Positions 1 to 62,672 of a stretch of 62,672 bases of DNA are shown in pieces (the stretch's first letter is position 1; the number at the start of each line of letters is the position of its first letter). The position numbers were made by a program, and so were the translations under genes. Source of the stretch: Acidobacteriota bacterium (GTDB taxonomy: Bacteria > Acidobacteriota > Terriglobia > Bryobacterales > Bryobacteraceae); NCBI GenBank assembly GCA_016871155.1, contig VFZO01000007.1, positions 1-62,672 of the forward strand, given 5' to 3'. The notes under the pieces were generated by a model. It worked only from the letters and a program-made list of their open reading frames with translations. It made no database searches and was not told the origin of the DNA.

Positions 1-390
1 TCCTTAGTGGAAAGGCCAAAGCTCTATATTCCGGACATCAAGAGCACCTTGGAGCCGGTATTGGATTGGGGCGAGACCTACCCGCATCACAACCTCTACT
101 ACGTGTTGTCCGGTGAATGGGACATTGAGGCATTGGGTGGGCTGCTGCTTTCGGAGTTTGGGCAGTTCTTTGTTCGGAGTTACTGCGTGCGAATGCGCGG
201 AGGCTACTTCCGTTTTCAGGCGCAGTACCTGCGGCGTATTCGTGTTCCCGCGCCCGGCACCCTTTCGAAGGATCAGATCAAGGCGTTGCGAGACGCCTTT
301 AGCGCGAGAGACCGCGAACGGGCAACGGCGATCGCCTTGAAGGTTTATGGAGTGGATCGCCACGAATGGGACGCGGCAAATGGAAATTGA
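1..390 (+). CDS. Eco57I-type restriction-modification methyltransferase, C-terminal fragment
   Basis: The reading frame is open from the first base (Ser-Leu-Val-Glu-Arg), so only the last 129 or so codons are present. The text resembles the C-terminal end of Eco57I/TaqI-like adenine-N6 methyltransferases: a KLYIPDIKS block, a PHHNLYY block, GEWDIEALGGLL, and an RMRGGYFRFQAQYLRRIRVP block in the target-recognition region. The catalytic NPPY motif would lie upstream of the window. It overlaps the PaeR7I-like endonuclease gene by 11 nt, the methylase-then-nuclease order known for PaeR7I. I infer that it protects the cognate site, probably CTCGAG, from the downstream enzyme. The nearest GTG (position 7) is not taken as a start because homology-like sequence continues upstream. 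Confidence 0.8.
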   Translation, partial: SLVERPKLYIPDIKSTLEPVLDWGETYPHHNLYYVLSGEWDIEALGGLLLSEFGQFFVRSYCVRMRGGYFRFQAQYLRRIRVPAPGTLSKDQIKALRDAFSARDRERATAIALKVYGVDRHEWDAANGN

Positions 391-1087
391 CCGGCGCCTT
401 CGCCTGGCGATTCAGAGCTATTGGAACGGGCGAGCGGCCAATCGAACCAAGCAGGACCTGACCGGCCGGAGAGACGCTGGCGCCCGCGGCGAAGTAACCG
501 GCGGACAGCAGATGGCCGCGTTGGAGCGATTAGTAGCGGATATTCTTCGCGACGCCGGCATCCCGCGAGCCGATATTCGCGCGCGGGCCCACCTTGAATT
601 GCCGGGGTATTTCCGATCGACGAAAAAGTGGGACCTTGTTGTTGTGTCGAACTCTCAACTTGTGATGGCGATGGAGTTCAAATCGCAGGCGGGAAAATCG
701 ATCGGCAACAACGTAAACAACCGGGCGGAAGAGGCGGTTGGAAGCGCCAAGGACATTTGGACCGCTTACCGGGAGGGACGGTTCGGCTCGGCGCCGGCCC
801 CGCTGCTTGGCTACTTTTTCCTGTTGGAGGATCAACCTGAGGTCCGAACGGCCGTGAAGAGCAAAGAGCCGCATTTTCCGGTAGACCCAGTGTTTGTGGA
901 AAACGGCCAAGGCGTGAGCTATGCGCAGCGATATGAGATCCTGTGCCGGCGCCTGGTGATGGAGCGGCTCTATTCAACGGCCTGCTTTGTGCTGGCCACG
1001 AACGCGGAAAGAACCCGGATCACCGAACCTGCGGACGACCTGACGTTTCGACGGTTCGTTGCGGCGTTGCGCGGGCATGTGCTTTAA
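380..1087 (+). CDS. PaeR7I/XhoI-family type II restriction endonuclease
   Basis: This 235-residue protein matches the XhoI/PaeR7I family across its length. Visible blocks are TGRRDAGARGEVTGGQQM near residues 30-45, LPGYFRSTKKWDLVVV, MEFKSQAGKSIGNNVNNRAEEA (the E-x-K of this block fits the catalytic core), a WTAYREG block, GYFFLLED, and RLVMERLYSTACFVLAT near the C terminus. The family cuts C^TCGAG; specificity here is inferred from family only. ATG 380 is preferred over GTG 347 because homology begins at MEIDRRL and it leaves a short coupling overlap with the methylase stop. A frameshifted relative of its C-terminal part lies at 2041-2235. Confidence 0.88.
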   Translation: MEIDRRLRLAIQSYWNGRAANRTKQDLTGRRDAGARGEVTGGQQMAALERLVADILRDAGIPRADIRARAHLELPGYFRSTKKWDLVVVSNSQLVMAMEFKSQAGKSIGNNVNNRAEEAVGSAKDIWTAYREGRFGSAPAPLLGYFFLLEDQPEVRTAVKSKEPHFPVDPVFVENGQGVSYAQRYEILCRRLVMERLYSTACFVLATNAERTRITEPADDLTFRRFVAALRGHVL

Positions 1088-1164
1088 TTTCGCGAAGCTG
1101 GTGGAGGCTGACCTGCCCATCCAAGCTGGGATGACCGGTCCACGGTGTCGATCTGATAGCATCA

Positions 1165-1992
1165 TTGATAGTGCTCTCGCATTCCGATCCGAGCAGTGGG
1201 CTTGTTTTTGCCGGGATAGCGATCATCCTATGTGTGGTCAGCGCGTGTTTGGTGCCTCAGTGGCGAGTCAAGAACCTCACTAGGCTGAATGAAGGGAAGC
1301 AGCTTTCACCTAGTGAGACTTTCACTATCTGGAATGAGACTCAGAAGACGATCATCCAGGTTGGAGGTGTGTTGCTCGTCCTAGTGACGTTCTACTATAG
1401 CTGGCGGTCGGTCGAAGTTGCCCGCGGAGGTGCCGATGTTGCAAGGAGACAATTTGAACTCGCTGAATAGGCTTTCGCAAAACAGTCGGACCTAACAAAA
1501 TTGGCAGCAGCCGAGAAAGCCAATTTCGACTCGAAACAGAGAGAGTATGACCGTCGACTCGATGCGTTGCGTCGGCTCCACGCCGTCTTGGCCAAGGCAA
1601 ATTCGCTCGCGGTGGAAACCTTGGCGCTGCGCCAAGAATGTGAGAGGTTTGACCGGCAGTCGTCAATCGGTGATCCTACCTTCGAGTTGTTACTCGGGAG
1701 ACATGACAAACTTAGCCTGGATGTCGCCAACTGGACCGCCGAGTATGCAATTGAGGCGACGCATGCGCGAGTCGCATTTCGAAAACAGCCTCCGAGGTTT
1801 GGAGAACTCGTTGTACTGATGTTGGATAGAGGCAACACAAAAGCGACCGTCGAGCATCGGAATTCCTACCTGTCGAATATGGTCGAGGAGTTGCGTACAC
1901 TCCTGGGCCGACTGGGGGCTCACAACCGTAAGTCTCTGGCGTACATCAAGAGCGTCGAAAATTTCCTCACAACGCCGCCGCCCGCGAATTGA
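1165..1992 (+). pseudogene. Membrane-anchored coiled-coil protein interrupted by an in-frame amber codon
   Basis: Two reading frames, 1165-1467 and 1471-1992, lie in the same frame and are separated only by TAG at 1468-1470. Reading through gives one protein of about 275 residues with no gap: hydrophobic helix at about residues 13-31, a second at about 66-83, then a charged helical stretch (RRQFELAE-stop-AFAKQSDLTKLAAAEKANF) and a helical C-terminal domain of about 150 residues. This architecture is common among small membrane proteins of unknown role near defence genes. The start is probably TTG 1165 or GTG 1171. It sits between an intact PaeR7I-like gene and a PaeR7I remnant. It could be a true nonsense mutant, a sequencing error, or two separately translated products. 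No function can be assigned. Confidence 0.6.
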
Positions 1993-2040
1993 GCGCAGTG
2001 CGAATCTTATGGGGACTTAGACCGAATCGTCGTCCAAATT

Positions 2041-2235
2041 CCCTTTTCCGTGGATCCTCTCTGCTTAGAGAACGGTCAAGGCTTGAGCTTCGCGAAGCGA
2101 TATGAGATGGCGCCTCGTGCCGGAGCGGCTGTCTTCGACGGCCTGCTTTTTGGTGGCCACTAACGCCGAAAGAACCCGGATCACCGAGCCCGTGGACGAT
2201 TCGAAGTTTCGACGGTTCGTGGCGCGTGCGATGCT
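2041..2235 (+). pseudogene. Remnant of a second PaeR7I/XhoI-like endonuclease gene (C-terminal part, frameshifted)
   Basis: The sequence is clearly related to the C-terminal third of the intact endonuclease (about 878-1075), with scattered substitutions and a deletion. The first part reads FSVDPLCLENGQG-LSFAKRYEM in the frame of 2041; the rest reads RLSSTACFLVATNAERTRIT in the frame of 2102. Between them the intact gene has 23 nt and the remnant has 15, an 8-nt deletion that causes the frame change. No start codon or N-terminal two-thirds is present. The remnant runs directly into the end of nrdR. Divergence from the intact copy argues against a very recent duplication. Confidence 0.75.
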
Positions 2236-2237
2236 CC

Positions 2238-2711
2238 CTACTCCCGCGGATCCACCCTGCGGGCGCGGAGCAGCGTTTGCAACTCGCGCAGGAAGGCCTC
2301 TTCGTCCTGGAAGTCTCTATAGACTGAGGCGAAGCGGACGTAGGCGATTTTGTCCAGGTGCTTCAGATCCTCCATGATCATCTCGCCGACGCTTTCGGTG
2401 GAGAGTTCGCGCTCGGCACTGTCGGCCAGGCGGCCTTCGATGCGGTCGACGATGGCGGCCAGTTTGGCCATTTGGATCGGCCGCTTCTCGCACGCCTTGA
2501 GGAGTCCGGATAGTACTTTTTGCCGTTCGAACTTTTCGCGGCGCCCGTCCTTTTTCACCACCATATAGGGAATCTCGTCGATCTTCTCGTAGGTCGTAAA
2601 GCGGCGCTCGCAGGCCAGGCATTGGCGGCGGCGGCGGATGGCGTCGCCTTCCTTGCTCTCCCGCGAGTCGATCACCTTATCTTCTAAATGGTTGCAAAAA
2701 GGGCACTTCAT
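2238..2711 (-). CDS. nrdR: Transcriptional repressor NrdR
   Basis: A 157-residue protein with the NrdR architecture. The N-terminal zinc ribbon has CxxC pairs (MKCPFC at residues 3/6 and CLAC at 31/34), followed by RRFTTYE, and an ATP-cone domain (VVKKDGRREKFERQKV onward). NrdR senses (d)ATP and represses ribonucleotide reductase genes through NrdR boxes; no nrd gene lies in this window. ATG 2711 is chosen because the family begins MKCPFC; the frame stays open upstream but that part is not NrdR. The start overlaps the stop of the upstream flippase-like gene by 4 nt, so translation is probably coupled. Confidence 0.95.
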   Translation of the reverse strand: MKCPFCNHLEDKVIDSRESKEGDAIRRRRQCLACERRFTTYEKIDEIPYMVVKKDGRREKFERQKVLSGLLKACEKRPIQMAKLAAIVDRIEGRLADSAERELSTESVGEMIMEDLKHLDKIAYVRFASVYRDFQDEEAFLRELQTLLRARRVDPRE

Positions 2712-3781
2712 TGTTCGGTTTGCACGTCCTGCTGGATCCGGCGGAGGCTGCTCCACTTCAGGCCCTGGGCCGCCGCCAGCGCGAGCCCGATGGGGGTAAT
2801 GCTCAGCCAGGAAACTACCCAATTGGCCAGCACGATTCCGGCCGCCTCCTCGGCCCGGATGGCGAAAAGCTGCGTCAACACCAGTGTACCCACCACTTGC
2901 ATTCCGCCGCCAACGCCCGGAATCTGTACGATGCTGCCGAAGGCCGAGAACCCGAGGTAGATCACGACGTCCATGGTCGAGAACCCGGCGGTAGACGGAA
3001 ACGCCTTGAACATGCAGGCCAACGACCCGGTGATAACCACCCACTCGAGGAAAGTGTACAAAAATAGCAACACAAGGTCCGACCAGCGTGAGCATGACGC
3101 CATTCCGGCAGCGAACGAGCCAACCACGCTATTGACTCGGGACTTCCAGGGCTCCTGAAGGAACGACAGCGCGCCAGCCAGGCGATTCTTGAACAGTTCG
3201 TTCGACCGGCCGGCGAAGAACAGGATCACCAGGCAGGCGGTGGCCAGGACGGCGACCACGCCGCCCCCGGTGTTGAGAATCCATTGGATCGCCGGGCCGA
3301 CGTCGCGGCCGGCGCCACCGTCGAAGGTCCAGAGCCCGAAGCCGAGCAGGGCCAACACTGCCAGAAGATCGAAGATCCGCTCGAGAAACCAGGCGGCCAT
3401 CTGGGCGGGAAAGGAGGTACCTTCACTTTTCGCGATCAGCCAGGGACGGACGATTTCGCCCGGCCTGCCCAGAATGACCAGCGCCGTGAAGCCGATGGCG
3501 GTCGCCTGGAAGATTCTCCACGCCGAGGTGGAGGGCGCTAAATGGCGGATCATGATCTGCCAGCGGAAGACCCGGCCGAAGTAGGTTCCCAGAATCAGGA
3601 GCAGGGACAAAGCCATCCAGCCCCAGTGAATGTTTTCAAACACTTGGCGGAAGGCGCGCCAGTCGAATTCGGCGAGCCGGCGCCAACTGGTGGCCAACGC
3701 CGCGGCGAGTCCGGCCACAACAATCCATGGGAGCCAGCGGCGCACGAGCGCTGCCACTGGCTGCTTGCTTTCGTTAATCAC
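2708..3781 (-). CDS. Flippase-like membrane protein (lysylphosphatidylglycerol synthase TM region / UPF0104 family)
   Basis: A 357-residue polytopic protein with about eight hydrophobic segments. It carries family-typical text such as LGRPGEIVRPWLIAKSEG in the middle and GFSAFGSIVQIPGVGGGMQ near residue 285. The family (AglD2/MprF flippase-like) is thought to move lipids or lipid-linked sugars across the inner membrane; the substrate here is unknown. There is no C-terminal lysyl-transferase domain, so it is not a complete MprF. The start is GTG 3781. It is co-directional and coupled with nrdR, but I see no functional link. Confidence 0.8.
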   Translation of the reverse strand: MINESKQPVAALVRRWLPWIVVAGLAAALATSWRRLAEFDWRAFRQVFENIHWGWMALSLLLILGTYFGRVFRWQIMIRHLAPSTSAWRIFQATAIGFTALVILGRPGEIVRPWLIAKSEGTSFPAQMAAWFLERIFDLLAVLALLGFGLWTFDGGAGRDVGPAIQWILNTGGGVVAVLATACLVILFFAGRSNELFKNRLAGALSFLQEPWKSRVNSVVGSFAAGMASCSRWSDLVLLFLYTFLEWVVITGSLACMFKAFPSTAGFSTMDVVIYLGFSAFGSIVQIPGVGGGMQVVGTLVLTQLFAIRAEEAAGIVLANWVVSWLSITPIGLALAAAQGLKWSSLRRIQQDVQTEQ

Positions 3782-3823
3782 TCGAACGGTACACCCGCAC
3801 TTCGTCGCAATTCGTGCGAACCT

Positions 3824-3829
3824 ATTATG
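3824..3829 (-). promoter_or_regulatory. Candidate -10 element for the flippase-nrdR operon
   Basis: On the minus strand this reads CATAAT within TGGCATAATAGG, five of six matches to the sigma-70 -10 consensus. It lies 42 nt upstream of GTG 3781, in the divergent gap shared with the ECF sigma factor gene. The best -35 (TTCAAA) is 19 nt away, so the assignment is weak. Confidence 0.3.
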
Positions 3830-3925
3830 CCAGATCCTCGTAGTTTCTTTTGAACGCAGGCTTAGCCTTTCCAGGCGGGAAAACTGGAATGAGCGGGAGC
3901 GGCGTAAGGAAGGAGTCCGAGGACT

Positions 3926-4606
3926 ATGACGGCAGCCGCGACAACTATGGAGACCCGGAAGCCCGGGACTACCTTGTCGCCTGTCTGGGGGCTTGTGGAC
4001 GCGGCCCGCCTCGGGAGCCGTTGCTTGGAATCACCCATCGACGTTGATACACAACTGGTTGAACGGTGCCTTGCTGGGGACGAGGGGGCCTGGGAAGATC
4101 TTGTCAAGATGCATACGCGGCGTGTGTACTCGATCTGCTACCGCTTCGTGGGCAAAGACTCCGAAGCGCAAGACCTGACACAGGACGTTTTCTTACGCCT
4201 TTTCCGGACGCTGCGGTCGTTTCGCGCCGGCGAGGGCTCATTTTCGGTCTGGCTGACCCGGTTGACGCGCAATCTGTTGATCGACCACTATCGCCGCACG
4301 AAGAATGAGCGGGTGACCGATTCGATCGAGGAGCAGTTGCCGACAATCGAAGAGCGGTCGAGTTCCGCCGCCGGACGCGCCGACGGGCTGCTGGCCGGGC
4401 GCGAGGCGTCCGAGATCCTGCAGGCGGCGTTGCAGCGCCTGTCGCCCGAGTTGCGGGAGACGGTGATCTTGCGCGACCTGGAGGAGTTGGATTATAAAGA
4501 AATCGCCGATACTCTTGGCGTGCCGGAAGGCACGGTGAAGAGCCGGCTCAACCGGGGCCGTGCCGAGCTGGCGCGCGTGTTGCGCAAGTATCAGGTGGCG
4601 GTATAG
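3926..4606 (+). CDS. ECF-type RNA polymerase sigma factor (RpoE-like)
   Basis: A 226-residue sigma factor. Region 2 runs from about residue 50 (ERCLAGDEGAWEDLV, then VYSICYRFVGKDSEAQDLTQ, DVFLRLFRTL and FSVWLTRLTRNLLIDHYRR). Region 4 is near the C terminus (LSPELRETVILRDLEELDYK, then EIADTLGVPEGTVKSRLNRGR). It directs RNA polymerase to a stress regulon. A strong Shine-Dalgarno (AAGGAAGGAG, 3906-3915) precedes ATG 3926. The first 40 residues are not conserved, so translation could start further in, for example at the internal ATG 3947. The anti-sigma gene begins 4 nt after the stop, which argues for stoichiometric co-expression. Confidence 0.92.
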   Translation: MTAAATTMETRKPGTTLSPVWGLVDAARLGSRCLESPIDVDTQLVERCLAGDEGAWEDLVKMHTRRVYSICYRFVGKDSEAQDLTQDVFLRLFRTLRSFRAGEGSFSVWLTRLTRNLLIDHYRRTKNERVTDSIEEQLPTIEERSSSAAGRADGLLAGREASEILQAALQRLSPELRETVILRDLEELDYKEIADTLGVPEGTVKSRLNRGRAELARVLRKYQVAV

Positions 4607-4610
4607 AAAT

Positions 4611-5198
4611 ATGAACTGCACGTGCGCTGAATTCGAAATTCTGCTCTGCGACGCCGTGGACCAAAAGCTCCGGGGCGATGGGCGGGTTATGTTCGAAGCG
4701 CACCGCGCGTCCTGCCCGGCGTGCAATGAGCTAGCGGCGGATGTACTGGGCGCCACGGCGTTCATGGAACGGGTGGCCGGCGTGGAACCGCCCAAGGAAC
4801 TGCTGACGCGCATTCTCTTTGAGACCGCCGGGAAGCCGGGTAAGAGTGCGGCCGCCGCCAAGGGCTGGTGGCGCGGTTTGCTAGGGCCGATTTTGCAGCC
4901 CAAGCTGGCCATGGGTCTCACCATGACCGTGTTGTCGATTTCAATGATCGCGCAGGTGTTCGGCATCGAGCTTCGACAGATGAGAGCCGCCGACCTGCAA
5001 CCGGCCAGGATCGTGGCCGGAGTGGAAGACGGAATGTACCGCGGATGGTCCCGGGTGGTGAAGTATTACGAGAATATCCGGGTGGTGTACGAGATACAGT
5101 CGCGCCTGAAGGAATGGGCCGATCAGGAAGAATTGGACCGGCAGGCCAAGCAGGCACAGCCGCCCAAGCAGCAGAACGCATCGCCGAGCGGCCGATAG
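4611..5198 (+). CDS. Zinc-finger anti-sigma factor, single-pass membrane protein
   Basis: A 195-residue partner of the upstream sigma factor. The N terminus has a ZAS-type H-x3-C-x2-C motif (HRASCPAC, about residues 32-39) with an extra N-terminal Cys pair (NCTC). One membrane helix lies at about residues 101-120 (LAMGLTMTVLSISMIAQVFG). An outer domain follows, ending in a basic, Gln/Pro-rich tail. It presumably holds the sigma factor inactive at the inner membrane until an envelope signal releases it. ATG 4611 is chosen because the ZAS domain begins there; the in-frame extension back to 4560 lies inside the sigma gene. The outer domain is not one I recognise. Confidence 0.85.
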   Translation: MNCTCAEFEILLCDAVDQKLRGDGRVMFEAHRASCPACNELAADVLGATAFMERVAGVEPPKELLTRILFETAGKPGKSAAAAKGWWRGLLGPILQPKLAMGLTMTVLSISMIAQVFGIELRQMRAADLQPARIVAGVEDGMYRGWSRVVKYYENIRVVYEIQSRLKEWADQEELDRQAKQAQPPKQQNASPSGR

Positions 5199-5240
5199 AG
5201 CCCGCCGGCGCCAGTCCACTAAACCTCGATGGGAGTTCGT

Positions 5241-5921
5241 ATGGAACCAACAGGGAATTTACAGGTCGCCTATTGCCGCATTTGCGGTAAAAGCCTGGCC
5301 CCCGAAGAGCAACATCCCGCGCTTGGCACAATTTATTGCGCCGAACATGTTCCGGCGCCGGCGCCGCCACCGCCCGCGGACTCGCCGTGGATCACACCCG
5401 CCACCGCGCCGCCGCCGAATCCGAACACCAGCGGCGTCTCTCCCGGACTGGCCTTCATACTTGGACTGATTCCAGGCGTTGGCGCGATCTATAACGCGCA
5501 GTATGCCAAGGGGCTGATTCACGTTCTTGTGTTCGGATTGCTGCTCAGCATGGCGAATTCGGACTCCGTGGGCGATTTGCAGTTCCTGTTTGGAATGCTG
5601 GCGCCGGCTTGGGTCTTCTACATGGCGTTTGAGGCATACCACACGGCTCGCCGGCGCGAATTGGGCCAGCCTGTGGAAGAGTTCTCCTCGATCCTGTCCC
5701 AACAAAGTGCGGGCGGGGTTCCAGTGGGCCCCATCCTGCTGATCGGCATGGGCGTTGTGTTCCTGCTGAACAATCTGGGCGTGCTGCGGCTATCGGTCAT
5801 CTTCAAGTTCTGGCCGCTCGCCCTCATCGGCCTTGGCGTCCACATGCTGTATCAGCGGACGCAGGAGCGAAGCCAGAGTTCGAACGAGAACGTCTCCGGA
5901 GGGATTCATCATGAACGATAA
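5241..5921 (+). CDS. B-box-type zinc-finger membrane protein with LiaF-like TM domain
   Basis: About 226 residues. A short Cys/His module (CRICGK..., then YCAEH) resembles a B-box zinc finger. A Pro-rich linker follows, then several membrane segments (PGLAFILGLIPGVGAIYNAQ, VLVFGLLLSMANS) and a C-terminal LiaI/LiaF-type module (GPILLIGMGVVFLLNNLGVL, FWPLALIGLGVHML). ATG 5241 is preferred because GGGAG lies five nt upstream; ATG 5229 is the alternative. It follows the anti-sigma gene and ends just before another LiaF-like gene. An envelope stress or membrane organisation role is inferred from context. Confidence 0.7.
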   Translation: MEPTGNLQVAYCRICGKSLAPEEQHPALGTIYCAEHVPAPAPPPPADSPWITPATAPPPNPNTSGVSPGLAFILGLIPGVGAIYNAQYAKGLIHVLVFGLLLSMANSDSVGDLQFLFGMLAPAWVFYMAFEAYHTARRRELGQPVEEFSSILSQQSAGGVPVGPILLIGMGVVFLLNNLGVLRLSVIFKFWPLALIGLGVHMLYQRTQERSQSSNENVSGGIHHER

Positions 5922-6102
5922 TCGCCTTCTTATCCGGGCCCTGCGGGGACCATTGACGCTGATTGTCGTGGGCGGGCTATTCGCCATCGATCACGCGGGC
6001 ATCTATCGCTTCGGCCAGACGTGGCCGGTGCTGGTGATCCTGATCGGCTGCCTGACGCTGCTGGAGCGTTCCGGCAACCAGACGGCGGGAGGTGCGCAAT
6101 GA
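5911..6102 (+). CDS. Small LiaI/LiaF-like membrane protein
   Basis: A 63-residue protein with two hydrophobic segments, GPLTLIVVGGLFAIDHAG and FGQTWPVLVILIGCLTLLE. This is the W-P-V/L-(L/V)-I-x-I-G pattern of LiaI-LiaF-like TM regions (DUF5668 type). ATG 5911 is preceded by GGAGGG at 5898-5903. It overlaps the upstream gene by 11 nt and the downstream gene by 4 nt, so the three are translated as a unit. It may serve as a membrane partner for the two larger proteins carrying the same module. Confidence 0.7.
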   Translation: MNDNRLLIRALRGPLTLIVVGGLFAIDHAGIYRFGQTWPVLVILIGCLTLLERSGNQTAGGAQ

Positions 6103-7535
6103 AACGGCATTCTCTGGTTGGACCACTGCTGATGATCGGAATCGGCGCGCTGTTCTTGCTGCGGAACTTCGTACCGGATTTCCGCGTGTTCGAGGCGGTG
6201 GCCAAATACTGGCCCTGGCTGCTGATCGGCTGGGGGTTCCTGCGCGTCATCGAGGTCCTGAATTGGCACCGGCAGGGGTTGTTGACGGCCAATGGGCGGC
6301 CGGGCGGCTCCGGCATGACGGGCGGCGAATGGACGCTAGTTGTGATGGTCTGCGTGTTCGGCTCGATCATTCACATGTCGCGCTCGGCGGACTTTTTCCC
6401 GAACGACCGCATCCGTATCGCCGGTTGGGACCTGGTGGGCGAGAGTTTTGATTTCGGCCTGACGGCGAAGAAGACCGGGGCCGGCAAAACGCCCCGCGTG
6501 GTGATTGAGAACAGCTACGGCGACGTTCGCATCTCCGGCGTCGACACCGAGGACGTGAGCGCTACCGGAACAAAGACGATTCGCGCTGTGGGCCGCTCGG
6601 ACGCCGAACGGGACGATAAATCGACCCCGTTCGAAATTGTGCAGACGGGCGACCAGGTGATTGTACGGACCAACCTGGACCGCATCAGCTCCAGCCGCCG
6701 CGTGCGAGCCAACCTGGAGTTGACGGTGCCGAAGGGCGCCACGATCGAGACGCGCGGGAAGACCGGCGACTTTGACATTGAGAACGTGAACGGCGCTGTG
6801 GAAGTGAACAGCGATAACGCCGGCGTGCGCTTGAACAATATCGGCGGGCCGATTCGGGTAGACCTGCGGCGCAGCGACATAGTTCGCGTGATGAATGCCA
6901 AGGCAGAAGTGGAGATCAAGGGCCGGGGCCAGGATGTGGAACTGGAGAATATCGCCGGCGCGGCCGCAGTCAACGGTCAATATTCGGGCGACATCAAGTT
7001 CCGCAATTTGGCCAAGCCGCTGCGCTTCGAGAGCAACATCACGAACCTTCGCGTGGAACGCGTGGACGGGGAGATGGAGATGGTGCTGGGGAAGCTAATG
7101 GCGCGCCGGATAAGCGGCCCGGTTCAGTTGACCGCGAAGTCGAAGGACGTGGAGTTTAGCGACTTCACGGGCACGATAGAAATCGAGCTGGAGAAGGGCG
7201 ATATCGACCTTCGGCCAGGGCGGCTGCCGCTATCGAAGATCCAAGCCAGAACCAAGGCTGGGCGCGCCGAACTCGTGCTGCCGGCCGGAGCGAAGCTCGA
7301 CCTGCGCGGGCAGACCAAACGCGGGAACATCGAGAACGACTTCGGCTCGCCGTTCCGCGTGAACGAGGATGGGCGCGCGTCGGCGGTGACGGGCGTGATC
7401 CCTGGCGGACCGGAAGTGCAGCTAGACGTGGATCGCGGCGAGATTCGGATCCGGAAGGCGGGAGCCGATGCGCCGCCGGCGCCGCCCGCTCCACCCGTGG
7501 TCCCGAAAACGCCGCTGGAAATCACGAAGCAGTAG
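6099..7535 (+). CDS. LiaF-like membrane protein with DUF4097-type beta-helical domain
   Basis: A 478-residue protein. The N terminus repeats the LiaF-like membrane module (GPLLMIGIGALFLLRNFVPD, YWPWLLIGWGFLRVIE). A third hydrophobic stretch near residue 75-90 is followed by a long repetitive domain rich in short beta-strand units (VVIENSYGDVRISG, GDFDIENVNGAVEVNSDNAG, KGDIDLRPG). This is typical of DUF4097/DUF2807 adhesin-like beta-helices. The C terminus is Pro/Ala-rich. ATG 6099 gives a 4-nt overlap with the preceding gene. It is probably the surface or periplasmic effector of the sigma-controlled operon; its ligand is unknown. The 3' end overlaps the convergent glycerate kinase gene by 14 nt. 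Confidence 0.75.
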   Translation: MKRHSLVGPLLMIGIGALFLLRNFVPDFRVFEAVAKYWPWLLIGWGFLRVIEVLNWHRQGLLTANGRPGGSGMTGGEWTLVVMVCVFGSIIHMSRSADFFPNDRIRIAGWDLVGESFDFGLTAKKTGAGKTPRVVIENSYGDVRISGVDTEDVSATGTKTIRAVGRSDAERDDKSTPFEIVQTGDQVIVRTNLDRISSSRRVRANLELTVPKGATIETRGKTGDFDIENVNGAVEVNSDNAGVRLNNIGGPIRVDLRRSDIVRVMNAKAEVEIKGRGQDVELENIAGAAAVNGQYSGDIKFRNLAKPLRFESNITNLRVERVDGEMEMVLGKLMARRISGPVQLTAKSKDVEFSDFTGTIEIELEKGDIDLRPGRLPLSKIQARTKAGRAELVLPAGAKLDLRGQTKRGNIENDFGSPFRVNEDGRASAVTGVIPGGPEVQLDVDRGEIRIRKAGADAPPAPPAPPVVPKTPLEITKQ

Positions 7536-8811
7536 GGACGACGAGCAGCGCGCGAACGTCCATCACGTTGGTGCGCGTCGGGCCGGTGATCATCAGGTCG
7601 CCGGCCGCTTGCAGAAAGTGAAAGCTGTCGTTGTTGGCGAGATCGGCGCGCGCGCTGCGGCCCTTGGCCCGGGCAATGGTCGTATGGTCGGCCATTCCCC
7701 CGGCCGCGCCCGTGGGGCCGTCGGTTCCATCCGTGCCGATGGACATCGCCAGGATGCCCGGGTGGCCCTGCAAGTCCAGTGCGGCGGCCAAGGCGAACTC
7801 CTGGTTGCGTCCGCCTTTCCCATCACCCTTCAGCGCGACGGTAGTCTCTCCTCCGGACAGCAGGCAGGCGGGCGCAGCCACGGGCCGGCGCGTGCGCTGC
7901 ACTTCCCGGGCGATCTGAACGTGCATCCGGGCGACGTCGCGGGTTTCGCCTTCGATGGTGCTGGATAACACCAGCGGCCTGTAGCCGAGCTTTTTCGCGG
8001 CGATGGCGGCGGCATCCATCGACAACACGTTGCTGCCGACGATGAGGTTTCGCACTCGGGCGAAGATGGGGTCGCCTGGCTTGGGCGTTTCAATGCGCGG
8101 CATGGCGCGGGGAAGCTGCAGCCCAAAACGGGCGAAGATCTCGTCGACCGTTTCGAGCGTGGTCGGGTCCGGTGCGGTGGGCCCCGAGCCGATGGTGGAG
8201 AGATCGTCGCCGATGACATCGCTCAGGATGAGAGTGAGCACCCGCGCGGGCGCGGACAGGCGGGCGAGTTGGCCGCCCTTGATACGCGAGAGGTGTTTCC
8301 GCACGGCGTTCATCTCGTGGATGTTCGCGCCGGCGCGCAGCATCTGCTGCGTCACGGACTGCTTTTCGGCTAGCGTGAAGCCTTCGGCTGGCAGCGGCAT
8401 CAGCGCCGAGGCGCCGCCGCTGATGAGGCAGACGACTAGATCGTTCTCCCGAGCCGAGGCGGCGAGTTCCGCGACGCGCCGGGCGGCGGCGACCCCGCGC
8501 TCATCGGGCACCGGATGGCTGGCTTCGGCAAGCTGAACGCGTTTGAGCGGCAGCGTGTGGCCGTCCTTGACGATCACGCAACTGGCCGTGATCCGTTTAC
8601 CCAACAGCTTTTCGACGGCTTTCGCCATGGGCGCGCACGCCTTGCCGGCGCCCACGACGTAAATGTGCCCGATCGCATCGAGCCGGTAGCGCGTTCCGGC
8701 CGCGATCAGCACGCCGTCCACAACCCGCACGTGACGGAGCAGCGCCTTCTCCGGATCGGCGGCTTCCAGCGCGGCGCGGGCGATTGTCCAGGCGTGTTTG
8801 CGGAGATTCAT
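7522..8811 (-). CDS. Glycerate 2-kinase (type 2, MOFRL family)
   Basis: A 429-residue protein matching the GckA/TtuD family, with DUF4147 N-terminal and MOFRL C-terminal domains. Visible motifs are VVGAGKACAPMAKAVE near residue 51, LISGGASALMPLPAEG, RKHLSRIKGGQLA and SDVIGDDLSTIGSGPT. The C-terminal half has SGGETTVALKGDGKGGRNQE and GTDGTDGPTGAAGG. It phosphorylates D-glycerate, usually to 2-phosphoglycerate, in serine/glyoxylate-linked carbon metabolism. It is the last gene of an SDR-aroK-kinase operon; its start shares ATGA with the end of aroK. Confidence 0.9.
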   Translation of the reverse strand: MNLRKHAWTIARAALEAADPEKALLRHVRVVDGVLIAAGTRYRLDAIGHIYVVGAGKACAPMAKAVEKLLGKRITASCVIVKDGHTLPLKRVQLAEASHPVPDERGVAAARRVAELAASARENDLVVCLISGGASALMPLPAEGFTLAEKQSVTQQMLRAGANIHEMNAVRKHLSRIKGGQLARLSAPARVLTLILSDVIGDDLSTIGSGPTAPDPTTLETVDEIFARFGLQLPRAMPRIETPKPGDPIFARVRNLIVGSNVLSMDAAAIAAKKLGYRPLVLSSTIEGETRDVARMHVQIAREVQRTRRPVAAPACLLSGGETTVALKGDGKGGRNQEFALAAALDLQGHPGILAMSIGTDGTDGPTGAAGGMADHTTIARAKGRSARADLANNDSFHFLQAAGDLMITGPTRTNVMDVRALLVVPTAS

Positions 8812-9305
8812 CGCAAGGCCTCAAGAATATCGCGAACGGTGACGTGCGGGTCGTCGCTCTCAATCGGTACCCGCACGTCCGCCTTGGCATACTCGGCGTG
8901 GCGCGCGTCGAATAGAGACTTGAACTTTTCCGGATCGCGGGCCAAGGGCCGGTGTTCGAAACCCGCCACGCGGCGGAGGGCGGTTTCGAAGGGGCAATCC
9001 AGCCAGATGGCGCGGCCCCGGCCGCGCAGAGCGTCGCGATTCCGTTCAAAGGTATAGGCGCCGCCTCCCAGGGCGACGACGCAGCACCCGCTTAGGCGGG
9101 CCAGCAGCGCCTGATGCTCCAGGTCGCGAAAGCGCGCCTCGCCGTCGTTCGAGAAGATGTCGGCGATGGTGCGGCCCGTGGCCGTCTCGATATCGTCGTC
9201 CAAGTCGACGAACGGAATCCGTAATGCCTCGGCGAGGAGTGCGCCGATGGTCGTTTTTCCGCTGCCCATGAACCCGACCAGGAACAGCGGATCAGTGATC
9301 GTCAT
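8808..9305 (-). CDS. aroK: Shikimate kinase
   Basis: A 165-residue P-loop kinase that phosphorylates shikimate at the 3-hydroxyl in the chorismate pathway. The Walker A is GFMGSGKTT (about residues 11-19). The shikimate-binding Asp block is FVDLDDDIE, followed by ALGGGAYT, and the lid arginines sit in RPLARDP. Length is normal for the family. It overlaps the upstream SDR gene by 14 nt and the downstream glycerate kinase by 4 nt. No other aro gene is nearby. Confidence 0.92.
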   Translation of the reverse strand: MTITDPLFLVGFMGSGKTTIGALLAEALRIPFVDLDDDIETATGRTIADIFSNDGEARFRDLEHQALLARLSGCCVVALGGGAYTFERNRDALRGRGRAIWLDCPFETALRRVAGFEHRPLARDPEKFKSLFDARHAEYAKADVRVPIESDDPHVTVRDILEALR

Positions 9306-10044
9306 CGCCTTCCATCATCGCGCCCAATCGAGCGTCGATCAACGATGGCAGCAGTTTCGACGCCGCCACGAAACTCCATCCCGCCAGGCCGGGGATCAGC
9401 ACGGTACGCGCGCGGCGCTCAATCCCGTCCGCGATGGCGGCCGCGACTCTTTCTGGCGTCGAGGCGAACCTCTTGGAGTGCGCAAGTCTCGGCGGCACGG
9501 TTCCGGACAGCACGCTCGATTGGAAGTTCGTTTTCACATAGCCGGGGCACACGAGCGTCACGCCTACGCCGGTGCGCCGCAGTTCCACGCGGAGCCCGCT
9601 CGAGAACGCCTCCAGCGCCGCCTTGCTGGCCGAATACAGCGTAAACCAGGGCAAGGTGACCTTGCTGGCGATGGACGCCACGTTGACAATGTGGCCGGCT
9701 TTGCGCGCCAGCATACCCGGTACGGCACGCTGCGTGAGATCGATGGCCGCGAACAGGTTGATCTCAAACATGAGGCGCGCTTCGTCCAAGTTCGCCCGCC
9801 ACGATGGAGCGTAGGCTCCGGCGCCCGCGTTATTGATCAGCACATCGATGTGGCCCAGGCGCCGCAGCGCCTCGTCGAAGGCTTGCGCACGTTCGGCGGG
9901 CAAGGCGAGATCGGCCCGGATGCCGGCGCGGCGGGAGATGGATTCAATACGCGCTCCGCGGCGCTCCAGCTCCTTGGAAACCGCCGCGCCAATTCCGCTC
10001 GACGCGCCAGTGATCAAGACATGTTGCCCGCCAAGCTTGCTCAC
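9292..10044 (-). CDS. Short-chain dehydrogenase/reductase
   Basis: A 250-residue classical SDR. The cofactor motif TGASSGIG is at about residues 12-19, INNAG follows, and the catalytic Ser and YSASK are in the second half (VASIASKVTLPWFTLYSASK). Substrate cannot be predicted; the tail resembles SDRs annotated as acyl or sterol-type dehydrogenases. GTG 10044 is chosen because the Rossmann fold begins directly after it; the open frame upstream runs into the divergent Lon-like gene and is not SDR-like. Only 17 nt separate this start from the divergent gene at 10062. Confidence 0.85.
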   Translation of the reverse strand: MSKLGGQHVLITGASSGIGAAVSKELERRGARIESISRRAGIRADLALPAERAQAFDEALRRLGHIDVLINNAGAGAYAPSWRANLDEARLMFEINLFAAIDLTQRAVPGMLARKAGHIVNVASIASKVTLPWFTLYSASKAALEAFSSGLRVELRRTGVGVTLVCPGYVKTNFQSSVLSGTVPPRLAHSKRFASTPERVAAAIADGIERRARTVLIPGLAGWSFVAASKLLPSLIDARLGAMMEGDDDH

Positions 10045-10061
10045 GAAGCGATAATAGTAGC

Positions 10062-10694
10062 ATGCCGGGACTGCTCCTGCCGCTGTTTCCACTTGGGGTG
10101 GTCCTGTTCCCGCGCACCCGCCTGCCGCTGCACATCTTCGAGGAGCGGTACAAGAAAATGATCGGGGATTTGATGGACACAACGCGCGAGTTCGGTGTCG
10201 TGTTGACCATCGACAAAGGAGTGGCGTCGGTCGGATGCACGGCGCGCATCACGGGCGTCAAAAAGCGCTACGAAGACGGCCGGCTGGACATCGAAACGAT
10301 CGGGTACCGCCGCTTTGAGATTTCCCGTCTCGACGAGGACGAACCGTTTCTCACCGGCCAGGTGGATCTATTCGACGACGACGAGACGTCCGGCCCTGCC
10401 GACGAGTCCCTGATTCAGAAAGCGATTCGCGGTTACTACGCCATGCGCGCATTGGAAAGCGGGCGCGACTTGCCGGAGCCGGACCTCAACGACAGCCAGT
10501 TGAGCTTCCAATTGGCGCAGGCGATCACCGATGTGAAGGTGCGCCAAGTCGTGCTGATGTCCCGGAACGAAGCCGCGCGCATCCGGCGGCTGGCCGAGTA
10601 TTTTCCAGCCACGGCGGCCAAGGAACGCCGCGTCGAGGAGTTCAAGTCCATCATTCCGCGCAACGGCCACGCGCGGCTGCTGCCCAGCTCATGA
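10062..10694 (+). CDS. Lon-N (LON substrate-binding) domain protein
   Basis: A 210-residue stand-alone LON N-terminal domain protein: LPLFPLGVVLFPRTRLPLHI then FEERYKKMI at the start, GCTARI, and a helical C-terminal bundle (QLAQAITDVKVRQVVLMSRN). There is no AAA+ or protease domain. In the family such proteins may bind unfolded substrates, but no partner is indicated here. It overlaps the downstream HAD gene by 4 nt (ATGA). Confidence 0.82.
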   Translation: MPGLLLPLFPLGVVLFPRTRLPLHIFEERYKKMIGDLMDTTREFGVVLTIDKGVASVGCTARITGVKKRYEDGRLDIETIGYRRFEISRLDEDEPFLTGQVDLFDDDETSGPADESLIQKAIRGYYAMRALESGRDLPEPDLNDSQLSFQLAQAITDVKVRQVVLMSRNEAARIRRLAEYFPATAAKERRVEEFKSIIPRNGHARLLPSS

Positions 10695-11383
10695 CGCGTC
10701 AGCACCTGATTATCGACGCCGACGACACGCTGTGGGAGAACAACGTCTTCTTCGAGGAGGCGTTCGACAAGTTCGTCGCCTTTCTGGATCACGCGCACAT
10801 GACGCCACCGCAGGTACGGGACGTGCTGGACGCCATCGAAGCGGTGAACGCGCGGATCCACGGCTATGGCTCCAAGAACTTTGGCCGCAATCTGGTGGAG
10901 ACCTATCACAAGCTCGCTCACCGGCCGGTGAGCGAGCGGGATTTGGAGGTGATTGTGGGCTTCGCCGAGCGGATTCTCGAACACCCCATCATCCTGCGGC
11001 CCGGCGTGGCCGAGACGCTTGGCTACCTGGCCGCGAAGCACGAGCTCACGTTGTTCACCAAGGGCCACCCCGATGAACAGCGCATGAAGGTGGATCGCTC
11101 GGGCCTGGCGCACTACTTCGATCACGTGGAGATCGTGAAGGAGAAGCACGTAGAGGCCTACTCGGACCTCGGCTCGGTGAAAAACTTTCACGCGCCGGCA
11201 ACGTGGATGATCGGCAACTCACCCAAAAGCGATATCAACCCGGCGCTGGCGGCTGGATTCAACGCCGTGTTTCTGCCGCATCCCCGCACATGGATCCTGG
11301 AACGGGAAGAGTTGCGCGCCGGGGACGCGCCGGGCCGTCTGCTGGTGCTGGACCACTTCGGCGAGTTGCGGGCCCACTTTTAG
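10691..11383 (+). CDS. HAD-superfamily hydrolase
   Basis: A 230-residue HAD phosphatase. Motif I is DADDTL at residues 9-14 (nucleophile Asp9, acid Asp11). A helical cap follows. Motif II is FTKG, a Lys precedes motif IV, and the last motif is GNSPKSDINPALAAG, close to the GDS-x3-D-x3-A-x-xAG pattern of phosphoglycolate phosphatase-like enzymes. The substrate is unknown. It is translationally coupled to the Lon-N protein. Its stop lies three nt from the end of the convergent ArsC-like gene. Confidence 0.82.
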   Translation: MTRQHLIIDADDTLWENNVFFEEAFDKFVAFLDHAHMTPPQVRDVLDAIEAVNARIHGYGSKNFGRNLVETYHKLAHRPVSERDLEVIVGFAERILEHPIILRPGVAETLGYLAAKHELTLFTKGHPDEQRMKVDRSGLAHYFDHVEIVKEKHVEAYSDLGSVKNFHAPATWMIGNSPKSDINPALAAGFNAVFLPHPRTWILEREELRAGDAPGRLLVLDHFGELRAHF

Positions 11384-11386
11384 GCG

Positions 11387-11752
11387 CTATTTCTGCGCTT
11401 TGAGCGCTGCCGCCATGGCCTTCCACTGCTCTTCATCCTGGCCAAAGCTCAGTAGATGCAGGAAACGGCAGAGAGGCAACTTCAGCAGCTTCGGTTCCCT
11501 CTCGATTTTGGCAAGCAAATCCGCCTCGCCCATTCGCATGTGCTTCAGGCCGGAAACTTCGTACTCCTTGCCGCCCGTGTCGAGCAGTTGCGGGAGCGCG
11601 AACTTGTCGATAAACCGTTTGACCTCACCCGGCGCAAGGGCCTTCTGCTTCAGGTCGACATACTGCACCGGCACCGAGCGCTCCTTGAAGAATCGCTCGG
11701 CCGCGCGGGAGGCACTGCTGTTTTTCACACCGAAGATTTGGACGTTCTTCAC
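11387..11752 (-). CDS. ArsC/Spx/YffB-family protein lacking the catalytic cysteine
   Basis: A 121-residue thioredoxin-fold protein of the arsenate-reductase-like family (VQIFGVKNSSASRAAERFF at the N terminus, VPVQYVDLK, then FIDKFALPQLLD). YffB-type members have G-[IV]-K-N-C here, with the redox Cys directly after Asn. In this protein that position is Ser12, and Ser15 stands where Spx has its second Cys. A normal thiol mechanism therefore seems impossible. GTG 11752 is the only reasonable start before the fold. It is the last gene of the ABC/LolA-like/beta-barrel operon, 17 nt after the barrel gene. Confidence 0.75.
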   Translation of the reverse strand: MKNVQIFGVKNSSASRAAERFFKERSVPVQYVDLKQKALAPGEVKRFIDKFALPQLLDTGGKEYEVSGLKHMRMGEADLLAKIEREPKLLKLPLCRFLHLLSFGQDEEQWKAMAAALKAQK

Positions 11753-11769
11753 TCGATCAATTTTAGCGT

Positions 11770-12969
11770 TCAGAACGAGTAGCGCAGCGCGAGGATGGCA
11801 TGCGAGTTCCGCCGGTATTGGCCCAGGAAGTCTCGCGCGTCTCCTCGTATCAACGTGAAAGACGCGCGCGCCTGCCAGTGCGGCGCCAATTGGTGGGCGT
11901 ACTCGCCTTTCACCCATACGCCGTCTCCGTTTTGGCGAACGGCGGACTCCACGGCGAAGGTGCGCGCGGTGTCGATGACGTAGCTGGCCCGGCCGATGAA
12001 CGCGCGGGCAAAGCCGCGGTCCGGCGCGAAGTCCGCTTGGATACGCCGCACGCGCACGTGTTCGCCAGCGTATCCGCCAACGAACGTCCATTCGCCGGCG
12101 GTTCGCTCGGCCTGAATCACGTAGAGCGTATAGTCGTCGGCCGATTGAAAATACGCTCCCTCCCCTTTCAAAGTGAACCATCGCAACGGCACCGCGCCCG
12201 CCCCGCCGTACATGCGCATTTTCGCGAAGCGATTGAAGAGCTCCACGCGCGGAGGAAAGGCGGGCAGCAACGCGCCATCGACAACGGGAAGATGGTTGTG
12301 GCCTTCGTAAAACGCTACCGATGCCTCGTACCCTCTGCCCATGTAATTCCAGCGGGCGCCGCTCTGCACACCGCCAGGGAAGCGGGAGCCGCCGGCGGTG
12401 ACAGCGTAGGGAACATCATCCGGCAGCACCACCCAGCGTTGATTCAGCAGCGGTGTGCGGCTGGGCGTGAAGCGCGGTTGCACGACGATGTCGAGCGTAT
12501 GGGCCCCGCGCTCCACGGTGAGCCGCACGGCTAGTACACCGAGAAAATCGTTGTCGATGACGTTGAGAAAATCGCGCGGCGCGAAGCGGTCCAGCGGGTT
12601 CAGGATGTCGGCCTTCCCCCAGCGGATAAACTGCTTGCCGGCCTCCAGGGTCACCGGACCCTTAAAGGCCGTCGCGCTGAAGCGCCGGAACGAAAGGGCC
12701 GGCCGCAGCAAACCCCGGTCGCGCCAGTCGAAGCGAAGGCTGCGTTCGGTTTGCCGGTGCGTGTCGCTCCGCGCGTCCAGCGCGCCGTCGAGCTTGAACC
12801 ACGGCGTCAGCCTTGCCGTGGCTTCGTAGCGCAGCAAGCCATCTACGATTGCGCGGCCCGAATCGTTCGCGCCCGCCTGCGGGAACAGAGTCGTCCGCAG
12901 ATCGAGGAAGCCTCTTTGCTGGAACGTCTGCGCCTGAACAGACAGCGCGGCTAGAAGCAACCACCTCAT
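11770..12969 (-). CDS. Predicted outer-membrane beta-barrel protein
   Basis: A 399-residue secreted protein. A short signal peptide (MRWLLLAALSVQAQ) is followed by alternating polar/hydrophobic strands with many Arg, Tyr and Trp residues, ending in RYSF with the C-terminal aromatic typical of BAM substrates. I do not recognise a specific family beyond similarity in style to DUF1302-like barrels. It is co-directional and 4-nt coupled with the LolA-like gene upstream. Lipid or lipoprotein traffic across the envelope is the contextual guess. Confidence 0.65.
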   Translation of the reverse strand: MRWLLLAALSVQAQTFQQRGFLDLRTTLFPQAGANDSGRAIVDGLLRYEATARLTPWFKLDGALDARSDTHRQTERSLRFDWRDRGLLRPALSFRRFSATAFKGPVTLEAGKQFIRWGKADILNPLDRFAPRDFLNVIDNDFLGVLAVRLTVERGAHTLDIVVQPRFTPSRTPLLNQRWVVLPDDVPYAVTAGGSRFPGGVQSGARWNYMGRGYEASVAFYEGHNHLPVVDGALLPAFPPRVELFNRFAKMRMYGGAGAVPLRWFTLKGEGAYFQSADDYTLYVIQAERTAGEWTFVGGYAGEHVRVRRIQADFAPDRGFARAFIGRASYVIDTARTFAVESAVRQNGDGVWVKGEYAHQLAPHWQARASFTLIRGDARDFLGQYRRNSHAILALRYSF

Positions 12970-13709
12970 TCGCCGCGGCGCAACGCCTGGAGTGAGAAGA
13001 CGTCATCCCGGATCGGCAGGTTGTACTCCATCTTGTCCGACTTCAGCACCGTCCGGCCCTTCCGCCGGAGGTCCTCCATCTCCATCTCCAGCGTGCTCCA
13101 AATCCCTTGGACCTTTTCGATTCGGCGATAGGAGAGCCTGCGCACCAGTTGATCCTTCACATACATCTCATAGCGCGCGGGGAAGTAAATATCCTTGCGA
13201 ATCCACCCGGTCACCTTGCTGTACTGGGTGGCCCGGCCTTTCTTCGCGACGATCTCGATTTTCCAACACGGCTGGCCGTCCACGGGTTCCTCGCCCAGCA
13301 GCCGGAAGTCGCTTTGATTCGCGTCGCGCTCTTCCAGGTCTTCATAACTGAAGTCGGTGCCGAAGAAGCGCGTGGATCGGTCCTGCAAGGCCACGCGCCG
13401 GTCGCGCTGCAATTCCGGAAGCCACATCCATTGGTCCGACGCGCGGTCCGGATGATTGACAATCAACAGAGCCACGCCCTTTACCTCGGCCGGCGCGACG
13501 AACCGCAGCAACGACTTGCTTTCTCCGTAGTTGCCGATTCGTGAGAACTGCCAGCGTTTCCCGGTGCTCTTGCCGTTCGGATGGAAGACCTGCAACACAC
13601 CCTCGTAGCGCTGCGTTTGCGACCGGTGCCGCCTCTGCGATTCCTCGATGATCTGCCGGGCATCCTGCGCGGGCAGGGCCAGAGCGGCGAAGACGATCCA
13701 CTTACTCAT
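12966..13709 (-). CDS. LolA-like outer membrane lipoprotein-sorting protein
   Basis: A 247-residue periplasmic protein. It has a short hydrophobic leader (MSKWIVFAALALPAQD), then text typical of the outer membrane lipoprotein-sorting family: RYEGVLQVFHP, SLLRFVAPAEVKGVALLIV, DQWMWLPELQRDRRV, FGTDFSYEDLEE, KVTGWIRKDIYFPARYEMY. The fold is LolA/LolB-like and binds acyl chains. ATG 13709 is chosen because the signal peptide starts there; it overlaps the permease stop by 8 nt. It probably works with the ABC permease and ATPase of the same operon and the barrel downstream. Confidence 0.82.
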   Translation of the reverse strand: MSKWIVFAALALPAQDARQIIEESQRRHRSQTQRYEGVLQVFHPNGKSTGKRWQFSRIGNYGESKSLLRFVAPAEVKGVALLIVNHPDRASDQWMWLPELQRDRRVALQDRSTRFFGTDFSYEDLEERDANQSDFRLLGEEPVDGQPCWKIEIVAKKGRATQYSKVTGWIRKDIYFPARYEMYVKDQLVRRLSYRRIEKVQGIWSTLEMEMEDLRRKGRTVLKSDKMEYNLPIRDDVFSLQALRRGE

Positions 13710-16254
13710 ACTCCAATGCCTCCACCAATGAGCCGCGAACGGCCTGTTCGGCCGGTGCCAATGCGGCGAAAAGCGCCGCACCCAGAATTATGGGGAACAG
13801 CGCGGCGGCCATGCCCCACGGGTACGTGTAGTCGAGCCGAAGGCCGGCAAAATCCCGCGCCGACATCTCCAGACTGTAGTACAGGGCGACCGATCCGAAC
13901 GCCAACCCAAGCAGCAGGCCTACGGTGCCGATTGCCAATGCCTCCAGCCAAACGGTACCGCGCACCTGGCGGCGCAGGGCGCCAACGGCCTGCAGAACGC
14001 CTAACTCGCGGCGGCGATCGGTGATGGAGACCGTTAGCGTGTTGATGATGCCCAGCACGGCCACAAGCACCGCGACAGCCAGTTGAATGTAGGTGAGGCC
14101 AAACCACTGATCGGTGATCTTGTTCACATAGGCCTTCAACTCTTGATTCGTGAAAATGAAGAAGCGGATCCTGCCGGCGAACTTCCGCTCGATGCGCGAG
14201 CGCATCTCAGCGACGCTCACGCCGGGTTCCAGATACAACCTCACAATGTTGATGGTGTTGTCGCGCCAATACTGCAGGAACACTTTCCGATCCATCAGAA
14301 CGGTGCCTTTCTGGTCGCTGTAGTCGCGAACGATTCCAACCACGGGCAGCGTCAACGGTCCGGAGGGCGTGTTCAATGTCAGGTCGTCGCGCCATTTGAC
14401 GTTGTAGAGTTGCGCGAAGTTGTCCGAGAGCACGAAGCCTTTTCCGGCCGCGGCCAAGCGATACATCTCGGCGCTCTCTCCCGCCACCGGGGGCAGATAC
14501 GATTCCGGGCGCAGCCGCGCGATATCCACGGCGACGTACATGATTGGCCCGCCGTTGAACTGCAGCCTTCCATTGCGCACGGACTGGACTGAGCGAAGGC
14601 CGGGGATGCCCTCCACCTCGGTTCCGAACGAGGCCGGAAAGCGGAAGCTGCGATCGGTAATATTCTGTGTGGGCGTCAAGAACATGTCCGGGTTAAAGGC
14701 GACGCGCATCCACTCGTTAATCGCATCGTAGCTGGCCCTGGCCATGCCTCCAAGCGAGACGACCAGTGAAATGGACAGCGCCAACGCGGTGACGGCGCCG
14801 GAGGTCCGGCGCGGTGCCTGGATCAAAGCATCCGCGGCCAACGTCCCTTCCACGGGCCACACGCGCTTCATCAGCGGGCGAATGGCTTTCGACAGCCACA
14901 GCGCGAAGGTCGGCACTAGCAGTACACCAGCGATGACGGTCAGAAAGTAACCGAGGTAGAAGAAGCGGCGATCGTGGGTGAAGAACAGGCAGTAGACGAC
15001 CGCCGCAAACAGCGCGAGTGCGATCCTTCGCCTTGTGCGGTTTTCACCGGCGCTCAAAAGCTGGTAGCGGCCTTTTTGCAGCGCACGCACCGGGTCCACG
15101 GCGGCGGCGTTGCGCGCGGGAATCCAGGCCGCAATGAGGCTGGTGACAATTCCCATGACCAGTGCGCCGCCCAGCAACAGCGGGTTCGAGGCGATCTCAT
15201 CGGCGCGCTGAGCCACGCCGTAAATTTCGCCCAGGAACTCACCGAGCGAGGCGGAAATTCCTTTGGCGATCAACAGGCCAAACAGTACGCCCACCGTTGC
15301 GCCAGACAGCCCGAGCACGGCGCTCTCAAGCAGGAAAAGCGTTTGAATCTGCCCGCGCGAGGCGCCCAGAGCGCGCAGAATGCCGATCTCCCCCCGGCGC
15401 TGCGTGACGGCGATGGCGAAGGAGTTGTAGATAATGAACATGCCGATGAACAGCGCGAACATCGACGTGAGATTTGCCATGGTTCCGTACACGCTCGAAA
15501 GCGCTTCGAACTGCTTGCCGCGGGCTGAAGGCGGGTCCACTTCGAAGCCGGGTCCAAGCAAGGCCGCCAGTCCATCGCGCATGGTCATGACGGCCACGCC
15601 CTCCTCCACGGCAAGATCGATGCGGTCGAATTTCCGGCCCCGGCCGAAGACCTTTTGCGCCGCATAGATGTCCATGATGGCGAGGTTGCCGCCGAACGCG
15701 CTGGTCAGTCCGCTGGATTTCATGATGCCGCGTACAGTGAACGTGCGGGGGCCGTCCATGGCGTCGAGTGTGAGTTTCTGGTTGATTGCCAGGTTGTTCG
15801 CCGCGGCGAACTCGCGCGTGACCATTAGAGAATCGGGCTGCGCGATGAAGACGAGCGGGTCCTCGATCACCGTTTCATCGCCATCTTCGAGCGCATAGTC
15901 GCGCAGGCCCCGGTCGCCCGTCATGTCGACTGCCAGGATCAGAATGTTGCCCTGCGAACGAAGGTTGAGATTAACCACCGCTTCGATTACGGGCACTGCG
16001 ATGCGGACGCCGGGAACGCCCTGCACCTTCTCCAACACCTCTTCGTCAAATCCGGATTCACCGGCCGTCACCTGCAACTGCGTGGCGCCCGCGATGCGGT
16101 TCACTGTTTGCGAGAACGCGGCCAGCACGCTTTGATTCGCAGTGTGCATGCCCACGAACACGGCGACGCCCAGCACGATTCCTGCCATGGTGAGCGCGGT
16201 GCGCAGCATGTGCTTTCGGACATACTGCCAACTCATCAGCTGCAGCAGCTTCAT
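13702..16254 (-). CDS. ABC transporter permease with duplicated FtsX-like domains
   Basis: An 850-residue permease containing two FtsX/MacB-type modules. Each has an N-terminal membrane helix, a periplasmic MacB-like core domain and a three-helix bundle. The first bundle carries RRGEIGILRALGASRGQIQT and the second DRRRELGVLQAVGALRRQV, the usual coupling-helix text. About ten membrane segments are visible. Such duplicated permeases work as mechanotransmission or lipid/lipoprotein extraction machines rather than solute importers. The start overlaps the ATPase stop by 4 nt. Confidence 0.88.
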   Translation of the reverse strand: MKLLQLMSWQYVRKHMLRTALTMAGIVLGVAVFVGMHTANQSVLAAFSQTVNRIAGATQLQVTAGESGFDEEVLEKVQGVPGVRIAVPVIEAVVNLNLRSQGNILILAVDMTGDRGLRDYALEDGDETVIEDPLVFIAQPDSLMVTREFAAANNLAINQKLTLDAMDGPRTFTVRGIMKSSGLTSAFGGNLAIMDIYAAQKVFGRGRKFDRIDLAVEEGVAVMTMRDGLAALLGPGFEVDPPSARGKQFEALSSVYGTMANLTSMFALFIGMFIIYNSFAIAVTQRRGEIGILRALGASRGQIQTLFLLESAVLGLSGATVGVLFGLLIAKGISASLGEFLGEIYGVAQRADEIASNPLLLGGALVMGIVTSLIAAWIPARNAAAVDPVRALQKGRYQLLSAGENRTRRRIALALFAAVVYCLFFTHDRRFFYLGYFLTVIAGVLLVPTFALWLSKAIRPLMKRVWPVEGTLAADALIQAPRRTSGAVTALALSISLVVSLGGMARASYDAINEWMRVAFNPDMFLTPTQNITDRSFRFPASFGTEVEGIPGLRSVQSVRNGRLQFNGGPIMYVAVDIARLRPESYLPPVAGESAEMYRLAAAGKGFVLSDNFAQLYNVKWRDDLTLNTPSGPLTLPVVGIVRDYSDQKGTVLMDRKVFLQYWRDNTINIVRLYLEPGVSVAEMRSRIERKFAGRIRFFIFTNQELKAYVNKITDQWFGLTYIQLAVAVLVAVLGIINTLTVSITDRRRELGVLQAVGALRRQVRGTVWLEALAIGTVGLLLGLAFGSVALYYSLEMSARDFAGLRLDYTYPWGMAAALFPIILGAALFAALAPAEQAVRGSLVEALEYE

Positions 16255-16925
16255 CCGCGCTCGTCCATCACGATGCGTCCGTCTTTCAGCGCGATCCTCC
16301 GGCCGCAGCTTTCGGCCACGCCGCGATCATGCGTGACGATCAGTATGGTGGTGTTGAGCTGCCGGTGCAGATCGCGGATCAAGCTCAGAATGTCCTTGCC
16401 GGTATTGGAGTCCAGGTTGCCCGTAGGCTCGTCGGCCAGCAGAATGGGCGGATACACCGAAAGCGCGCGGGCGATAGCCACGCGCTGCCGCTCGCCGCCA
16501 GACAGCTCCTCCGGCAGGTGTTCCAAGCGTTTGTCGAGCTTCACAAGCGTCAGCAGTTCGAGCGCCCGATCCCGAATTTTGGCCGCCGGCCAGCCGCGCA
16601 GGTGCAGCGGCAGGGACACGTTTTCCAGACAACTCAGCGTTGGGAGCAGGTTAAAGAACTGAAAGATGAACCCGATCTTGTCACGGCGGATGCGGGTGAG
16701 CTCGTCGTCGTTGGCGCCGGAGAGCAGCGCGCCGTCGATGGAAACTGACCCATCGGACGGCTGATCCAGACCCCCAATCAGGTTCAGCAGCGTGGACTTC
16801 CCGGACCCGGATGGTCCGGCGAGAGAAACCATTTCACCCTTGTCGATCAGCAGGTCAACGGAATCCAGTGCAACGACTTGGCGCTTGCCGTCAAAACGCT
16901 TGGAAACACCCTGTAAGGAAATCAT
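16251..16925 (-). CDS. ABC transporter ATP-binding protein (LolD/MacB type)
   Basis: A 224-residue ATPase with all motifs present: Walker A GPSGSGKST at about residues 37-45, Q-loop FIFQFFNLLP, signature LSGGERQRVAIARAL, Walker B PILLADEPTGNLD and H-loop VTHD. This is the LolD/FtsE/MacB subfamily. It leads a five-gene operon running down to 11387 and energises the FtsX-like permease. The divergent MscS-type gene begins 62 nt away. Confidence 0.92.
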   Translation of the reverse strand: MISLQGVSKRFDGKRQVVALDSVDLLIDKGEMVSLAGPSGSGKSTLLNLIGGLDQPSDGSVSIDGALLSGANDDELTRIRRDKIGFIFQFFNLLPTLSCLENVSLPLHLRGWPAAKIRDRALELLTLVKLDKRLEHLPEELSGGERQRVAIARALSVYPPILLADEPTGNLDSNTGKDILSLIRDLHRQLNTTILIVTHDRGVAESCGRRIALKDGRIVMDERG

Positions 16926-16987
16926 GAAAGAGGATGTACTTACTATGATGACACGCGAAATCCAGGCGACTCATAATAGAGTTCTTG

Positions 16988-18004
16988 ATGATAGACGCGC
17001 AATTGGTACGAAAAGTGGAGGTGGCGGGAGTCGCGGCGCTGGCACTGGTCGGTTCGCTGCTCTTGCGGCGCTGGATTCTGGGCCGGCTGGCGCGTCATGC
17101 GGTGGAGCAGCCCCATTCAGTCGCCGGAGTCGTGCGGGAAGGGCTCGCCACGCCCTCGCTGCTCTGGTGTCTGGCGGTGTCGCTGGACGTACTGCTGAAC
17201 CTTAGCGAGCTCGGCGAGCGCGCAACGAAAATCGCGAACAACGCGGTGGTCAGCTTCCTGATCCTGAGTTTTACGATGGTCGCCTCCAGCGTGTCGATCC
17301 GCGCGATTCAACGCTATGGCGAACGCCAGAACATGCCGTTCGCCGTGGCCGGCTTGTCCCGCACGCTTACCCGCACGCTGGTGTTCAGCATCGGCCTGCT
17401 GATCCTGCTCCGGTTTCTCGGCATTTCGATCACACCGCTGATTACCGCTCTCGGTGTCGGCGGTTTGGCGGTCGCCCTGGCGCTGCAGGATACGTTAGCC
17501 AATTTCTTCGCCGGCGTGCACATTTTGATTGAACGGCCCATTGCCGTCGGAGACTACATCCGGCTGTCGGCGGAGGAAGAGGGCACGGTGCGGGACATCG
17601 GTTGGCGAACCACGCGGCTCCTCACCTCGGCCAACAACATCGTCGTGATTCCGAACAAGACCATCACATCGGGGAACCTGTTGAACTACACCATGCCGGA
17701 TCCGGCGGCGGCGGTGTTCGTGCCGTTGATGCTGGGGCTGGAAGCAGACGTGGAGAAGGCGGAGAAGATCGCGATCGAATGCGCGCTGGCGACCGAAGGC
17801 GTCGTCGCCGTTCCGCCGCCCGTATTCTTGGCCGATCCGGGCATGCAGCCGACCCACCTGCAATATCGCGTGGCCTTTCAAGTCCACCAGTTTCTGGGCT
17901 CCGGCTTGATTCGAACCGCCGTGTTGAAGAAAATTCTGGCTCAGTTTCGGGCCGAGAAGATCGAGATGCCGGAGACCGGCCTGATCATGCAGAAGAGGAG
18001 TTAG
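16988..18004 (+). CDS. MscS-family mechanosensitive ion channel
   Basis: A 338-residue protein with several N-terminal membrane helices. The MscS pore and beta domain follow: GVGGLAVALALQDTLANFFA with HILIERPIAVGDYIRL, then GTVRDIGWRTTRLLTSANN and IVVIPNKTITSGNLLNYT. It acts as a small-conductance channel opened by membrane tension. ATG 16988 is preferred over the adjacent TTG 16985. A CATAAT sequence about 12-17 nt upstream could serve as -10, which would give a very short leader. The next gene begins 3 nt after the stop, but no functional link is evident. Confidence 0.88.
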   Translation: MIDAQLVRKVEVAGVAALALVGSLLLRRWILGRLARHAVEQPHSVAGVVREGLATPSLLWCLAVSLDVLLNLSELGERATKIANNAVVSFLILSFTMVASSVSIRAIQRYGERQNMPFAVAGLSRTLTRTLVFSIGLLILLRFLGISITPLITALGVGGLAVALALQDTLANFFAGVHILIERPIAVGDYIRLSAEEEGTVRDIGWRTTRLLTSANNIVVIPNKTITSGNLLNYTMPDPAAAVFVPLMLGLEADVEKAEKIAIECALATEGVVAVPPPVFLADPGMQPTHLQYRVAFQVHQFLGSGLIRTAVLKKILAQFRAEKIEMPETGLIMQKRS

Positions 18005-18007
18005 CGG

Positions 18008-19903
18008 GTGTTGCGTATCGGCGTCGACACGGGCGGAACGTTTACGGACTTCGTTGTGCAACGGGCGGATGGCGCGCTGGAGTCTTTTAAGTTGCCCTCG
18101 AATCCAAAAGACCCGGCTGCGGTAATACTCGCCGGCATCGAACGCGCCACGGGCGGCGTGGCGGCGGAGGTGATTCACGGCTCTACGGTCGCGACGAATG
18201 CGCTGTTGGAGCGCAAGGGCGCGTGCACGGCGTTCGTAACGACGGCGGGCTTCGAGGATCTGCTGGAGATCGGCCGGCAGAACCGTGCGGCACTCTACGA
18301 GCTTTCCCCGCCGCCGATGCGCATGCTGGTCCCGGCGGAGCTTTGCTTCGGCGTCGACGAACGCACGTACCACGATGGAACCATCGCCCGCCGCCCGCGC
18401 AATCTGAAACGCCTGGCCGCCGGGCTCCGCAAGGCGAACGTGGAAAGCGTGGCCATCTGTTTTCTGCACGGCTGGCAGACGCCGGACAACGAACGCGCTG
18501 TGAAGAAGGCGCTGGAGGGCCTGGGCTATGTGTGCGCCTCGCACGAAGTAGCGCCGGAGTTTCGCGAGTACGAACGCGCCTCCACCACGGTCCTCAACGC
18601 CTACGTTGGGCCACTGATGGACCGCTATCTCGGCAACCTGGAACGCCAGGTGCCGCATCGACTCGAGATTATGCAGTCGAACGGCGGCCTGCTGCCGGCC
18701 ACGGTGGCGCGGCGCCAGGCGGTCCGGACGATTCTCAGCGGTCCGGCGGGCGGCGTTGTCGGCGCGGCGGGCGTGGCCCGCGCGTCGGGCTTTTCGAAGA
18801 TTCTTGGATTCGACATGGGCGGAACCTCCACCGACGTTTCGCTCTGCGAGGGGGAGCCGCGGGAGACGACGGAAGCGAGCGTCGACGGAGTGCCGATCCG
18901 CGTGCCGATGCTGGACATTCACACGGTGGGCGCGGGCGGAGGTTCGTTGGCGCGGATCGACGACGGCGGCTTGCTGCGCGTGGGCCCGGAGTCCGCCGGC
19001 GCGGCGCCCGGCCCGGCCTGCTATGGCACCGGTACGGAGCCCACTGTCACCGACGCGCATGTTGTGCTGGGGCGAATCGCCTTCGATCAGCTGGCGGGCG
19101 GAGAGATGCGGGTGGATCCGGAGCGGGCGCGTGCGGCGATCGGCCAGATCGCCTCTCGTCTCCGTGTGCCGGTCGACGAAGCGGCCGCGGGGATTCTTCG
19201 CGTCGCGAATTCGAACATGGAGCGGGCGATCCGGGCGGTCTCCGTGGAGCGCGGGTACGATCCGCGTGAGTTCGTACTCCTTGCGTTCGGCGGCGGCGGC
19301 GGACTGCACGCCTGCGAGATCGCGACGCATCTGGACATTCGCACCGTCGTCGTACCGCAACTGGCCGGCGCCCTGTCGGCGTTCGGAATGCTGGTGGCGG
19401 ATCGTGTGCGGGACTATGCCGCTGGGGTGCTGGGTGGTGGCGGCCACGCCAAGGTCTACAAAGAACTCGCCGCGCGGGCCCGCGCGGAGTTGCCGCGCGC
19501 CACGCTTCGGCGCTTCGCCGACCGGCGGTATGCGGGGCAGAGCTACGAACTGACCATCGGCGAACACGACGACTTCCACGCCGCGCATGAGAAGGCCTAC
19601 GGCTTCGCCATGCGCGATCGCGAGATCGAAACGGTGTCGCTGCGCGTGCGCGCCACGCTGGCCGTGAAGAATCCGGCGCCGCGGCATCCTGGCCGCGTGA
19701 AGCCGCGGCGGCGCGTGCGGTCCGTGCATATCGACGGCTCATGGCGCGAGGTGCGGGCGCTATTGCGCAACGAGGCGCCCGGCCGCGCAACTCCGGGCCC
19801 TGCCCTCATTCTGGATTACGGTTCCACCACGCTGGTTCCGGCCGGGTGGCGCTACCGGTGCGACGACGCTGGTAACCTGATCTGCGAGCATGTTCGGTCC
19901 TAA
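18008..19903 (+). CDS. Hydantoinase/oxoprolinase A-type protein (HyuA-like)
   Basis: A 631-residue ASKHA-fold protein: GVDTGGTFTDF at residues 5-15, GSTVATNALLERKGA, EVAPEFREYERASTTVLNAY, NGGLLP, LSGPAGGVVGAAGVA, GFDMGGTSTDVSLCEG and HTVGAGGGSLARID. Family members hydrolyse 5-oxoproline or hydantoins with ATP, normally together with a B subunit. No HyuB is present in the window. The start is GTG 18008. The 3' end overlaps the aminotransferase gene by 14 nt, suggesting both act on one amino-acid-like substrate; this is inference. Confidence 0.87.
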   Translation: MLRIGVDTGGTFTDFVVQRADGALESFKLPSNPKDPAAVILAGIERATGGVAAEVIHGSTVATNALLERKGACTAFVTTAGFEDLLEIGRQNRAALYELSPPPMRMLVPAELCFGVDERTYHDGTIARRPRNLKRLAAGLRKANVESVAICFLHGWQTPDNERAVKKALEGLGYVCASHEVAPEFREYERASTTVLNAYVGPLMDRYLGNLERQVPHRLEIMQSNGGLLPATVARRQAVRTILSGPAGGVVGAAGVARASGFSKILGFDMGGTSTDVSLCEGEPRETTEASVDGVPIRVPMLDIHTVGAGGGSLARIDDGGLLRVGPESAGAAPGPACYGTGTEPTVTDAHVVLGRIAFDQLAGGEMRVDPERARAAIGQIASRLRVPVDEAAAGILRVANSNMERAIRAVSVERGYDPREFVLLAFGGGGGLHACEIATHLDIRTVVVPQLAGALSAFGMLVADRVRDYAAGVLGGGGHAKVYKELAARARAELPRATLRRFADRRYAGQSYELTIGEHDDFHAAHEKAYGFAMRDREIETVSLRVRATLAVKNPAPRHPGRVKPRRRVRSVHIDGSWREVRALLRNEAPGRATPGPALILDYGSTTLVPAGWRYRCDDAGNLICEHVRS

Positions 19904-21185
19904 CGCTGCGAGAATCTTCGAGAACAACAAGCGGCACATCCCCGGCGGTGTGGTGAGCGTCAATCGCGCTACCGATCCGCCCGTCGCGTTTCAACGCGCG
20001 AAAGGCGCCTATATGTGGGACGCCGACGGCGGCCGGTACATCGACTACCACGCCGCTTTCGCGGCTCATTTTCTAGGTCACAACGACCCGGATGTGACGC
20101 GCGCGGTGCATGAGGCGTTGGACCAGGACCACAGCCTGTTCGGCGCCGGGACGACGGAATTGGAAGGAGAACTGGCCGCGATGATCTGCCGGCACGTGCC
20201 TGCCGTCGAATCGCTGCAGGTGCTGAATACGGGCAGCGAGGCGACGTATCAGGCCTTGCGGGCCGCGCGCGCGATTACGGGCCGCGACCACGTCATCGTC
20301 ATGCAGGGCGGCTACAACGGCTGGCACAACGACGTGGCATGCAACCTGATGACGCCGCTTGCGGCGCTGGGGCCGCGCCAGTCGCCCGGCGAGTACAAGT
20401 TCCACGCGATCAGCGCCGGTATTCCGGAAACCCATCAGCACCTGGTGCACGCGGTGAATTTCAACGATCTCGATTCGGTGGAGTTCGTTTGCAAGAAGTA
20501 TCCAGTGGCGGCACTCATCACGGAGCCGGTGCTGCAGAACATCGGCATTGTGCCGCCGCGGGCCGAGTACTTGGAAGGGCTGCGGTCGCTGGCCGGTCAT
20601 TACGGGTTCGTGCTGGTGTTCGATGAGGTGAAGACCGGCTTCCGCCACGCGCTCGGCGGGTACTCGGCGCTGCAGTCCGTGAAGCCCGATTTCGCCGTGT
20701 ACGGCAAAGCGGTGGCGAACGGATACCCCATCGCCATTCTCGGCGGCAAGCGCGAATACATGGACTATTTCGTGCATCCCGACGCCGCGAAGCGCGTGCT
20801 GCTAGCGGGAACCTACAATGCGCACCCGGTTCCGGTGGCTGCGTCGTTGGCAACGATTCGGAAGCTTCTCGACGGCGCGGTGTATCGCCACGTGGAGCGT
20901 TTGGGCGCGCGAATGGAGGCCGGTCTCCGGAAGATCGCTCCACGCGTCGCCGTTTCGCGTATCGGTTCCGCGTTCTGCCTCTACTTCATGGATCACGTGC
21001 CTGTTGACTGGCACGATCTGGCGGCCAACCACGACGCGGAGAGCGACAACCGCCTTCGCCGCCGGCTCATTGAGTCCGGCGTATATGTGTTTCCGCTGGC
21101 CGCCAAGCAATGGTCGATTTCAGCGGCGCACACGGAGGCGGATATCGACGAGACGCTTGCCGCAATCGAGCGGGCGCTAGCGTAG
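19890..21185 (+). CDS. Class III aminotransferase, glutamate-1-semialdehyde aminomutase-like
   Basis: A 431-residue PLP enzyme: HIPGGVVSVNR near the start, YIDYHAAFAAHFLGHNDPDV, NTGSEATYQALRAAR (phosphate-binding), VFDEVKTGFRHALGG (Asp that contacts PLP), and VYGKAVANGYPIAILGG holding the Schiff-base lysine. Sequence style is GSA-aminomutase-like, but the context (HyuA upstream) does not fit tetrapyrrole synthesis, so it is more likely an aminotransferase or mutase of a catabolic pathway. It overlaps HyuA by 14 nt. Confidence 0.85.
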   Translation: MFGPNAARIFENNKRHIPGGVVSVNRATDPPVAFQRAKGAYMWDADGGRYIDYHAAFAAHFLGHNDPDVTRAVHEALDQDHSLFGAGTTELEGELAAMICRHVPAVESLQVLNTGSEATYQALRAARAITGRDHVIVMQGGYNGWHNDVACNLMTPLAALGPRQSPGEYKFHAISAGIPETHQHLVHAVNFNDLDSVEFVCKKYPVAALITEPVLQNIGIVPPRAEYLEGLRSLAGHYGFVLVFDEVKTGFRHALGGYSALQSVKPDFAVYGKAVANGYPIAILGGKREYMDYFVHPDAAKRVLLAGTYNAHPVPVAASLATIRKLLDGAVYRHVERLGARMEAGLRKIAPRVAVSRIGSAFCLYFMDHVPVDWHDLAANHDAESDNRLRRRLIESGVYVFPLAAKQWSISAAHTEADIDETLAAIERALA

Positions 21186-21313
21186 GTTAGTGCGGCTTGG
21201 AAAGGCGGGAACTTCCGCGTTACACTCCATCCTCTGCGGGAACGGGCCGTGACGCGAGAAGGCGGGCGCGGCCGGCGTCGCGACCAGAGGATTGCGGGAA
21301 CGACCAAAGTTCT

Positions 21314-22531
21314 ATGATGGCTAATCATATGGTTCTTCCCGGCACTCTTAATCCCAATATGCCAAGGCGGGCCCTGCTGCTTGCCGGCGCTTCTGCGCTA
21401 GGCGCCAACGACCGGGTTCGCGGAGCGATCATCGGTTCCGGCGGCCGCGGACGGCTGTTGACCTCCGAGTTCAAAGAGATCGGTGCGGAGATGGCCGCGG
21501 TGTGCGATGTGTACCGGCCTAATCTGGAGGCGGGCTTGAAGGCCGCTTCCACGGGAGCGCGGTCCTTCACCGACTACCGGCGCGTGCTGGACGACCGGTC
21601 GATCGACGTGGTGGTCGTGGCGACGCCCGATCATTGGCACGCGCGAATGGTGATCGACGCGGTGAGCGCCGGCAAGGACGTGTATGTAGAAAAGCCGATG
21701 GCCCACACACCGGACGAGGGATTTCGAATCATCGACGCGGTGCGCAAAACGAACCGGATCGTACAGGTGGGCACGCAACGCCGCAGCTTCCCGCTGTTTC
21801 AGGAAGCCAAGCAGGTGCGCGATACGGCGGGCCTGGGCGATGTACGCCTGGTGAACGGCTGGTGGTACAACCATCAGGCGGCCGTGTCTTCGAAGAAGGC
21901 ATTTGAAGGCGACATCGATTGGAAGGCGTGGCTGGGCACGGCGCCGAAGCGCGATGCGGATCCGGCCCGGTTTTTTAATTGGTATTACTACTGGGATTAC
22001 TCCGGCGGATTGATGATTGGCCAGGCGGCGCACATCATCGACTCGGTTGTTTGGATGATGAACGCGTCGCTGCCCTCTGCGGTCGTGGTGGGCGCAACCC
22101 GGCCGAATCTGGACGGCGTGGAGGTCTCCGAAACGACGACCATGTGCCTCGAGTATCCCGAGAATTTTCTCGCCACCTTCACGGTCGGCTACAAAGCAAT
22201 GCGGTATTCGGGGACGCTGGATCAGCTCACCGGCTATCACGGATCGAAGGCGCGCCTGGACGTGGGCCGTGAGAGTTACGCGCTGTATCGCGAGGATCCG
22301 AAGGCCGCGGAACTGAAGCCGGCCCTGGCCAAGAGCGAACCCGGAACGTTCAACTCCGCGACACGGATGCACATTCGTAATTTCCTGGAGTGCGTGAAGT
22401 CGCGAAAAGAACCGAACGCGCCGGTGGAAGCGGGCCAGGCGACGAACGTAGCGCTCTGCATGGCGATGGAGGCGTTGCGGCGCGGAGTGCGAATGCGGTG
22501 GAACGCCGCGGCACGGAGAATGGAAGGGTAG
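21314..22531 (+). CDS. Gfo/Idh/MocA-family oxidoreductase with Tat-like leader
   Basis: About 405 residues. A twin-arginine-like leader (MPRRALLLAGASALGAND) is followed by the Rossmann motif GAIIGSGGRGRLL, AAVCDVYRPNLE, VVVATPDHWHARM and DVYVEKPMAHTPDEG, the EKP motif of the family. WWYNHQAAVSSKKAFEG and a C-terminal alpha/beta domain follow. It is a predicted NAD(P)-dependent sugar or inositol-type dehydrogenase, likely exported, of the group abundant in Acidobacteria and Planctomycetes. The start is uncertain: ATG 21314, 21317 or 21359 (directly before the RR pair). A 128-nt gap precedes it with no clear promoter. Confidence 0.85.
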   Translation: MMANHMVLPGTLNPNMPRRALLLAGASALGANDRVRGAIIGSGGRGRLLTSEFKEIGAEMAAVCDVYRPNLEAGLKAASTGARSFTDYRRVLDDRSIDVVVVATPDHWHARMVIDAVSAGKDVYVEKPMAHTPDEGFRIIDAVRKTNRIVQVGTQRRSFPLFQEAKQVRDTAGLGDVRLVNGWWYNHQAAVSSKKAFEGDIDWKAWLGTAPKRDADPARFFNWYYYWDYSGGLMIGQAAHIIDSVVWMMNASLPSAVVVGATRPNLDGVEVSETTTMCLEYPENFLATFTVGYKAMRYSGTLDQLTGYHGSKARLDVGRESYALYREDPKAAELKPALAKSEPGTFNSATRMHIRNFLECVKSRKEPNAPVEAGQATNVALCMAMEALRRGVRMRWNAAARRMEG

Positions 22532-22573
22532 GAAGTGGCCGTTCCCCGCGCTGGACCTGCACTGGAGGCTGTC

Positions 22574-23314
22574 ATGTACACGGAACGGGAACGGCGGATG
22601 ATTCGCGAGTCATTACTCGCCCGGGGCCAGGCCGACACCCGGCTTTCGGGCGGAGCCGTCACCGGCTCGGCAGCGGCGGATCGGGAGGACACCTGGTCCG
22701 ACATCGACCTTGCTTTCGGTGTCGCCGGGGACCTGGCCCCGGTGCTGGCAGGCTGGACCGCGCATATGTACGAAGTGCATGGCGCGATTCATCACATGGA
22801 CATTCAGGCGGGTTCGTGGATCTATCGCGTGTTTCTGCTGGCCAATGGCCTGCAGGTGGATTTGGCGTTTGTGCCCGCCGCCGATTTTCGACCATTGGCC
22901 CCGGCGTTCCGCTTGGTATTTGGCGAGGCCGGCGAGGCCGTGGATGCGCCCGCCGCGCAGCCGCAGGGACTGATCGACTTCGCATGGTTGTACGCGCTAC
23001 ACGTTCGCAGCGCGGTGGCGCGAGGGCACTACTGGCAAGCCGAGTACATGATCAGCGCGCTGCGTGACAACGTGATCTCGCTGGCGTGTCTGCGCCTTGG
23101 CCTGCCCTCGGCCTATGGCAAAGGGGCGCACGGCCTGCCCGTAGACATTACGGACGGTTTGCGCGGGGCGTTGGTGACGCGCCTGGATGCCGAAGAATTG
23201 GCGCGCGCATACGGCGTGGCGGTGGCCGCGTATTTGCGCGAGGTGGCCTTGGTCGATGCCGGTTTAGCCGCGCGGCTGGAGCCCGTGCTAACCGCCGCAT
23301 GCGAAACTAGTTAA
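22574..23314 (+). CDS. Nucleotidyltransferase-domain protein
   Basis: A 246-residue protein with a polymerase-beta-like nucleotidyltransferase core: GGAVTGSAAADREDTWSDID contains the G-S and D-x-D elements, and VDLAF gives a third acidic residue. The C-terminal helical half resembles minimal or aminoglycoside-type nucleotidyltransferases. ATG 22574 is chosen because GGAGG lies 5 nt upstream. Its substrate is unknown. It could adenylylate a small molecule or a protein; resistance should not be assumed from the fold alone. Confidence 0.75.
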   Translation: MYTERERRMIRESLLARGQADTRLSGGAVTGSAAADREDTWSDIDLAFGVAGDLAPVLAGWTAHMYEVHGAIHHMDIQAGSWIYRVFLLANGLQVDLAFVPAADFRPLAPAFRLVFGEAGEAVDAPAAQPQGLIDFAWLYALHVRSAVARGHYWQAEYMISALRDNVISLACLRLGLPSAYGKGAHGLPVDITDGLRGALVTRLDAEELARAYGVAVAAYLREVALVDAGLAARLEPVLTAACETS

Positions 23315-23318
23315 AAGC

Positions 23319-24122
23319 ATGATTGAGACCCTGCGCCACGGCGCGCACGCCGGCAACGCTCGCGTTGCCTTGTTCGACTTCGATGGCACGCTGTCCTTGA
23401 TCCGTTCCGGATGGGTGGAAGTGATGGTGCCGATGATGGTCGAGATCCTTCTGGACACCCGGAGTGGAGAGTCGGAAGAGGACTTGACAGAGATCGTCAA
23501 GGAATATGTAGGCCGGTTGACGGGCCGGCAAACAATCTACCAGATGATCGAATTCGCCGAGCAGATTTCCAAGCGCGGCGGCACGCCGAAGGATCCGATC
23601 GACTACAAGCACATGTACCTGGACCGCCTGATGGTGAAGATCAAGGATCGCATCGATGACCTCGACGCGGGCCGGGTCGATCCGGAGCGGTGGCTGGTGC
23701 CTGGCTCGATGGCGCTTCTGAATGGACTGCGGGACCGGGGCATCAAAATGTACCTGGCCTCCGGAACCGACGACAAGTTCGTGAAGCACGAGGCCACGAT
23801 TCTGGGCCTGCAGCCGTACTTCGAGGACCGCATGTATGGCGCCTTGGACGACTACAAGAGCTTCTCGAAGGCGATTCTGATCAAGCGGATTATCGATTCG
23901 GCCGAGAACCGCGGCGAAGAGTTCATCGGCTTCGGCGACGGCTACGTGGAGATCGAAAACGTGAAGGCCGTGGGCGGCGTCGCCGTCGGTGTGGCCTCCG
24001 ACGAGCCGGACTGCGCCAAGGTGGACGAGTGGAAGCGCAACAGGCTGGTGAACTCCGGCGCCGATTGGATTGTGCCGCATTTCAACACAACGCCGGCGCT
24101 ACTGACAACCATCTTTCCGTAA
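23319..24122 (+). CDS. HAD-superfamily phosphatase of the DHS-like/PfkB/ROK cluster
   Basis: A 267-residue HAD phosphatase. Motif I is DFDGTLS at residues 20-26, motif II is YLASGTDD, a Lys-containing DDYKSFSK follows, and motif IV is GFGDGYVEIE. A long helical cap lies between I and II (about residues 30-130). It begins 4 nt after the nucleotidyltransferase stop and ends overlapping the next start by 1 nt. Its neighbours (two kinases and a deoxyhypusine-synthase-like protein) suggest a phosphosugar substrate, but nothing in the sequence fixes it. Confidence 0.82.
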   Translation: MIETLRHGAHAGNARVALFDFDGTLSLIRSGWVEVMVPMMVEILLDTRSGESEEDLTEIVKEYVGRLTGRQTIYQMIEFAEQISKRGGTPKDPIDYKHMYLDRLMVKIKDRIDDLDAGRVDPERWLVPGSMALLNGLRDRGIKMYLASGTDDKFVKHEATILGLQPYFEDRMYGALDDYKSFSKAILIKRIIDSAENRGEEFIGFGDGYVEIENVKAVGGVAVGVASDEPDCAKVDEWKRNRLVNSGADWIVPHFNTTPALLTTIFP

Positions 24123-25081
24123 TGCCCTCCAAGTACGAAACGTTCGACCGGTCGCGGCTTGTGATAAAGCCGCTGGCCGAGCGCATTCACGACTTGGAGA
24201 TCTCGCGCTGGCTGACGCTCGACGAGCCGGCGCCGGAGTTCCAGCACAAGGATCTGGCCACAGTGGCCGAACGGCTCAACGCAGCCCGGGCGCGCGGCGC
24301 GGCGCGGATCTTGATGATGGGCGCGCATGTACTGCGCGCGGGCGTGAATCGGTATCTGATCGATTGGCTGCGGCGGGGTGTAATCACGCATATTGCCTGC
24401 AATGGAGCGGGCGCGATTCACGACTATGAGCTGGCGCGCATCGGCGCGACGACGGAGTCCGTGGCGCGCTACATACGGTCGGGCGAGTTCGGATTGTGGC
24501 GCGAGACGGGCGAGTTGAACGGCGTGATCGGCGAAGCGGCCGCGCTGGAACTTGGCCTGGGAGAGAACACCGGCCGCCATATCGCAGCCAGCGCCTATCC
24601 GTACAAGGACCTGAGCGTCTTCGCGGCGGCCTATGAAAACAGCGTGCCGGCCACGGTGCACGCGGGCATCGGCTACGACATTCTCCATGAGCATCCGAAC
24701 TGCGACGGCGCGGCGCTGGGCGCGGCCAGCTATCGCGACTTCCTGATTTTCGCCAAGTCCGTGGAGAACCTGGAAGGCGGCGTGATGCTGAGCTTCGGCT
24801 CCGCGATCATGGCGCCGGAGGTCTACTTGAAGGCTCTGGCGATGGCCCGCAACGTCGCGCACCAAAGCGGCGCGCAGGTGCGCAATTTCGCCACGGCGGT
24901 CTTCGACATGGTGCCCATCGCCGGCGATATTCACAAGGAGCTGCCCAAGAGCGATCCCGGCTACTACTTCCGGCCGCACAAGACCATCCTGGTCCGCACG
25001 GTGGCCGACGGCGGCGAGAGCTTCTACTTCTGCGGCGATCATCGTGCCACGCTGCCCGCGCTGTGGAGACTGGCCCAGTGA
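24122..25081 (+). CDS. Deoxyhypusine-synthase-like protein, paralog 1
   Basis: A 319-residue protein with NAD-binding, DHS-like text: RILMMGAHVLRAGVNRYLID, CNGAGAIHDYELARIG, GEFGLWRETGELN, a VHAGIGYDILHEHPNCDGAA block, and LSFGSAIMAPEVYLKALAMA. The same blocks occur in the gene at 49111-50070. I do not find the eukaryotic/archaeal DHS lysine motif (S-W-G-K) near the C terminus, and the organism has no eIF5A-type target visible, so ordinary deoxyhypusine synthesis is unlikely. ATG 24122 shares its A with the HAD stop; the C-terminal end overlaps the PfkB start (GTGA). An NAD-dependent reaction on a phosphorylated small molecule is the inference. Confidence 0.6.
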   Translation: MPSKYETFDRSRLVIKPLAERIHDLEISRWLTLDEPAPEFQHKDLATVAERLNAARARGAARILMMGAHVLRAGVNRYLIDWLRRGVITHIACNGAGAIHDYELARIGATTESVARYIRSGEFGLWRETGELNGVIGEAAALELGLGENTGRHIAASAYPYKDLSVFAAAYENSVPATVHAGIGYDILHEHPNCDGAALGAASYRDFLIFAKSVENLEGGVMLSFGSAIMAPEVYLKALAMARNVAHQSGAQVRNFATAVFDMVPIAGDIHKELPKSDPGYYFRPHKTILVRTVADGGESFYFCGDHRATLPALWRLAQ

Positions 25082-26055
25082 CGGCGGCGGAGATCCTGGA
25101 TCAGATCGAGAATCTCCGCGTATTGGTAGTGGGCGATATCTGCCTGGACCGCTGGTGCTGGTACGATCCGGCGCTGGCGCTGCCCTCGGCTGAGACCGGA
25201 ATTTCGCGTACGGGCGTAGTCCGCGTGGAAGTCACGCCGGGCGCCGGCGGCACGGTGGCGAACAACCTGGCCGCGCTGGGCGTTAGCCGCGTGGAGGTTC
25301 TGGGCGTCGCCGGAAGGGACGGTTTTGGTTGGGAGTTGCGCGAAGCGCTGCGTGAGCGGGGCATCGGGCATGAGCATCTCTTGGAGGTGCCGTCGATTCG
25401 AACCTTCACCTATACAAAGCTCATCAATGCGTCGAACGGAATTGAGGATCAGCCGCGCGTCGATTTCGTGAATACGCGCGCGCTTTCGGAGGATGTAGAG
25501 ATGGCGCTGGTGCACCAGTTCGACAACGCCGCGCCGTCCTTTGACGTAGTAATTGTCAGCGACCAGGCGGAGACGTCAGCGGGCGGCGTGGTCACGCCAG
25601 TTCTGCGCGGCGCCATCGAGTCCTTCGCGCAGGCGTTTCCCGAAAAAGTCGTCTGGGTGGATTCCCGCGCGCGGACCGAGCTGTTTCAAGGCGTGATTGT
25701 GAAGCCGAACGAAAAGGAAGCGATCGAGGCCTGCCGTCGCGCCTTTGCCGGCGAGGCCGATTTCGCGCGGTTGCGCGAACACTGCCAGGCGCCGCTGCTG
25801 TTCGTGACATTCGGCGGCGAAGGGGTGCGGATCTTCGATCCGGCGGGCGAGCAGTGGGTGAGGACGCAGCCGGTTGCGAATCCGGTCGATATCTGCGGCG
25901 CGGGAGACAGCTTCACGGCAGGCGCCGCCACCGCCTTCGCCGCCACGCGCGACCCGGCCGCCGCCGCGCGGTTCGGCAACCGGGTCGCATCCATCACCAT
26001 CATGAAGCGCGGCACCGGCACGGCATCGCGGGCCGAAATTCTCTCGCAGCCATGA
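25078..26055 (+). CDS. PfkB-family carbohydrate kinase, RfaE1/HldE-kinase-like
   Basis: A 325-residue ribokinase-fold protein. The N-terminal text LVVGDICLDRWCWYDP and VTPGAGGTVANNLAALG resembles the kinase domain of HldE/RfaE1 (heptose-7-phosphate kinase). The catalytic GAGDSFTAGAA lies near the C terminus, with VKPNEKEA and FVTFGGEGV between. GTG 25078 is favoured because GGAG lies 9 nt upstream and it creates a GTGA overlap; GTG 25063 is possible. There is no fused nucleotidyltransferase domain and no other heptose gene nearby, so heptose specificity is only a possibility. Confidence 0.8.
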   Translation: MTAAEILDQIENLRVLVVGDICLDRWCWYDPALALPSAETGISRTGVVRVEVTPGAGGTVANNLAALGVSRVEVLGVAGRDGFGWELREALRERGIGHEHLLEVPSIRTFTYTKLINASNGIEDQPRVDFVNTRALSEDVEMALVHQFDNAAPSFDVVIVSDQAETSAGGVVTPVLRGAIESFAQAFPEKVVWVDSRARTELFQGVIVKPNEKEAIEACRRAFAGEADFARLREHCQAPLLFVTFGGEGVRIFDPAGEQWVRTQPVANPVDICGAGDSFTAGAATAFAATRDPAAAARFGNRVASITIMKRGTGTASRAEILSQP

Positions 26056-26903
26056 ACACTCTGGCGATCGACATCGGCGGCACCAAGTTCACCGTCGCGA
26101 TGTTCGACGGCGAAGGCCGAATGGTCCAGCGCCACAGTGAAGCCACCCACCGCGTCGGCGGGAAGGACTGGATGCTGGGCCGCATTCGGGATATTGTCCA
26201 AAGCTGGCCGGTGCGCGCGGAGCGCTGCGGTATCGGCTTCGGCGGCCCGGTGAATTTCGAGACACAAATGGTCACGCTCTCGACCCACGTAGGCGGCTGG
26301 GCCAATTTCGATCTGATCGGCTGGGTGCGCGCCGAACTGGAAATTGGGAAGGTTGTCATGGACAACGACGCCAACGTGGGTGCGCTCGGCGAAGGCGTGC
26401 ACGGCGCGGGCCGCGGCCACCGGCCGTTGTTCTACATGACTCTCTCCACGGGAATCGGCGGCGGAATTCTAACGGGCGAGGGCGTCTACCGCGGCGCGGA
26501 CTCCTACGCCGGCGAGCTTGGGCACTTGAACGTGGACCCGGCAGGGCCGGAGTGCCTGTGCGGATCCAACGGTTGTTTCGAACGCATGTGCTGCGGGCTG
26601 TGGCTGGAGCGCGACCACGGCAAAACGGCGCGCGAACTACTGGGCGATCCCGCCTTCGTCGCGGCCTACGTTGTCACGCTCGCGCGCGGATTGAAGGCGT
26701 GCATCATGCTGCTGAACCCATCGAGAATCGTGATCGGCGGCGGCATGAGCAAAGCCGGCGACGCGCTGTTCGTCCCGTTGCGCGCGGAGTTGCGAAGGCA
26801 GATCACAAGTTGGTCGCGGGCGCGGATCGATGTTGTGCCGGCGGAGCTGGGTGACGATTCGGTGCTTTACGGAGCGTTGGAGTTGGCGCGCGCTCGAACC
26901 TAG
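26052..26903 (+). CDS. ROK-family sugar kinase
   Basis: A 283-residue ROK kinase. The phosphate-binding motif is LAIDIGGTKFTVA at the N terminus. The catalytic Asp sits in VVMDNDANVGALGE, followed by STGIGGGILTGEGVYRG and the ROK zinc signature with GHLNVDP, CLCGSNGCFE. The last motif is RIVIGGGMSKAGDALF. No helix-turn-helix, so it is an enzyme rather than a ROK repressor. It is coupled by 4 nt to PfkB. Its TAG stop shares a CTAG palindrome with the stop of the convergent RND gene. Confidence 0.88.
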   Translation: MNTLAIDIGGTKFTVAMFDGEGRMVQRHSEATHRVGGKDWMLGRIRDIVQSWPVRAERCGIGFGGPVNFETQMVTLSTHVGGWANFDLIGWVRAELEIGKVVMDNDANVGALGEGVHGAGRGHRPLFYMTLSTGIGGGILTGEGVYRGADSYAGELGHLNVDPAGPECLCGSNGCFERMCCGLWLERDHGKTARELLGDPAFVAAYVVTLARGLKACIMLLNPSRIVIGGGMSKAGDALFVPLRAELRRQITSWSRARIDVVPAELGDDSVLYGALELARART

Positions 26904-29900
26904 CCGGACACTTCCTTCACCGGCTCGCGCGAAGCAAGGCTCATTCGCCTCCGCGCCGCCCATTCGCCGGCATCGTCGAACAGCGAATACGCCACCGGCG
27001 TGAGAATCAGCGTGAGCAGCAGCGACAGCGACTGCCCGCCGATGACGATGATGGCGATCGAACGCCGCTCCTCCGCTCCCGGCCCGGCGCCGATGGCCAA
27101 GGGCAGCATACCGGCCACCAGCGTGACCGTCGTCATCAGGATTGGGCGCAGCCGGTCGCGATTGGCCTGCAGGATCGCTTCGGTCCGCGCCAGGCCGGCG
27201 CGGCGAAGACTGTTGGTGTGATCGATTTGGAGAATCGAGTTTTTCTTGACAACGCCGAACAAAACCAGGATGCCGAGCGCGGAGTACAAATTCAGCGTTT
27301 CGTTGAACAGCCACAACGACAGGAACCCAAACGGCACAGCGAGCGGCAGGCTGAGCAGGATCGTAACGGGATGCAGCAGGCTCTCGAACTGCGACGCCAG
27401 GATCATGTACATGAACACGACTGAAAGCGCGAAGGCAAATAGGAACTCGGTGAGGGTGCGTTCGAACTCGCGTCCGCGGCCAATCACGGCCGTTGAGTAC
27501 GCCGCCGGCATGTTGAGGCCTTGGGCGGCTTCGAAGACCACGGGCAGGCGGTCACCGAGGCCGAAGCCGGGCAGGATATTGGCGCGCAAGGACACCTGCC
27601 GCTGGCGGTCCAACCCTTCGATCCGCAGCGCCGAGACCGCCTCCCGCAATTGGACCACGTTGTCCAGGCGGACCAGGCGGCTCTTTACGGACGGGACGTA
27701 GAGCTTCGAAACGTTGGTCAACGAATTCCGGTCCGAATCCTTCAGGCGCACCTCGACGTCGTACTCCTCCGCGATCTTTTCGTCGCGAAATCGGGAAACC
27801 TCGTCGTCGCCGCCGACCATCAGCCGCAAGGAACTGGCGATATCCGCCGCGTCGACGCCCAGGTCGGCGGCCCGTTCCCGGTCTATAAAGACCCGCAACT
27901 CCGGATTATTCATGCGCAGCGTGGTATCGATATCGGCGAGCCCCGGCGTTTTCAGCGCCGTCTCACGGAGCGTGTTGGCGTACCTATTGAGTTGGTCCAG
28001 ATCCGGACCGCGAATCGCGAAGTCGATATCGTACGGCGCCGAACCCTGATTGAGCGCTTGCAGATTGCCCACGCGAATGCGCAGGTCCTTGAACTGTTTC
28101 AGCTTGGCGCGCATCGCCTGCATGACGTCCCGTTGGGAGTACACATTCTGGAACGCCTCCCACGGTTTGCCTTCCAGCGTCTTCGACCAAAGCCGGCTCA
28201 CGCTCAGCACCCGGTTCTCCACGTCTTCCAGGCGAATGTAGACCCGTGCGATGTTTACGGTCTGCAGATAGCCGGTGCCGACGATGGACACGAAATGCCG
28301 CACGCCCGGCATCTCCTTCACCTCGCCGTAGATGCGGTCCAGCACCTGTTCCATCGATGCCAGGTTGGTTCCCTCGGGCGCGAACACGGAAAGCTCGAAC
28401 TCGCTTTCATCGACATTGGTGGGCAGGTACTCCTGCCGCAACATCCGGTACAGCGGTACCGTGGCCGCCATGGTGCCGATGCCAAGCAACGCCACCGCCG
28501 CGCGATGGCGCATGGACCAGCCCAGCATGCGCATGTAGCCTCGTTCCATCCATCCGTACAGTCCGCCGCGCGAATCGCCGTGGCCGCTCACCGCTTCCCG
28601 GCTCAGAAGGCGCGAACTCATCATCGGGGTCAGTGAAAAGCTCACCAGAAGCGATACGAGAATCGCCACCGTTGCGGTAACGCCAAACGAATATAGAAAC
28701 CGGCCTGAAATCGACGACATGAACGACACGGGCAGGAACACGACAATTAGGCTAAACGTCGTGGCTGTCACCGCCAGGCCAATATCCTTTGTCGCAAGAA
28801 TCGCCGCTTCTCGCGGCGCCATCTTCTTTTCTTCGATGAAACGGAAGATGTTTTCAAGCACCACGATCGCATCGTCGATCACCACACCAACCATCAGCAC
28901 CAGCGCCAGCATCGTGATGTTGTTCAGCGTAAAGTTCATCATGCGCATCACGCCGAACGTGGCGATAATGGACGCCGGAATGGCCACGGCGCCGATGAAG
29001 GTGGCCCGCCAATCCTGCATGAAAAGAAAGACGACGAGCGAAGCCAGGATGGAGCCGAGGATCAGATGCAGTTGAACCTCGTGGAAAGCCGCCTCGATAT
29101 ACCGGGACTGGTCCTGCACCACGTGCAGTTCCGCACCCTCGGGCAGCAGGCTGCGGACTTTGTCGAGGCGGGCCTTGACGTTATTCACCACTTCAATGGT
29201 GTTGGCGCCCGATTGGCGGCGCACTTCGATGGCGACGGCCGGTTTGCCGTCGTAACGCGCGGCGGTGCGCTGCTCCTTGTGCCCGTCCTCGGCATAGCCG
29301 ATGTCGCGGATGCGGATGGGCGTGTTGTCGATGTTGGCGACAACGAGTTCATTGAATTGCTTGGGATCCGGGAAACGGCCCAGCGTGCGAAGCACCAGCT
29401 CCCGGGACCCTTCGTCGATTCTGCCGCCGGGGATATCGGAGTTCTGACGCTCCACGGCGTCGCGAACGCGAAGGATGGGGATGCGGTACGCCGCCAGCCG
29501 GTCGGCATCCACCCAAATGTTGATGGCCCGTTTCTGGCCGCCCACCACCTGCACCTGGCCCACGCCGCCGGCCGACTCAATCGAATCCTTGATGGAGCGT
29601 TCCCCGATCTCGAACAGTTCGCGGCCGGTTTTGTCGCCGGATAAAATCAGCGTCAGCACAGGTGACGCATCGGCATCCAGCTTCTTGATCAACGGCGGTT
29701 TGGCGTCGCGTGGAAGCTGGGCGATTATCGACGCGATGGCGTCGCGCGTGTCCTGGGCGGCGATGTCGATGTCGCGGCTAAGGTCGAAGGTGATCGTGAC
29801 GACCGACAGCGAATCGGTGGACGTGGACCGGATATTGTCGATGCCTTCCACCGTCGCCACCGAGTCCTCAATGAAGCGGGTGACGGTGCTCTCCATCTCC

Positions 29901-30073
29901 TCTGGCGAAGCGCCGGGAAGAATCGTCCGGACGGAGATGACAGGCAGATCGACGTCGGGAAACCGGTCGATGCCGAGTTTCGTGTAGGACACCGCGCCGG
30001 CCACGACCATTGACAGGATGAGCATGACGGCAAATACCGGACGCGCGACGCACACTTCCGCCAGTTTCTGCAT
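26900..30073 (-). CDS. RND-family efflux transporter, inner-membrane permease (AcrB/HAE type)
   Basis: A 1057-residue RND pump with duplicated six-helix halves and two large periplasmic loops. The proton-relay Asp pair is present in LMVGVVIDDAIVVLENIF near residue 400, and the relay Lys in LFGVVKKNSILQID near residue 943. It exports drugs, detergents or metabolites using the proton gradient, together with the adaptor gene directly upstream; the adaptor stop and this ATG abut exactly. No outer-membrane TolC-like gene is adjacent, so a shared channel encoded elsewhere is presumably used. Confidence 0.93.
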   Translation of the reverse strand: MQKLAEVCVARPVFAVMLILSMVVAGAVSYTKLGIDRFPDVDLPVISVRTILPGASPEEMESTVTRFIEDSVATVEGIDNIRSTSTDSLSVVTITFDLSRDIDIAAQDTRDAIASIIAQLPRDAKPPLIKKLDADASPVLTLILSGDKTGRELFEIGERSIKDSIESAGGVGQVQVVGGQKRAINIWVDADRLAAYRIPILRVRDAVERQNSDIPGGRIDEGSRELVLRTLGRFPDPKQFNELVVANIDNTPIRIRDIGYAEDGHKEQRTAARYDGKPAVAIEVRRQSGANTIEVVNNVKARLDKVRSLLPEGAELHVVQDQSRYIEAAFHEVQLHLILGSILASLVVFLFMQDWRATFIGAVAIPASIIATFGVMRMMNFTLNNITMLALVLMVGVVIDDAIVVLENIFRFIEEKKMAPREAAILATKDIGLAVTATTFSLIVVFLPVSFMSSISGRFLYSFGVTATVAILVSLLVSFSLTPMMSSRLLSREAVSGHGDSRGGLYGWMERGYMRMLGWSMRHRAAVALLGIGTMAATVPLYRMLRQEYLPTNVDESEFELSVFAPEGTNLASMEQVLDRIYGEVKEMPGVRHFVSIVGTGYLQTVNIARVYIRLEDVENRVLSVSRLWSKTLEGKPWEAFQNVYSQRDVMQAMRAKLKQFKDLRIRVGNLQALNQGSAPYDIDFAIRGPDLDQLNRYANTLRETALKTPGLADIDTTLRMNNPELRVFIDRERAADLGVDAADIASSLRLMVGGDDEVSRFRDEKIAEEYDVEVRLKDSDRNSLTNVSKLYVPSVKSRLVRLDNVVQLREAVSALRIEGLDRQRQVSLRANILPGFGLGDRLPVVFEAAQGLNMPAAYSTAVIGRGREFERTLTEFLFAFALSVVFMYMILASQFESLLHPVTILLSLPLAVPFGFLSLWLFNETLNLYSALGILVLFGVVKKNSILQIDHTNSLRRAGLARTEAILQANRDRLRPILMTTVTLVAGMLPLAIGAGPGAEERRSIAIIVIGGQSLSLLLTLILTPVAYSLFDDAGEWAARRRMSLASREPVKEVSG

Positions 30074-31252
30074 CTATCGCACCCTGACTTTTTGGCCCTT
30101 GGCGAGACGGTCGGTGGCCTTTGCGACAAGCTGGTCGCCGTCGGAGAGGCCTTCCAGAATTTCGATTTGATTGTTGTCCAGCTGCCGGCCCCGTTTGACG
30201 ACGCGGTCGTCGAGTGTGCCCCCCGTAACGACGTAGACGCGATCGATGCCGGCAAAACCGGCGATGGCGTCGGCCGGCGCCGCGATACCCATGGCTCCCG
30301 AGTTCACTGTGATCAATCCCTCGACGAAGGAACCCGGGCGCAGCACACCGCCGGGATTTGGAATTTCGCCTTCCACCGTCAACGACCGGTTCTGCGCCTC
30401 AATCGCCGGACTGATGCGAACCACGCGGCCGTGGAAGCGCTGCGCATTGCCCTCCAGTAGGATTTCGATGGTCTGGCCCTGGCGGATCTTCATCGCCTGG
30501 CGCTCCGGAACCGAAAGGCGCACGCGGAGCGGGCTCTGCTGCACCAGTGTGATCAACGGCGCATTGACGGGAAGAAACTCGCCCTGCGAGGCTTGCCTCC
30601 GGGTTACGGCTCCGGTAAAGGGAGCGCGGATAACCGTGTCATCGAGCTGCTGACGGGCCAAGGCCAGTTGCGCTCGGCGCTCACTGAGCAGGGCGCGTGT
30701 TTGGGAAACCTCGGCCAGCGCGGCTTGATAGCGCGCCTCAATGCCCTGCGTCCGGACATTGGCTTTTTCGAAATCGATGCGGGAGACGACACCGTCCTTT
30801 TCGAGCTTGCGGGTCGTTTCCAGGATGAAGCGGGCCTCGCGCAGGGCCGCGTCCGCTTCCTTCACTACGGCCACTTCCTCCGGCTTCACATCGTCGGTCG
30901 AGTTGCCGAGAATGCCGAGGCGGGCGCGGCTCTGGTCGACAAGCGCCGCCGCCTGCTGCGCGCGGAACTCGTAGTCGGTCTTCTCCAATTCCGCAACGAT
31001 CTCGCCGGCCTTAACCAGCGAGCCCAGGTCGACATTGAGCTTTACGATCCGTCCGGGCACCTTCGTGCTGAGCGTTGCCGACTCCTCGGCGAAGAGCTCG
31101 CCGTTCGCGTTTACGACCTCCGGGATGCTGGTTGGCGTGACGCGGATCACGCTCACGTCGGCCGCCGCGGTCTCCTTGGCGGCGACCGGCGTGTTGCTAT
31201 AGGGTCCCGAACAACCCGCGAGAAGAAGCAAGAGTGGAACGGCCCGCAACAT
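30074..31252 (-). CDS. RND efflux periplasmic adaptor lipoprotein (MFP/HlyD family)
   Basis: A 392-residue adaptor. The leader MLRAVPLLLLLAGC has a lipobox (LLAGC, lipidated Cys14). A lipoyl half-motif (VPGRIVKLNVDLGSLVKAGE), a long alpha-hairpin (about residues 90-200), the second lipoyl half (RAPFTGAVTRRQASQGEFLP) and a beta-barrel domain follow. It bridges the RND pump to an outer-membrane channel. It is the first gene of the pump operon; 37 nt separate it from the zinc-ribbon gene upstream on the same strand. Confidence 0.92.
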   Translation of the reverse strand: MLRAVPLLLLLAGCSGPYSNTPVAAKETAAADVSVIRVTPTSIPEVVNANGELFAEESATLSTKVPGRIVKLNVDLGSLVKAGEIVAELEKTDYEFRAQQAAALVDQSRARLGILGNSTDDVKPEEVAVVKEADAALREARFILETTRKLEKDGVVSRIDFEKANVRTQGIEARYQAALAEVSQTRALLSERRAQLALARQQLDDTVIRAPFTGAVTRRQASQGEFLPVNAPLITLVQQSPLRVRLSVPERQAMKIRQGQTIEILLEGNAQRFHGRVVRISPAIEAQNRSLTVEGEIPNPGGVLRPGSFVEGLITVNSGAMGIAAPADAIAGFAGIDRVYVVTGGTLDDRVVKRGRQLDNNQIEILEGLSDGDQLVAKATDRLAKGQKVRVR

Positions 31253-31289
31253 CCGTCTGCATTCTATCTCAGCAAGCCCGCTGCGAAGA

Positions 31290-32264
31290 TTACGTGATGG
31301 GAACGATTAGGCCGAAGGTGAGGTAACGGCGCAGCTTGTCCGCCATACTTTCGCCTTCGTTCAGCTTGGCCCAGCGGATGGCGGACTTGTCGCCGCGTTC
31401 GTTGAAGAATCCCACGCCGCCAGTGCGGAACCGGGCGTCCCTCCATTGATCCACCACGCGGCCGCCCACCAGAGTCAGGATCCGGTCGCCTACCGCCTTT
31501 ACTTCATATTGGTAGAACTTTTCGCGTTCCAGGTTCACTGGCACCGGCAGGTGCAAGCGCCGGGACTCCTGGCCTTGGACCACCGAGAACCGGACGATCT
31601 CGGGCCTAGCGGTAGAGTTTCGCTCCGGGATGATCAGCTTCGACGCATAGTAGTTTCGATGATTCGGTGCGCGGACTACCCAGCCCAGGGAGTTCGATTC
31701 GACCTTGCCTTCAAACTCAAAGGTGTAGTCGCCCAGGTTGCGCGACTCATCCCAAATGCGCAGGCCGCCGGGCCGGACCAGGCCATTCTCGAATTTCCAG
31801 CCGGCCGGGCCGGACCCGGGTGCGGGCAGCCAACTTCGCAAGCCGGTGTTGAAGCGGTCCTCGATCGCGATGCCAGTGGAGGACTTCGGCAGCTTATCGA
31901 GCATGGAGCCGACAGCCACGGCGACGGCGCTCTGCCGGCGTCCCTCTTCCTTGGGACCCTTCTGCGCTTGTTCCCCAACGCCCATGCGGTCCATGATGAC
32001 CAGACCGCCGATGCTCAGCGCGGCCAGTCCCAGGACAGTCGCGGTGGAGCGGGAACCGCTGCCGGATTTCTTCTTTCCTTCCGGAATCACGAACTCGTCG
32101 GTATCCCGCAGCACATCGGCCGCGGAATACGTGAACTCGCCCAGTTCGCGGAGTGCGCGAGCCGAGCGGGCCGAAAAGGCAGTCCGGTGCTGTTTACAGC
32201 AGAACTCCTTGTCGATGAAGCGATTTATGAATCCGATGGGTTGGCGGCAGTAGCGGCAGACCAT
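31290..32264 (-). CDS. Zinc-ribbon membrane protein with LamG/DUF1080-like C-terminal domain
   Basis: A 324-residue protein of unknown function. The N terminus has a Cys/His cluster (CRYCRQPIGF, then FCCKQHRTAF) that looks like a zinc ribbon. One membrane helix lies around residues 76-90 (ATVLGLAALSIGGLVIMD). The C-terminal half is beta-rich (WKFENGLVRPGGLRIWDES, FEFEGKVESNSLGWVVRAP, GGVGFFNERGDKSAIRW), like a LamG/3-keto-disaccharide-hydrolase jelly-roll. A good ribosome site (AAGGAG, 6 nt spacing) precedes ATG 32264. The zinc ribbon would be cytosolic and the jelly-roll periplasmic, an unusual pairing. Confidence 0.65.
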   Translation of the reverse strand: MVCRYCRQPIGFINRFIDKEFCCKQHRTAFSARSARALRELGEFTYSAADVLRDTDEFVIPEGKKKSGSGSRSTATVLGLAALSIGGLVIMDRMGVGEQAQKGPKEEGRRQSAVAVAVGSMLDKLPKSSTGIAIEDRFNTGLRSWLPAPGSGPAGWKFENGLVRPGGLRIWDESRNLGDYTFEFEGKVESNSLGWVVRAPNHRNYYASKLIIPERNSTARPEIVRFSVVQGQESRRLHLPVPVNLEREKFYQYEVKAVGDRILTLVGGRVVDQWRDARFRTGGVGFFNERGDKSAIRWAKLNEGESMADKLRRYLTFGLIVPIT

Positions 32265-32415
32265 TTGGGTCTCCTTCTTGTATTGTCAGACAAACCCCCC
32301 TGTTTGAAGCCGCTATAGGGTTGAATAGGGGGGGCACCCAGGGTATTTGCTTAGCTAAATTGCGACCGCTGCTACACTGAATGAAACCCACCCTTGTGGT
32401 TTGTTGCCGTTAGCG

Positions 32416-33459
32416 ATGTTCAAGTCTCTGTACTCAAACTGGATCAACAATTGGGAGCACCAGCTTTGTTTTCGATCCAACGACCGGGTGGTGCGTCCTT
32501 TTGAATGGGGCACGGAGTGGGCCGACCAATGGCCCATCACGCAAAATGTTGTAAAAAATGGAGATACGCCAGAACGATGGCTGCGGAGGCTGAATCGGGC
32601 GGGCATTGAAAACTCCGAGTCGTTCTTTGCGTACAACAAGCCGGAGGACTTCCGCTTAGAAAACGGCTTTATCCGCTATACATCGCCTAGCCTAAGTCCA
32701 CATCCGGCAAACAATGTAGTTCACGGTCAGTGGTTCCCGGCGAAAAAGCCGGACGACCGGGCTGTGATTGTCCTGCCGCACTGGAACGCCAGCCAGGGGC
32801 AGCACGGCGGCTTGTGCGCCGGATTGGCGAAATTCGGCTTGTCCACCGTTCGAATGAGCCTGCCGTACCACGATTTCCGTATGCCAGCGGAACTAAACAG
32901 GGCGGACTACGCCATGTCGTCGAACATCGGCAGGACAATCGACGCCACGCGGCAGGCGGTGATGGACATTCGCGCGATGATCGACTGGCTGCAATCCCAG
33001 GGGTACACCCGTATCGGCATTTGCGGTACCTCGATCGGCTCCTGCTACGCCTGTCTGGCTTCCGCGCACGACGAGCGGATCAAGGTGAACGTATTCAATC
33101 ACTGCTCTACGTATGTGGCCGACGTCGTTTGGACCGGCCTGTCGACCATTCACGTCAAGAAGGGGCTGGAGGAGCATCTCGATCTGGAGAGGCTTCGAAA
33201 CCTCTGGGACGTCATCAGCCCAGTGAACTACCTGGAAAAGCTGGCTGCGTACAAGAACAAGAAATCCCTGTTCATCTACACCGAGTACGACACGACGTTC
33301 ATGCCCCACCTGTCCAAAGACATCGTGCGGCGCGTTCAGGAGCTGGGAATCGCCGACAAGGTAGTGGTGTTGCCCTGCGGACACTATACGATGGGCGAAA
33401 CGCCGTTTAAGTTCATCGACGGTTATCACATCGTTAGTTTTCTGAAGCGGAATCTCTAA
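32416..33459 (+). CDS. Alpha/beta-hydrolase family protein
   Basis: A 347-residue alpha/beta hydrolase. The nucleophile elbow is in GICGTSIGSCYACLAS (GxSxG), an upstream block reads VIVLPHWNASQGQHGGLC, and the late part has FIYTEYDTTFMPHLS (acid) and LPCGHYTMGETP (His). The substrate is unknown. ATG 32416 is chosen over TTG 32401, which lies in an imperfect hairpin. The 151-nt divergent gap before it is AT-richer than the surroundings. The next gene starts on the last base of this stop region. Confidence 0.75.
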   Translation: MFKSLYSNWINNWEHQLCFRSNDRVVRPFEWGTEWADQWPITQNVVKNGDTPERWLRRLNRAGIENSESFFAYNKPEDFRLENGFIRYTSPSLSPHPANNVVHGQWFPAKKPDDRAVIVLPHWNASQGQHGGLCAGLAKFGLSTVRMSLPYHDFRMPAELNRADYAMSSNIGRTIDATRQAVMDIRAMIDWLQSQGYTRIGICGTSIGSCYACLASAHDERIKVNVFNHCSTYVADVVWTGLSTIHVKKGLEEHLDLERLRNLWDVISPVNYLEKLAAYKNKKSLFIYTEYDTTFMPHLSKDIVRRVQELGIADKVVVLPCGHYTMGETPFKFIDGYHIVSFLKRNL

Positions 33460-34007
33460 TGGACGCCGTCGCCATTCTGGGGCAGTTGAGCGCCTGGAGC
33501 GACCCGTCCGACGGCGAAGCGTCCAAGAGCCGAGAATTGGTGGTGAACCTGCTGCGCGGAACGCCGCAACCGTATTCCAGGGACCAGTTCGAGCCCGGCC
33601 ACCTGACGGCCACGGCCTGCGTGCTTCACCCTTTCGAGGACGCTGTGCTGCTGGTACACCACGCCAAACTGGACCGCTGGCTGTTGCCGGGTGGCCATGT
33701 GGAAGCCGCGCTGGACGCCACCCCGTCCGCCACCGCGCGCCGGGAGGCCGAGGAAGAGAGCGGCGTGCGCATCGATGAAACGATGGCTCCGGCACTGGTC
33801 GGCATCGATGTCCACTCGATTCCGGCGCGCAAGAAGGACCCCTACCATTTGCACCACGACCTGATCTACCGGTTTCGAGCGGCGGCGGTGGAACTGGGAA
33901 CGTCGGAAGAGATTCGAGAAGCGGTCTGGTGCCGGGAAGAAGAGTTCGACAAATACGATTTGCCGAGTCCCATTCGCCGCGCGGTTTGGCGTAGTCTAGG
34001 ACGATGA
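33459..34007 (+). CDS. Nudix hydrolase
   Basis: A 182-residue protein with a Nudix-type box spanning about residues 78-100: GGHVEAALDATPSATARREA followed by EEESGV, giving the REAEEESG core that coordinates the metal. The spacing of the first Gly to the Glu helix is slightly long compared with the 23-residue consensus. It hydrolyses a nucleoside diphosphate linked to some moiety. It shares one base with the hydrolase stop and overlaps the XRE-cupin start by 4 nt. Confidence 0.85.
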   Translation: MDAVAILGQLSAWSDPSDGEASKSRELVVNLLRGTPQPYSRDQFEPGHLTATACVLHPFEDAVLLVHHAKLDRWLLPGGHVEAALDATPSATARREAEEESGVRIDETMAPALVGIDVHSIPARKKDPYHLHHDLIYRFRAAAVELGTSEEIREAVWCREEEFDKYDLPSPIRRAVWRSLGR

Positions 34008-34615
34008 AGCCCATCGAGTCGGGCGAAGAGACCATTCAGCGCTTTCTGTCGTGCTACGAGATAGCGGCCAAGCTGAAGACTCTGCGTCTGAAAAAGAAGA
34101 TCGGTCTGGCGGACCTGGGCAAGCATACCGGCTTGTCGGCGTCGCTGCTGTCGCAATTGGAGACCGGGAAAGCGGTGCCTACGCTCGCCACGCTGGCGCG
34201 GATTGCCATGGTGTTCGAGGTCGGCATCGAATATTTTTTCCTCAGTCAGCGCAAGCAGCGCCTGTTCGCGATCGTGCGGCCGGAGCAGCGAATGCGGTTT
34301 CCGTCGAAGCCGGGAATTTCGGACCCTCCGTATTTTTTTGAGTGCCTGGCGTATCCGGTGATGGGCAAGGAGATGCAAGCCTATCTGGCCGAGTTCCCGG
34401 AGTCCGGCGAAGCCAGCCCGCAATTCCACGAACATCCAGGCTTTGAGCTGATCTATGTCACCGAAGGAACGCTGGAGTTGTTCTACGAGAACGCCTGGCA
34501 CTCGCTTGCGGCCGGCGACTCGGTGTACATGGACTCGGCCGAGCCGCACGCATACCGGGGGCAGGGGTCAGCGGGGGCCAAAGCGCTGGTGTTTACGCTT
34601 CCGCCCCACTCGTAG
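34004..34615 (+). CDS. XRE-family transcriptional regulator with cupin domain
   Basis: A 203-residue regulator. The N-terminal HTH covers about residues 17-75 (AAKLKTLRLKKKIGLADLGK, then HTGLSASLLSQLETGKAVPT). A C-terminal cupin senses a small molecule (QFHEHPGFELIYVTEGTLEL, GDSVYMDSAEPHAYRG). It probably regulates its own operon, encoding the hydrolase and Nudix enzyme. Its last 23 nt overlap the end of the convergent AddA-like gene. Confidence 0.88.
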   Translation: MKPIESGEETIQRFLSCYEIAAKLKTLRLKKKIGLADLGKHTGLSASLLSQLETGKAVPTLATLARIAMVFEVGIEYFFLSQRKQRLFAIVRPEQRMRFPSKPGISDPPYFFECLAYPVMGKEMQAYLAEFPESGEASPQFHEHPGFELIYVTEGTLELFYENAWHSLAAGDSVYMDSAEPHAYRGQGSAGAKALVFTLPPHS

Positions 34616-37600
34616 CGCCAGAGACGGCAAAGGGCCACTCCCGCCAGCCGCCGAGCAGCGGGAAGAAGAGTCCCAGGCGAATGGGCCGCCGGTCCAGGCG
34701 GGAGACGACCTCGGCGTAGCGCTCCAGTTGCGGACGATACCGGACCACCTCGTTGGCAAGAAAGGCCTCCAGGTCGCTGCCTTCGTGGGAGCTGGTCTTA
34801 TAATCGACGATCCAGCGGACACCGTCCTCGCCAATGAAACTGCGGTCCAACTGGAAACGCCGCACCGCGCCGCCGAACACCGCGGTCAACTCCCATTCGC
34901 TGCGGGCCTCGGGATGATCTTCGAGCAGCCACCGCCCGCGATCGCCTCGAATAGTCTCTACCAGGGCGCGTTGGGTCCGCATCAGGGCGCCGGGCAGTTC
35001 ATCGGCTGGAACGCCGAGCGATATCAGCCGGGACCGCAACGCGGGCTCCTGACTGTGGAGATGATCAAGTGTCCACAAATCCAGACCTTCCCGCGTGATG
35101 GTCTGGAGCATTGCATGGACCGCCGTGCCCACCAGGCGCAGCGTCTCGCCGCTCCAGTCGTAGGAGATCTCTTCTTCGTCGACGTGATGCTCCTCGGTGC
35201 TCCATTCGAGCGCGGGCGGAGGGGCCGGCCGCCGCCAATCGGGCGAGATGCGCCGAAGGGGCGGCGGCTCCGGCGGGACCCGTTCGGCGGCCGGTGGCGC
35301 CGGGTGATCCTCGAACAGAAAGGACAGTTTGGCCGAAAACGTTCCCTTGGTGCCGGGCCAACCGGCGAGATGCAAGGTTCGTCTGGCCCGCGTGGCGGCG
35401 ACATACAGCAGCCGGTTCGATTCATGGTCCTGACGTTGCGCTTCCAACCGGCCCAGGTAGGCATAGATACGGTCGGGCTCGCCGCCAAACTCGCCTAGGG
35501 AACCGATCAGCAGGCTGGCGTCCTCGTTCAATTCCCGCCAGCGCAGAAGGTGGGAGTCCCCGGTGTTCGGGCGGCGGCCGAGACCCGGCAGAATGACAGT
35601 GTCGAACTCCAGGCCCTTGGCCTTGTGCATGGTCATGATCTGAATGCGGCTTGTGGCCTTGGGGTCCGGCGGCGCCCAGGCGCCGGACAGCGCGGATTCG
35701 AAGCTTCGAAGGTCCGCCGGAGCCGACTCCAGAAATTCGAAGAAGGTCTCGGCGTCCTCGCGTTCTTCTTCGTCGCGCAGGCAGGCCGGGCCGCCCAGTT
35801 CCCGCCAAGTATCCTCGACCCACTGCCGCAGCGGTTTTCTACCACGATCGTCCCAGGCGGCCGCGACCGCCGGAAGTGGAACGGCCTCCAACAACTGCTC
35901 CAGCGTCCTGCCCGCCCACGGGGCGCGCAAAATACTGAGTTGGGCGACCCGGTCGCCGGGATGCAGCAGCACCCGTGTGAGCGCACGAAGGTCCTGCACC
36001 ACCGACCGGTTCATGAGCGGTTCCAGCTCCACAGCCTGATAGCGGACGCCGCGGCGGCGCAGCTCACGTGTGATGTCGTGCGCGGCCGGCCGGCTGCGAA
36101 CCAGCACGGCGATCGAACCTTCGGGAGTCTGATCGATCAAATCGGCGACCGTTCGCGCCTCCGCGGCGGAATCCTTCTCCGGAACCGGGTGGACACGGAT
36201 GGATCCGCCGGGCGGCTGGGTGGCCGTACTGGCCGCGTAGGCGACCGCGCCGGAGCCGCTTTCATTTGTCTGACCCATCACACGAGGGAAGGTCTCGTTG
36301 AACCATTCGACCATCGTCTCCGACGAACGGAAATTGGCTGTCAGTTGCAGTGGAGTGAGCGCCACGCGGCCCAGTCCATTCTGGCGGCAGCGTTCGAACA
36401 GCGAGACCTCTGCCTCCTGAAACGAATAGACCGACTGCATTGGATCGCCGACCGCAAAGAGAGTACGGCCGTCCCCGGCGGACCACTCCGCGGTCAGCCG
36501 CTCCAGTAGAACCAATTTGGTGATGGAGGTGTCCTGAAACTCGTCTATCAGCAGGTGATGGATGCGGTGGTCCATGGCATAGGCCAGGGGTGTGGGCTCG
36601 TCGCCGGACCCCAAGGCTTGGATCGCGCAGAGCTGCACTTCGACGAAATCGACCTCCCTTCGCTCTTGAAAGACCATTCGGAGTTGGGCGGTGGCAAGCC
36701 GCAGAACGCCGAACAGGGCCTGAATCAGGTCCCATTGCCCATCGGTGTAGGAAGAGGGCGGCAGTAGGCGTACGGAATGCAGCCTCTCGGCGAAGGCGGG
36801 ATCCAGGCCCTGCAAAAGCTCCTGCATCTCCTTGATTCCAGGATGGCCTGGCGGAAAACCGATGCTCTTATCGACGCGTTTCCGAATCTCGCCTGTCTTT
36901 GTCAGCAGGAAGCCGGCCAGCGCCTCCAGCGTGGGTTCCTCGCCTGGAAAGGCGGCCGAGAATAGACGGAGGGTCCCAAGCGGCAGCGCTTCGCGCAGAC
37001 TTTCCGTCCCTTGCCGGACGATGGCCGCCAGCACGCTTTCCAGCGATTGGCGGTCCAGCGCCCCGAGATGCCGCAGCCACTGATCCCGGCGAGCCAGCAT
37101 GGAGGCGATCAGGCCGCACGCGCGCGGCTGGTTGTTGTCGATGTGAAGTAGCAGGCGCCGGACCGGCTCGCCCAGATCCGATTCCAGCAGTTCCAGGGTG
37201 CGGCGCGCGGCGTCCTCATGGAGCTCCCCAGGGCGGCGGGCGATGGCCGGCGGGCCGCCCAGGCGGCTTAGCCACGGCATCTGCGCGGCGATCTGGGCGC
37301 AGAGCGCGTCGATCGTGAGGATGCGCAGCCTCGTGGAGTTCCGTTCGAGCCCCCATTCCAGCTGCCGGTCGCGCTCCAGAACGCGGGCGGCCAGCGCCCA
37401 GGTGGCCTGTTTGTGCGCCAATTCGGGCCGGGGACCCTGTGCGAGCCGGAGCGCATCGCAGATGCGGGTGCGCATCTCGCCGGCCGCCTTGTTGGTAAAG
37501 GTGATGGCCACGATGGTCTCGGGTTGTTCGACTGCGCCAAGCAGAGCCAGAAATCGCTGCGTCAGCAACTCGGTCTTGCCGGAGCCGGCCGGCGCCTGCA

Positions 37601-37661
37601 CGATAAACGAGCGCGTGATATCCAGCGCTTGCGCGCGCGCCGCGGCGTCAGGCGGAATCAT
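34593..37661 (-). CDS. AddA-like UvrD-family helicase-nuclease
   Basis: A 1022-residue subunit of an AddAB/RecBCD-type double-strand break resection enzyme. Walker A is QAPAGSGKTELL at about residues 21-32. Walker B is LLIDEFQDTS, FAVGDPMQSVYSFQEAE and LTANFRSSETMVEWFNE are later helicase motifs, TMHKAKGLEFDTVILPGL is motif V, and VAATRARRTLHLAGWPG is motif VI. The C-terminal PD-(D/E)XK nuclease has WIVDYKTSSHEG. ATG 37661 is selected because AGGAAGGAG lies just upstream; ATG 37688 is inside AddB. It is coupled to the AddB-like gene by 14 nt. Confidence 0.88.
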   Translation of the reverse strand: MIPPDAAARAQALDITRSFIVQAPAGSGKTELLTQRFLALLGAVEQPETIVAITFTNKAAGEMRTRICDALRLAQGPRPELAHKQATWALAARVLERDRQLEWGLERNSTRLRILTIDALCAQIAAQMPWLSRLGGPPAIARRPGELHEDAARRTLELLESDLGEPVRRLLLHIDNNQPRACGLIASMLARRDQWLRHLGALDRQSLESVLAAIVRQGTESLREALPLGTLRLFSAAFPGEEPTLEALAGFLLTKTGEIRKRVDKSIGFPPGHPGIKEMQELLQGLDPAFAERLHSVRLLPPSSYTDGQWDLIQALFGVLRLATAQLRMVFQERREVDFVEVQLCAIQALGSGDEPTPLAYAMDHRIHHLLIDEFQDTSITKLVLLERLTAEWSAGDGRTLFAVGDPMQSVYSFQEAEVSLFERCRQNGLGRVALTPLQLTANFRSSETMVEWFNETFPRVMGQTNESGSGAVAYAASTATQPPGGSIRVHPVPEKDSAAEARTVADLIDQTPEGSIAVLVRSRPAAHDITRELRRRGVRYQAVELEPLMNRSVVQDLRALTRVLLHPGDRVAQLSILRAPWAGRTLEQLLEAVPLPAVAAAWDDRGRKPLRQWVEDTWRELGGPACLRDEEEREDAETFFEFLESAPADLRSFESALSGAWAPPDPKATSRIQIMTMHKAKGLEFDTVILPGLGRRPNTGDSHLLRWRELNEDASLLIGSLGEFGGEPDRIYAYLGRLEAQRQDHESNRLLYVAATRARRTLHLAGWPGTKGTFSAKLSFLFEDHPAPPAAERVPPEPPPLRRISPDWRRPAPPPALEWSTEEHHVDEEEISYDWSGETLRLVGTAVHAMLQTITREGLDLWTLDHLHSQEPALRSRLISLGVPADELPGALMRTQRALVETIRGDRGRWLLEDHPEARSEWELTAVFGGAVRRFQLDRSFIGEDGVRWIVDYKTSSHEGSDLEAFLANEVVRYRPQLERYAEVVSRLDRRPIRLGLFFPLLGGWREWPFAVSGATSGAEA

Positions 37662-40107
37662 CGTCCGCTCCTTCCTGTCTGGACTCATGGACCCGGCAAA
37701 GGGAGTGGAGATGGCAGGCGCGGCAGGGCTTGCCCCCGTCCTTGGGCGTGACGGACGCCACGCCTTCGGAAAACTCGGTCCATAGTGCGGTGGTAACGCG
37801 CCGCCACTCGTTAAGCTGGCGCTCCCAATCCGGCGAGGGCGTCACGCCCGGGACGAGATCCTTCGCGGCGCCGAGTCCCCCGTATTTAACGTCGCCTGTT
37901 TTCAACTGGGCGAAGGCCAGGGCTGCCGGCGCCGGGCGGAGCGCCAGCGCATAGAGCGGAAGCTGCAGGTTCTCCGGCCGTTCGCCGTTCCACACATTGG
38001 GCGAAGGGGCGGTGGACTTGTAATCGATGACGACACGGTCGCCGTTAGGCAGCGTGTCGATGCGGTCGATGCGGCCCAGTAACGGAACGCCGGCGGGGGT
38101 GAGATCGATGGTCCGTTCGATTTCTTCCACAGTGAAGCCGTCGCGGTCGAAGTCCAGCTCGATATGCTGCTCAATGCGCTTGCGGAGGCACTCCCGTTCG
38201 ACGGCGATCAGTCCAGCGCCGCCGGGAATGCCGGCCGCCGTCACAGCTTCCTCGATCACGCGGGCACGGTCCTGGCTGGAGGCCCTGGCCATGCGGTCCC
38301 GCGACTGGAAATGACGCCAAATGTGAGCCAGCGCATCGTGAAGAAGGCTGCCCCGCTGACTGGGAGGAATACCGGGTTGCGGTTCGGGCAGAGGTTCGGC
38401 GCCGAGGCGGGCGAGCGCGAACGCCCGGAAAGGGCACTGCGCCTGCCAGCCGAGAATCGCCGTTCCCCCGGCGGGCTTGGCGCTGGAAAGAGGAGGCGCC
38501 GCTTGATCGGTGAGTGACTCGAATCCGGAGCTGCCGATTTGCACGGTGGAAGCGGTGGGAAACGTTCGATGGTCCGGCTGCCATGAAGGAAACGAGGCGA
38601 TCAGTTGGCTGGGCCGCAGCTCGACATCCCCGTCCCGCAGGGGGACGCTGAATACGATCTCCGGAGCACTGCGGAGGAGGCGTTCGGTAATGCCGGTGGC
38701 CAGGCGAAGTTCGCGGCCGGGCGAACCCCGTGGAAGATCGAGATCGCGCTGCAGGGAGCGAGGGATGAAAGGGTGAGGCCGGGCGGCCGCGGGCCAGTTC
38801 GTATCGGTCAGACCCATTACCCAGAGCGCGTCGAACTGCGAGCCGGCGGCTTGCAGCGCCTCCAGAATATGCACCGGCATGGCGCCGGTCTCCGGTTGAA
38901 AGATCGCCTCGGCGGCCAAATCATCCAACAGGCCTAACGCCTGCCGGAAGGAGACCTTGCCCTCCACTGCGTCCAACGTGGCCAGTTCGCGCAGTAGCTG
39001 CTCCCAACGGGCCAGCGCCTGGCGTTCGGCGCTGGAGATCTTCCTGGCGCCGGGCCATCCGAAGGCCTGCAACAGCTTCGGAAACACGCGCGCCCACGCG
39101 CCGGGGGTGCGCGCGTCCCTGGCGGAAAGCGGGAGCGGCCAACCCGTCTCCGCCAGCGAGACAGTCAGGCGGTTGCGCCTCCGCAGCTCCAGTTCGATCG
39201 TCTCGTTGGCCCCCCGCACGAATGGCGACCGCAGCAGCGCGCCCGCTTCCTGAATCGGCAAGGGTCCGTCGATCCAATGCAGCAGGCCCAGCGCGTCCCT
39301 GACGATAGGCCAGTCCCTCAGCGGCAGGCCCAAAGAGATATTGAAGAGCTTGCCGCCGAAAACATCGCCGAAAACCGATTCGACAGCGGTCCGCCGGTTC
39401 GCCAGATCGGCAACAACGATTCCGATATTCCTTGCGCGTCCGGCTTCCAGGCGCGTCCGCGCCCAGTTGGCGGCGTCGACGATGCCTTCCCGCACGCTGG
39501 GCGGACGGTGCAAAAAGGGCTGGGCGTCCAGTGATCGGGCGGGTACAACGAACCGTTGTTTCAACTTTTCGAGGATCTGCCGGCGCACCGGCGAAAGGTC
39601 GTCGAACCCATCCAGCCAAACCTCCCGGTGCAGCTCGGGCATCTCCGCCGCCAGAAAGGCTTCCTGGTCGCCGGCCGGCAGCCAACCTCGCTGCTCCACG
39701 CGCCGTTCAAACTCCAACGCCCACTTGGCGAACTGGCGCGTGTCCTCTGCGTCGCCGAAGGCTGGATGGCGCAGCGAGATGCCGTACTGGCGGCACAGCG
39801 CCCACGCATCGGCGGCGGCCGCGGCCGTGGCCGCGGCATCGAGCAAGCCGGAATCGTCCCTGGCGGCGGCGATCACACGCAACCAGCCCCGGCGTTCCGC
39901 CATGGGCGAAGGCAGGATGCGGCTTGGCAGCATCTCCTCCGACTGCTGCGCCACCCAGCCGGTCCACGTCTGAATCGCCGGACTCTCCCAGGCGGCGTGG
40001 CCGGCGGCCATCCGGGAATTGTCGTACACCGTTCTCCAATGCCGCGCCAACCGGCGGTTCGCCGTCAAAAGCAGCGCGCCGCCGGCCAAAGCATCCAGCA
40101 GATTCAT
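37648..40107 (-). CDS. AddB-like PD-(D/E)XK nuclease, inactivated helicase subunit
   Basis: An 819-residue partner of the AddA-like protein. The N terminus (GGALLLTANRRLARHWRTVY) occupies the helicase position but has no Walker A. The C-terminal nuclease domain has GDRVVIDYKST, and an iron-sulfur-type cysteine set is visible: CPFRAFALARLG before the domain and CRACHLHSLC at the end. This matches the AddB arrangement. It should form the heterodimer that resects DNA ends for RecA loading. The gene overlaps the enolase-superfamily gene upstream by 4 nt, an unexpected metabolic neighbour. Confidence 0.85.
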   Translation of the reverse strand: MNLLDALAGGALLLTANRRLARHWRTVYDNSRMAAGHAAWESPAIQTWTGWVAQQSEEMLPSRILPSPMAERRGWLRVIAAARDDSGLLDAAATAAAAADAWALCRQYGISLRHPAFGDAEDTRQFAKWALEFERRVEQRGWLPAGDQEAFLAAEMPELHREVWLDGFDDLSPVRRQILEKLKQRFVVPARSLDAQPFLHRPPSVREGIVDAANWARTRLEAGRARNIGIVVADLANRRTAVESVFGDVFGGKLFNISLGLPLRDWPIVRDALGLLHWIDGPLPIQEAGALLRSPFVRGANETIELELRRRNRLTVSLAETGWPLPLSARDARTPGAWARVFPKLLQAFGWPGARKISSAERQALARWEQLLRELATLDAVEGKVSFRQALGLLDDLAAEAIFQPETGAMPVHILEALQAAGSQFDALWVMGLTDTNWPAAARPHPFIPRSLQRDLDLPRGSPGRELRLATGITERLLRSAPEIVFSVPLRDGDVELRPSQLIASFPSWQPDHRTFPTASTVQIGSSGFESLTDQAAPPLSSAKPAGGTAILGWQAQCPFRAFALARLGAEPLPEPQPGIPPSQRGSLLHDALAHIWRHFQSRDRMARASSQDRARVIEEAVTAAGIPGGAGLIAVERECLRKRIEQHIELDFDRDGFTVEEIERTIDLTPAGVPLLGRIDRIDTLPNGDRVVIDYKSTAPSPNVWNGERPENLQLPLYALALRPAPAALAFAQLKTGDVKYGGLGAAKDLVPGVTPSPDWERQLNEWRRVTTALWTEFSEGVASVTPKDGGKPCRACHLHSLCRVHESRQEGADDDSA

Positions 40108-41243
40108 CCGCGCAGCTCGGGCGTCTTGGCGCGAGTGAACTCTTCGAGCGCATCGATATTAATGTCCAGGCCCAGGCCGGGACGTTCGGGAATTTCGAGC
40201 ATTCCGGCGCTGTCGACACGCCAGCGGTTGGTGACAAGTTCGTCGATAAAAGGCGAACCCGTGAGGTACTCCACCAAATGAGTCTCAGGAAACGCGCTGG
40301 CGATCTGCAGATCGGACGCCAGCCCCACGCACGTATTCCAGCCGTGTGGAATAAAGCGAACGCCATGGGCCGCGGCCATCCAGGCGATGCGGCGCTGCTC
40401 GCTGAGGCCCCCGCACTTGGTCACGTCGGGCTGCACGATATCGAAGGCGCCCGCGCGAAGCCACGGCTCAAACGCCTGCCGGCGCGTGAGCACCTCGCCG
40501 CCGGCGATCGGCACGCGGGAGACGCGTCGCAGCGCTTGAAAGTCCTCCAGCGCGTCGGGATGGAGCGGCTCCTCGAACCAGTCCACGTCGTAGCTGGCCA
40601 GCATGTCCGAAGTTCGCAACGCCCACTTGTAATCGCCCTGCCAGTAGGCGTCGGATCCGCCGGCGTCCACCATCAACATGGCTTCCTCGCCAATGGCGTA
40701 ACGCGCGGCTTTTACGATCGCTTCATCGGTCCTGGCGTCGCGGCGGCCGAAGGGCCCCCAGCCGATCTTGAAGGCCTGAAAGCCCTGCGCGCGAATCGGC
40801 AGTAGCTCGCTAGGCATTCGCTCCGGCTCGCGCATCAGGATGCTGGCATACGGCTTTACACGATCGCGGCAGCGCCCTCCGAGCAGTCGTCCCACCGGCT
40901 GGCCGCTGGCCTTGCCCAGCAGGTCCCACAGCGCGAGGTCGATGCCACTGATCGTATGCGTGACGCTGCCGCCGCGGCCCTGCCAGAACGTATGCTGGTG
41001 CAGTTTCTCGCTTACACGCTCCGGTTCTATGGCACTTTCGTTGCGGTAGAGCGGGGCGAGCAGCTCCAGGCTGGCCCGCACGAGACTTTCCGACGTGAAT
41101 ACGCTGCCCCAGCCGATGGGACCCTCTTCGGTAAGGACGGCGATGATCGTATGCACGCAGTCTTCCGGTTGGAGTTCATTAGACCAGCCGCCTTCCGGTG
41201 TCCGGCCGCGCAGGCCGTAAGCTTTGATGTCGCGGATTTTCAT
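40104..41243 (-). CDS. Enolase-superfamily enzyme (mandelate racemase/muconate lactonizing group)
   Basis: A 379-residue protein with the capping domain at the N terminus and a TIM barrel. The conserved elements are GFQAFKIGWGPFG (catalytic Lys region), LMVDAGGSDAY, VDWFEEPLHPDALED and IAGGEVLTRRQAFEP (the three metal-ligand strands), and FIPHGWNTCVGLASD. It abstracts a proton alpha to a carboxylate, likely as a sugar acid dehydratase or racemase. ATG 41243 is chosen: it gives a 4-nt overlap with the M81 gene and the fold starts MKIRDIKAYG. The longer frame to 41303 lies in the upstream gene. Confidence 0.85.
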   Translation of the reverse strand: MKIRDIKAYGLRGRTPEGGWSNELQPEDCVHTIIAVLTEEGPIGWGSVFTSESLVRASLELLAPLYRNESAIEPERVSEKLHQHTFWQGRGGSVTHTISGIDLALWDLLGKASGQPVGRLLGGRCRDRVKPYASILMREPERMPSELLPIRAQGFQAFKIGWGPFGRRDARTDEAIVKAARYAIGEEAMLMVDAGGSDAYWQGDYKWALRTSDMLASYDVDWFEEPLHPDALEDFQALRRVSRVPIAGGEVLTRRQAFEPWLRAGAFDIVQPDVTKCGGLSEQRRIAWMAAAHGVRFIPHGWNTCVGLASDLQIASAFPETHLVEYLTGSPFIDELVTNRWRVDSAGMLEIPERPGLGLDINIDALEEFTRAKTPELRG

Positions 41244-42733
41244 TTCGCTCTTCTGAATACTTTCGCTCTCGGTTGATAGGAATCGATCTCGTCCAGTGGC
41301 CACAGCGGGCGCTCCACGACGGTGTGGCCCAATCCTTTCACGTTGGCGCTGGTGGCGCCGGGAGCGTCAATGTTCAGGACTTTTTCGGCGCCGTCGTTGA
41401 AGAATCGCGGCTGACACAACGGCGACTTCACGACGGTCATGTCGAACAGGGCCGGGTCCTGCCCGTTGCCCAGGAACAAGGTGCGGTCGTAGAGTGATAC
41501 GGGGCGCGTGGTGGCCACGATGGTGTAGTTGTCCGCCTCCAGCACAGCCGTGCGGCCCGCATACCAGGATTCGCCGTGCGATTCGCTACGCAAGCGGCCA
41601 TCCGACAGCACGCGAACCTTTGCGCGGATGGGCAGGGGCGGAAACCGCTTTGGATCGAGTTGACCGCCCACTGTCACCTCGAGGGTTGCGCCGATACCGG
41701 CCTGGAAGGCCGCATCGACTGCCGGCGCATCCACGATTGGCGCCAGGCAGGTGCGCCGGTTGCCGGCTTCCATCAATGCGCGGACGATCGCGTTTGAATC
41801 GCCGGACGCGCCGGAGCTGGTGGCGTCCGCGGCATCGACTAGAACGACGCGTCCCTTCGCGGTGGCGGCCGCGACGGCGGCCTCCGCCAGCGGGACGAGC
41901 GGCTGCTGCAGGTGATGGCGAATGGCCCAGAACTCATTAGCGATGGAGATCGCCTCGGCTTCCGCGGCGGCCGAATCGCCGTCGGCGAGGAGAATGACAT
42001 TCGAGCAGAGGTCCGGCACGTCGGTAAACGGATTGCCGATGAACAGGCTGCCGGAAAGACCCGACGGGCTGTTTTCAAACGCAATGGCGCGGTCGTAGCA
42101 GCGCTTGATCGTTCCAGTAGAAGTGATGCATTCCTGCCCGCGAACCAGCGCCGGAATTTTCACGCGAACGGCGGCGGGGTCGAGCCCGCCCTGCAGGAAG
42201 CGAAGCAGCAGACGGGCGGCGCGCTGCCCGGTTTCAAAGAAGTCGACGTGGGGATTGGTGTGAAAGACGGTAAAGACGTCGAGATGAGTCAGGATTCGAT
42301 CCGTGAGAATGCCGTGCAGATCGAAGGACGCGGCGATGGGCATGTGCGGGCCGGCGATGGCCCGCGTCTGTTCAAGCAGGTAGCCTTCACAGTCGTCGAC
42401 GTCCTCGGCGGCGAGCGCGCCGTGAAGAGCGAAGTAGATGGCATCGACGTCGCGATGAGCGCGGACCGCGTCCAGAAACTCACCTGCGATGCGCCGGAAC
42501 GCGGCGGCCGAAAGCGTGCCGGCGGAAGTAATGCCCTTGGCGCTGTAGCCACCCACCAGTTCAACGCCGCCGTGTTGTTCGAACACGTGAATCGCGCCGC
42601 CGGCTTCGTTCCGGACGGGACGGTGGTAGGCGAGAACGGCTTCGCCTTTATCGATGAGGAAATCCTCGTAGTGCGAGAGCACCGGGTTAAACGAGGAGAC
42701 CTCTTGCTTGCACTCGCTAATCAGGATCCGCAT
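41240..42733 (-). CDS. M81-family metallopeptidase-like protein (MlrC-like)
   Basis: A 497-residue protein of the M81/DUF1485 group: ISECKQEVSSFNP at the N terminus, YFALHGALAAEDVDDCEGYL, SFDLHGILTDRIL, VFHTNPHVDFFETG, and a MlrC C-terminal domain with VDAADATSSGASGDSNAIV. Members include microcystinase MlrC, but most act on unknown small peptides or amide compounds. ATG 42733 is chosen because the family starts MRILI; the extension to 42871 is not conserved. It is the first gene of an operon continuing into the enolase-superfamily, AddB-like and AddA-like genes. Confidence 0.85.
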   Translation of the reverse strand: MRILISECKQEVSSFNPVLSHYEDFLIDKGEAVLAYHRPVRNEAGGAIHVFEQHGGVELVGGYSAKGITSAGTLSAAAFRRIAGEFLDAVRAHRDVDAIYFALHGALAAEDVDDCEGYLLEQTRAIAGPHMPIAASFDLHGILTDRILTHLDVFTVFHTNPHVDFFETGQRAARLLLRFLQGGLDPAAVRVKIPALVRGQECITSTGTIKRCYDRAIAFENSPSGLSGSLFIGNPFTDVPDLCSNVILLADGDSAAAEAEAISIANEFWAIRHHLQQPLVPLAEAAVAAATAKGRVVLVDAADATSSGASGDSNAIVRALMEAGNRRTCLAPIVDAPAVDAAFQAGIGATLEVTVGGQLDPKRFPPLPIRAKVRVLSDGRLRSESHGESWYAGRTAVLEADNYTIVATTRPVSLYDRTLFLGNGQDPALFDMTVVKSPLCQPRFFNDGAEKVLNIDAPGATSANVKGLGHTVVERPLWPLDEIDSYQPRAKVFRRAK

Positions 42734-42885
42734 AGGACAGCAACCAGTGTATGCGCGCCACCCGGAGGATGTCTCGCCCGCAAGTTGGAGGCGGCACCGG
42801 CCGGCGTCGAGCCATTGGCTTCTTGCGCGAACGAGCCCGGCAAATCCGCGAATTAACCAATTCGAACCCAATTCTGGAATTTCGT

Positions 42886-42891
42886 TATACT
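42886..42891 (+). promoter_or_regulatory. Candidate -10 element for the glycosyltransferase gene
   Basis: TATACT, five of six matches to the -10 consensus, lies in an AT-rich pocket within the 224-nt divergent gap and 66 nt before ATG 42958. The best -35 (TTCGAA, 42861-42866) has a 19-nt spacer and only three matches, so the call rests on the -10 and the local base composition. Confidence 0.3.
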
Positions 42892-42957
42892 TGTTACTCC
42901 GAACCGCTCGCCGCTCCGGTTCTCAACCGGCGCGATACCGGGCGCCGGGTACATGAG

Positions 42958-45900
42958 ATGCGATTGCCCGAAGAGACTTCTCAGTCGAGTAGATTCGAGT
43001 TGGGCCACCAGTTCGAATCAGGGCGGAGCGAAATAGCCCAGAGCCTCTTGGAGCGAGTCACCAGCGTAACGGCGCGCGCGCAGTGCGCCGCTCTGCTTGT
43101 TGACGTGGATCCGCGCCTGGCGCGCGCCGTCGCCACACAGGCTCCGTTGTTCCTTGTGCATCCGGACGCTGCCGGGCTGCAGGGGCTGTTCGGTGCCTAC
43201 TGCGTCTCGGGTTCCTCGGCCGGCGTGCTCTGCTACCGCGGAACGCCGCAGCAGTTCGCGCGCGAGATTCCGGTGGCGCCAGATGGAATCGTCGCCGGTA
43301 CTCCGGCAAGTCTTCTGGCTATTTGGCCCGAGATTCCGGCCGGGGCGTCCATTCTGATCGTCGATGACGCTCCGGCGACGGCAAAATGGGTCCGTTCAGG
43401 CTTCCTGGAGGGCACCGCCGAACCGGGCGTGTACCGGGCGACGGCGCGATTCAGCCGGGGACCTCTTTGTCCTCCCCGCCGTTTGTTGGCGGAGGTCAAT
43501 GGCGCGCTGCAGCGGCTGTACGCCGCTGGAGGGGAGGGCTCCACCTTCGCCGCTACGGAGCCGATCCGCCGATGGCGGTTGGAGGAATCGGGACGAATGG
43601 AGTCCCTGCAAGGAGACTGGCCGTCCCCGCGAGCCGAACTGCCGCCGCTGCCGGACTGCCTGCCCGACGGTTCGTGCTGGCCGCTAATCTCGGTGATCAC
43701 CCCGTCGTTTAATCAAGGCAAATACATTGAAGAGACGATCCTTTCGGTGGCGAATCAGGGCTATCCGCGAGTGGAACACATCGTCATGGACGGCGGGTCG
43801 AACGACTCGACGCACGAAGTTCTGCAACGGCACCGCTGGCGTCTGGCGGCAGCCGTTTCGGAGAAGGACCGCGGGCAGAGCCACGCGATCAACAAGGGAA
43901 TGGCGCTGGCTACGGGCGAAATACTGACGTGGCTGAACAGCGACGACATGCTCGCACCTGGGGCGCTGGCCGGCGTGGCGTTCGGCTTTTGGATGTCGAA
44001 AGCCGACATGGTCGCCGGCGTGGTTCGATTGCGGTCGGCGGGCAAGACCACGGGCTTTCACATGACCAGTTGTGCCCGCGGCGAACTTCCAGTGGAAGAC
44101 CTGCTGGACCTGGACGGCGGCTGGAACGCGGGAAAGTTCTTTTATCAGCCGGAGGTCCTTTTCACCCGAGGCATCTGGGAGAGAGCCGGCGGCAAGGTCC
44201 GCGAAGACCTCTTCTACAGCATGGACTACGACCTGTGGGTCCGCATGGCGCAAGCGAAGGCGAACCTGCACGTGATCGGGCGCGAAGTGGCGTGGTTCCG
44301 GCTGCACGAAGAACAGAAGACGAACGTGCAGGAGCGGTTCAAGGAGGAACTGAGCCGGTATGTCGACGGCTACGTCAAAGCCCGGGGAGTACCGCTGGGA
44401 CCCTCCAAGGCCCGAGAAAATCCGAAGCACCGTCTGCGAGTGACGCTGTTAAACGATCACGGATTCCACTACGGCGCCGGAATCGCGCACCGCAGGATGG
44501 GCGAGACGCTGTTGCGCGCCGGCCACGCCGTCGACACGCTGATGTTGCGGGCCGAGCCGCCGGTGGTGGACTACGGAACGCCGCTTGACCGCACGGCGGA
44601 GGAGGTCGCAGAGGGAGTGGCGGCCACCAATCCCGACCTGGTTGTGGTTGGCAATTTGCATTCCGCCGGAGCCAGCCCCTGGCATGTCCGGGCTGTCGCG
44701 GCGCGGTACCCAACCGTGGCGATTGTCCACGATCTCTGGTGGATCACGGGCCGCTGCGCGTATCCGATGGACTGCACGAAGTTTCTGAAAGGCTGCGACG
44801 ATCTTTGTCCGACCGCGGATCAGTACCCGCGGCTTGCGCCGGTGAAAATCGCACCGGCTTGGGCCGCCAAGCGGCGCGTGCTGGCTGGCGAGAACTCGGT
44901 GCTGCTGGTGGCGAATTCGCGGTGGACCAAGCAAAGCGTCGACGAGGCGCTGGCGGCCACCGGCCGCCCGGCTCAGACGGGGCGCATCCAGTTGCCTTTC
45001 CCAACCGACGTGTTCACGGCCACCGACCGCCAGGGGGCGCGCGCGGCGCTAGACCTTCCGCGCGACCGTTTCCTGGTGCTGGTCACCGGCGACTTGTACG
45101 ACCCGCGAAAGAATACGCGGCTTGTCCTGAAGGCCTTGGAGCAGTTGCGCATTCCGGACCTCTCGGTGGTCTGCCTGGGATTCCGCCGCGACGGTGAGGA
45201 CTTCGGAGAGCTGGACGTGATCCGCCCCGGTCACATAAAGGACGCGCGGCGCATGGCGCTGTATTACTCCGCCGCCGATATATTTGTCGGCCCAAGCGAG
45301 GTGGAGACCTTCGGCCAGGTATTTATCGAGTCGATCGCCTGCGGCACGCCCGCCATCGCCTACAACAACTCGGGAATGAAGGACGCGCTGATCGACAACG
45401 TAACCGGTCTATTCGTCGAGAAACTGACCCCCGAACATCTGGCGGCCGCCGTACTGGCGCTGTACCGTCAGCCGGACCGGCGCCGGAAGATGGCGGCCTG
45501 GGGGCGGCTGTTCGTCGAGAACGAATGGTCGAACTATCTGTCCTACTATACGTTTCACAGGATGTTGGAAGACACCGGCCTTGGCCGCAGGTTGAACATA
45601 CCGCCGAAGATCAGCTTTTCGCCCGGGACAGCCGCCCCGCCAGAGCCCCGGCTGATTGGAACGAATGCGGCGATTCAAATGGATTCGCGAGGCGTAGGCG
45701 TGGAAGAGGGACCGTATCCAGATCTCAATCTGCCAGTTTTCCGCTGGGGATTCGGCCCCAGGAGCGTTCTGGGAGTGAGCGCGATTTCAGGCGGAACCCA
45801 TTCGGTGGCCATCAGTTACCGTACCGTTTTCGACGGCCAGCGCATTGAAGTGAAGGTCAACGGAACGCCCGCGGGCAGTTTCTCACTGAAGAACACGGGC

Positions 45901-46059
45901 ATCAAGGAAGATCACATGGTGTGTTTCGGCGCGCCGCTTCGCGCGGGGAACAACGAAATCGAGATCGACTACGCACGCTGGCTGCAGCCTGGGGAGAGCG
46001 ACAGACCCCTAGCCATGGCCATTACCGACATCTGGGCCGCGAAAGACGTCACCAGCTAA
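42958..46059 (+). CDS. Two-domain glycosyltransferase (GT2 plus GT4) with extra N- and C-terminal domains
   Basis: A 1033-residue protein. Residues 1-240 are unassigned. A GT2 domain starts near residue 243 (LISVITPSFNQGKYIEETIL) with DGGSNDSTHE and the LNSDDM metal-binding DxD-like motif near 326-331. A GT4 domain begins near 491 (LRVTLLNDHGFHYGAGIAHR) and has the nucleotide-sugar motif GPSEVETFGQVFIESIACG near 778. The last 130 or so residues are beta-rich (SAISGGTHSVAISYRTVFDG, VKVNGTPAGSFSL). It probably builds a surface polysaccharide by two sequential transfers. ATG 42958 is favoured; the frame is open upstream to 42751 but reads as non-conserved. Confidence 0.82.
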   Translation: MRLPEETSQSSRFELGHQFESGRSEIAQSLLERVTSVTARAQCAALLVDVDPRLARAVATQAPLFLVHPDAAGLQGLFGAYCVSGSSAGVLCYRGTPQQFAREIPVAPDGIVAGTPASLLAIWPEIPAGASILIVDDAPATAKWVRSGFLEGTAEPGVYRATARFSRGPLCPPRRLLAEVNGALQRLYAAGGEGSTFAATEPIRRWRLEESGRMESLQGDWPSPRAELPPLPDCLPDGSCWPLISVITPSFNQGKYIEETILSVANQGYPRVEHIVMDGGSNDSTHEVLQRHRWRLAAAVSEKDRGQSHAINKGMALATGEILTWLNSDDMLAPGALAGVAFGFWMSKADMVAGVVRLRSAGKTTGFHMTSCARGELPVEDLLDLDGGWNAGKFFYQPEVLFTRGIWERAGGKVREDLFYSMDYDLWVRMAQAKANLHVIGREVAWFRLHEEQKTNVQERFKEELSRYVDGYVKARGVPLGPSKARENPKHRLRVTLLNDHGFHYGAGIAHRRMGETLLRAGHAVDTLMLRAEPPVVDYGTPLDRTAEEVAEGVAATNPDLVVVGNLHSAGASPWHVRAVAARYPTVAIVHDLWWITGRCAYPMDCTKFLKGCDDLCPTADQYPRLAPVKIAPAWAAKRRVLAGENSVLLVANSRWTKQSVDEALAATGRPAQTGRIQLPFPTDVFTATDRQGARAALDLPRDRFLVLVTGDLYDPRKNTRLVLKALEQLRIPDLSVVCLGFRRDGEDFGELDVIRPGHIKDARRMALYYSAADIFVGPSEVETFGQVFIESIACGTPAIAYNNSGMKDALIDNVTGLFVEKLTPEHLAAAVLALYRQPDRRRKMAAWGRLFVENEWSNYLSYYTFHRMLEDTGLGRRLNIPPKISFSPGTAAPPEPRLIGTNAAIQMDSRGVGVEEGPYPDLNLPVFRWGFGPRSVLGVSAISGGTHSVAISYRTVFDGQRIEVKVNGTPAGSFSLKNTGIKEDHMVCFGAPLRAGNNEIEIDYARWLQPGESDRPLAMAITDIWAAKDVTS

Positions 46060-46076
46060 AGTGCGAAACTGAGTAG

Positions 46077-46355
46077 ATGGCCTCAGGCCCGGAGACTCCG
46101 CAAGCGGAACCTGTCACGCCCACGCCGCCGCAAGGCTGGCGGAAGTATGTGCGCATAACCGCGGGGATTGGGCTGCTGATCGTCGGTATTATCGGCCTGC
46201 TGCTGCCGGTGATGCCACAGTGGCCGTTCATCATCCCGGGCCTGGCTTTGCTGGGCGACTATTTTCCTCCGGCCCGCCGGCTGAACGCCTGGATTCAGAC
46301 CAAGATCAAGGACGCGCGGGAGTACGTGCAGCGAAAGAAGAACGGCGCCGGATGA
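46077..46355 (+). CDS. Small PGPGW/DUF454-like membrane protein
   Basis: A 92-residue protein. A Pro-rich cytosolic start is followed by a hydrophobic hairpin ([38 protein letters not shown]) and a basic tail (RKKNGAG). The pattern resembles PGPGW/DUF454 membrane proteins, in which a Pro/Trp turn separates two helices. Function is unknown. Its stop overlaps the uvrA start by 4 nt. Confidence 0.65.
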
Positions 46356-49114
46356 TTAAGAACATCACGGTGAACGGCGCGCGGCAGCACAACCTCCAGA
46401 ACGTCTCTGTGGTGATTCCGCGCAACACACTGACTGTGATCACGGGACTTTCGGGCTCCGGAAAATCCTCGCTGGCGTTCGATACGATCTACGCCGAAGG
46501 GCAGCGGCGGTACGTGGAGACTCTTTCGCCCTACGCGCGGCAGTTTCTCGATCAGATGGAGCGTCCCGACGTCGATTCCATCGAGGGGCTTTCGCCTGCC
46601 ATCTCGATCGAGCAGAAGACCACCAACCGCAGCCCGCGCTCCACCGTCGGAACGGTCACCGAGATCTACGACTACCTGCGGCTTCTCTATGCGTCGATCG
46701 GAACTCCGCACTGCCCGGCCTGCTCCATTCCGATTACACAGCAGTCGACGCAGCAGATCCTGGACCAGATACTCGGCCTGCGGCAGGACGAGCGGGTGAT
46801 GATCCTGGCCCCCGTGGTTCGGGGGCGCAAGGGGGAGTACAAGAAGGACCTGGAAAAATACGCGCGGCAGGGGTTTGTACGGGCGCGTATCGACGGGGAA
46901 TTGCGGTCGCTCGACGAAGATATCAACCTCGACAAGCGGCGGAATCACACGATTGAGATTGTCGTCGACCGCCTGCTGGTAAAGCCGGGGATCGAGAAGC
47001 GGCTGGAGGCGTCGATCGAAACGGCGATGAAGCTGGCCGCGGGGCTGGTGCTGGTGGCCGTCGTGAACGGCGAGGAGAAGCTGTACTCAAAACACCTGGC
47101 GTGCCCGGAATGCGGCGGGAGCGTCCCGCTGCCGGAGCCGCGCAGCTTTTCCTTCAACTCCCCGTTTGGCGCCTGCGAGGCGTGCAACGGACTGGGCAGC
47201 AACTGGTCGTTCGATCCGGATAAGTTTCTGGTGGACCCCTCGAAGCCTCTGTTCGACGGCGGCCTGGGGCCGGGCGGCTCGTCCAGCGTAATGATGGCGC
47301 GTGTAGAGGAAGCGGCTAAGCGTCACAAGATCAACCTGGAAAAACCATTCGAGGCGTTGAGCCGCGCGCAGCAGTCGCTGCTGCTGGACGGCGAGGGGCC
47401 GTTCCCGGGAATCGTCAAGCTGCTGGATCAGATGTATCGCGACGGTCCGAGCGGCTCGGCCGAATACTTCATGGGATATATGTCGCCGGTCACGTGCACC
47501 AGTTGCAACGGCCTGCGGCTCAAGCCGGCATCGCTCGCGGTGCGCGTGAAGGACATCTCCATCGCCGAGTTTACGCGGCTGGCGTTGAATCGGGCGCTGG
47601 AGGCGGTGAAGGCTTGGGAGTTCAACGACCGCGAGAATCAGATCGCCGGGCGCATCCGAGAGGAGGTGGAACACCGTTTGGAGTTCCTGCTCGCGGTGGG
47701 CCTGGAGTATTTGAGCCTGCACCGTTCGGCGGCGACGCTCTCCGGCGGTGAGGCGCAGCGGATCCGGCTGGCGACGCAGATCGGCTCCAAACTGCGGGGA
47801 GTTTTATACGTGCTCGACGAACCGTCGATCGGCCTGCACCCGCGCGATAACGAGCGGCTGCTGGAAACGCTTGGGCAACTGCGCAACCTGGGAAACACGG
47901 TGCTGGTGGTGGAACACGACGAAGACACGATCCTGCGCGCCGACTACGTTATCGACCTGGGACCGGGGGCGGGCCGGCTAGGCGGGCATGTCGTAGCCAG
48001 CGGCGCGCCGAAGCAGATTGCCCGGGCCAAGGATTCGCTGACGGGCCAGTACATGACCGGCAAGCGCTCCATCGCCGTGCCAGCCGCGCGCCGGTCTGGG
48101 AACGGAAAGTCGATTCTCGTGGAGGGCGCCACAGAACACAATCTCCGCGAGGTGAACGCCAGCTTTCCGCTGGGCACAATGACGGTCGTGACGGGCGTGA
48201 GCGGCAGCGGCAAATCGACGCTGGTGAACGACATTCTCTACCGGGCGCTGGCCCGGGAGATCTATGGCTCACGCGCCGAACCCGGAGCGCATAAGCGTAT
48301 GAAGGGCATCGAGCAGATCGACAAGGTCATCGAGATCGATCAATCGCCGATCGGGCGCACGCCGCGCTCCAACCCGGCGACCTATACTGGAACGTTTTCG
48401 CCGATCCGCGATCTGTTCGCCATGCTGCCGGAGTCCCGCGAACGCGGTTACAAGGCGGGACGCTTTAGCTTCAACGTGAAGGGCGGGCGCTGCGAGGCGT
48501 GCCAGGGCGACGGCCTCAAGCGCATTGAGATGAACTTCCTGCCCGATGTCTACGTCACCTGCGACGTATGCCGGTCGCGCCGCTACAACGTGGAGACGCT
48601 GGCGGTGAAGTATAAGGGCTACTCCATCGCCGACATCCTAGAAGCCACCGTCGAGCAGGCCTTGAGCATTCTTGAAAACGTTCCGCAACTGCGGCAGAAG
48701 CTGGAGACGCTGGTGGACGTCGGCCTCGGCTACATTCATTTGGGCCAGTCCTCCACGACGCTCAGCGGCGGCGAAGCGCAGCGCATCAAGCTCGCCAAGG
48801 AGCTTAGCCGGCGCCAGACCGGCAAGACCCTTTACATTCTGGACGAGCCGACGACAGGGCTGCATTTCGAGGATGTGCGGCGGCTGCTGGACGTCATCAA
48901 CAAGCTGGTTGACCTGGGCAACACCGTCATCGTCATTGAGCACCATCTCGACGTCATCAAGTCCGCCGACTGGGTCATCGACCTGGGTCCGGAAGGCGGC
49001 GAGGGCGGCGGCACCATCGTCGCCGCCGGAACGCCAGAACAGATCGCCAAGGTTCGCAAAAGCCACACCGGCCGCGCCTTGGAAAAACTCCTCACCAGGA
49101 GCGCCATCGCATGA
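46352..49114 (+). CDS. uvrA: Excinuclease ABC subunit UvrA
   Basis: A 920-residue UvrA. The first Walker A is [13 protein letters not shown] at about residue 31, followed by the DNA-binding and UvrB-binding insertions. Zinc cysteines are in CPECGG and CEACNG, and again in CEACQGDG and [10 protein letters not shown]. The first signature is [16 protein letters not shown] with [19 protein letters not shown]. The second Walker A is [13 protein letters not shown], with [18 protein letters not shown] and [15 protein letters not shown]. It scans DNA for bulky lesions in nucleotide excision repair. ATG 46352 is the family start. The stop overlaps the DHS-like paralog by 4 nt. Confidence 0.96.
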
Positions 49115-50070
49115 GCATCTACTCTCTAAAACCTCTCGACTTTCAGGCCCTTCGCACCGTGCCGCTGCACGGGCGCGGGGGCAAGGTCACGCCGGAACTC
49201 TTCGCCAAACCCGTGGCCAAGGGCGGCGGGCTCTCCGAGTTCTTCGACCGGCTGCCGCGCATTCTGGCGGCCGATACGCTCCGCGCCGTGGCGGCGCGCA
49301 TTCTGGAGGCGCGGCGCAAACAGCGTGCCATTCTCTGGGGTATCGGCGGCCACGTCATCAAAGTGGGTTTGGCGCCCGTGCTGCTCGATCTGGCAGACCG
49401 CGGATTTCTCACGGGACTCGCCATGAATGGGTCGGCGTCGATTCACGACTATGAGATCGCCGTGGCCGGGCACTCGTCGGAAGACGTGGAGGCCGTGCTG
49501 CCGGACGGATCGTTCGGGTCCGCCGAGGAGACTGGCCACGATCTGAACCGGGCGATTCGCGACGCGGCGGGCACGCTGGGCATGGGCGAGGCGGTGTGCC
49601 GCTGCATTTCGGAAAAGGCGAACCCGGAGTACGCGGGCGCCAGTCTCCTCTACGGCGCCTACCAGCGCAAACTACCCGTGACCATCCATGTCGCCGTGGG
49701 AACGGACACGCCGCACACGCATCCGCTGGCCGACGGCGCGGCGATCGGCGAGGCGACCTATCGCGATTTCCGGCTCTTCAGCAGCATGGTCCGCGGCCTG
49801 GACGACGGCGGCGTTTATATTAATCTCGGCTCGGCCGTAATTATGCCGGAGGTTTTTCTGAAGGCGGTCTCGGTGGTTCGCAATCTTGGCTACCCGCTGC
49901 GAAACTTCTCGACCGTCAATTTCGATTTTCTTCAGCACTACCGCCCCAGCGTGAACGTGGTGAAACGCCCGCACGCCAACGCCGGCGGCCAGGGCTACGC
50001 GCTGACCGGGCATCATGAGATCATGATTCCTCTGCTGGCGGCCATGCTGGTGGAGCAGGATAACGGATGA
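49111..50070 (+). CDS. Deoxyhypusine-synthase-like protein, paralog 2
   Basis: A 319-residue protein, the same length as the paralog at 24122-25081, and alignable with it: [72 protein letters not shown] and [20 protein letters not shown]. The C terminus ([19 protein letters not shown]) replaces the lysine-bearing DHS motif. It has a probable NAD-binding fold. ATG 49111 overlaps uvrA; the stop overlaps the CPBP gene start by 4 nt. Its substrate is unknown; the coupling to uvrA may reflect gene packing rather than a repair role. Confidence 0.6.
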
Positions 50071-50768
50071 AGCCAGAGTGGGGATGGAAAGAGGCGCTGG
50101 CGTCGGTTGGGCTCATGGGCCCCAGCCTGCTGGCGGGCACCATCCTGGCCTACGCGGCCGGCTATCTGGTTCACGGCAAAGCGCCCAGTTCGCTGCAGTT
50201 GGCCGTGCCCAGTCAGGTGTTTTCCTACGCCTGCTGGCTGGTGTGCATCTGGCTTCTCTTTAAGGTCAAAGGTCTTTCGGCGCCCCGGGAATTGGAGCTC
50301 GGCTGGCCGGGCGGCCCGGCGGTGCTGCAATACCTGGCGCTCGGACCGGCGCTGACGCTCGGCGTCGGCGTGCTCGGGAACCTGTTGAAGGCCAACGACC
50401 TGAACGTCAACCTGATCAAGGACATTCTGGCCGACCCGATCGCCCGGCCCATGCTGCTGCTGTTCGGCGTTACCATCGGCCCGCTGGTGGAGGAGATGCT
50501 CTTTCGCGGCATCCTGCTGCCGGTTGCTGCGCGCACGCTGGGTGTCGCCGGTGCGCTGCTGCTTACCTCGGTTCCGTTCGCGCTCATCCATGGGCCGCAG
50601 TATTCGTGGAGCTGGCAGCACTTAGTTTTGCTGGTGGGCGTCAGCGTGGCATTCGGCGTGGTGCGGCTGCGCTCGGGCTCGACAATGGCGTCGACACTCA
50701 CGCACGGCGCGTACAATTTGATGATGTTCGCCGGCTATTTCATTACCCATAAGGATCCTCAGCTTTAA
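50067..50768 (+). CDS. CPBP-family intramembrane metalloprotease
   Basis: A 233-residue polytopic protein with about seven hydrophobic segments. The CPBP/Abi signature is present: [11 protein letters not shown] (EExxxR), PFALIHG (His) and [13 protein letters not shown] (second His/Asn motif). These residues form the zinc site of Rce1-like intramembrane proteases. The substrate is unknown. It is coupled to the DHS-like gene (4-nt overlap) and followed 2 nt later by mtnA. Confidence 0.87.
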
Positions 50769-50770
50769 AC

Positions 50771-51802
50771 ATGGTCGAAACGATTGAATGGACGCCGGCT
50801 GGCGTCGTAATGATTGACCAGACGCGGCTGCCCCGCGAAACGGTCTTTGTCACTTGCACGGACTATTTGCAGGTGGCCGATGCAATCCGCACGATGATCA
50901 TCCGCGGCGCGCCGGCTATCGGCGTGGCGGCGGCGATGGGGGTGGCCATCGGCGTGGCGAAGTCCGCCGATCCGGACGCCGATTTCGAGCGGATCTGCGA
51001 GACGCTGGCCGCCACGCGGCCCACGGCGGTGAACCTGTTCTGGGGCATCGAACGAATGCGGCGGCTGTGGGCGGGCTTGCACGGCAAGCCTGCGGTGGAA
51101 AAGGTGGCGGCCGCGGTGCGGGAGGCGATCCTGGTTCGCGAAGAGGACATCGCCATCTGCAAGCGCATCGGCGCGCACGGAGCGGATCTGGTGCCGGACG
51201 GCAAGACGGTGCTGACGCACTGTAACGCGGGCGCGCTGGCGACGGCCGGGTACGGTACGGCGCTCGGCGTGATCCGGGCGGCGGTGGAGAAGGGCAAGAA
51301 GATCGACGTGTTCGCCGACGAGACCCGGCCGTTTTTGCAAGGCGCACGGCTGACCGCCTGGGAGCTGCAGCAGGACGGCATCTCGACGACCTTGATCACC
51401 GATAACATGGCTGGGCACTTCCTGCGCTCCGGCCGCATCGGCTGCGTGGTGGTGGGCGCCGACCGCATCGCCGGCAACGGCGACGTGGCGAACAAAATCG
51501 GCACCTACTCGGTGGCGGTGCTGGCCAAGGAGAACGGAATCCCGTTCTATGTCGCGGCACCCATCTCGACCTTGGACCTGACGCTCGAAAGCGGCGAACA
51601 GATACCGATCGAGGAGCGCGCGGCCGATGAGGTGACCAGCGTTTTCGGCGTGCCGATCGCGCCAGAGGGTATCGCCGCCCGCCATCCGGCCTTCGATGTG
51701 ACGCCGAACCGCTATGTGTCGGCCATTATTACGGAACGCGGCTTGGCGCGGGCACCGTTCGCCGAAAGCCTGCGTGCGTTGAGCCTACTCGAGGACCGGT
51801 AG
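50771..51802 (+). CDS. mtnA: S-methyl-5-thioribose-1-phosphate isomerase
   Basis: A 343-residue MtnA that converts methylthioribose-1-phosphate to methylthioribulose-1-phosphate in methionine salvage. The family motifs are [13 protein letters not shown], the catalytic Cys in [18 protein letters not shown], and the Asp in [20 protein letters not shown]. No other salvage gene is adjacent, so the pathway must be dispersed or MtnA may be used for other 1-phospho-ribose analogues. The 3' end overlaps the convergent HTH-like gene by 18 nt. Confidence 0.94.
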
Positions 51803-52003
51803 CTTCGCCAGCAGGCGCAGCACCAGCAGATCGGACGACTGATAGGTCGTCATGCCGACGTTATTCATTTCATCTTCGTTCTGCGCGATGTGTGTGCGGA
51901 CGAGGTCGCGGAACCGGTCGAGGGAGACACCGAGCGCTTCCGCGGCTTCGGTTTCCGTATAGAACGACTTGGCGGAGGCCCTGGAGGGAAGCGTTGTGAT
52001 CAT
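51785..52003 (-). CDS. Small HTH/excisionase-like protein
   Basis: A 72-residue protein. [20 protein letters not shown] resembles the helix-turn-helix of MerR/excisionase-type DNA-binding proteins, and [20 protein letters not shown] forms an amphipathic C terminus. ATG 52003 is chosen because the text conserved in such small acidobacterial proteins starts near [10 protein letters not shown]; the frame extends to 52093 without clear similarity. It is downstream of the SGNH hydrolase on the same strand after 155 nt. That gap holds a 5-bp palindromic stem at 52108-52124 but no terminator. Confidence 0.55.
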
Positions 52004-52158
52004 TGCATTTCTACCGATTTCAGTGGGGTCAATTGCGATTGTATGGACCTTTTGGGTTTTGCCCAATTGGAGAGAAAGCTTAGATGCCGCCACGCAATGT
52101 ACTGACGTTGCCTGGTACCGGCAAGATAGGGTAAATACCAGAAGAGACCGGGTAGAAA

Positions 52159-52899
52159 TTACCTTAGTGCGGCTCGAATGCCTTCCTCCACCAGCCGTGC
52201 CATGATTTCGTAGCCTTTCTGGTTCGGATGCAGGCCATCCCGGGACGTTCCGTCCATAAGCAGGCCTTTTTCGTCAGCCAACGCCTTGTGATAGTCCACG
52301 TAGACGGCACCGGTCCTGGCGGCGTAAGCGCGGAGCCATTCGTTGAGCTTCAGAATATCGGCGGGAGGCCGGCCGGCGGTCTGTTTTCTCTCGGTATAGT
52401 CGCTCACCGGCAGCACGGCGCACAACACCACGCGAATGCCGTGCACTTTGGCCAGTTCGGCCATGGCCTGAATGTTCTGGGTGATCTGCGTCAAAGTGGC
52501 CGGCCCGGTGTTGCGGGCGATATCGTTGGTGCCGGCGAGCAGCACGAAGGCGGCGGGCTTCAGGTTGATCACGTCGGGGAAGAACCGGACCAGCATTTGC
52601 GGCGTGGTCTGCCCGCTGATGCCGCGATTCAGGTACGGCTTGCCGGGGAAGGACTGATCGAGCTTCCAGCCGTCGGTGATCGAATCGCCGTAGAACACTA
52701 CGCGTCCAGCGGGCGCCGGCTGGGCCTTCAGCTTCTCGTTCTCGGCGTGGTACCGGCCCAGTTGATTCCAATCCTGCAACTGTTCGGTAAACCGCTGGGC
52801 GGCCATGGGCAGGCAGCAGCCCGCGCGTGGCGTAGCAAACTCCTCGGAGAGCTGGGCAAACAAGCCGGCGGCGGACAGGAAAAGCGCGGAGATTCGCAT
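52159..52899 (-). CDS. Secreted SGNH/GDSL hydrolase
   Basis: A 246-residue esterase-like protein. A signal peptide (MRISALFLSAAGLFAQ) is followed by the block I nucleophile VVFYGDSITDGW, block III LAGTNDIARN and block V TSRDGLHPNQKGYE with the catalytic Asp/His. It resembles platelet-activating-factor-acetylhydrolase-like deacetylases of carbohydrates. ATG 52899 is chosen because it begins the signal peptide; the longer frame to 52959 is not leader-like. Confidence 0.85.
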   Translation of the reverse strand: MRISALFLSAAGLFAQLSEEFATPRAGCCLPMAAQRFTEQLQDWNQLGRYHAENEKLKAQPAPAGRVVFYGDSITDGWKLDQSFPGKPYLNRGISGQTTPQMLVRFFPDVINLKPAAFVLLAGTNDIARNTGPATLTQITQNIQAMAELAKVHGIRVVLCAVLPVSDYTERKQTAGRPPADILKLNEWLRAYAARTGAVYVDYHKALADEKGLLMDGTSRDGLHPNQKGYEIMARLVEEGIRAALR

Positions 52900-52938
52900 C
52901 GCCCTCGAACCTAACACAAATTCCTTGATGGGTTTTCC

Positions 52939-53050
52939 CACGCTTCGGCGCGTGTACAAGTGAGGGCCGAACCGCTAGACGGTTCCCAGGCTCATCATGT
53001 CGGAGGCAGCGAGGCCGGCTCAACACCGCCTCGCTTTCCTTTTCTTTCCG
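52939..53050 (+). promoter_or_regulatory. Structured leader with terminator-like hairpin upstream of the kinase operon
   Basis: Three stems lie in series in the divergent gap. CGC-UUCG-GCG is at 52941-52950. GAACCG with CGGTTC (perfect 6-bp stem, 5-nt loop) is at 52969-52985. A long stem pairs AGCGAGGCCGG (53008-53018) with CCGCCTCGCT (53026-53035), ten base pairs with one bulge. The last stem runs into the T-rich TTTCCTTTTCTTTCC (53036-53049), so it looks like an intrinsic terminator or attenuator only 16 nt before the first start codon. The plus-strand promoter was not located. The same DNA is also the 5' region of the divergent hydrolase. Confidence 0.4.
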
Positions 53051-53066
53051 ATCGGGGGCAGCGGAT

Positions 53067-53300
53067 GTGTCGCCAGATACCTACAGACAAATTAAGCTGC
53101 TATTCAATCAGACCATCGAGCTTCCCCCGGCGGAAAGAGAGGAGGCCCTGGCCCAGGTGGATCCATCGCTTCGGACCGAGATCGAGATCCTGATCGCTGA
53201 GGCCGAGACCGGCGAGCCGTTTTTGGACCAGCCCATCGTGAGCTGGGAGTTCCGCATGCGGACGCAGTTGGCGGCGATGCGGCATACTACCTCAAGGTGA
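53067..53300 (+). CDS. Stand-alone homolog of the kinase N-terminal segment
   Basis: A 77-residue protein. Its first half (SPDTYRQIKLLFNQTIELPP, AEREEALAQVDPSLRTEIEI) parallels residues 1-50 of the kinase that follows (TPERYSQVKSLFQLVLEQPA, EQRPAFLERACGADRDLYAQ). It therefore looks like a separately encoded copy of that module, with a different C-terminal tail. The GTG 53067 start and the GTGA overlap with the kinase imply coupled synthesis. A regulatory or decoy role is inferred; a decayed duplicate is the alternative. Confidence 0.6.
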   Translation: MSPDTYRQIKLLFNQTIELPPAEREEALAQVDPSLRTEIEILIAEAETGEPFLDQPIVSWEFRMRTQLAAMRHTTSR

Positions 53301-56071
53301 CTCCCGAGCGGTATAGCCAGGTAAAGAGCCTGTTTCAGTTGGTGCTGGAACAGCCCGCCGAGCAGCGGCCCGCGTTCCTGGAACGCGCCTGCGGCGCCGA
53401 CCGCGACCTGTACGCGCAGGTTCGGGAACTGTTAAAGGCGGACTACACCTCGCAGGATTTCCTCGAAAAACCAGCGATCACCCCGATCTCTAAGGTCCTG
53501 GACGAAGTGGCGGCCGAATCCGAGGAGCGAATGCCGGCCACAATCGGCCCCTACGCTCTGCAACGGGCCATCGGCAGCGGAGGCATGGGCGCCGTGTACC
53601 TGGGCCACCGGGCGGACCGCTCGTTCAACAAACAGGTGGCGATCAAGATCATCCGCAAAGGGATGGAGACGGACCGCATTTTGCAACGATTCAGGCGCGA
53701 ACGCCAGATCGTCGCGTCCCTGGACCACCCGAACATCGCCCGGCTGCTGGACGGAGGCGCCACCGCCGACGGGCGGCCCTACTTCGTCATGGAGTATGTC
53801 GACGGCATGCCCATCGACGTGTGGTGCGACCAGCGCCGCCTGCCGGTCGAAGCGCGTCTGAAGCTGTTCCTGCAGGTCTGCGACGCCATTCACTATGCCC
53901 ACCAGAATTTGATCATTCACCGCGACATTAAGCCGGGCAATATCCTGGTGCGCGCCGACGGCAGCGTGAAGCTGCTGGACTTCGGCATCGCCAAGCTGAT
54001 GAACCCGGACTTGGCCGTGGCGGCCAGCGAAAAGACCGCGACATCGATGCGGCTGATGACGCCGCAGTACGCGAGCCCCGAACAGGTGAAGGGCGAGAGC
54101 GTGACGACGGCCAGCGACGTCTACCTTCTGGGTATCGTGCTGTATGAGCTTCTCACCGGCCACCGGCCGTACGACGTGCGCGACGGCGGAACGATGGAGC
54201 TGATGCGGGCGGTCTCGCAGGGCGAGCCTCCCAAGCCGAGCGAGGCCGCGTTCCGGGTCAAGGAATCGCTGGAAATGGACGGCTCCCGCAAGGTGACGCG
54301 CAATATCAACACGGTGGCGTTCGCACGGAATATTGACGCCTCCAAGCTCGCCACGCGGCTGCAAGGAGACCTGGACGCGATCGCGCTTCGCGCGCTGCGG
54401 CGGGCGCCGCAAGAGCGCTACGAATCCGCCGCGCAGATGGCCGAGGATGTTCGCAATCATCTGGCGCGGCTGCCGGTCACGGCGCGCTCGCAATCGGCGG
54501 GGTATCGGTTCCGCCTGTTCCTGCGCCGCAACACGGGCATGGCCGCGGCGGCGACGGCGGCCATGGCCGCGCTGATTCTAGTGGCGGTCTTCGCGGTCTA
54601 TCAGGCCTCCCGGGCGCGCATCGAACGGCAGCGGGCGGAGGCCCGTTTTTCGGAAGTGCGGAAGATGTCGAACACGCTGCTGTTCGACGTGCAGGAGTCG
54701 CTGGCGCCCCTGGCGGGCACCACTCCTGCGCGCCGGTTGCTGGTACAAAAATCGCTTGAGTATTTAGGCAATTTAACGAAGGAGTCCGGCGACGACGAAA
54801 CGCTGCAGCGTGAGTTGGCCGCCGGCTATCTGCGCATCGGGCACTTGCAGGGCAATCCGAACTTCGCCAATCTAGGCGATACGGCGGGCGCGCTGCGAAG
54901 CTACAGGCAGGCCGAGGCGATGCAGGAACGGCTGCTCGCGGCCGGCGGAAAGAACGCGGCGCTGCGCAATGAGCTGGCCGGCACTCTGGAATCGTTGGCC
55001 GATATGCAGATGATCGCCGGCGACTCGGTGGCGGCGCTCGAAGCTTTGCGAAAAGCGGTGCGGTTCCGGGAAGAGGGTAGTGCCCCGGCGGACGTGCTTG
55101 CAGCCAGCCGGCACAATCTGGCCGTGGCGATGTCGTTGACGGGCGCCGGCGCCGAAGCCCGCACCCTGGCCGAGCAGGCGCATCGCGCCACGCTGGAACT
55201 TTCCGGTGCCGGCGCGCCGCGCCAACAGGCGCTGAGCCACGGGAAGCTGGCGGCCGTTCTGGACCGGGCCGGGGACCCCGCCGCGGCTATCCGTCATTTC
55301 CAAAGCGCCCTGGAAGCACATGAGCGCATGGCCGCGGCCGATCCGCTCAGCGCACGCGCCAAGCGGGACCTTTCGTTCGCGCTCGAGGACCTGGGCGACG
55401 CCACGCGGCGGGCCGGCGGCGACGCTTCGGCGCTGTACGGACGGGTACTGCGGCTCCGCCGCGAACTCGCCGTCACCGATCCGCAAAACGTCCAAGCCCG
55501 GCGGGATCTGGCCTACGCGCTGCTGAAACAGGGTGCGGCGGAGGATGCACTGGAGTCGTTCCGGCAACTGGCGGCGCTGGACGCCGGCAATGTTCTGGCC
55601 AGGCGGGACCTTGCGCTGGCGCACGAAAAACTAGGAAGCGCCCTGCTGCGAGCCTCGAAGCCGGCCGAGGCGATCGGCCAATTCCGTTCGATGCTCGCCG
55701 CGGCGCGCGAATGGGCGCAAAAGGACCCGGCCAGTCCGCTGGCCAGCCATATGATCGCTGTAGCCCAAATGAAGTTGGCCGATGCGCTGACCGGGTCCGG
55801 CGATCGCGCGACGGCGGTGGACAGCGCACGGGCGGCGATCACGGTGCTCGACACGCTATTGGGGAAAGAGAGCTCCAACCGGCTCTTCCGCAGAGACCGG
55901 GCGGTGGCGCAGTGGGTCCTGGGCCGCAGCCTGGGGGATTGCGCCGCGGCGCGTCCGGAGTTCATAAAAGCGAAGGCCCTCTTTGAGGAGTTGGCGAAGC
56001 AGGGCCGTCTATTCGGAGAGGATGCCGCGGCCGCGTCCAATATTGATGTGCAGCTGGAAGGCTGTAAGTAG
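53297..56071 (+). CDS. Membrane Ser/Thr protein kinase with TPR-like C-terminal domain
   Basis: A 924-residue Hanks-type kinase. Residues 1-60 are the helical segment common in these proteins. The kinase domain starts at about 84: Gly loop AIGSGGMGAVYLG, Lys117 in QVAIKIIRK, HRD at 208-210 (IIHRDIKPGNIL) and DFG at 228-230. One membrane helix lies at about 414-434 (TAAMAALILVAVFAVYQAS). The outer part of about 480 residues is a helical repeat array rich in Ala, Leu and Arg, matching TPR solenoids. It is expected to sense a periplasmic partner through the TPRs and phosphorylate cytosolic targets. The start is GTG 53297. Confidence 0.9.
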   Translation: MTPERYSQVKSLFQLVLEQPAEQRPAFLERACGADRDLYAQVRELLKADYTSQDFLEKPAITPISKVLDEVAAESEERMPATIGPYALQRAIGSGGMGAVYLGHRADRSFNKQVAIKIIRKGMETDRILQRFRRERQIVASLDHPNIARLLDGGATADGRPYFVMEYVDGMPIDVWCDQRRLPVEARLKLFLQVCDAIHYAHQNLIIHRDIKPGNILVRADGSVKLLDFGIAKLMNPDLAVAASEKTATSMRLMTPQYASPEQVKGESVTTASDVYLLGIVLYELLTGHRPYDVRDGGTMELMRAVSQGEPPKPSEAAFRVKESLEMDGSRKVTRNINTVAFARNIDASKLATRLQGDLDAIALRALRRAPQERYESAAQMAEDVRNHLARLPVTARSQSAGYRFRLFLRRNTGMAAAATAAMAALILVAVFAVYQASRARIERQRAEARFSEVRKMSNTLLFDVQESLAPLAGTTPARRLLVQKSLEYLGNLTKESGDDETLQRELAAGYLRIGHLQGNPNFANLGDTAGALRSYRQAEAMQERLLAAGGKNAALRNELAGTLESLADMQMIAGDSVAALEALRKAVRFREEGSAPADVLAASRHNLAVAMSLTGAGAEARTLAEQAHRATLELSGAGAPRQQALSHGKLAAVLDRAGDPAAAIRHFQSALEAHERMAAADPLSARAKRDLSFALEDLGDATRRAGGDASALYGRVLRLRRELAVTDPQNVQARRDLAYALLKQGAAEDALESFRQLAALDAGNVLARRDLALAHEKLGSALLRASKPAEAIGQFRSMLAAAREWAQKDPASPLASHMIAVAQMKLADALTGSGDRATAVDSARAAITVLDTLLGKESSNRLFRRDRAVAQWVLGRSLGDCAAARPEFIKAKALFEELAKQGRLFGEDAAAASNIDVQLEGCK

Positions 56072-56093
56072 ATCCGCCTAAACCAGAAAAATA

Positions 56094-56122
56094 TTACCCC
56101 TGTCGTGTAGGAGTACTATAGT
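56094..56122 (+). promoter_or_regulatory. Candidate promoter for the PEP-CTERM gene
   Basis: TTACCC (56094-56099) and TATAGT (56117-56122) are separated by 17 nt; the -10 has five of six consensus matches and the -35 three. A transcript starting about 7 nt later would make the first ATG (56130) almost leaderless, which favours translation from ATG 56142. Confidence 0.35.
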
Positions 56123-56141
56123 TCTGCCGATGTACGTACAA

Positions 56142-57134
56142 ATGCAAACCCCGTTTGTCGGAGCGGCCGCGCTCGCATTGTGTTCCTCGGTAGCTGCGTT
56201 GGCGATGCCTATCACCACGCCGCCGGGATTGAATCCGGGAGACACTTATCGATTAATGTTTGTTACGTCCGCTGCTCTTCCAGTTTCGAACTGGTCGATC
56301 GTTGAGCTAAACAACTTTGTTCTGGCCGCCGCAAACGCTTCGTCGTCCCTTGCGGCACTCGGAACCACCTGGACGGTGGTCGCACGGACTGTAAATACAA
56401 GTGAATTCGACAATTTGGGAGGCCCCGGCGATGCCGCGGTCTACAATTTGGGCGGAGATCAGGTGCAGACCAGCCTGCTTTCGCTCTTAACAACACTGAA
56501 CGTGGTTAATCCTCTTGTTTACAATGAGTTGGGTGGTGTGAACTCCTCGCCGCTGGTAATGACGGGGATTGGATCCTGCTGTGCCATTGCCGGCCCAATC
56601 GGGTCGGCAAATCCGTGGCTCGGAAATACGACACTCTCCGGTATTCGTTGGGCGCACGTATCCGAGTTGAGCGCAAATGGCGCGTACCCCGTGTATGGAA
56701 TCTCCGGCGTCATCACTGTCCCGGCTGCGCATGGCAGCAACACTGGTGGTGGATCGGGAGGTACGACTGGGACCGGTGGAACTAGTGGTACAGGAGGTAC
56801 TGGTGGAGCCGGTGGCTCGAGCGAAACTGGCGGCGGATCCGGTGGGACAAGTGGAACTGGCGGGACCGGTGGCACAGGCGGATCAGGCGGCTCAGGCGGA
56901 ACAGGCGGCTCTAGTGGAACGGGCGGGTCCGGAGGAAGCGGAGGAAACGGTGGGACCGGCGGAACAGGCGGCTCTGGTGGAACGGGCGGATCCGGCGGAA
57001 GCGGCGGAACCGGTGGGACTGATCCCGGCCCGGGAAATCTGGGCGCGACCACCGAAACCCCCGAACCGGGCACGATTCTGCTGATGGGCGCGGGCCTCGC
57101 CGCTCTGGCCTGGCACAAACGGCGCGAGGCTTAG
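56142..57134 (+). CDS. PEP-CTERM-sorted surface protein with Gly-rich repeat region
   Basis: A 330-residue exported protein. The signal peptide is MQTPFVGAAALALCSSVAAL. An N-terminal domain of about 180 residues follows (PGLNPGDTYRLMFVTSAALP, NWSIVELNNFVLAAANASSS, GISGVITV), seen in other PEP-CTERM proteins. Residues about 201-292 are a low-complexity Gly/Ser/Thr array. The C terminus is a PEP-CTERM sorting signal: TPEPGTILLMGAG, a hydrophobic helix, and HKRREA. An exosortase (not in the window) should process it to the cell surface or exopolysaccharide. ATG 56130 is an alternative start. Confidence 0.85.
   Translation: MQTPFVGAAALALCSSVAALAMPITTPPGLNPGDTYRLMFVTSAALPVSNWSIVELNNFVLAAANASSSLAALGTTWTVVARTVNTSEFDNLGGPGDAAVYNLGGDQVQTSLLSLLTTLNVVNPLVYNELGGVNSSPLVMTGIGSCCAIAGPIGSANPWLGNTTLSGIRWAHVSELSANGAYPVYGISGVITVPAAHGSNTGGGSGGTTGTGGTSGTGGTGGAGGSSETGGGSGGTSGTGGTGGTGGSGGSGGTGGSSGTGGSGGSGGNGGTGGTGGSGGTGGSGGSGGTGGTDPGPGNLGATTETPEPGTILLMGAGLAALAWHKRREA
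56742..57019 (+). repeat. Tandem short-period repeat coding Gly-Gly-(Thr/Ser) triplets
   Basis: About 280 bp of degenerate 9-bp units (GGCGGAACA, GGCGGCTCA, GGTGGGACC and variants) inside the PEP-CTERM gene. All units keep frame, so the protein shows GGT, GGS and SGG in nearly every position. Length changes in multiples of 9 nt would not shift the frame, so the array is a likely site of size variation between strains. Confidence 0.85.
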
Positions 57135-57183
57135 AAAACTGGGCGCAAACACGGGTTCTTGTTAGAATCGTTAGACGCCCCGC

Positions 57184-60100
57184 ATGTATACGCAAGCTCC
57201 GAAAGTACCTGATTTTCCAGCGCTTGAGCGCGAAGTTCTCGCCTTCTGGCGGGAGAAGCGCGTATTCGACAAGCTGCGGGCGCAGAATGCTGGCCGGGAG
57301 CGCTTTTCGTTTCTGGACGGACCTATCACCGCGAACAATCCGATGGGCGTCCATCACGCCTGGGGACGGACGCTCAAAGACATTTACCAGCGGTACAACG
57401 CGATGTGCGGCCGGGAACTGCGCTACCAAAACGGCTTCGATTGCCAGGGCCTCTGGGTGGAGGTGGAAGTCGAAAAGAGCATGGGTCTCGGCACGAAACG
57501 CGACATTCGCGATTTCGGCATCGAGAAGTTCGTCCAGGCCTGCAAGGAGCGTGTGCTGACCTTCGCGGCCAAGCAGACCGAGCAGTCCGTGCGGCTCGGG
57601 TATTGGTGCGAATGGGACGATCCTGAGGTGCTCCGCGAATTGCAGGCGGCACTGGCCGCCGGCGATCGCGTTGTGACCTGCACCCTGCCCTCCGGCAAGG
57701 TGGAGACGGCGCGGGCCAGCGAGATCGTCCGGAAACTTGGTTCGCCGGAGTACGGCGGGAGCTACTTTACATTCTCCGACGAGAACAACTACACCATCTG
57801 GTCGATGCTCAAGAAGTGTCACACCGAAGGGTTCATCTACCGCGGCCACGACGTAATGCCGTGGTGCGGACGCTGCGGGACCGGCCTATCGCAGATGGAG
57901 GTCGCCGAGGGCCGTAAGATCACGGCTCACACTTCAGTCTTTGTCCGGTTTCCAATTCGGGGTCAGGACAAAAAGGCACTCCTGGTCTGGACCACTACGC
58001 CGTGGACGTTGACCTCAAACGTAGGCGTGGCGGTCAATCCGTCGATGACGTACCTGGAAGTCAGACACAACGAGTGGTCGTACTTCGTGGGCAAGGGGAA
58101 TTTCGAGCGCGACCGCGTGCAGGACCTGCAAGTGGAAGGCAAGCACGAAACCCACAAACTGCCTTCGATCCGCACGATTCTCAAGGGCACCGGCACCGTG
58201 GAGATCGTTCGCGAACTGCCGGGTTCGGAGCTGATCGGACTGACCTATGACGGTCCGTTCGACGAACTGGACGCGCAGAACCGCCCCAACGGCGTTTTTC
58301 CGTACGGCGAACACGGCGGCGGCCTGTCCGCCCGCCAGGCGCATCGTGTGATCGGCTGGGATGAGGTCAGCGAGTTCGAGGGCGCCGGCCTGGTCCACAT
58401 CGCGCCGGGTTGCGGCGCCGAGGACCAGGAGCTGGGCAAGCACGAGAACCTTCCGTTCATCGCGCCGCTCGACGAAGCAGCGGTCTTTACCTCCGAGTTC
58501 GGCCCTTTCACGGGGAAACGGGCCAGCGACGTGGCCGATGAAGTCGTGGCGGCGCTGAAGGCAACCGGCTTTCTGGTGGCTCGCGAAAAATATCCGCACG
58601 TCTACCCGCACTGCTGGCGCTGCAAAGAGGAATTGGTCTTCCGGCCCGTCGACGAGTGGTTCATTCGGATGGACTGGCGCGACCGCATCCAGCGCGCGGT
58701 GCCCACCGCACGCTGGATTCCCAGCGAGGGCGAGGCGCGCGAGCAGGATTGGCTCAAGAACATGGGCGACTGGATGATCTCGAAGAAACGCTTCTGGGGC
58801 TTGGCCCTGCCCATCTGGGTTTGCGAGGGGTGCGACGAGTTCACCGTGATCGGCGGACGCGAGGAGTTGCGGGAAAAAGCGACGGAGGGCTGGGATGTAT
58901 TTGAGGGCAACTCGCCGCATCGCCCTTACATTGACGCTGTAAAAATCGCCTGTCCCAAATGCGGCGCCACGGCCCATCGCATCGAGGATGTGGGCAATCC
59001 GTGGCTGGACGCGGGTGTGGTCTCCTTTTCCACCCTGCGATTCCGGACGGACCGTGAATATTGGGAGAAGTGGTATCCGGCGGACCTCGTACTGGAGAGT
59101 TTTCCCGGCCAATTCCGTAATTGGTTCTATTCCCTGCTGGCCATGGCCGCGATGCTCGACGGGCGCGCGCCGTTCAAGGCACTGCTGGGCCACGCGCTGG
59201 TGCGCGACGCGCGCGGCGAGGAGATGCACAAATCGAAAGGCAACTCTATCGCCTTCGACGAAGCGGCCGAAGTGCTCGGCGCCGAAGTGATGCGCTATCT
59301 CTACGCCGCGCAGAAGACGGCGCAGAACCTGAACTTCCCCGACCTGAAAAGCACCGGCGCGGCCGGCAGCGGCATCGACGGCGAAACGCGCCGGAAACTG
59401 CTGACCTTTTGGAACTGCTATTCCTTCTTTCTCCTGTACGCCGAGACGGAGAAGTGGAAGCCGGCGGGCGAATACTCGCCGGGATCGAACGAACTGGACC
59501 GTTGGGTCGTCAGCCGGCTGCAACGGTTCATCGGAACCGCGCATGCCGCGCTGCAGGCCTACGAGCACTACCGGGTCGTCGAAGGCTTTCAGGAGTTCAC
59601 CGAGGAGTTTTCGAACTGGTACCTGCGCCGGTCGCGGCGGCGGTTCTGGGAGAATGACAACGACGCGTTCGCGACGCTTTATCACGTGCTGCTCACCGTC
59701 TGCCAGTTAATGGCACCAGTGTTGCCGTTCCTTACCGAGCACATGTACCAGAACTTGGTGCGCGCCGTCGATCCGGCCGCTCCGGAGTCGATTCACCTGA
59801 CGCGCTACCCCGCCGCACGCGCCGAGTGGCTGGACGATAGTCTTGAGACCGCCATCGAGACAGTGGTCCGGATCAAAAATCTGGCCCTCAATGCGCGGAC
59901 GCTGGGAAAGCAAAAGATCCGCCAGCCGCTGGACGCCCTGTACGTCCGCCCGCGCAACGGCGCCGAGCGGGCCGTGCTGGCGGATGCCAACTACGCCGCC
60001 CAAGTGTTAGAGGAGGCCAACATCAAGCGTCTGGTGTTGATCGACGACGAACTGGCGCTGGTGAAAGCGACTCTGGCTCCGGACGCCAAGAAGGTGGGTC

Positions 60101-60558
60101 CCAAGGCCGGAAAGAATCTCAAAGCCATGGCCGCGGACCTGGCGGCCATGGACCCGCGCCCGATTCTCAAGGGCGAGGGCGTTACTCTGTACGACGTGGC
60201 GTTGACCAACGAGGAGATCGTAGTGAAGTATGAGCATCCGACGCTGGTCTCCACGGCCGAGGGCGGAACGTTTGTGGCCCTGGAGACACACTTGACGCCG
60301 GAACTGGTTGACGAAGGGATCGCCCGCGACTTCAACCGGTTGGTGCAGGACCAGCGGAAGGCGAAGGACTATGACGTATCCCAGCGGATTACGATCCGGT
60401 ATCGGGCTTCGGCGAACGTCGCCCGCGCCCTGGCCGCGCACGAGGAGTTTCTGAAAAACGAACTGCTGGCGGTGGAGTTGACCCAGGGCGATGCGGCGGA
60501 CGGCGCGAAACTGAACCTGGCCGGCGAAGAGATCTTCGTAACAACTTCGATAGTCTAA
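57184..60558 (+). CDS. ileS: Isoleucyl-tRNA synthetase, type 2-like, with altered GXHH signature
   Basis: A 1124-residue class I synthetase. The class signature aligned to HXGH reads G55-V56-H57-H58 inside NNPMGVHHAWGRTLKDI, so first and third residues are swapped. The second signature is MHKSK at 681-685. The editing domain is present (VWTTTPWTLTSNVGVAV and HIAPGCGAEDQELGKH). Zinc-type Cys pairs occur at WCGRCG, HCWRCK, CEGC and CPKC. An insertion of about 45 residues follows WCEWDD near residue 146. A short gap of 49 nt precedes ATG 57184, with a TAGAAT possible -10 at 57163-57168. It charges tRNA-Ile; the swapped motif has been linked to strong mupirocin insensitivity in type 2 enzymes. 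Confidence 0.92.
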   Translation: MYTQAPKVPDFPALEREVLAFWREKRVFDKLRAQNAGRERFSFLDGPITANNPMGVHHAWGRTLKDIYQRYNAMCGRELRYQNGFDCQGLWVEVEVEKSMGLGTKRDIRDFGIEKFVQACKERVLTFAAKQTEQSVRLGYWCEWDDPEVLRELQAALAAGDRVVTCTLPSGKVETARASEIVRKLGSPEYGGSYFTFSDENNYTIWSMLKKCHTEGFIYRGHDVMPWCGRCGTGLSQMEVAEGRKITAHTSVFVRFPIRGQDKKALLVWTTTPWTLTSNVGVAVNPSMTYLEVRHNEWSYFVGKGNFERDRVQDLQVEGKHETHKLPSIRTILKGTGTVEIVRELPGSELIGLTYDGPFDELDAQNRPNGVFPYGEHGGGLSARQAHRVIGWDEVSEFEGAGLVHIAPGCGAEDQELGKHENLPFIAPLDEAAVFTSEFGPFTGKRASDVADEVVAALKATGFLVAREKYPHVYPHCWRCKEELVFRPVDEWFIRMDWRDRIQRAVPTARWIPSEGEAREQDWLKNMGDWMISKKRFWGLALPIWVCEGCDEFTVIGGREELREKATEGWDVFEGNSPHRPYIDAVKIACPKCGATAHRIEDVGNPWLDAGVVSFSTLRFRTDREYWEKWYPADLVLESFPGQFRNWFYSLLAMAAMLDGRAPFKALLGHALVRDARGEEMHKSKGNSIAFDEAAEVLGAEVMRYLYAAQKTAQNLNFPDLKSTGAAGSGIDGETRRKLLTFWNCYSFFLLYAETEKWKPAGEYSPGSNELDRWVVSRLQRFIGTAHAALQAYEHYRVVEGFQEFTEEFSNWYLRRSRRRFWENDNDAFATLYHVLLTVCQLMAPVLPFLTEHMYQNLVRAVDPAAPESIHLTRYPAARAEWLDDSLETAIETVVRIKNLALNARTLGKQKIRQPLDALYVRPRNGAERAVLADANYAAQVLEEANIKRLVLIDDELALVKATLAPDAKKVGPKAGKNLKAMAADLAAMDPRPILKGEGVTLYDVALTNEEIVVKYEHPTLVSTAEGGTFVALETHLTPELVDEGIARDFNRLVQDQRKAKDYDVSQRITIRYRASANVARALAAHEEFLKNELLAVELTQGDAADGAKLNLAGEEIFVTTSIV

Positions 60559-60600
60559 GGAACGATTCAAGGCGCTGGCGCGTTTTGCCGGATAGACGCC

Positions 60601-61461
60601 ATGCGGATCGCGCTCCTCTTCACACTCGCTCTACTGCCCGCCGAGGACGCCCAATCCATAATGGCGAAGGCCGCCGCAAACATGGAGAGCGGCGCCGAAG
60701 CCCGGCGCAACTACGTCTACCAGCAGAAGGTGTTCGCCCGCCTGCTGCGAACCGACGGCCAGGTGGCGCGCCAGGAGCGGCGGGTGTACTCGGCGGTTCC
60801 AGGCAAGGATCGGACCGCGAAGGAATTGGTGAGCCTGGACGGCGAGTATCACAAGAACAAGAACGAGGTGATCCGCTATACCGGCCCGGAGTTCGAAAAG
60901 GGTGGCGTGGACGTGGACGGCGCTCTTGTCGAGAGCTTGATGCGCGATTTCGTCGAGAACAAAAAGTCGCGTGACGGCATTCCTCATTCCCTGTTCCCCT
61001 TCCGCGTCGCGGATCTGCCCTACTACCAGTTCCAGTGGCTGGGCGAAGGCCAGCACCAGGGTCGGCGAGTCCTTCGCATCGGCTTCTCGCCGAACAAGAA
61101 GACGAAATGCAAGAACGACGAGCACTCCGATTGCCCAATGCCCTGGAAGGGCGAAGCGTTGATCGACGCCGAGGAGTATCAGCCGGTACGGATCGCGACG
61201 GACCTGGACTTCAAGATGCCTTGGGGTGTACGTTTCTTTCTGGGAACAAACCTTCGTCAGACGGGATTTTCGGTTACCTATACACGTGTGGCGGAAAACG
61301 TCTGGTTCCCCTTCACGTACGGCTCCGAGTTCCGGCTCGACGTCCTGTTCGGGTACAAGCGAGTGGTCACGCTGGCCTTGGATTCGAGCGACTTTAAGCG
61401 GACGGAAACCGGAACCACCATCCGGTACGAAGGGGTCGAGCCGCCCGCTACGTTACAATAG
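60601..61461 (+). CDS. Secreted protein of unknown function
   Basis: A 286-residue protein with a short signal peptide (MRIALLFTLALLPAEDA). The first part is helical and basic, and the second is beta-rich (ADLPYYQFQWLGEGQHQGRR, DAEEYQPVRIATDLDFKMPW, GFSVTYTRVAENVWFPFTYG). The overall pattern recalls LolA-like or DUF4292-type periplasmic proteins, but I see no diagnostic motif. A Cys pair (KCKNDEHSDC) could form a disulfide. It lies between ileS and accA with modest spacing, so it may have its own expression. Confidence 0.65.
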   Translation: MRIALLFTLALLPAEDAQSIMAKAAANMESGAEARRNYVYQQKVFARLLRTDGQVARQERRVYSAVPGKDRTAKELVSLDGEYHKNKNEVIRYTGPEFEKGGVDVDGALVESLMRDFVENKKSRDGIPHSLFPFRVADLPYYQFQWLGEGQHQGRRVLRIGFSPNKKTKCKNDEHSDCPMPWKGEALIDAEEYQPVRIATDLDFKMPWGVRFFLGTNLRQTGFSVTYTRVAENVWFPFTYGSEFRLDVLFGYKRVVTLALDSSDFKRTETGTTIRYEGVEPPATLQ

Positions 61462-61472
61462 TAGCGTTGCCC

Positions 61473-62315
61473 ATGGACGATATCCCTTTGGGAATGGAAG
61501 GCGGTACGTCACCGCTGGCCCAGACTTGGCAGCGCGTCCAACTGGCGCGCCATCCCAAACGCCCGCATACTCTCGATTACGTCGAACGGATGGTCACCGG
61601 ATTCTCTGAAATCCATGGGGACCGCTGTTACGCCGACGATCCGGCGATCGTGACTGGCCCGTGCTTTCTGGACGGACGGCCGGTCATGCTGGTGGGACAC
61701 CAAAAGGGCCGGGATACGAAGCAAAAGCTGTACCGGAACTTCGGAATGCCGAAACCGGAGGGCTACCGGAAGGCGTTGCGGGCGATGAAAATGGCGTCAA
61801 AATTCCAGAGACCGATCGTCGCTTTGCTCGACACCCCAGGCGCCTATCCAGGAATTGACGCCGAGGAGCGCGGGCAGGCCGAGGCGATCGCGGTGAGTCT
61901 TCGTGAGATGACGCGGCTGCAGTCGCCGGTGGTTTCGGTGGTAATCGGCGAAGGCGGATCGGGCGGGGCGCTCGCGCTAGGCGTGGCCAACACCGTCTTA
62001 ATGATGGAGAACTCGATCTACTCCGTGATCAGCCCGGAAAGCTGCGCGGCGATCATCTGGCGCGACGCCGGAAAGGCCGAACTGGCGGCGGACGCCTTGC
62101 GCCTGACCTCGCGCGACCTGCTGCAACTGGGACTGATCGATGGCATCATTCCCGAACCGGCCGGCGGCGCCCAGAACGATTGGGACGCGGCGGCGGCCAA
62201 CCTGAAGGCGGGCGTCCAGGCGGCGCTGGCCAAACTGGAAACCATGACCCCGGCCCAACTCGTGGAACACCGGTATGAGAAATTCCGCAAAATGGGCAAC
62301 TTCTTCGCCGGATGA
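61473..62315 (+). CDS. accA: Acetyl-CoA carboxylase carboxyltransferase, alpha subunit
   Basis: A 280-residue AccA, somewhat shorter at the N terminus than the roughly 317-residue E. coli protein. The family text is present: RPHTLDYVERMVTGFSEIHG, DRCYADDPAIVTG, KGRDTKQKLYRNFGMPKPEG, DTPGAYPGIDAEERGQAEAI, IGEGGSGGALALGVAN, then ENSIYSVISPESCAAIIW. It transfers the carboxyl group from carboxybiotin to acetyl-CoA, with AccD, to give malonyl-CoA for fatty acid synthesis. ATG 61473 is preferred over TTG 61467. The stop overlaps the next start by 4 nt. Confidence 0.95.
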   Translation: MDDIPLGMEGGTSPLAQTWQRVQLARHPKRPHTLDYVERMVTGFSEIHGDRCYADDPAIVTGPCFLDGRPVMLVGHQKGRDTKQKLYRNFGMPKPEGYRKALRAMKMASKFQRPIVALLDTPGAYPGIDAEERGQAEAIAVSLREMTRLQSPVVSVVIGEGGSGGALALGVANTVLMMENSIYSVISPESCAAIIWRDAGKAELAADALRLTSRDLLQLGLIDGIIPEPAGGAQNDWDAAAANLKAGVQAALAKLETMTPAQLVEHRYEKFRKMGNFFAG

Positions 62316-62620
62316 ACAAGAACACGATCATATTGATCGCCGTCACCGCCATCGGCCTACTGGTGTTAATGGTGTCCTCCACGCTGTCGCTGGGCGGATA
62401 CAAAGTGGAGATTTGCAAGGAATTTCAGGGCCGCCAGGCGTGCGGCACCGCCGTCGGATCGTCGGAGACCGACGCTATGAATACCGCCACGCAGGTGGCG
62501 TGCGCGCAGATTTCGTCCGGGATGACGGAGTCCACGCAATGTCAGGCCGGGAATCCTGTAAAGGTCACCTGGCTCAACCCAAATCCGGCAGTTGGCCCCC
62601 GGCCAGCTGGCCGGAAGTGA
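62312..62620 (+). CDS. Small single-pass membrane protein of unknown function
   Basis: A 102-residue protein with one N-terminal membrane helix (TIILIAVTAIGLLVLMVSST). A short extracytosolic domain contains four cysteines (CKEF, ACGTA, ACAQ, QCQAG), suggesting two disulfides, and a Pro-rich tail. It is coupled to accA by a 4-nt overlap but has no evident role in carboxylation. Confidence 0.6.
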   Translation: MNKNTIILIAVTAIGLLVLMVSSTLSLGGYKVEICKEFQGRQACGTAVGSSETDAMNTATQVACAQISSGMTESTQCQAGNPVKVTWLNPNPAVGPRPAGRK

Positions 62621-62672
62621 TGGATACTGAACGGGATGAGCGCAATCGAGCGACGGAAAACGGCTCACCCGT
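62620..62672 (+). CDS. Possible start of a further gene, cut by the window end
   Basis: An ATG at 62620 overlaps the preceding stop (TGATG) and stays open to the window end (Met-Asp-Thr-Glu-Arg-Asp-Glu...), 17 codons with a hydrophilic start. ATG 62636 in another frame is equally open. Too little sequence is present to choose or identify it. Confidence 0.25.
   Translation, partial: MDTERDERNRATENGSP

Follow-up and report, generated by a model that had tools for sequence, protein, structure and literature searches.

A GVHH signature in the HIGH slot of the only isoleucyl-tRNA synthetase found in an Acidobacteriota genome, and the probable replacement of IleRS1 within its genus

The window analyzed here is a stretch of 62,672 nucleotides from the draft genome of an Acidobacteriota bacterium (GCA_016871155.1, contig VFZO01000007.1). 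It carries ileS2, a gene for isoleucyl-tRNA synthetase (IleRS), on a contig that also bears accA, mtnA, and uvrA-like genes. A gene for a PEP-CTERM protein that contains a long repeat rich in Gly, Thr, and Ser (56130-57134) lies directly before ileS2. The following features of ileS2 were assigned:

57184..60558, + strand: ileS2, isoleucyl-tRNA synthetase of 1124 amino acids, assigned to type 2 (NCBIfam TIGR00392, solved relatives, genome search)
57346..57357, + strand: GVHH, residues 55-58, slot of the HIGH signature (codons, phmmer alignment)
57622..57759, + strand: insert of 46 residues (147-192) between GYWxxW and NNYTIW, common to part of the GVHH family (alignment, model)
57988..58011, + strand: WTTTPWTL, residues 269-276 (sequence)
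58423..58425, + strand: Asp414, in VHIAPGCGAED, invariant in a 51-row alignment (alignment)
59221..59235, + strand: EMHKS, residues 680-684, slot of the KMSKS signature, with the first Lys and the first Ser replaced and the second Lys kept (alignment)
60001..60537, + strand: C-terminal domain DUF5915, residues 940-1118 (domain match; also matched in one HNGH-type IleRS2 and not in the IleRS1 of one congener)

No regulatory RNA was found near ileS2 at Rfam gathering scores (50000-62672), no sigma-70-like promoter between 56900 and 60800 (0.6 expected by chance) and no tRNA gene in the window. One terminator-like site was found between 56900 and 60800, with 3.5 expected by chance. The GC content over ileS2 (0.61-0.63) is similar to that of the surroundings (0.59-0.69). 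We could thus discard a compositional island and saw no sign of recent foreign origin; an older transfer is neither supported nor excluded by these values.

The window protein scored 646.5 bits against the TIGR00392 ileS equivalog model, which has a cut-off of 621.4, and is an isoleucyl-tRNA synthetase by this test. In phmmer comparisons it was nearer to type 2 enzymes (553 bits for Priestia megaterium PmIleRS2 and 523 for Thermus thermophilus TtIleRS) than to type 1 enzymes (252 for PmIleRS1 and 237 for SaIleRS1), while the IleRS1 of a congener (G004) gave the reverse pattern, with 952 bits for PmIleRS1 and at most 362 for PmIleRS2. When an AlphaFold2 model of the protein (51 aligned rows as input, mean pLDDT 90.4) was searched with Foldseek, the four top matches were entries of PmIleRS2. 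These included the hyper-resistant HIGH mutant 8c8w, an engineered GVHH variant that ranked second by fold and first by phmmer. Brkic et al. (2023; PMC10485003) distinguish type 2 by a C-terminal SD3 that lacks the zinc-binding motif of IleRS1. Accordingly, DUF5915 was matched at the C-terminus of the window enzyme and zf-FPG_IleRS was not, while the latter is present in the G004 IleRS1. Judged from its sequence the window enzyme is a type 2 IleRS. In a tree of 102 proteins, made by a quick method with SH-aLRT as its only support value, IleRS1, the HNGH-type IleRS2 and the GVHH family formed separate groups. In this tree, which includes reference enzymes neither of the minor IleRS2 clade of Brkic et al. 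nor of the GXHH subclade of their major clade, the window enzyme fell among proteins from Planctomycetota, Chloroflexota, Fidelibacterota, Pseudomonadota, and others. Membership of the MupA/MupB families was considered and rejected, because the scores (536.8 and 482.1 bits) are far below the cut-offs of 1900 of the NCBIfam exception models.

In the HIGH slot, the codons GGC GTC CAT CAC, in frame with the ATG at 57184, encode G55, V56, H57, and H58. The motif stretch aligned without gaps to PmIleRS2 by phmmer, with GVHH placed on the GVHH of 8c8w and on the HVGH of 8c8v, and with RTLKD of the window enzyme on RTIKD of PmIleRS2 as an anchor. In the AlphaFold2 model a helix (residues 56-74) starts at the motif. 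The protein thus has Gly in the first position and His in the third and fourth, and a pattern search found H-x-G-H nowhere in its 1124 residues. The placement proposed in an earlier note on this DNA is therefore correct, and no normal HXGH, which that note regarded as the sign of a misplacement, is present elsewhere in the protein. [GA]-x-H-H occurs in the protein at residue 55 only. The bare string is frequent by itself, with 33 occurrences in the six frames of the window, so that it is the location in the HIGH slot that counts. The valyl- and leucyl-tRNA synthetases of the same genome (ValRS and LeuRS, named by NCBIfam) have retained LHIGH.

The type 2 enzymes of two congeners, G014 (83% identical) and G007 (88% over 802 residues), carry the identical GVHH letters. 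Both were picked up by a whole-protein search and not by a motif search, and the motif is therefore no error of a single assembly. The gene of G007 is broken off at a contig end and was omitted from the protein tree. Between the window genome and G014, ileS2 has a dN of 0.122 and a dS of 1.33 (NG86), as expected for a gene under strong purifying selection; together with the lack of any other IleRS found, the dN/dS of 0.09 suggests that the enzyme is active.

Further relatives were collected by a scan of genome contigs with the patterns MGVHHAW and YQNGFDC. Among the 80 listed of 578 confirmed matches, 79 had GVHH and one AVHH, counts which are uninformative on the frequency of the motif because the scan was motif-based and only 80 of the 578 are listed. 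xMHK[S/T] was found in 79 of these 80, the exception being L165, and the two class I signatures, HIGH and KMSKS, may have changed together. An IleRS1 of the same family as the window genome (L055, genome G019) has AMHKS along with HLGT, so the Ser-to-His change in KMSKS also occurs beyond the GVHH enzymes. By a single regular expression the insert was long in 31 of the 80 listed relatives, short in 26, intermediate in 5, and unmatched in 18; in the window enzyme it is modeled as a helix, two strands, and a short helix. We assign WTTTPWTL to the CP1 editing domain as its threonine-rich segment, and Asp414 is presumably an editing-domain residue. Three IleRS2 belonging to the GVHH family (L172, L187, and L173, the last with AVHH) are on contigs labeled Bathyarchaeota or Brockarchaeota and group beside Chloroflexota enzymes, which reflects either a transfer to archaea or a binning error.

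According to the earlier note, the altered motif had been reported in a subset of bacterial type 2 enzymes and associated with very high mupirocin resistance, with no loss of activity. PMC10485003 bears this out: it describes G/AXHH as HXGH with the first and third positions swapped, present in 86 IleRS2 among 379 IleRS and in no IleRS1, all IleRS1 having HXGH. The natural ALHH enzyme of Deinococcus radiodurans (DrIleRS2) is reported there with a Ki for mupirocin of 6.6 mM, which dropped 823-fold to 8.1 μM with HVGH; its catalysis is little affected and no trade-off was seen. Conversely, GVHH raised the Ki from 0.20 to 35 μM in TtIleRS2 and from 1.08 to 460 μM in PmIleRS2, so that exchanges of the motif shift Ki approximately 175- to 820-fold in both directions. 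According to the same text the third His replaces the first in catalysis and, in a model, clashes with mupirocin.

The window enzyme resembles the G/AXHH enzymes treated in PMC10485003 (D. radiodurans with ALHH, and Streptomyces griseus) in its swapped HIGH motif within a type 2 IleRS. It comes from Acidobacteriota, and its sequence has EMHKS and the 46-residue insert. In 8c8w an identical GVHH occupies the HIGH slot. However, that protein is engineered from a wild type with HVGH, while the window GVHH is natural, and the two are 29% identical by fold alignment. PmIleRS2 also has a canonical KMSKS and lacks the insert; the alignment breaks at query residues 151-197, where the chain has no residues. 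Ki values and catalysis are therefore not simply transferable to the window enzyme. The T. thermophilus IleRS (1ile), another type 2 relative, is 34% identical by fold alignment and, unlike the window enzyme, has the canonical HVGH according to PMC10485003. MupA and MupB are related IleRS that confer acquired mupirocin resistance, whereas the window enzyme is the only IleRS found and its gene shares a contig with accA, mtnA, and uvrA-like genes. PMC9927545 touches on mupirocin resistance in staphylococci, for which a eukaryotic origin is supposed, and mentions Acidobacteria. Among the titles and abstract openings listed, none concerned GXHH or IleRS replacement in Acidobacteriota.

Whether the genome holds a second ileS had been raised in the earlier note, and none was found. 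The genome was searched with the window protein, with the IleRS1 of a congener and with TIGR00392. ileS2 was the only gene above the ileS cut-off in this draft, which is 99.87% complete in 577 contigs with 6.54% contamination, so that another ileS might lie on a piece missing from it. Other matches were rejected as a second IleRS, being ValRS (contig C169) and LeuRS (C400) by NCBIfam, with weaker unnamed matches on C62 and C245. Since the one IleRS found at this completeness is a type 2 GVHH enzyme, intrinsic insensitivity to mupirocin is a sound prediction.

A whole-protein search of 41 genomes, 19 of them in the genus of the window genome, divided the genus. The GVHH enzyme was found in three of the 19 (the window genome, G007, and G014), with no IleRS1 found there, and an IleRS1 with ANGNIHLGHAF was found in the other 16, with no GVHH enzyme found; for five of the latter, completeness is only 58-83%. 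The three formed one clade (100/98) inside the genus in a ValRS and AccA tree of 25 genomes, four rows of which cover only 24% of the columns. In all 14 IleRS1 loci that we compared among the 16, lspA follows ileS1. A YjhG/YagF-type dehydratase gene adjoins ileS1 on the other side in G003, G004, and G015, about 40-350 bases away, and is further off or outside the piece examined in the remaining loci. On contig C207 of the window genome this dehydratase gene (85% identical) and lspA are 7 bases apart as open reading frames, and there is no ileS1 match between them. The lspA contig of G014 is also without ileS1 but is only 3.3 kb long, and lspA was not found in G007. In both G014 and G007, ileS2 is found at another site, where its neighbors are fabD and a gene for an RND permease. 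The genus thus offers a clear case of an essential and presumably sensitive IleRS1 displaced by a presumably resistant GVHH IleRS2.

Altogether, we consider the housekeeping enzyme of this organism to be a type 2 IleRS with GVHH as its HIGH motif. By analogy with the enzymes of PMC10485003, H57 in the third position would act on the transition state as the first His does in HXGH, with the role of H58 unchanged, and the side chain of H57 would clash with mupirocin, so that inhibition would be expected only at millimolar concentrations. The enzyme is thus probably active and mupirocin-insensitive, and the organism, having no other IleRS that we found, would be intrinsically insensitive. The gene would have entered the ancestor of the three-genome clade, most likely by horizontal transfer, after which the native ileS1 beside lspA was lost. 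We assign this explanation as a whole a probability of roughly 0.88; the direction of transfer and the antibiotic as driver are what we infer. The reading of the earlier note was hence largely right, the mechanism being already published in PMC10485003.

Other explanations were weighed against this one. With a contamination estimate of 6.54% the gene might come from a contaminating contig and not be the organism's own IleRS. This is highly improbable, since accA and mtnA, which share the contig with ileS2, show 84-86% identity to the G014 and G007 copies, much like ValRS on another contig, the same enzyme is present in these two congeners from separate assemblies, no other IleRS was found, and the place of ileS1 is empty. 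It is also conceivable that the motif was inherited and is tolerated with no relation to antibiotics in this organism. The published catalytic cost is small, as seen for natural DrIleRS2 in PMC10485003, and the motif, which all listed relatives of the motif-based scan have as GVHH or, in one case, as AVHH, is probably older than the window lineage. On the other hand, the motif exchanges of the same study alter Ki by two to three orders of magnitude in both directions, and replacement of IleRS1 by a GVHH enzyme fits selection, although selection is here an inference; we regard an origin unrelated to antibiotics as doubtful.

Somewhat less likely still is an ancient presence of the GVHH enzyme in the family, where ileS1 and ileS2 would have coexisted and then been sorted by differential loss without any transfer into the genus. 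In its favor, mtnA lies approximately 5 kb upstream of ileS2 both in the window (mtnA at 50771-51802) and in G041 (palsa_129, Bryobacterales; L242, 5390-6415), and the identity between these two genomes is 73.0% for IleRS2, near the 73.5% for mtnA and 73.6% for UvrA, so that a common older location is possible. Yet, at the thresholds applied, the genes between mtnA and ileS2 gave no match between the window and G041, ileS2 lies elsewhere in G014 and G007, the trio sits within a group of 16 congeners that yielded IleRS1 only, and none of the 41 genomes searched, which are drafts and in some cases incomplete, had both enzymes. A search with a neighboring gene (L051:11917-13254) returned many paralogues and was uninformative. 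At least one transfer is required by a second pair of genomes. In G041 and in G042 (SRVP_32, Terriglobia) the GVHH enzyme is the only gene above the ileS cut-off, and it is 82.6% identical between them, compared to 54% for ValRS, 70% for UvrA, and 65% for mtnA, which points to horizontal transfer. The ValRS of G042 is a weak marker, since its identity to that of the window is uneven (63% over the first part, 48% over the rest) and its branch in the ValRS tree is long; UvrA and mtnA point in the same direction. In that tree G041 is the sister of G019, a genome of the window's family with IleRS1; three changes of the GVHH label are required on it. The origin of the gene in the trio is less sure than the transfer between G041 and G042. 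Because several congeners are drafts and the G042 ValRS is uneven, our preferred explanation loses some certainty and differential loss gains weight.

Acquisition of the enzyme by transfer and loss of ileS1 remain our preferred reading for the genus. For the phylum, we tentatively suggest, at slightly less than even odds, that mupirocin-sensitive IleRS1 was displaced more than once in Acidobacteriota by a traveling hyper-resistant IleRS2 with GVHH and xMHKS, the old locus being cleanly empty in one genus. If so, these genomes are a natural paired experiment on the antibiotic-driven replacement of an essential enzyme. In an even draw of the phylum the pattern MGVHHAWG was present in 7 of 396 genomes. 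Six of these matches, including the window genome, were confirmed as IleRS, which is a lower bound because the pattern is strict; the match in G070, with no tblastn match and stops in frame, was rejected. New here are a member of the G/AXHH enzymes as the only IleRS found, a replacement within a genus with an empty locus, and evidence for transfer between genomes of the phylum. The published resistance mechanism, a change in the most conserved catalytic motif of a class I synthetase, would thereby extend to what looks like the only housekeeping IleRS in a lineage from the environment. Comparing IleRS1 and GVHH IleRS2 carriers within one genus reveals the gain as well as the vacant former locus, and isolates could show whether natural IleRS inhibitors drive such replacements.

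Two other signature variants were met in relatives of the window organism. IleRS1 with HXGT, in which Thr replaces the fourth His, was seen in L263-L274, L055, L056, L058, and L062, and in genomes G019, G020, G023, and G027. Across the phylum, the pattern ANGxIHxGTA was present in 77 of 396 genomes and in 54 of 211 genera (0 for the backwards control), and all 12 of the matches that were examined were IleRS1 by their first 590 residues. Our literature search found no paper joining aminoacyl-tRNA synthetases and HXGT. The other variant is an IleRS2 of approximately 1214-1297 amino acids with HNGH, in which X is Asn and not hydrophobic, found in the same family and order (L059, L061, L063, L065, and L067).
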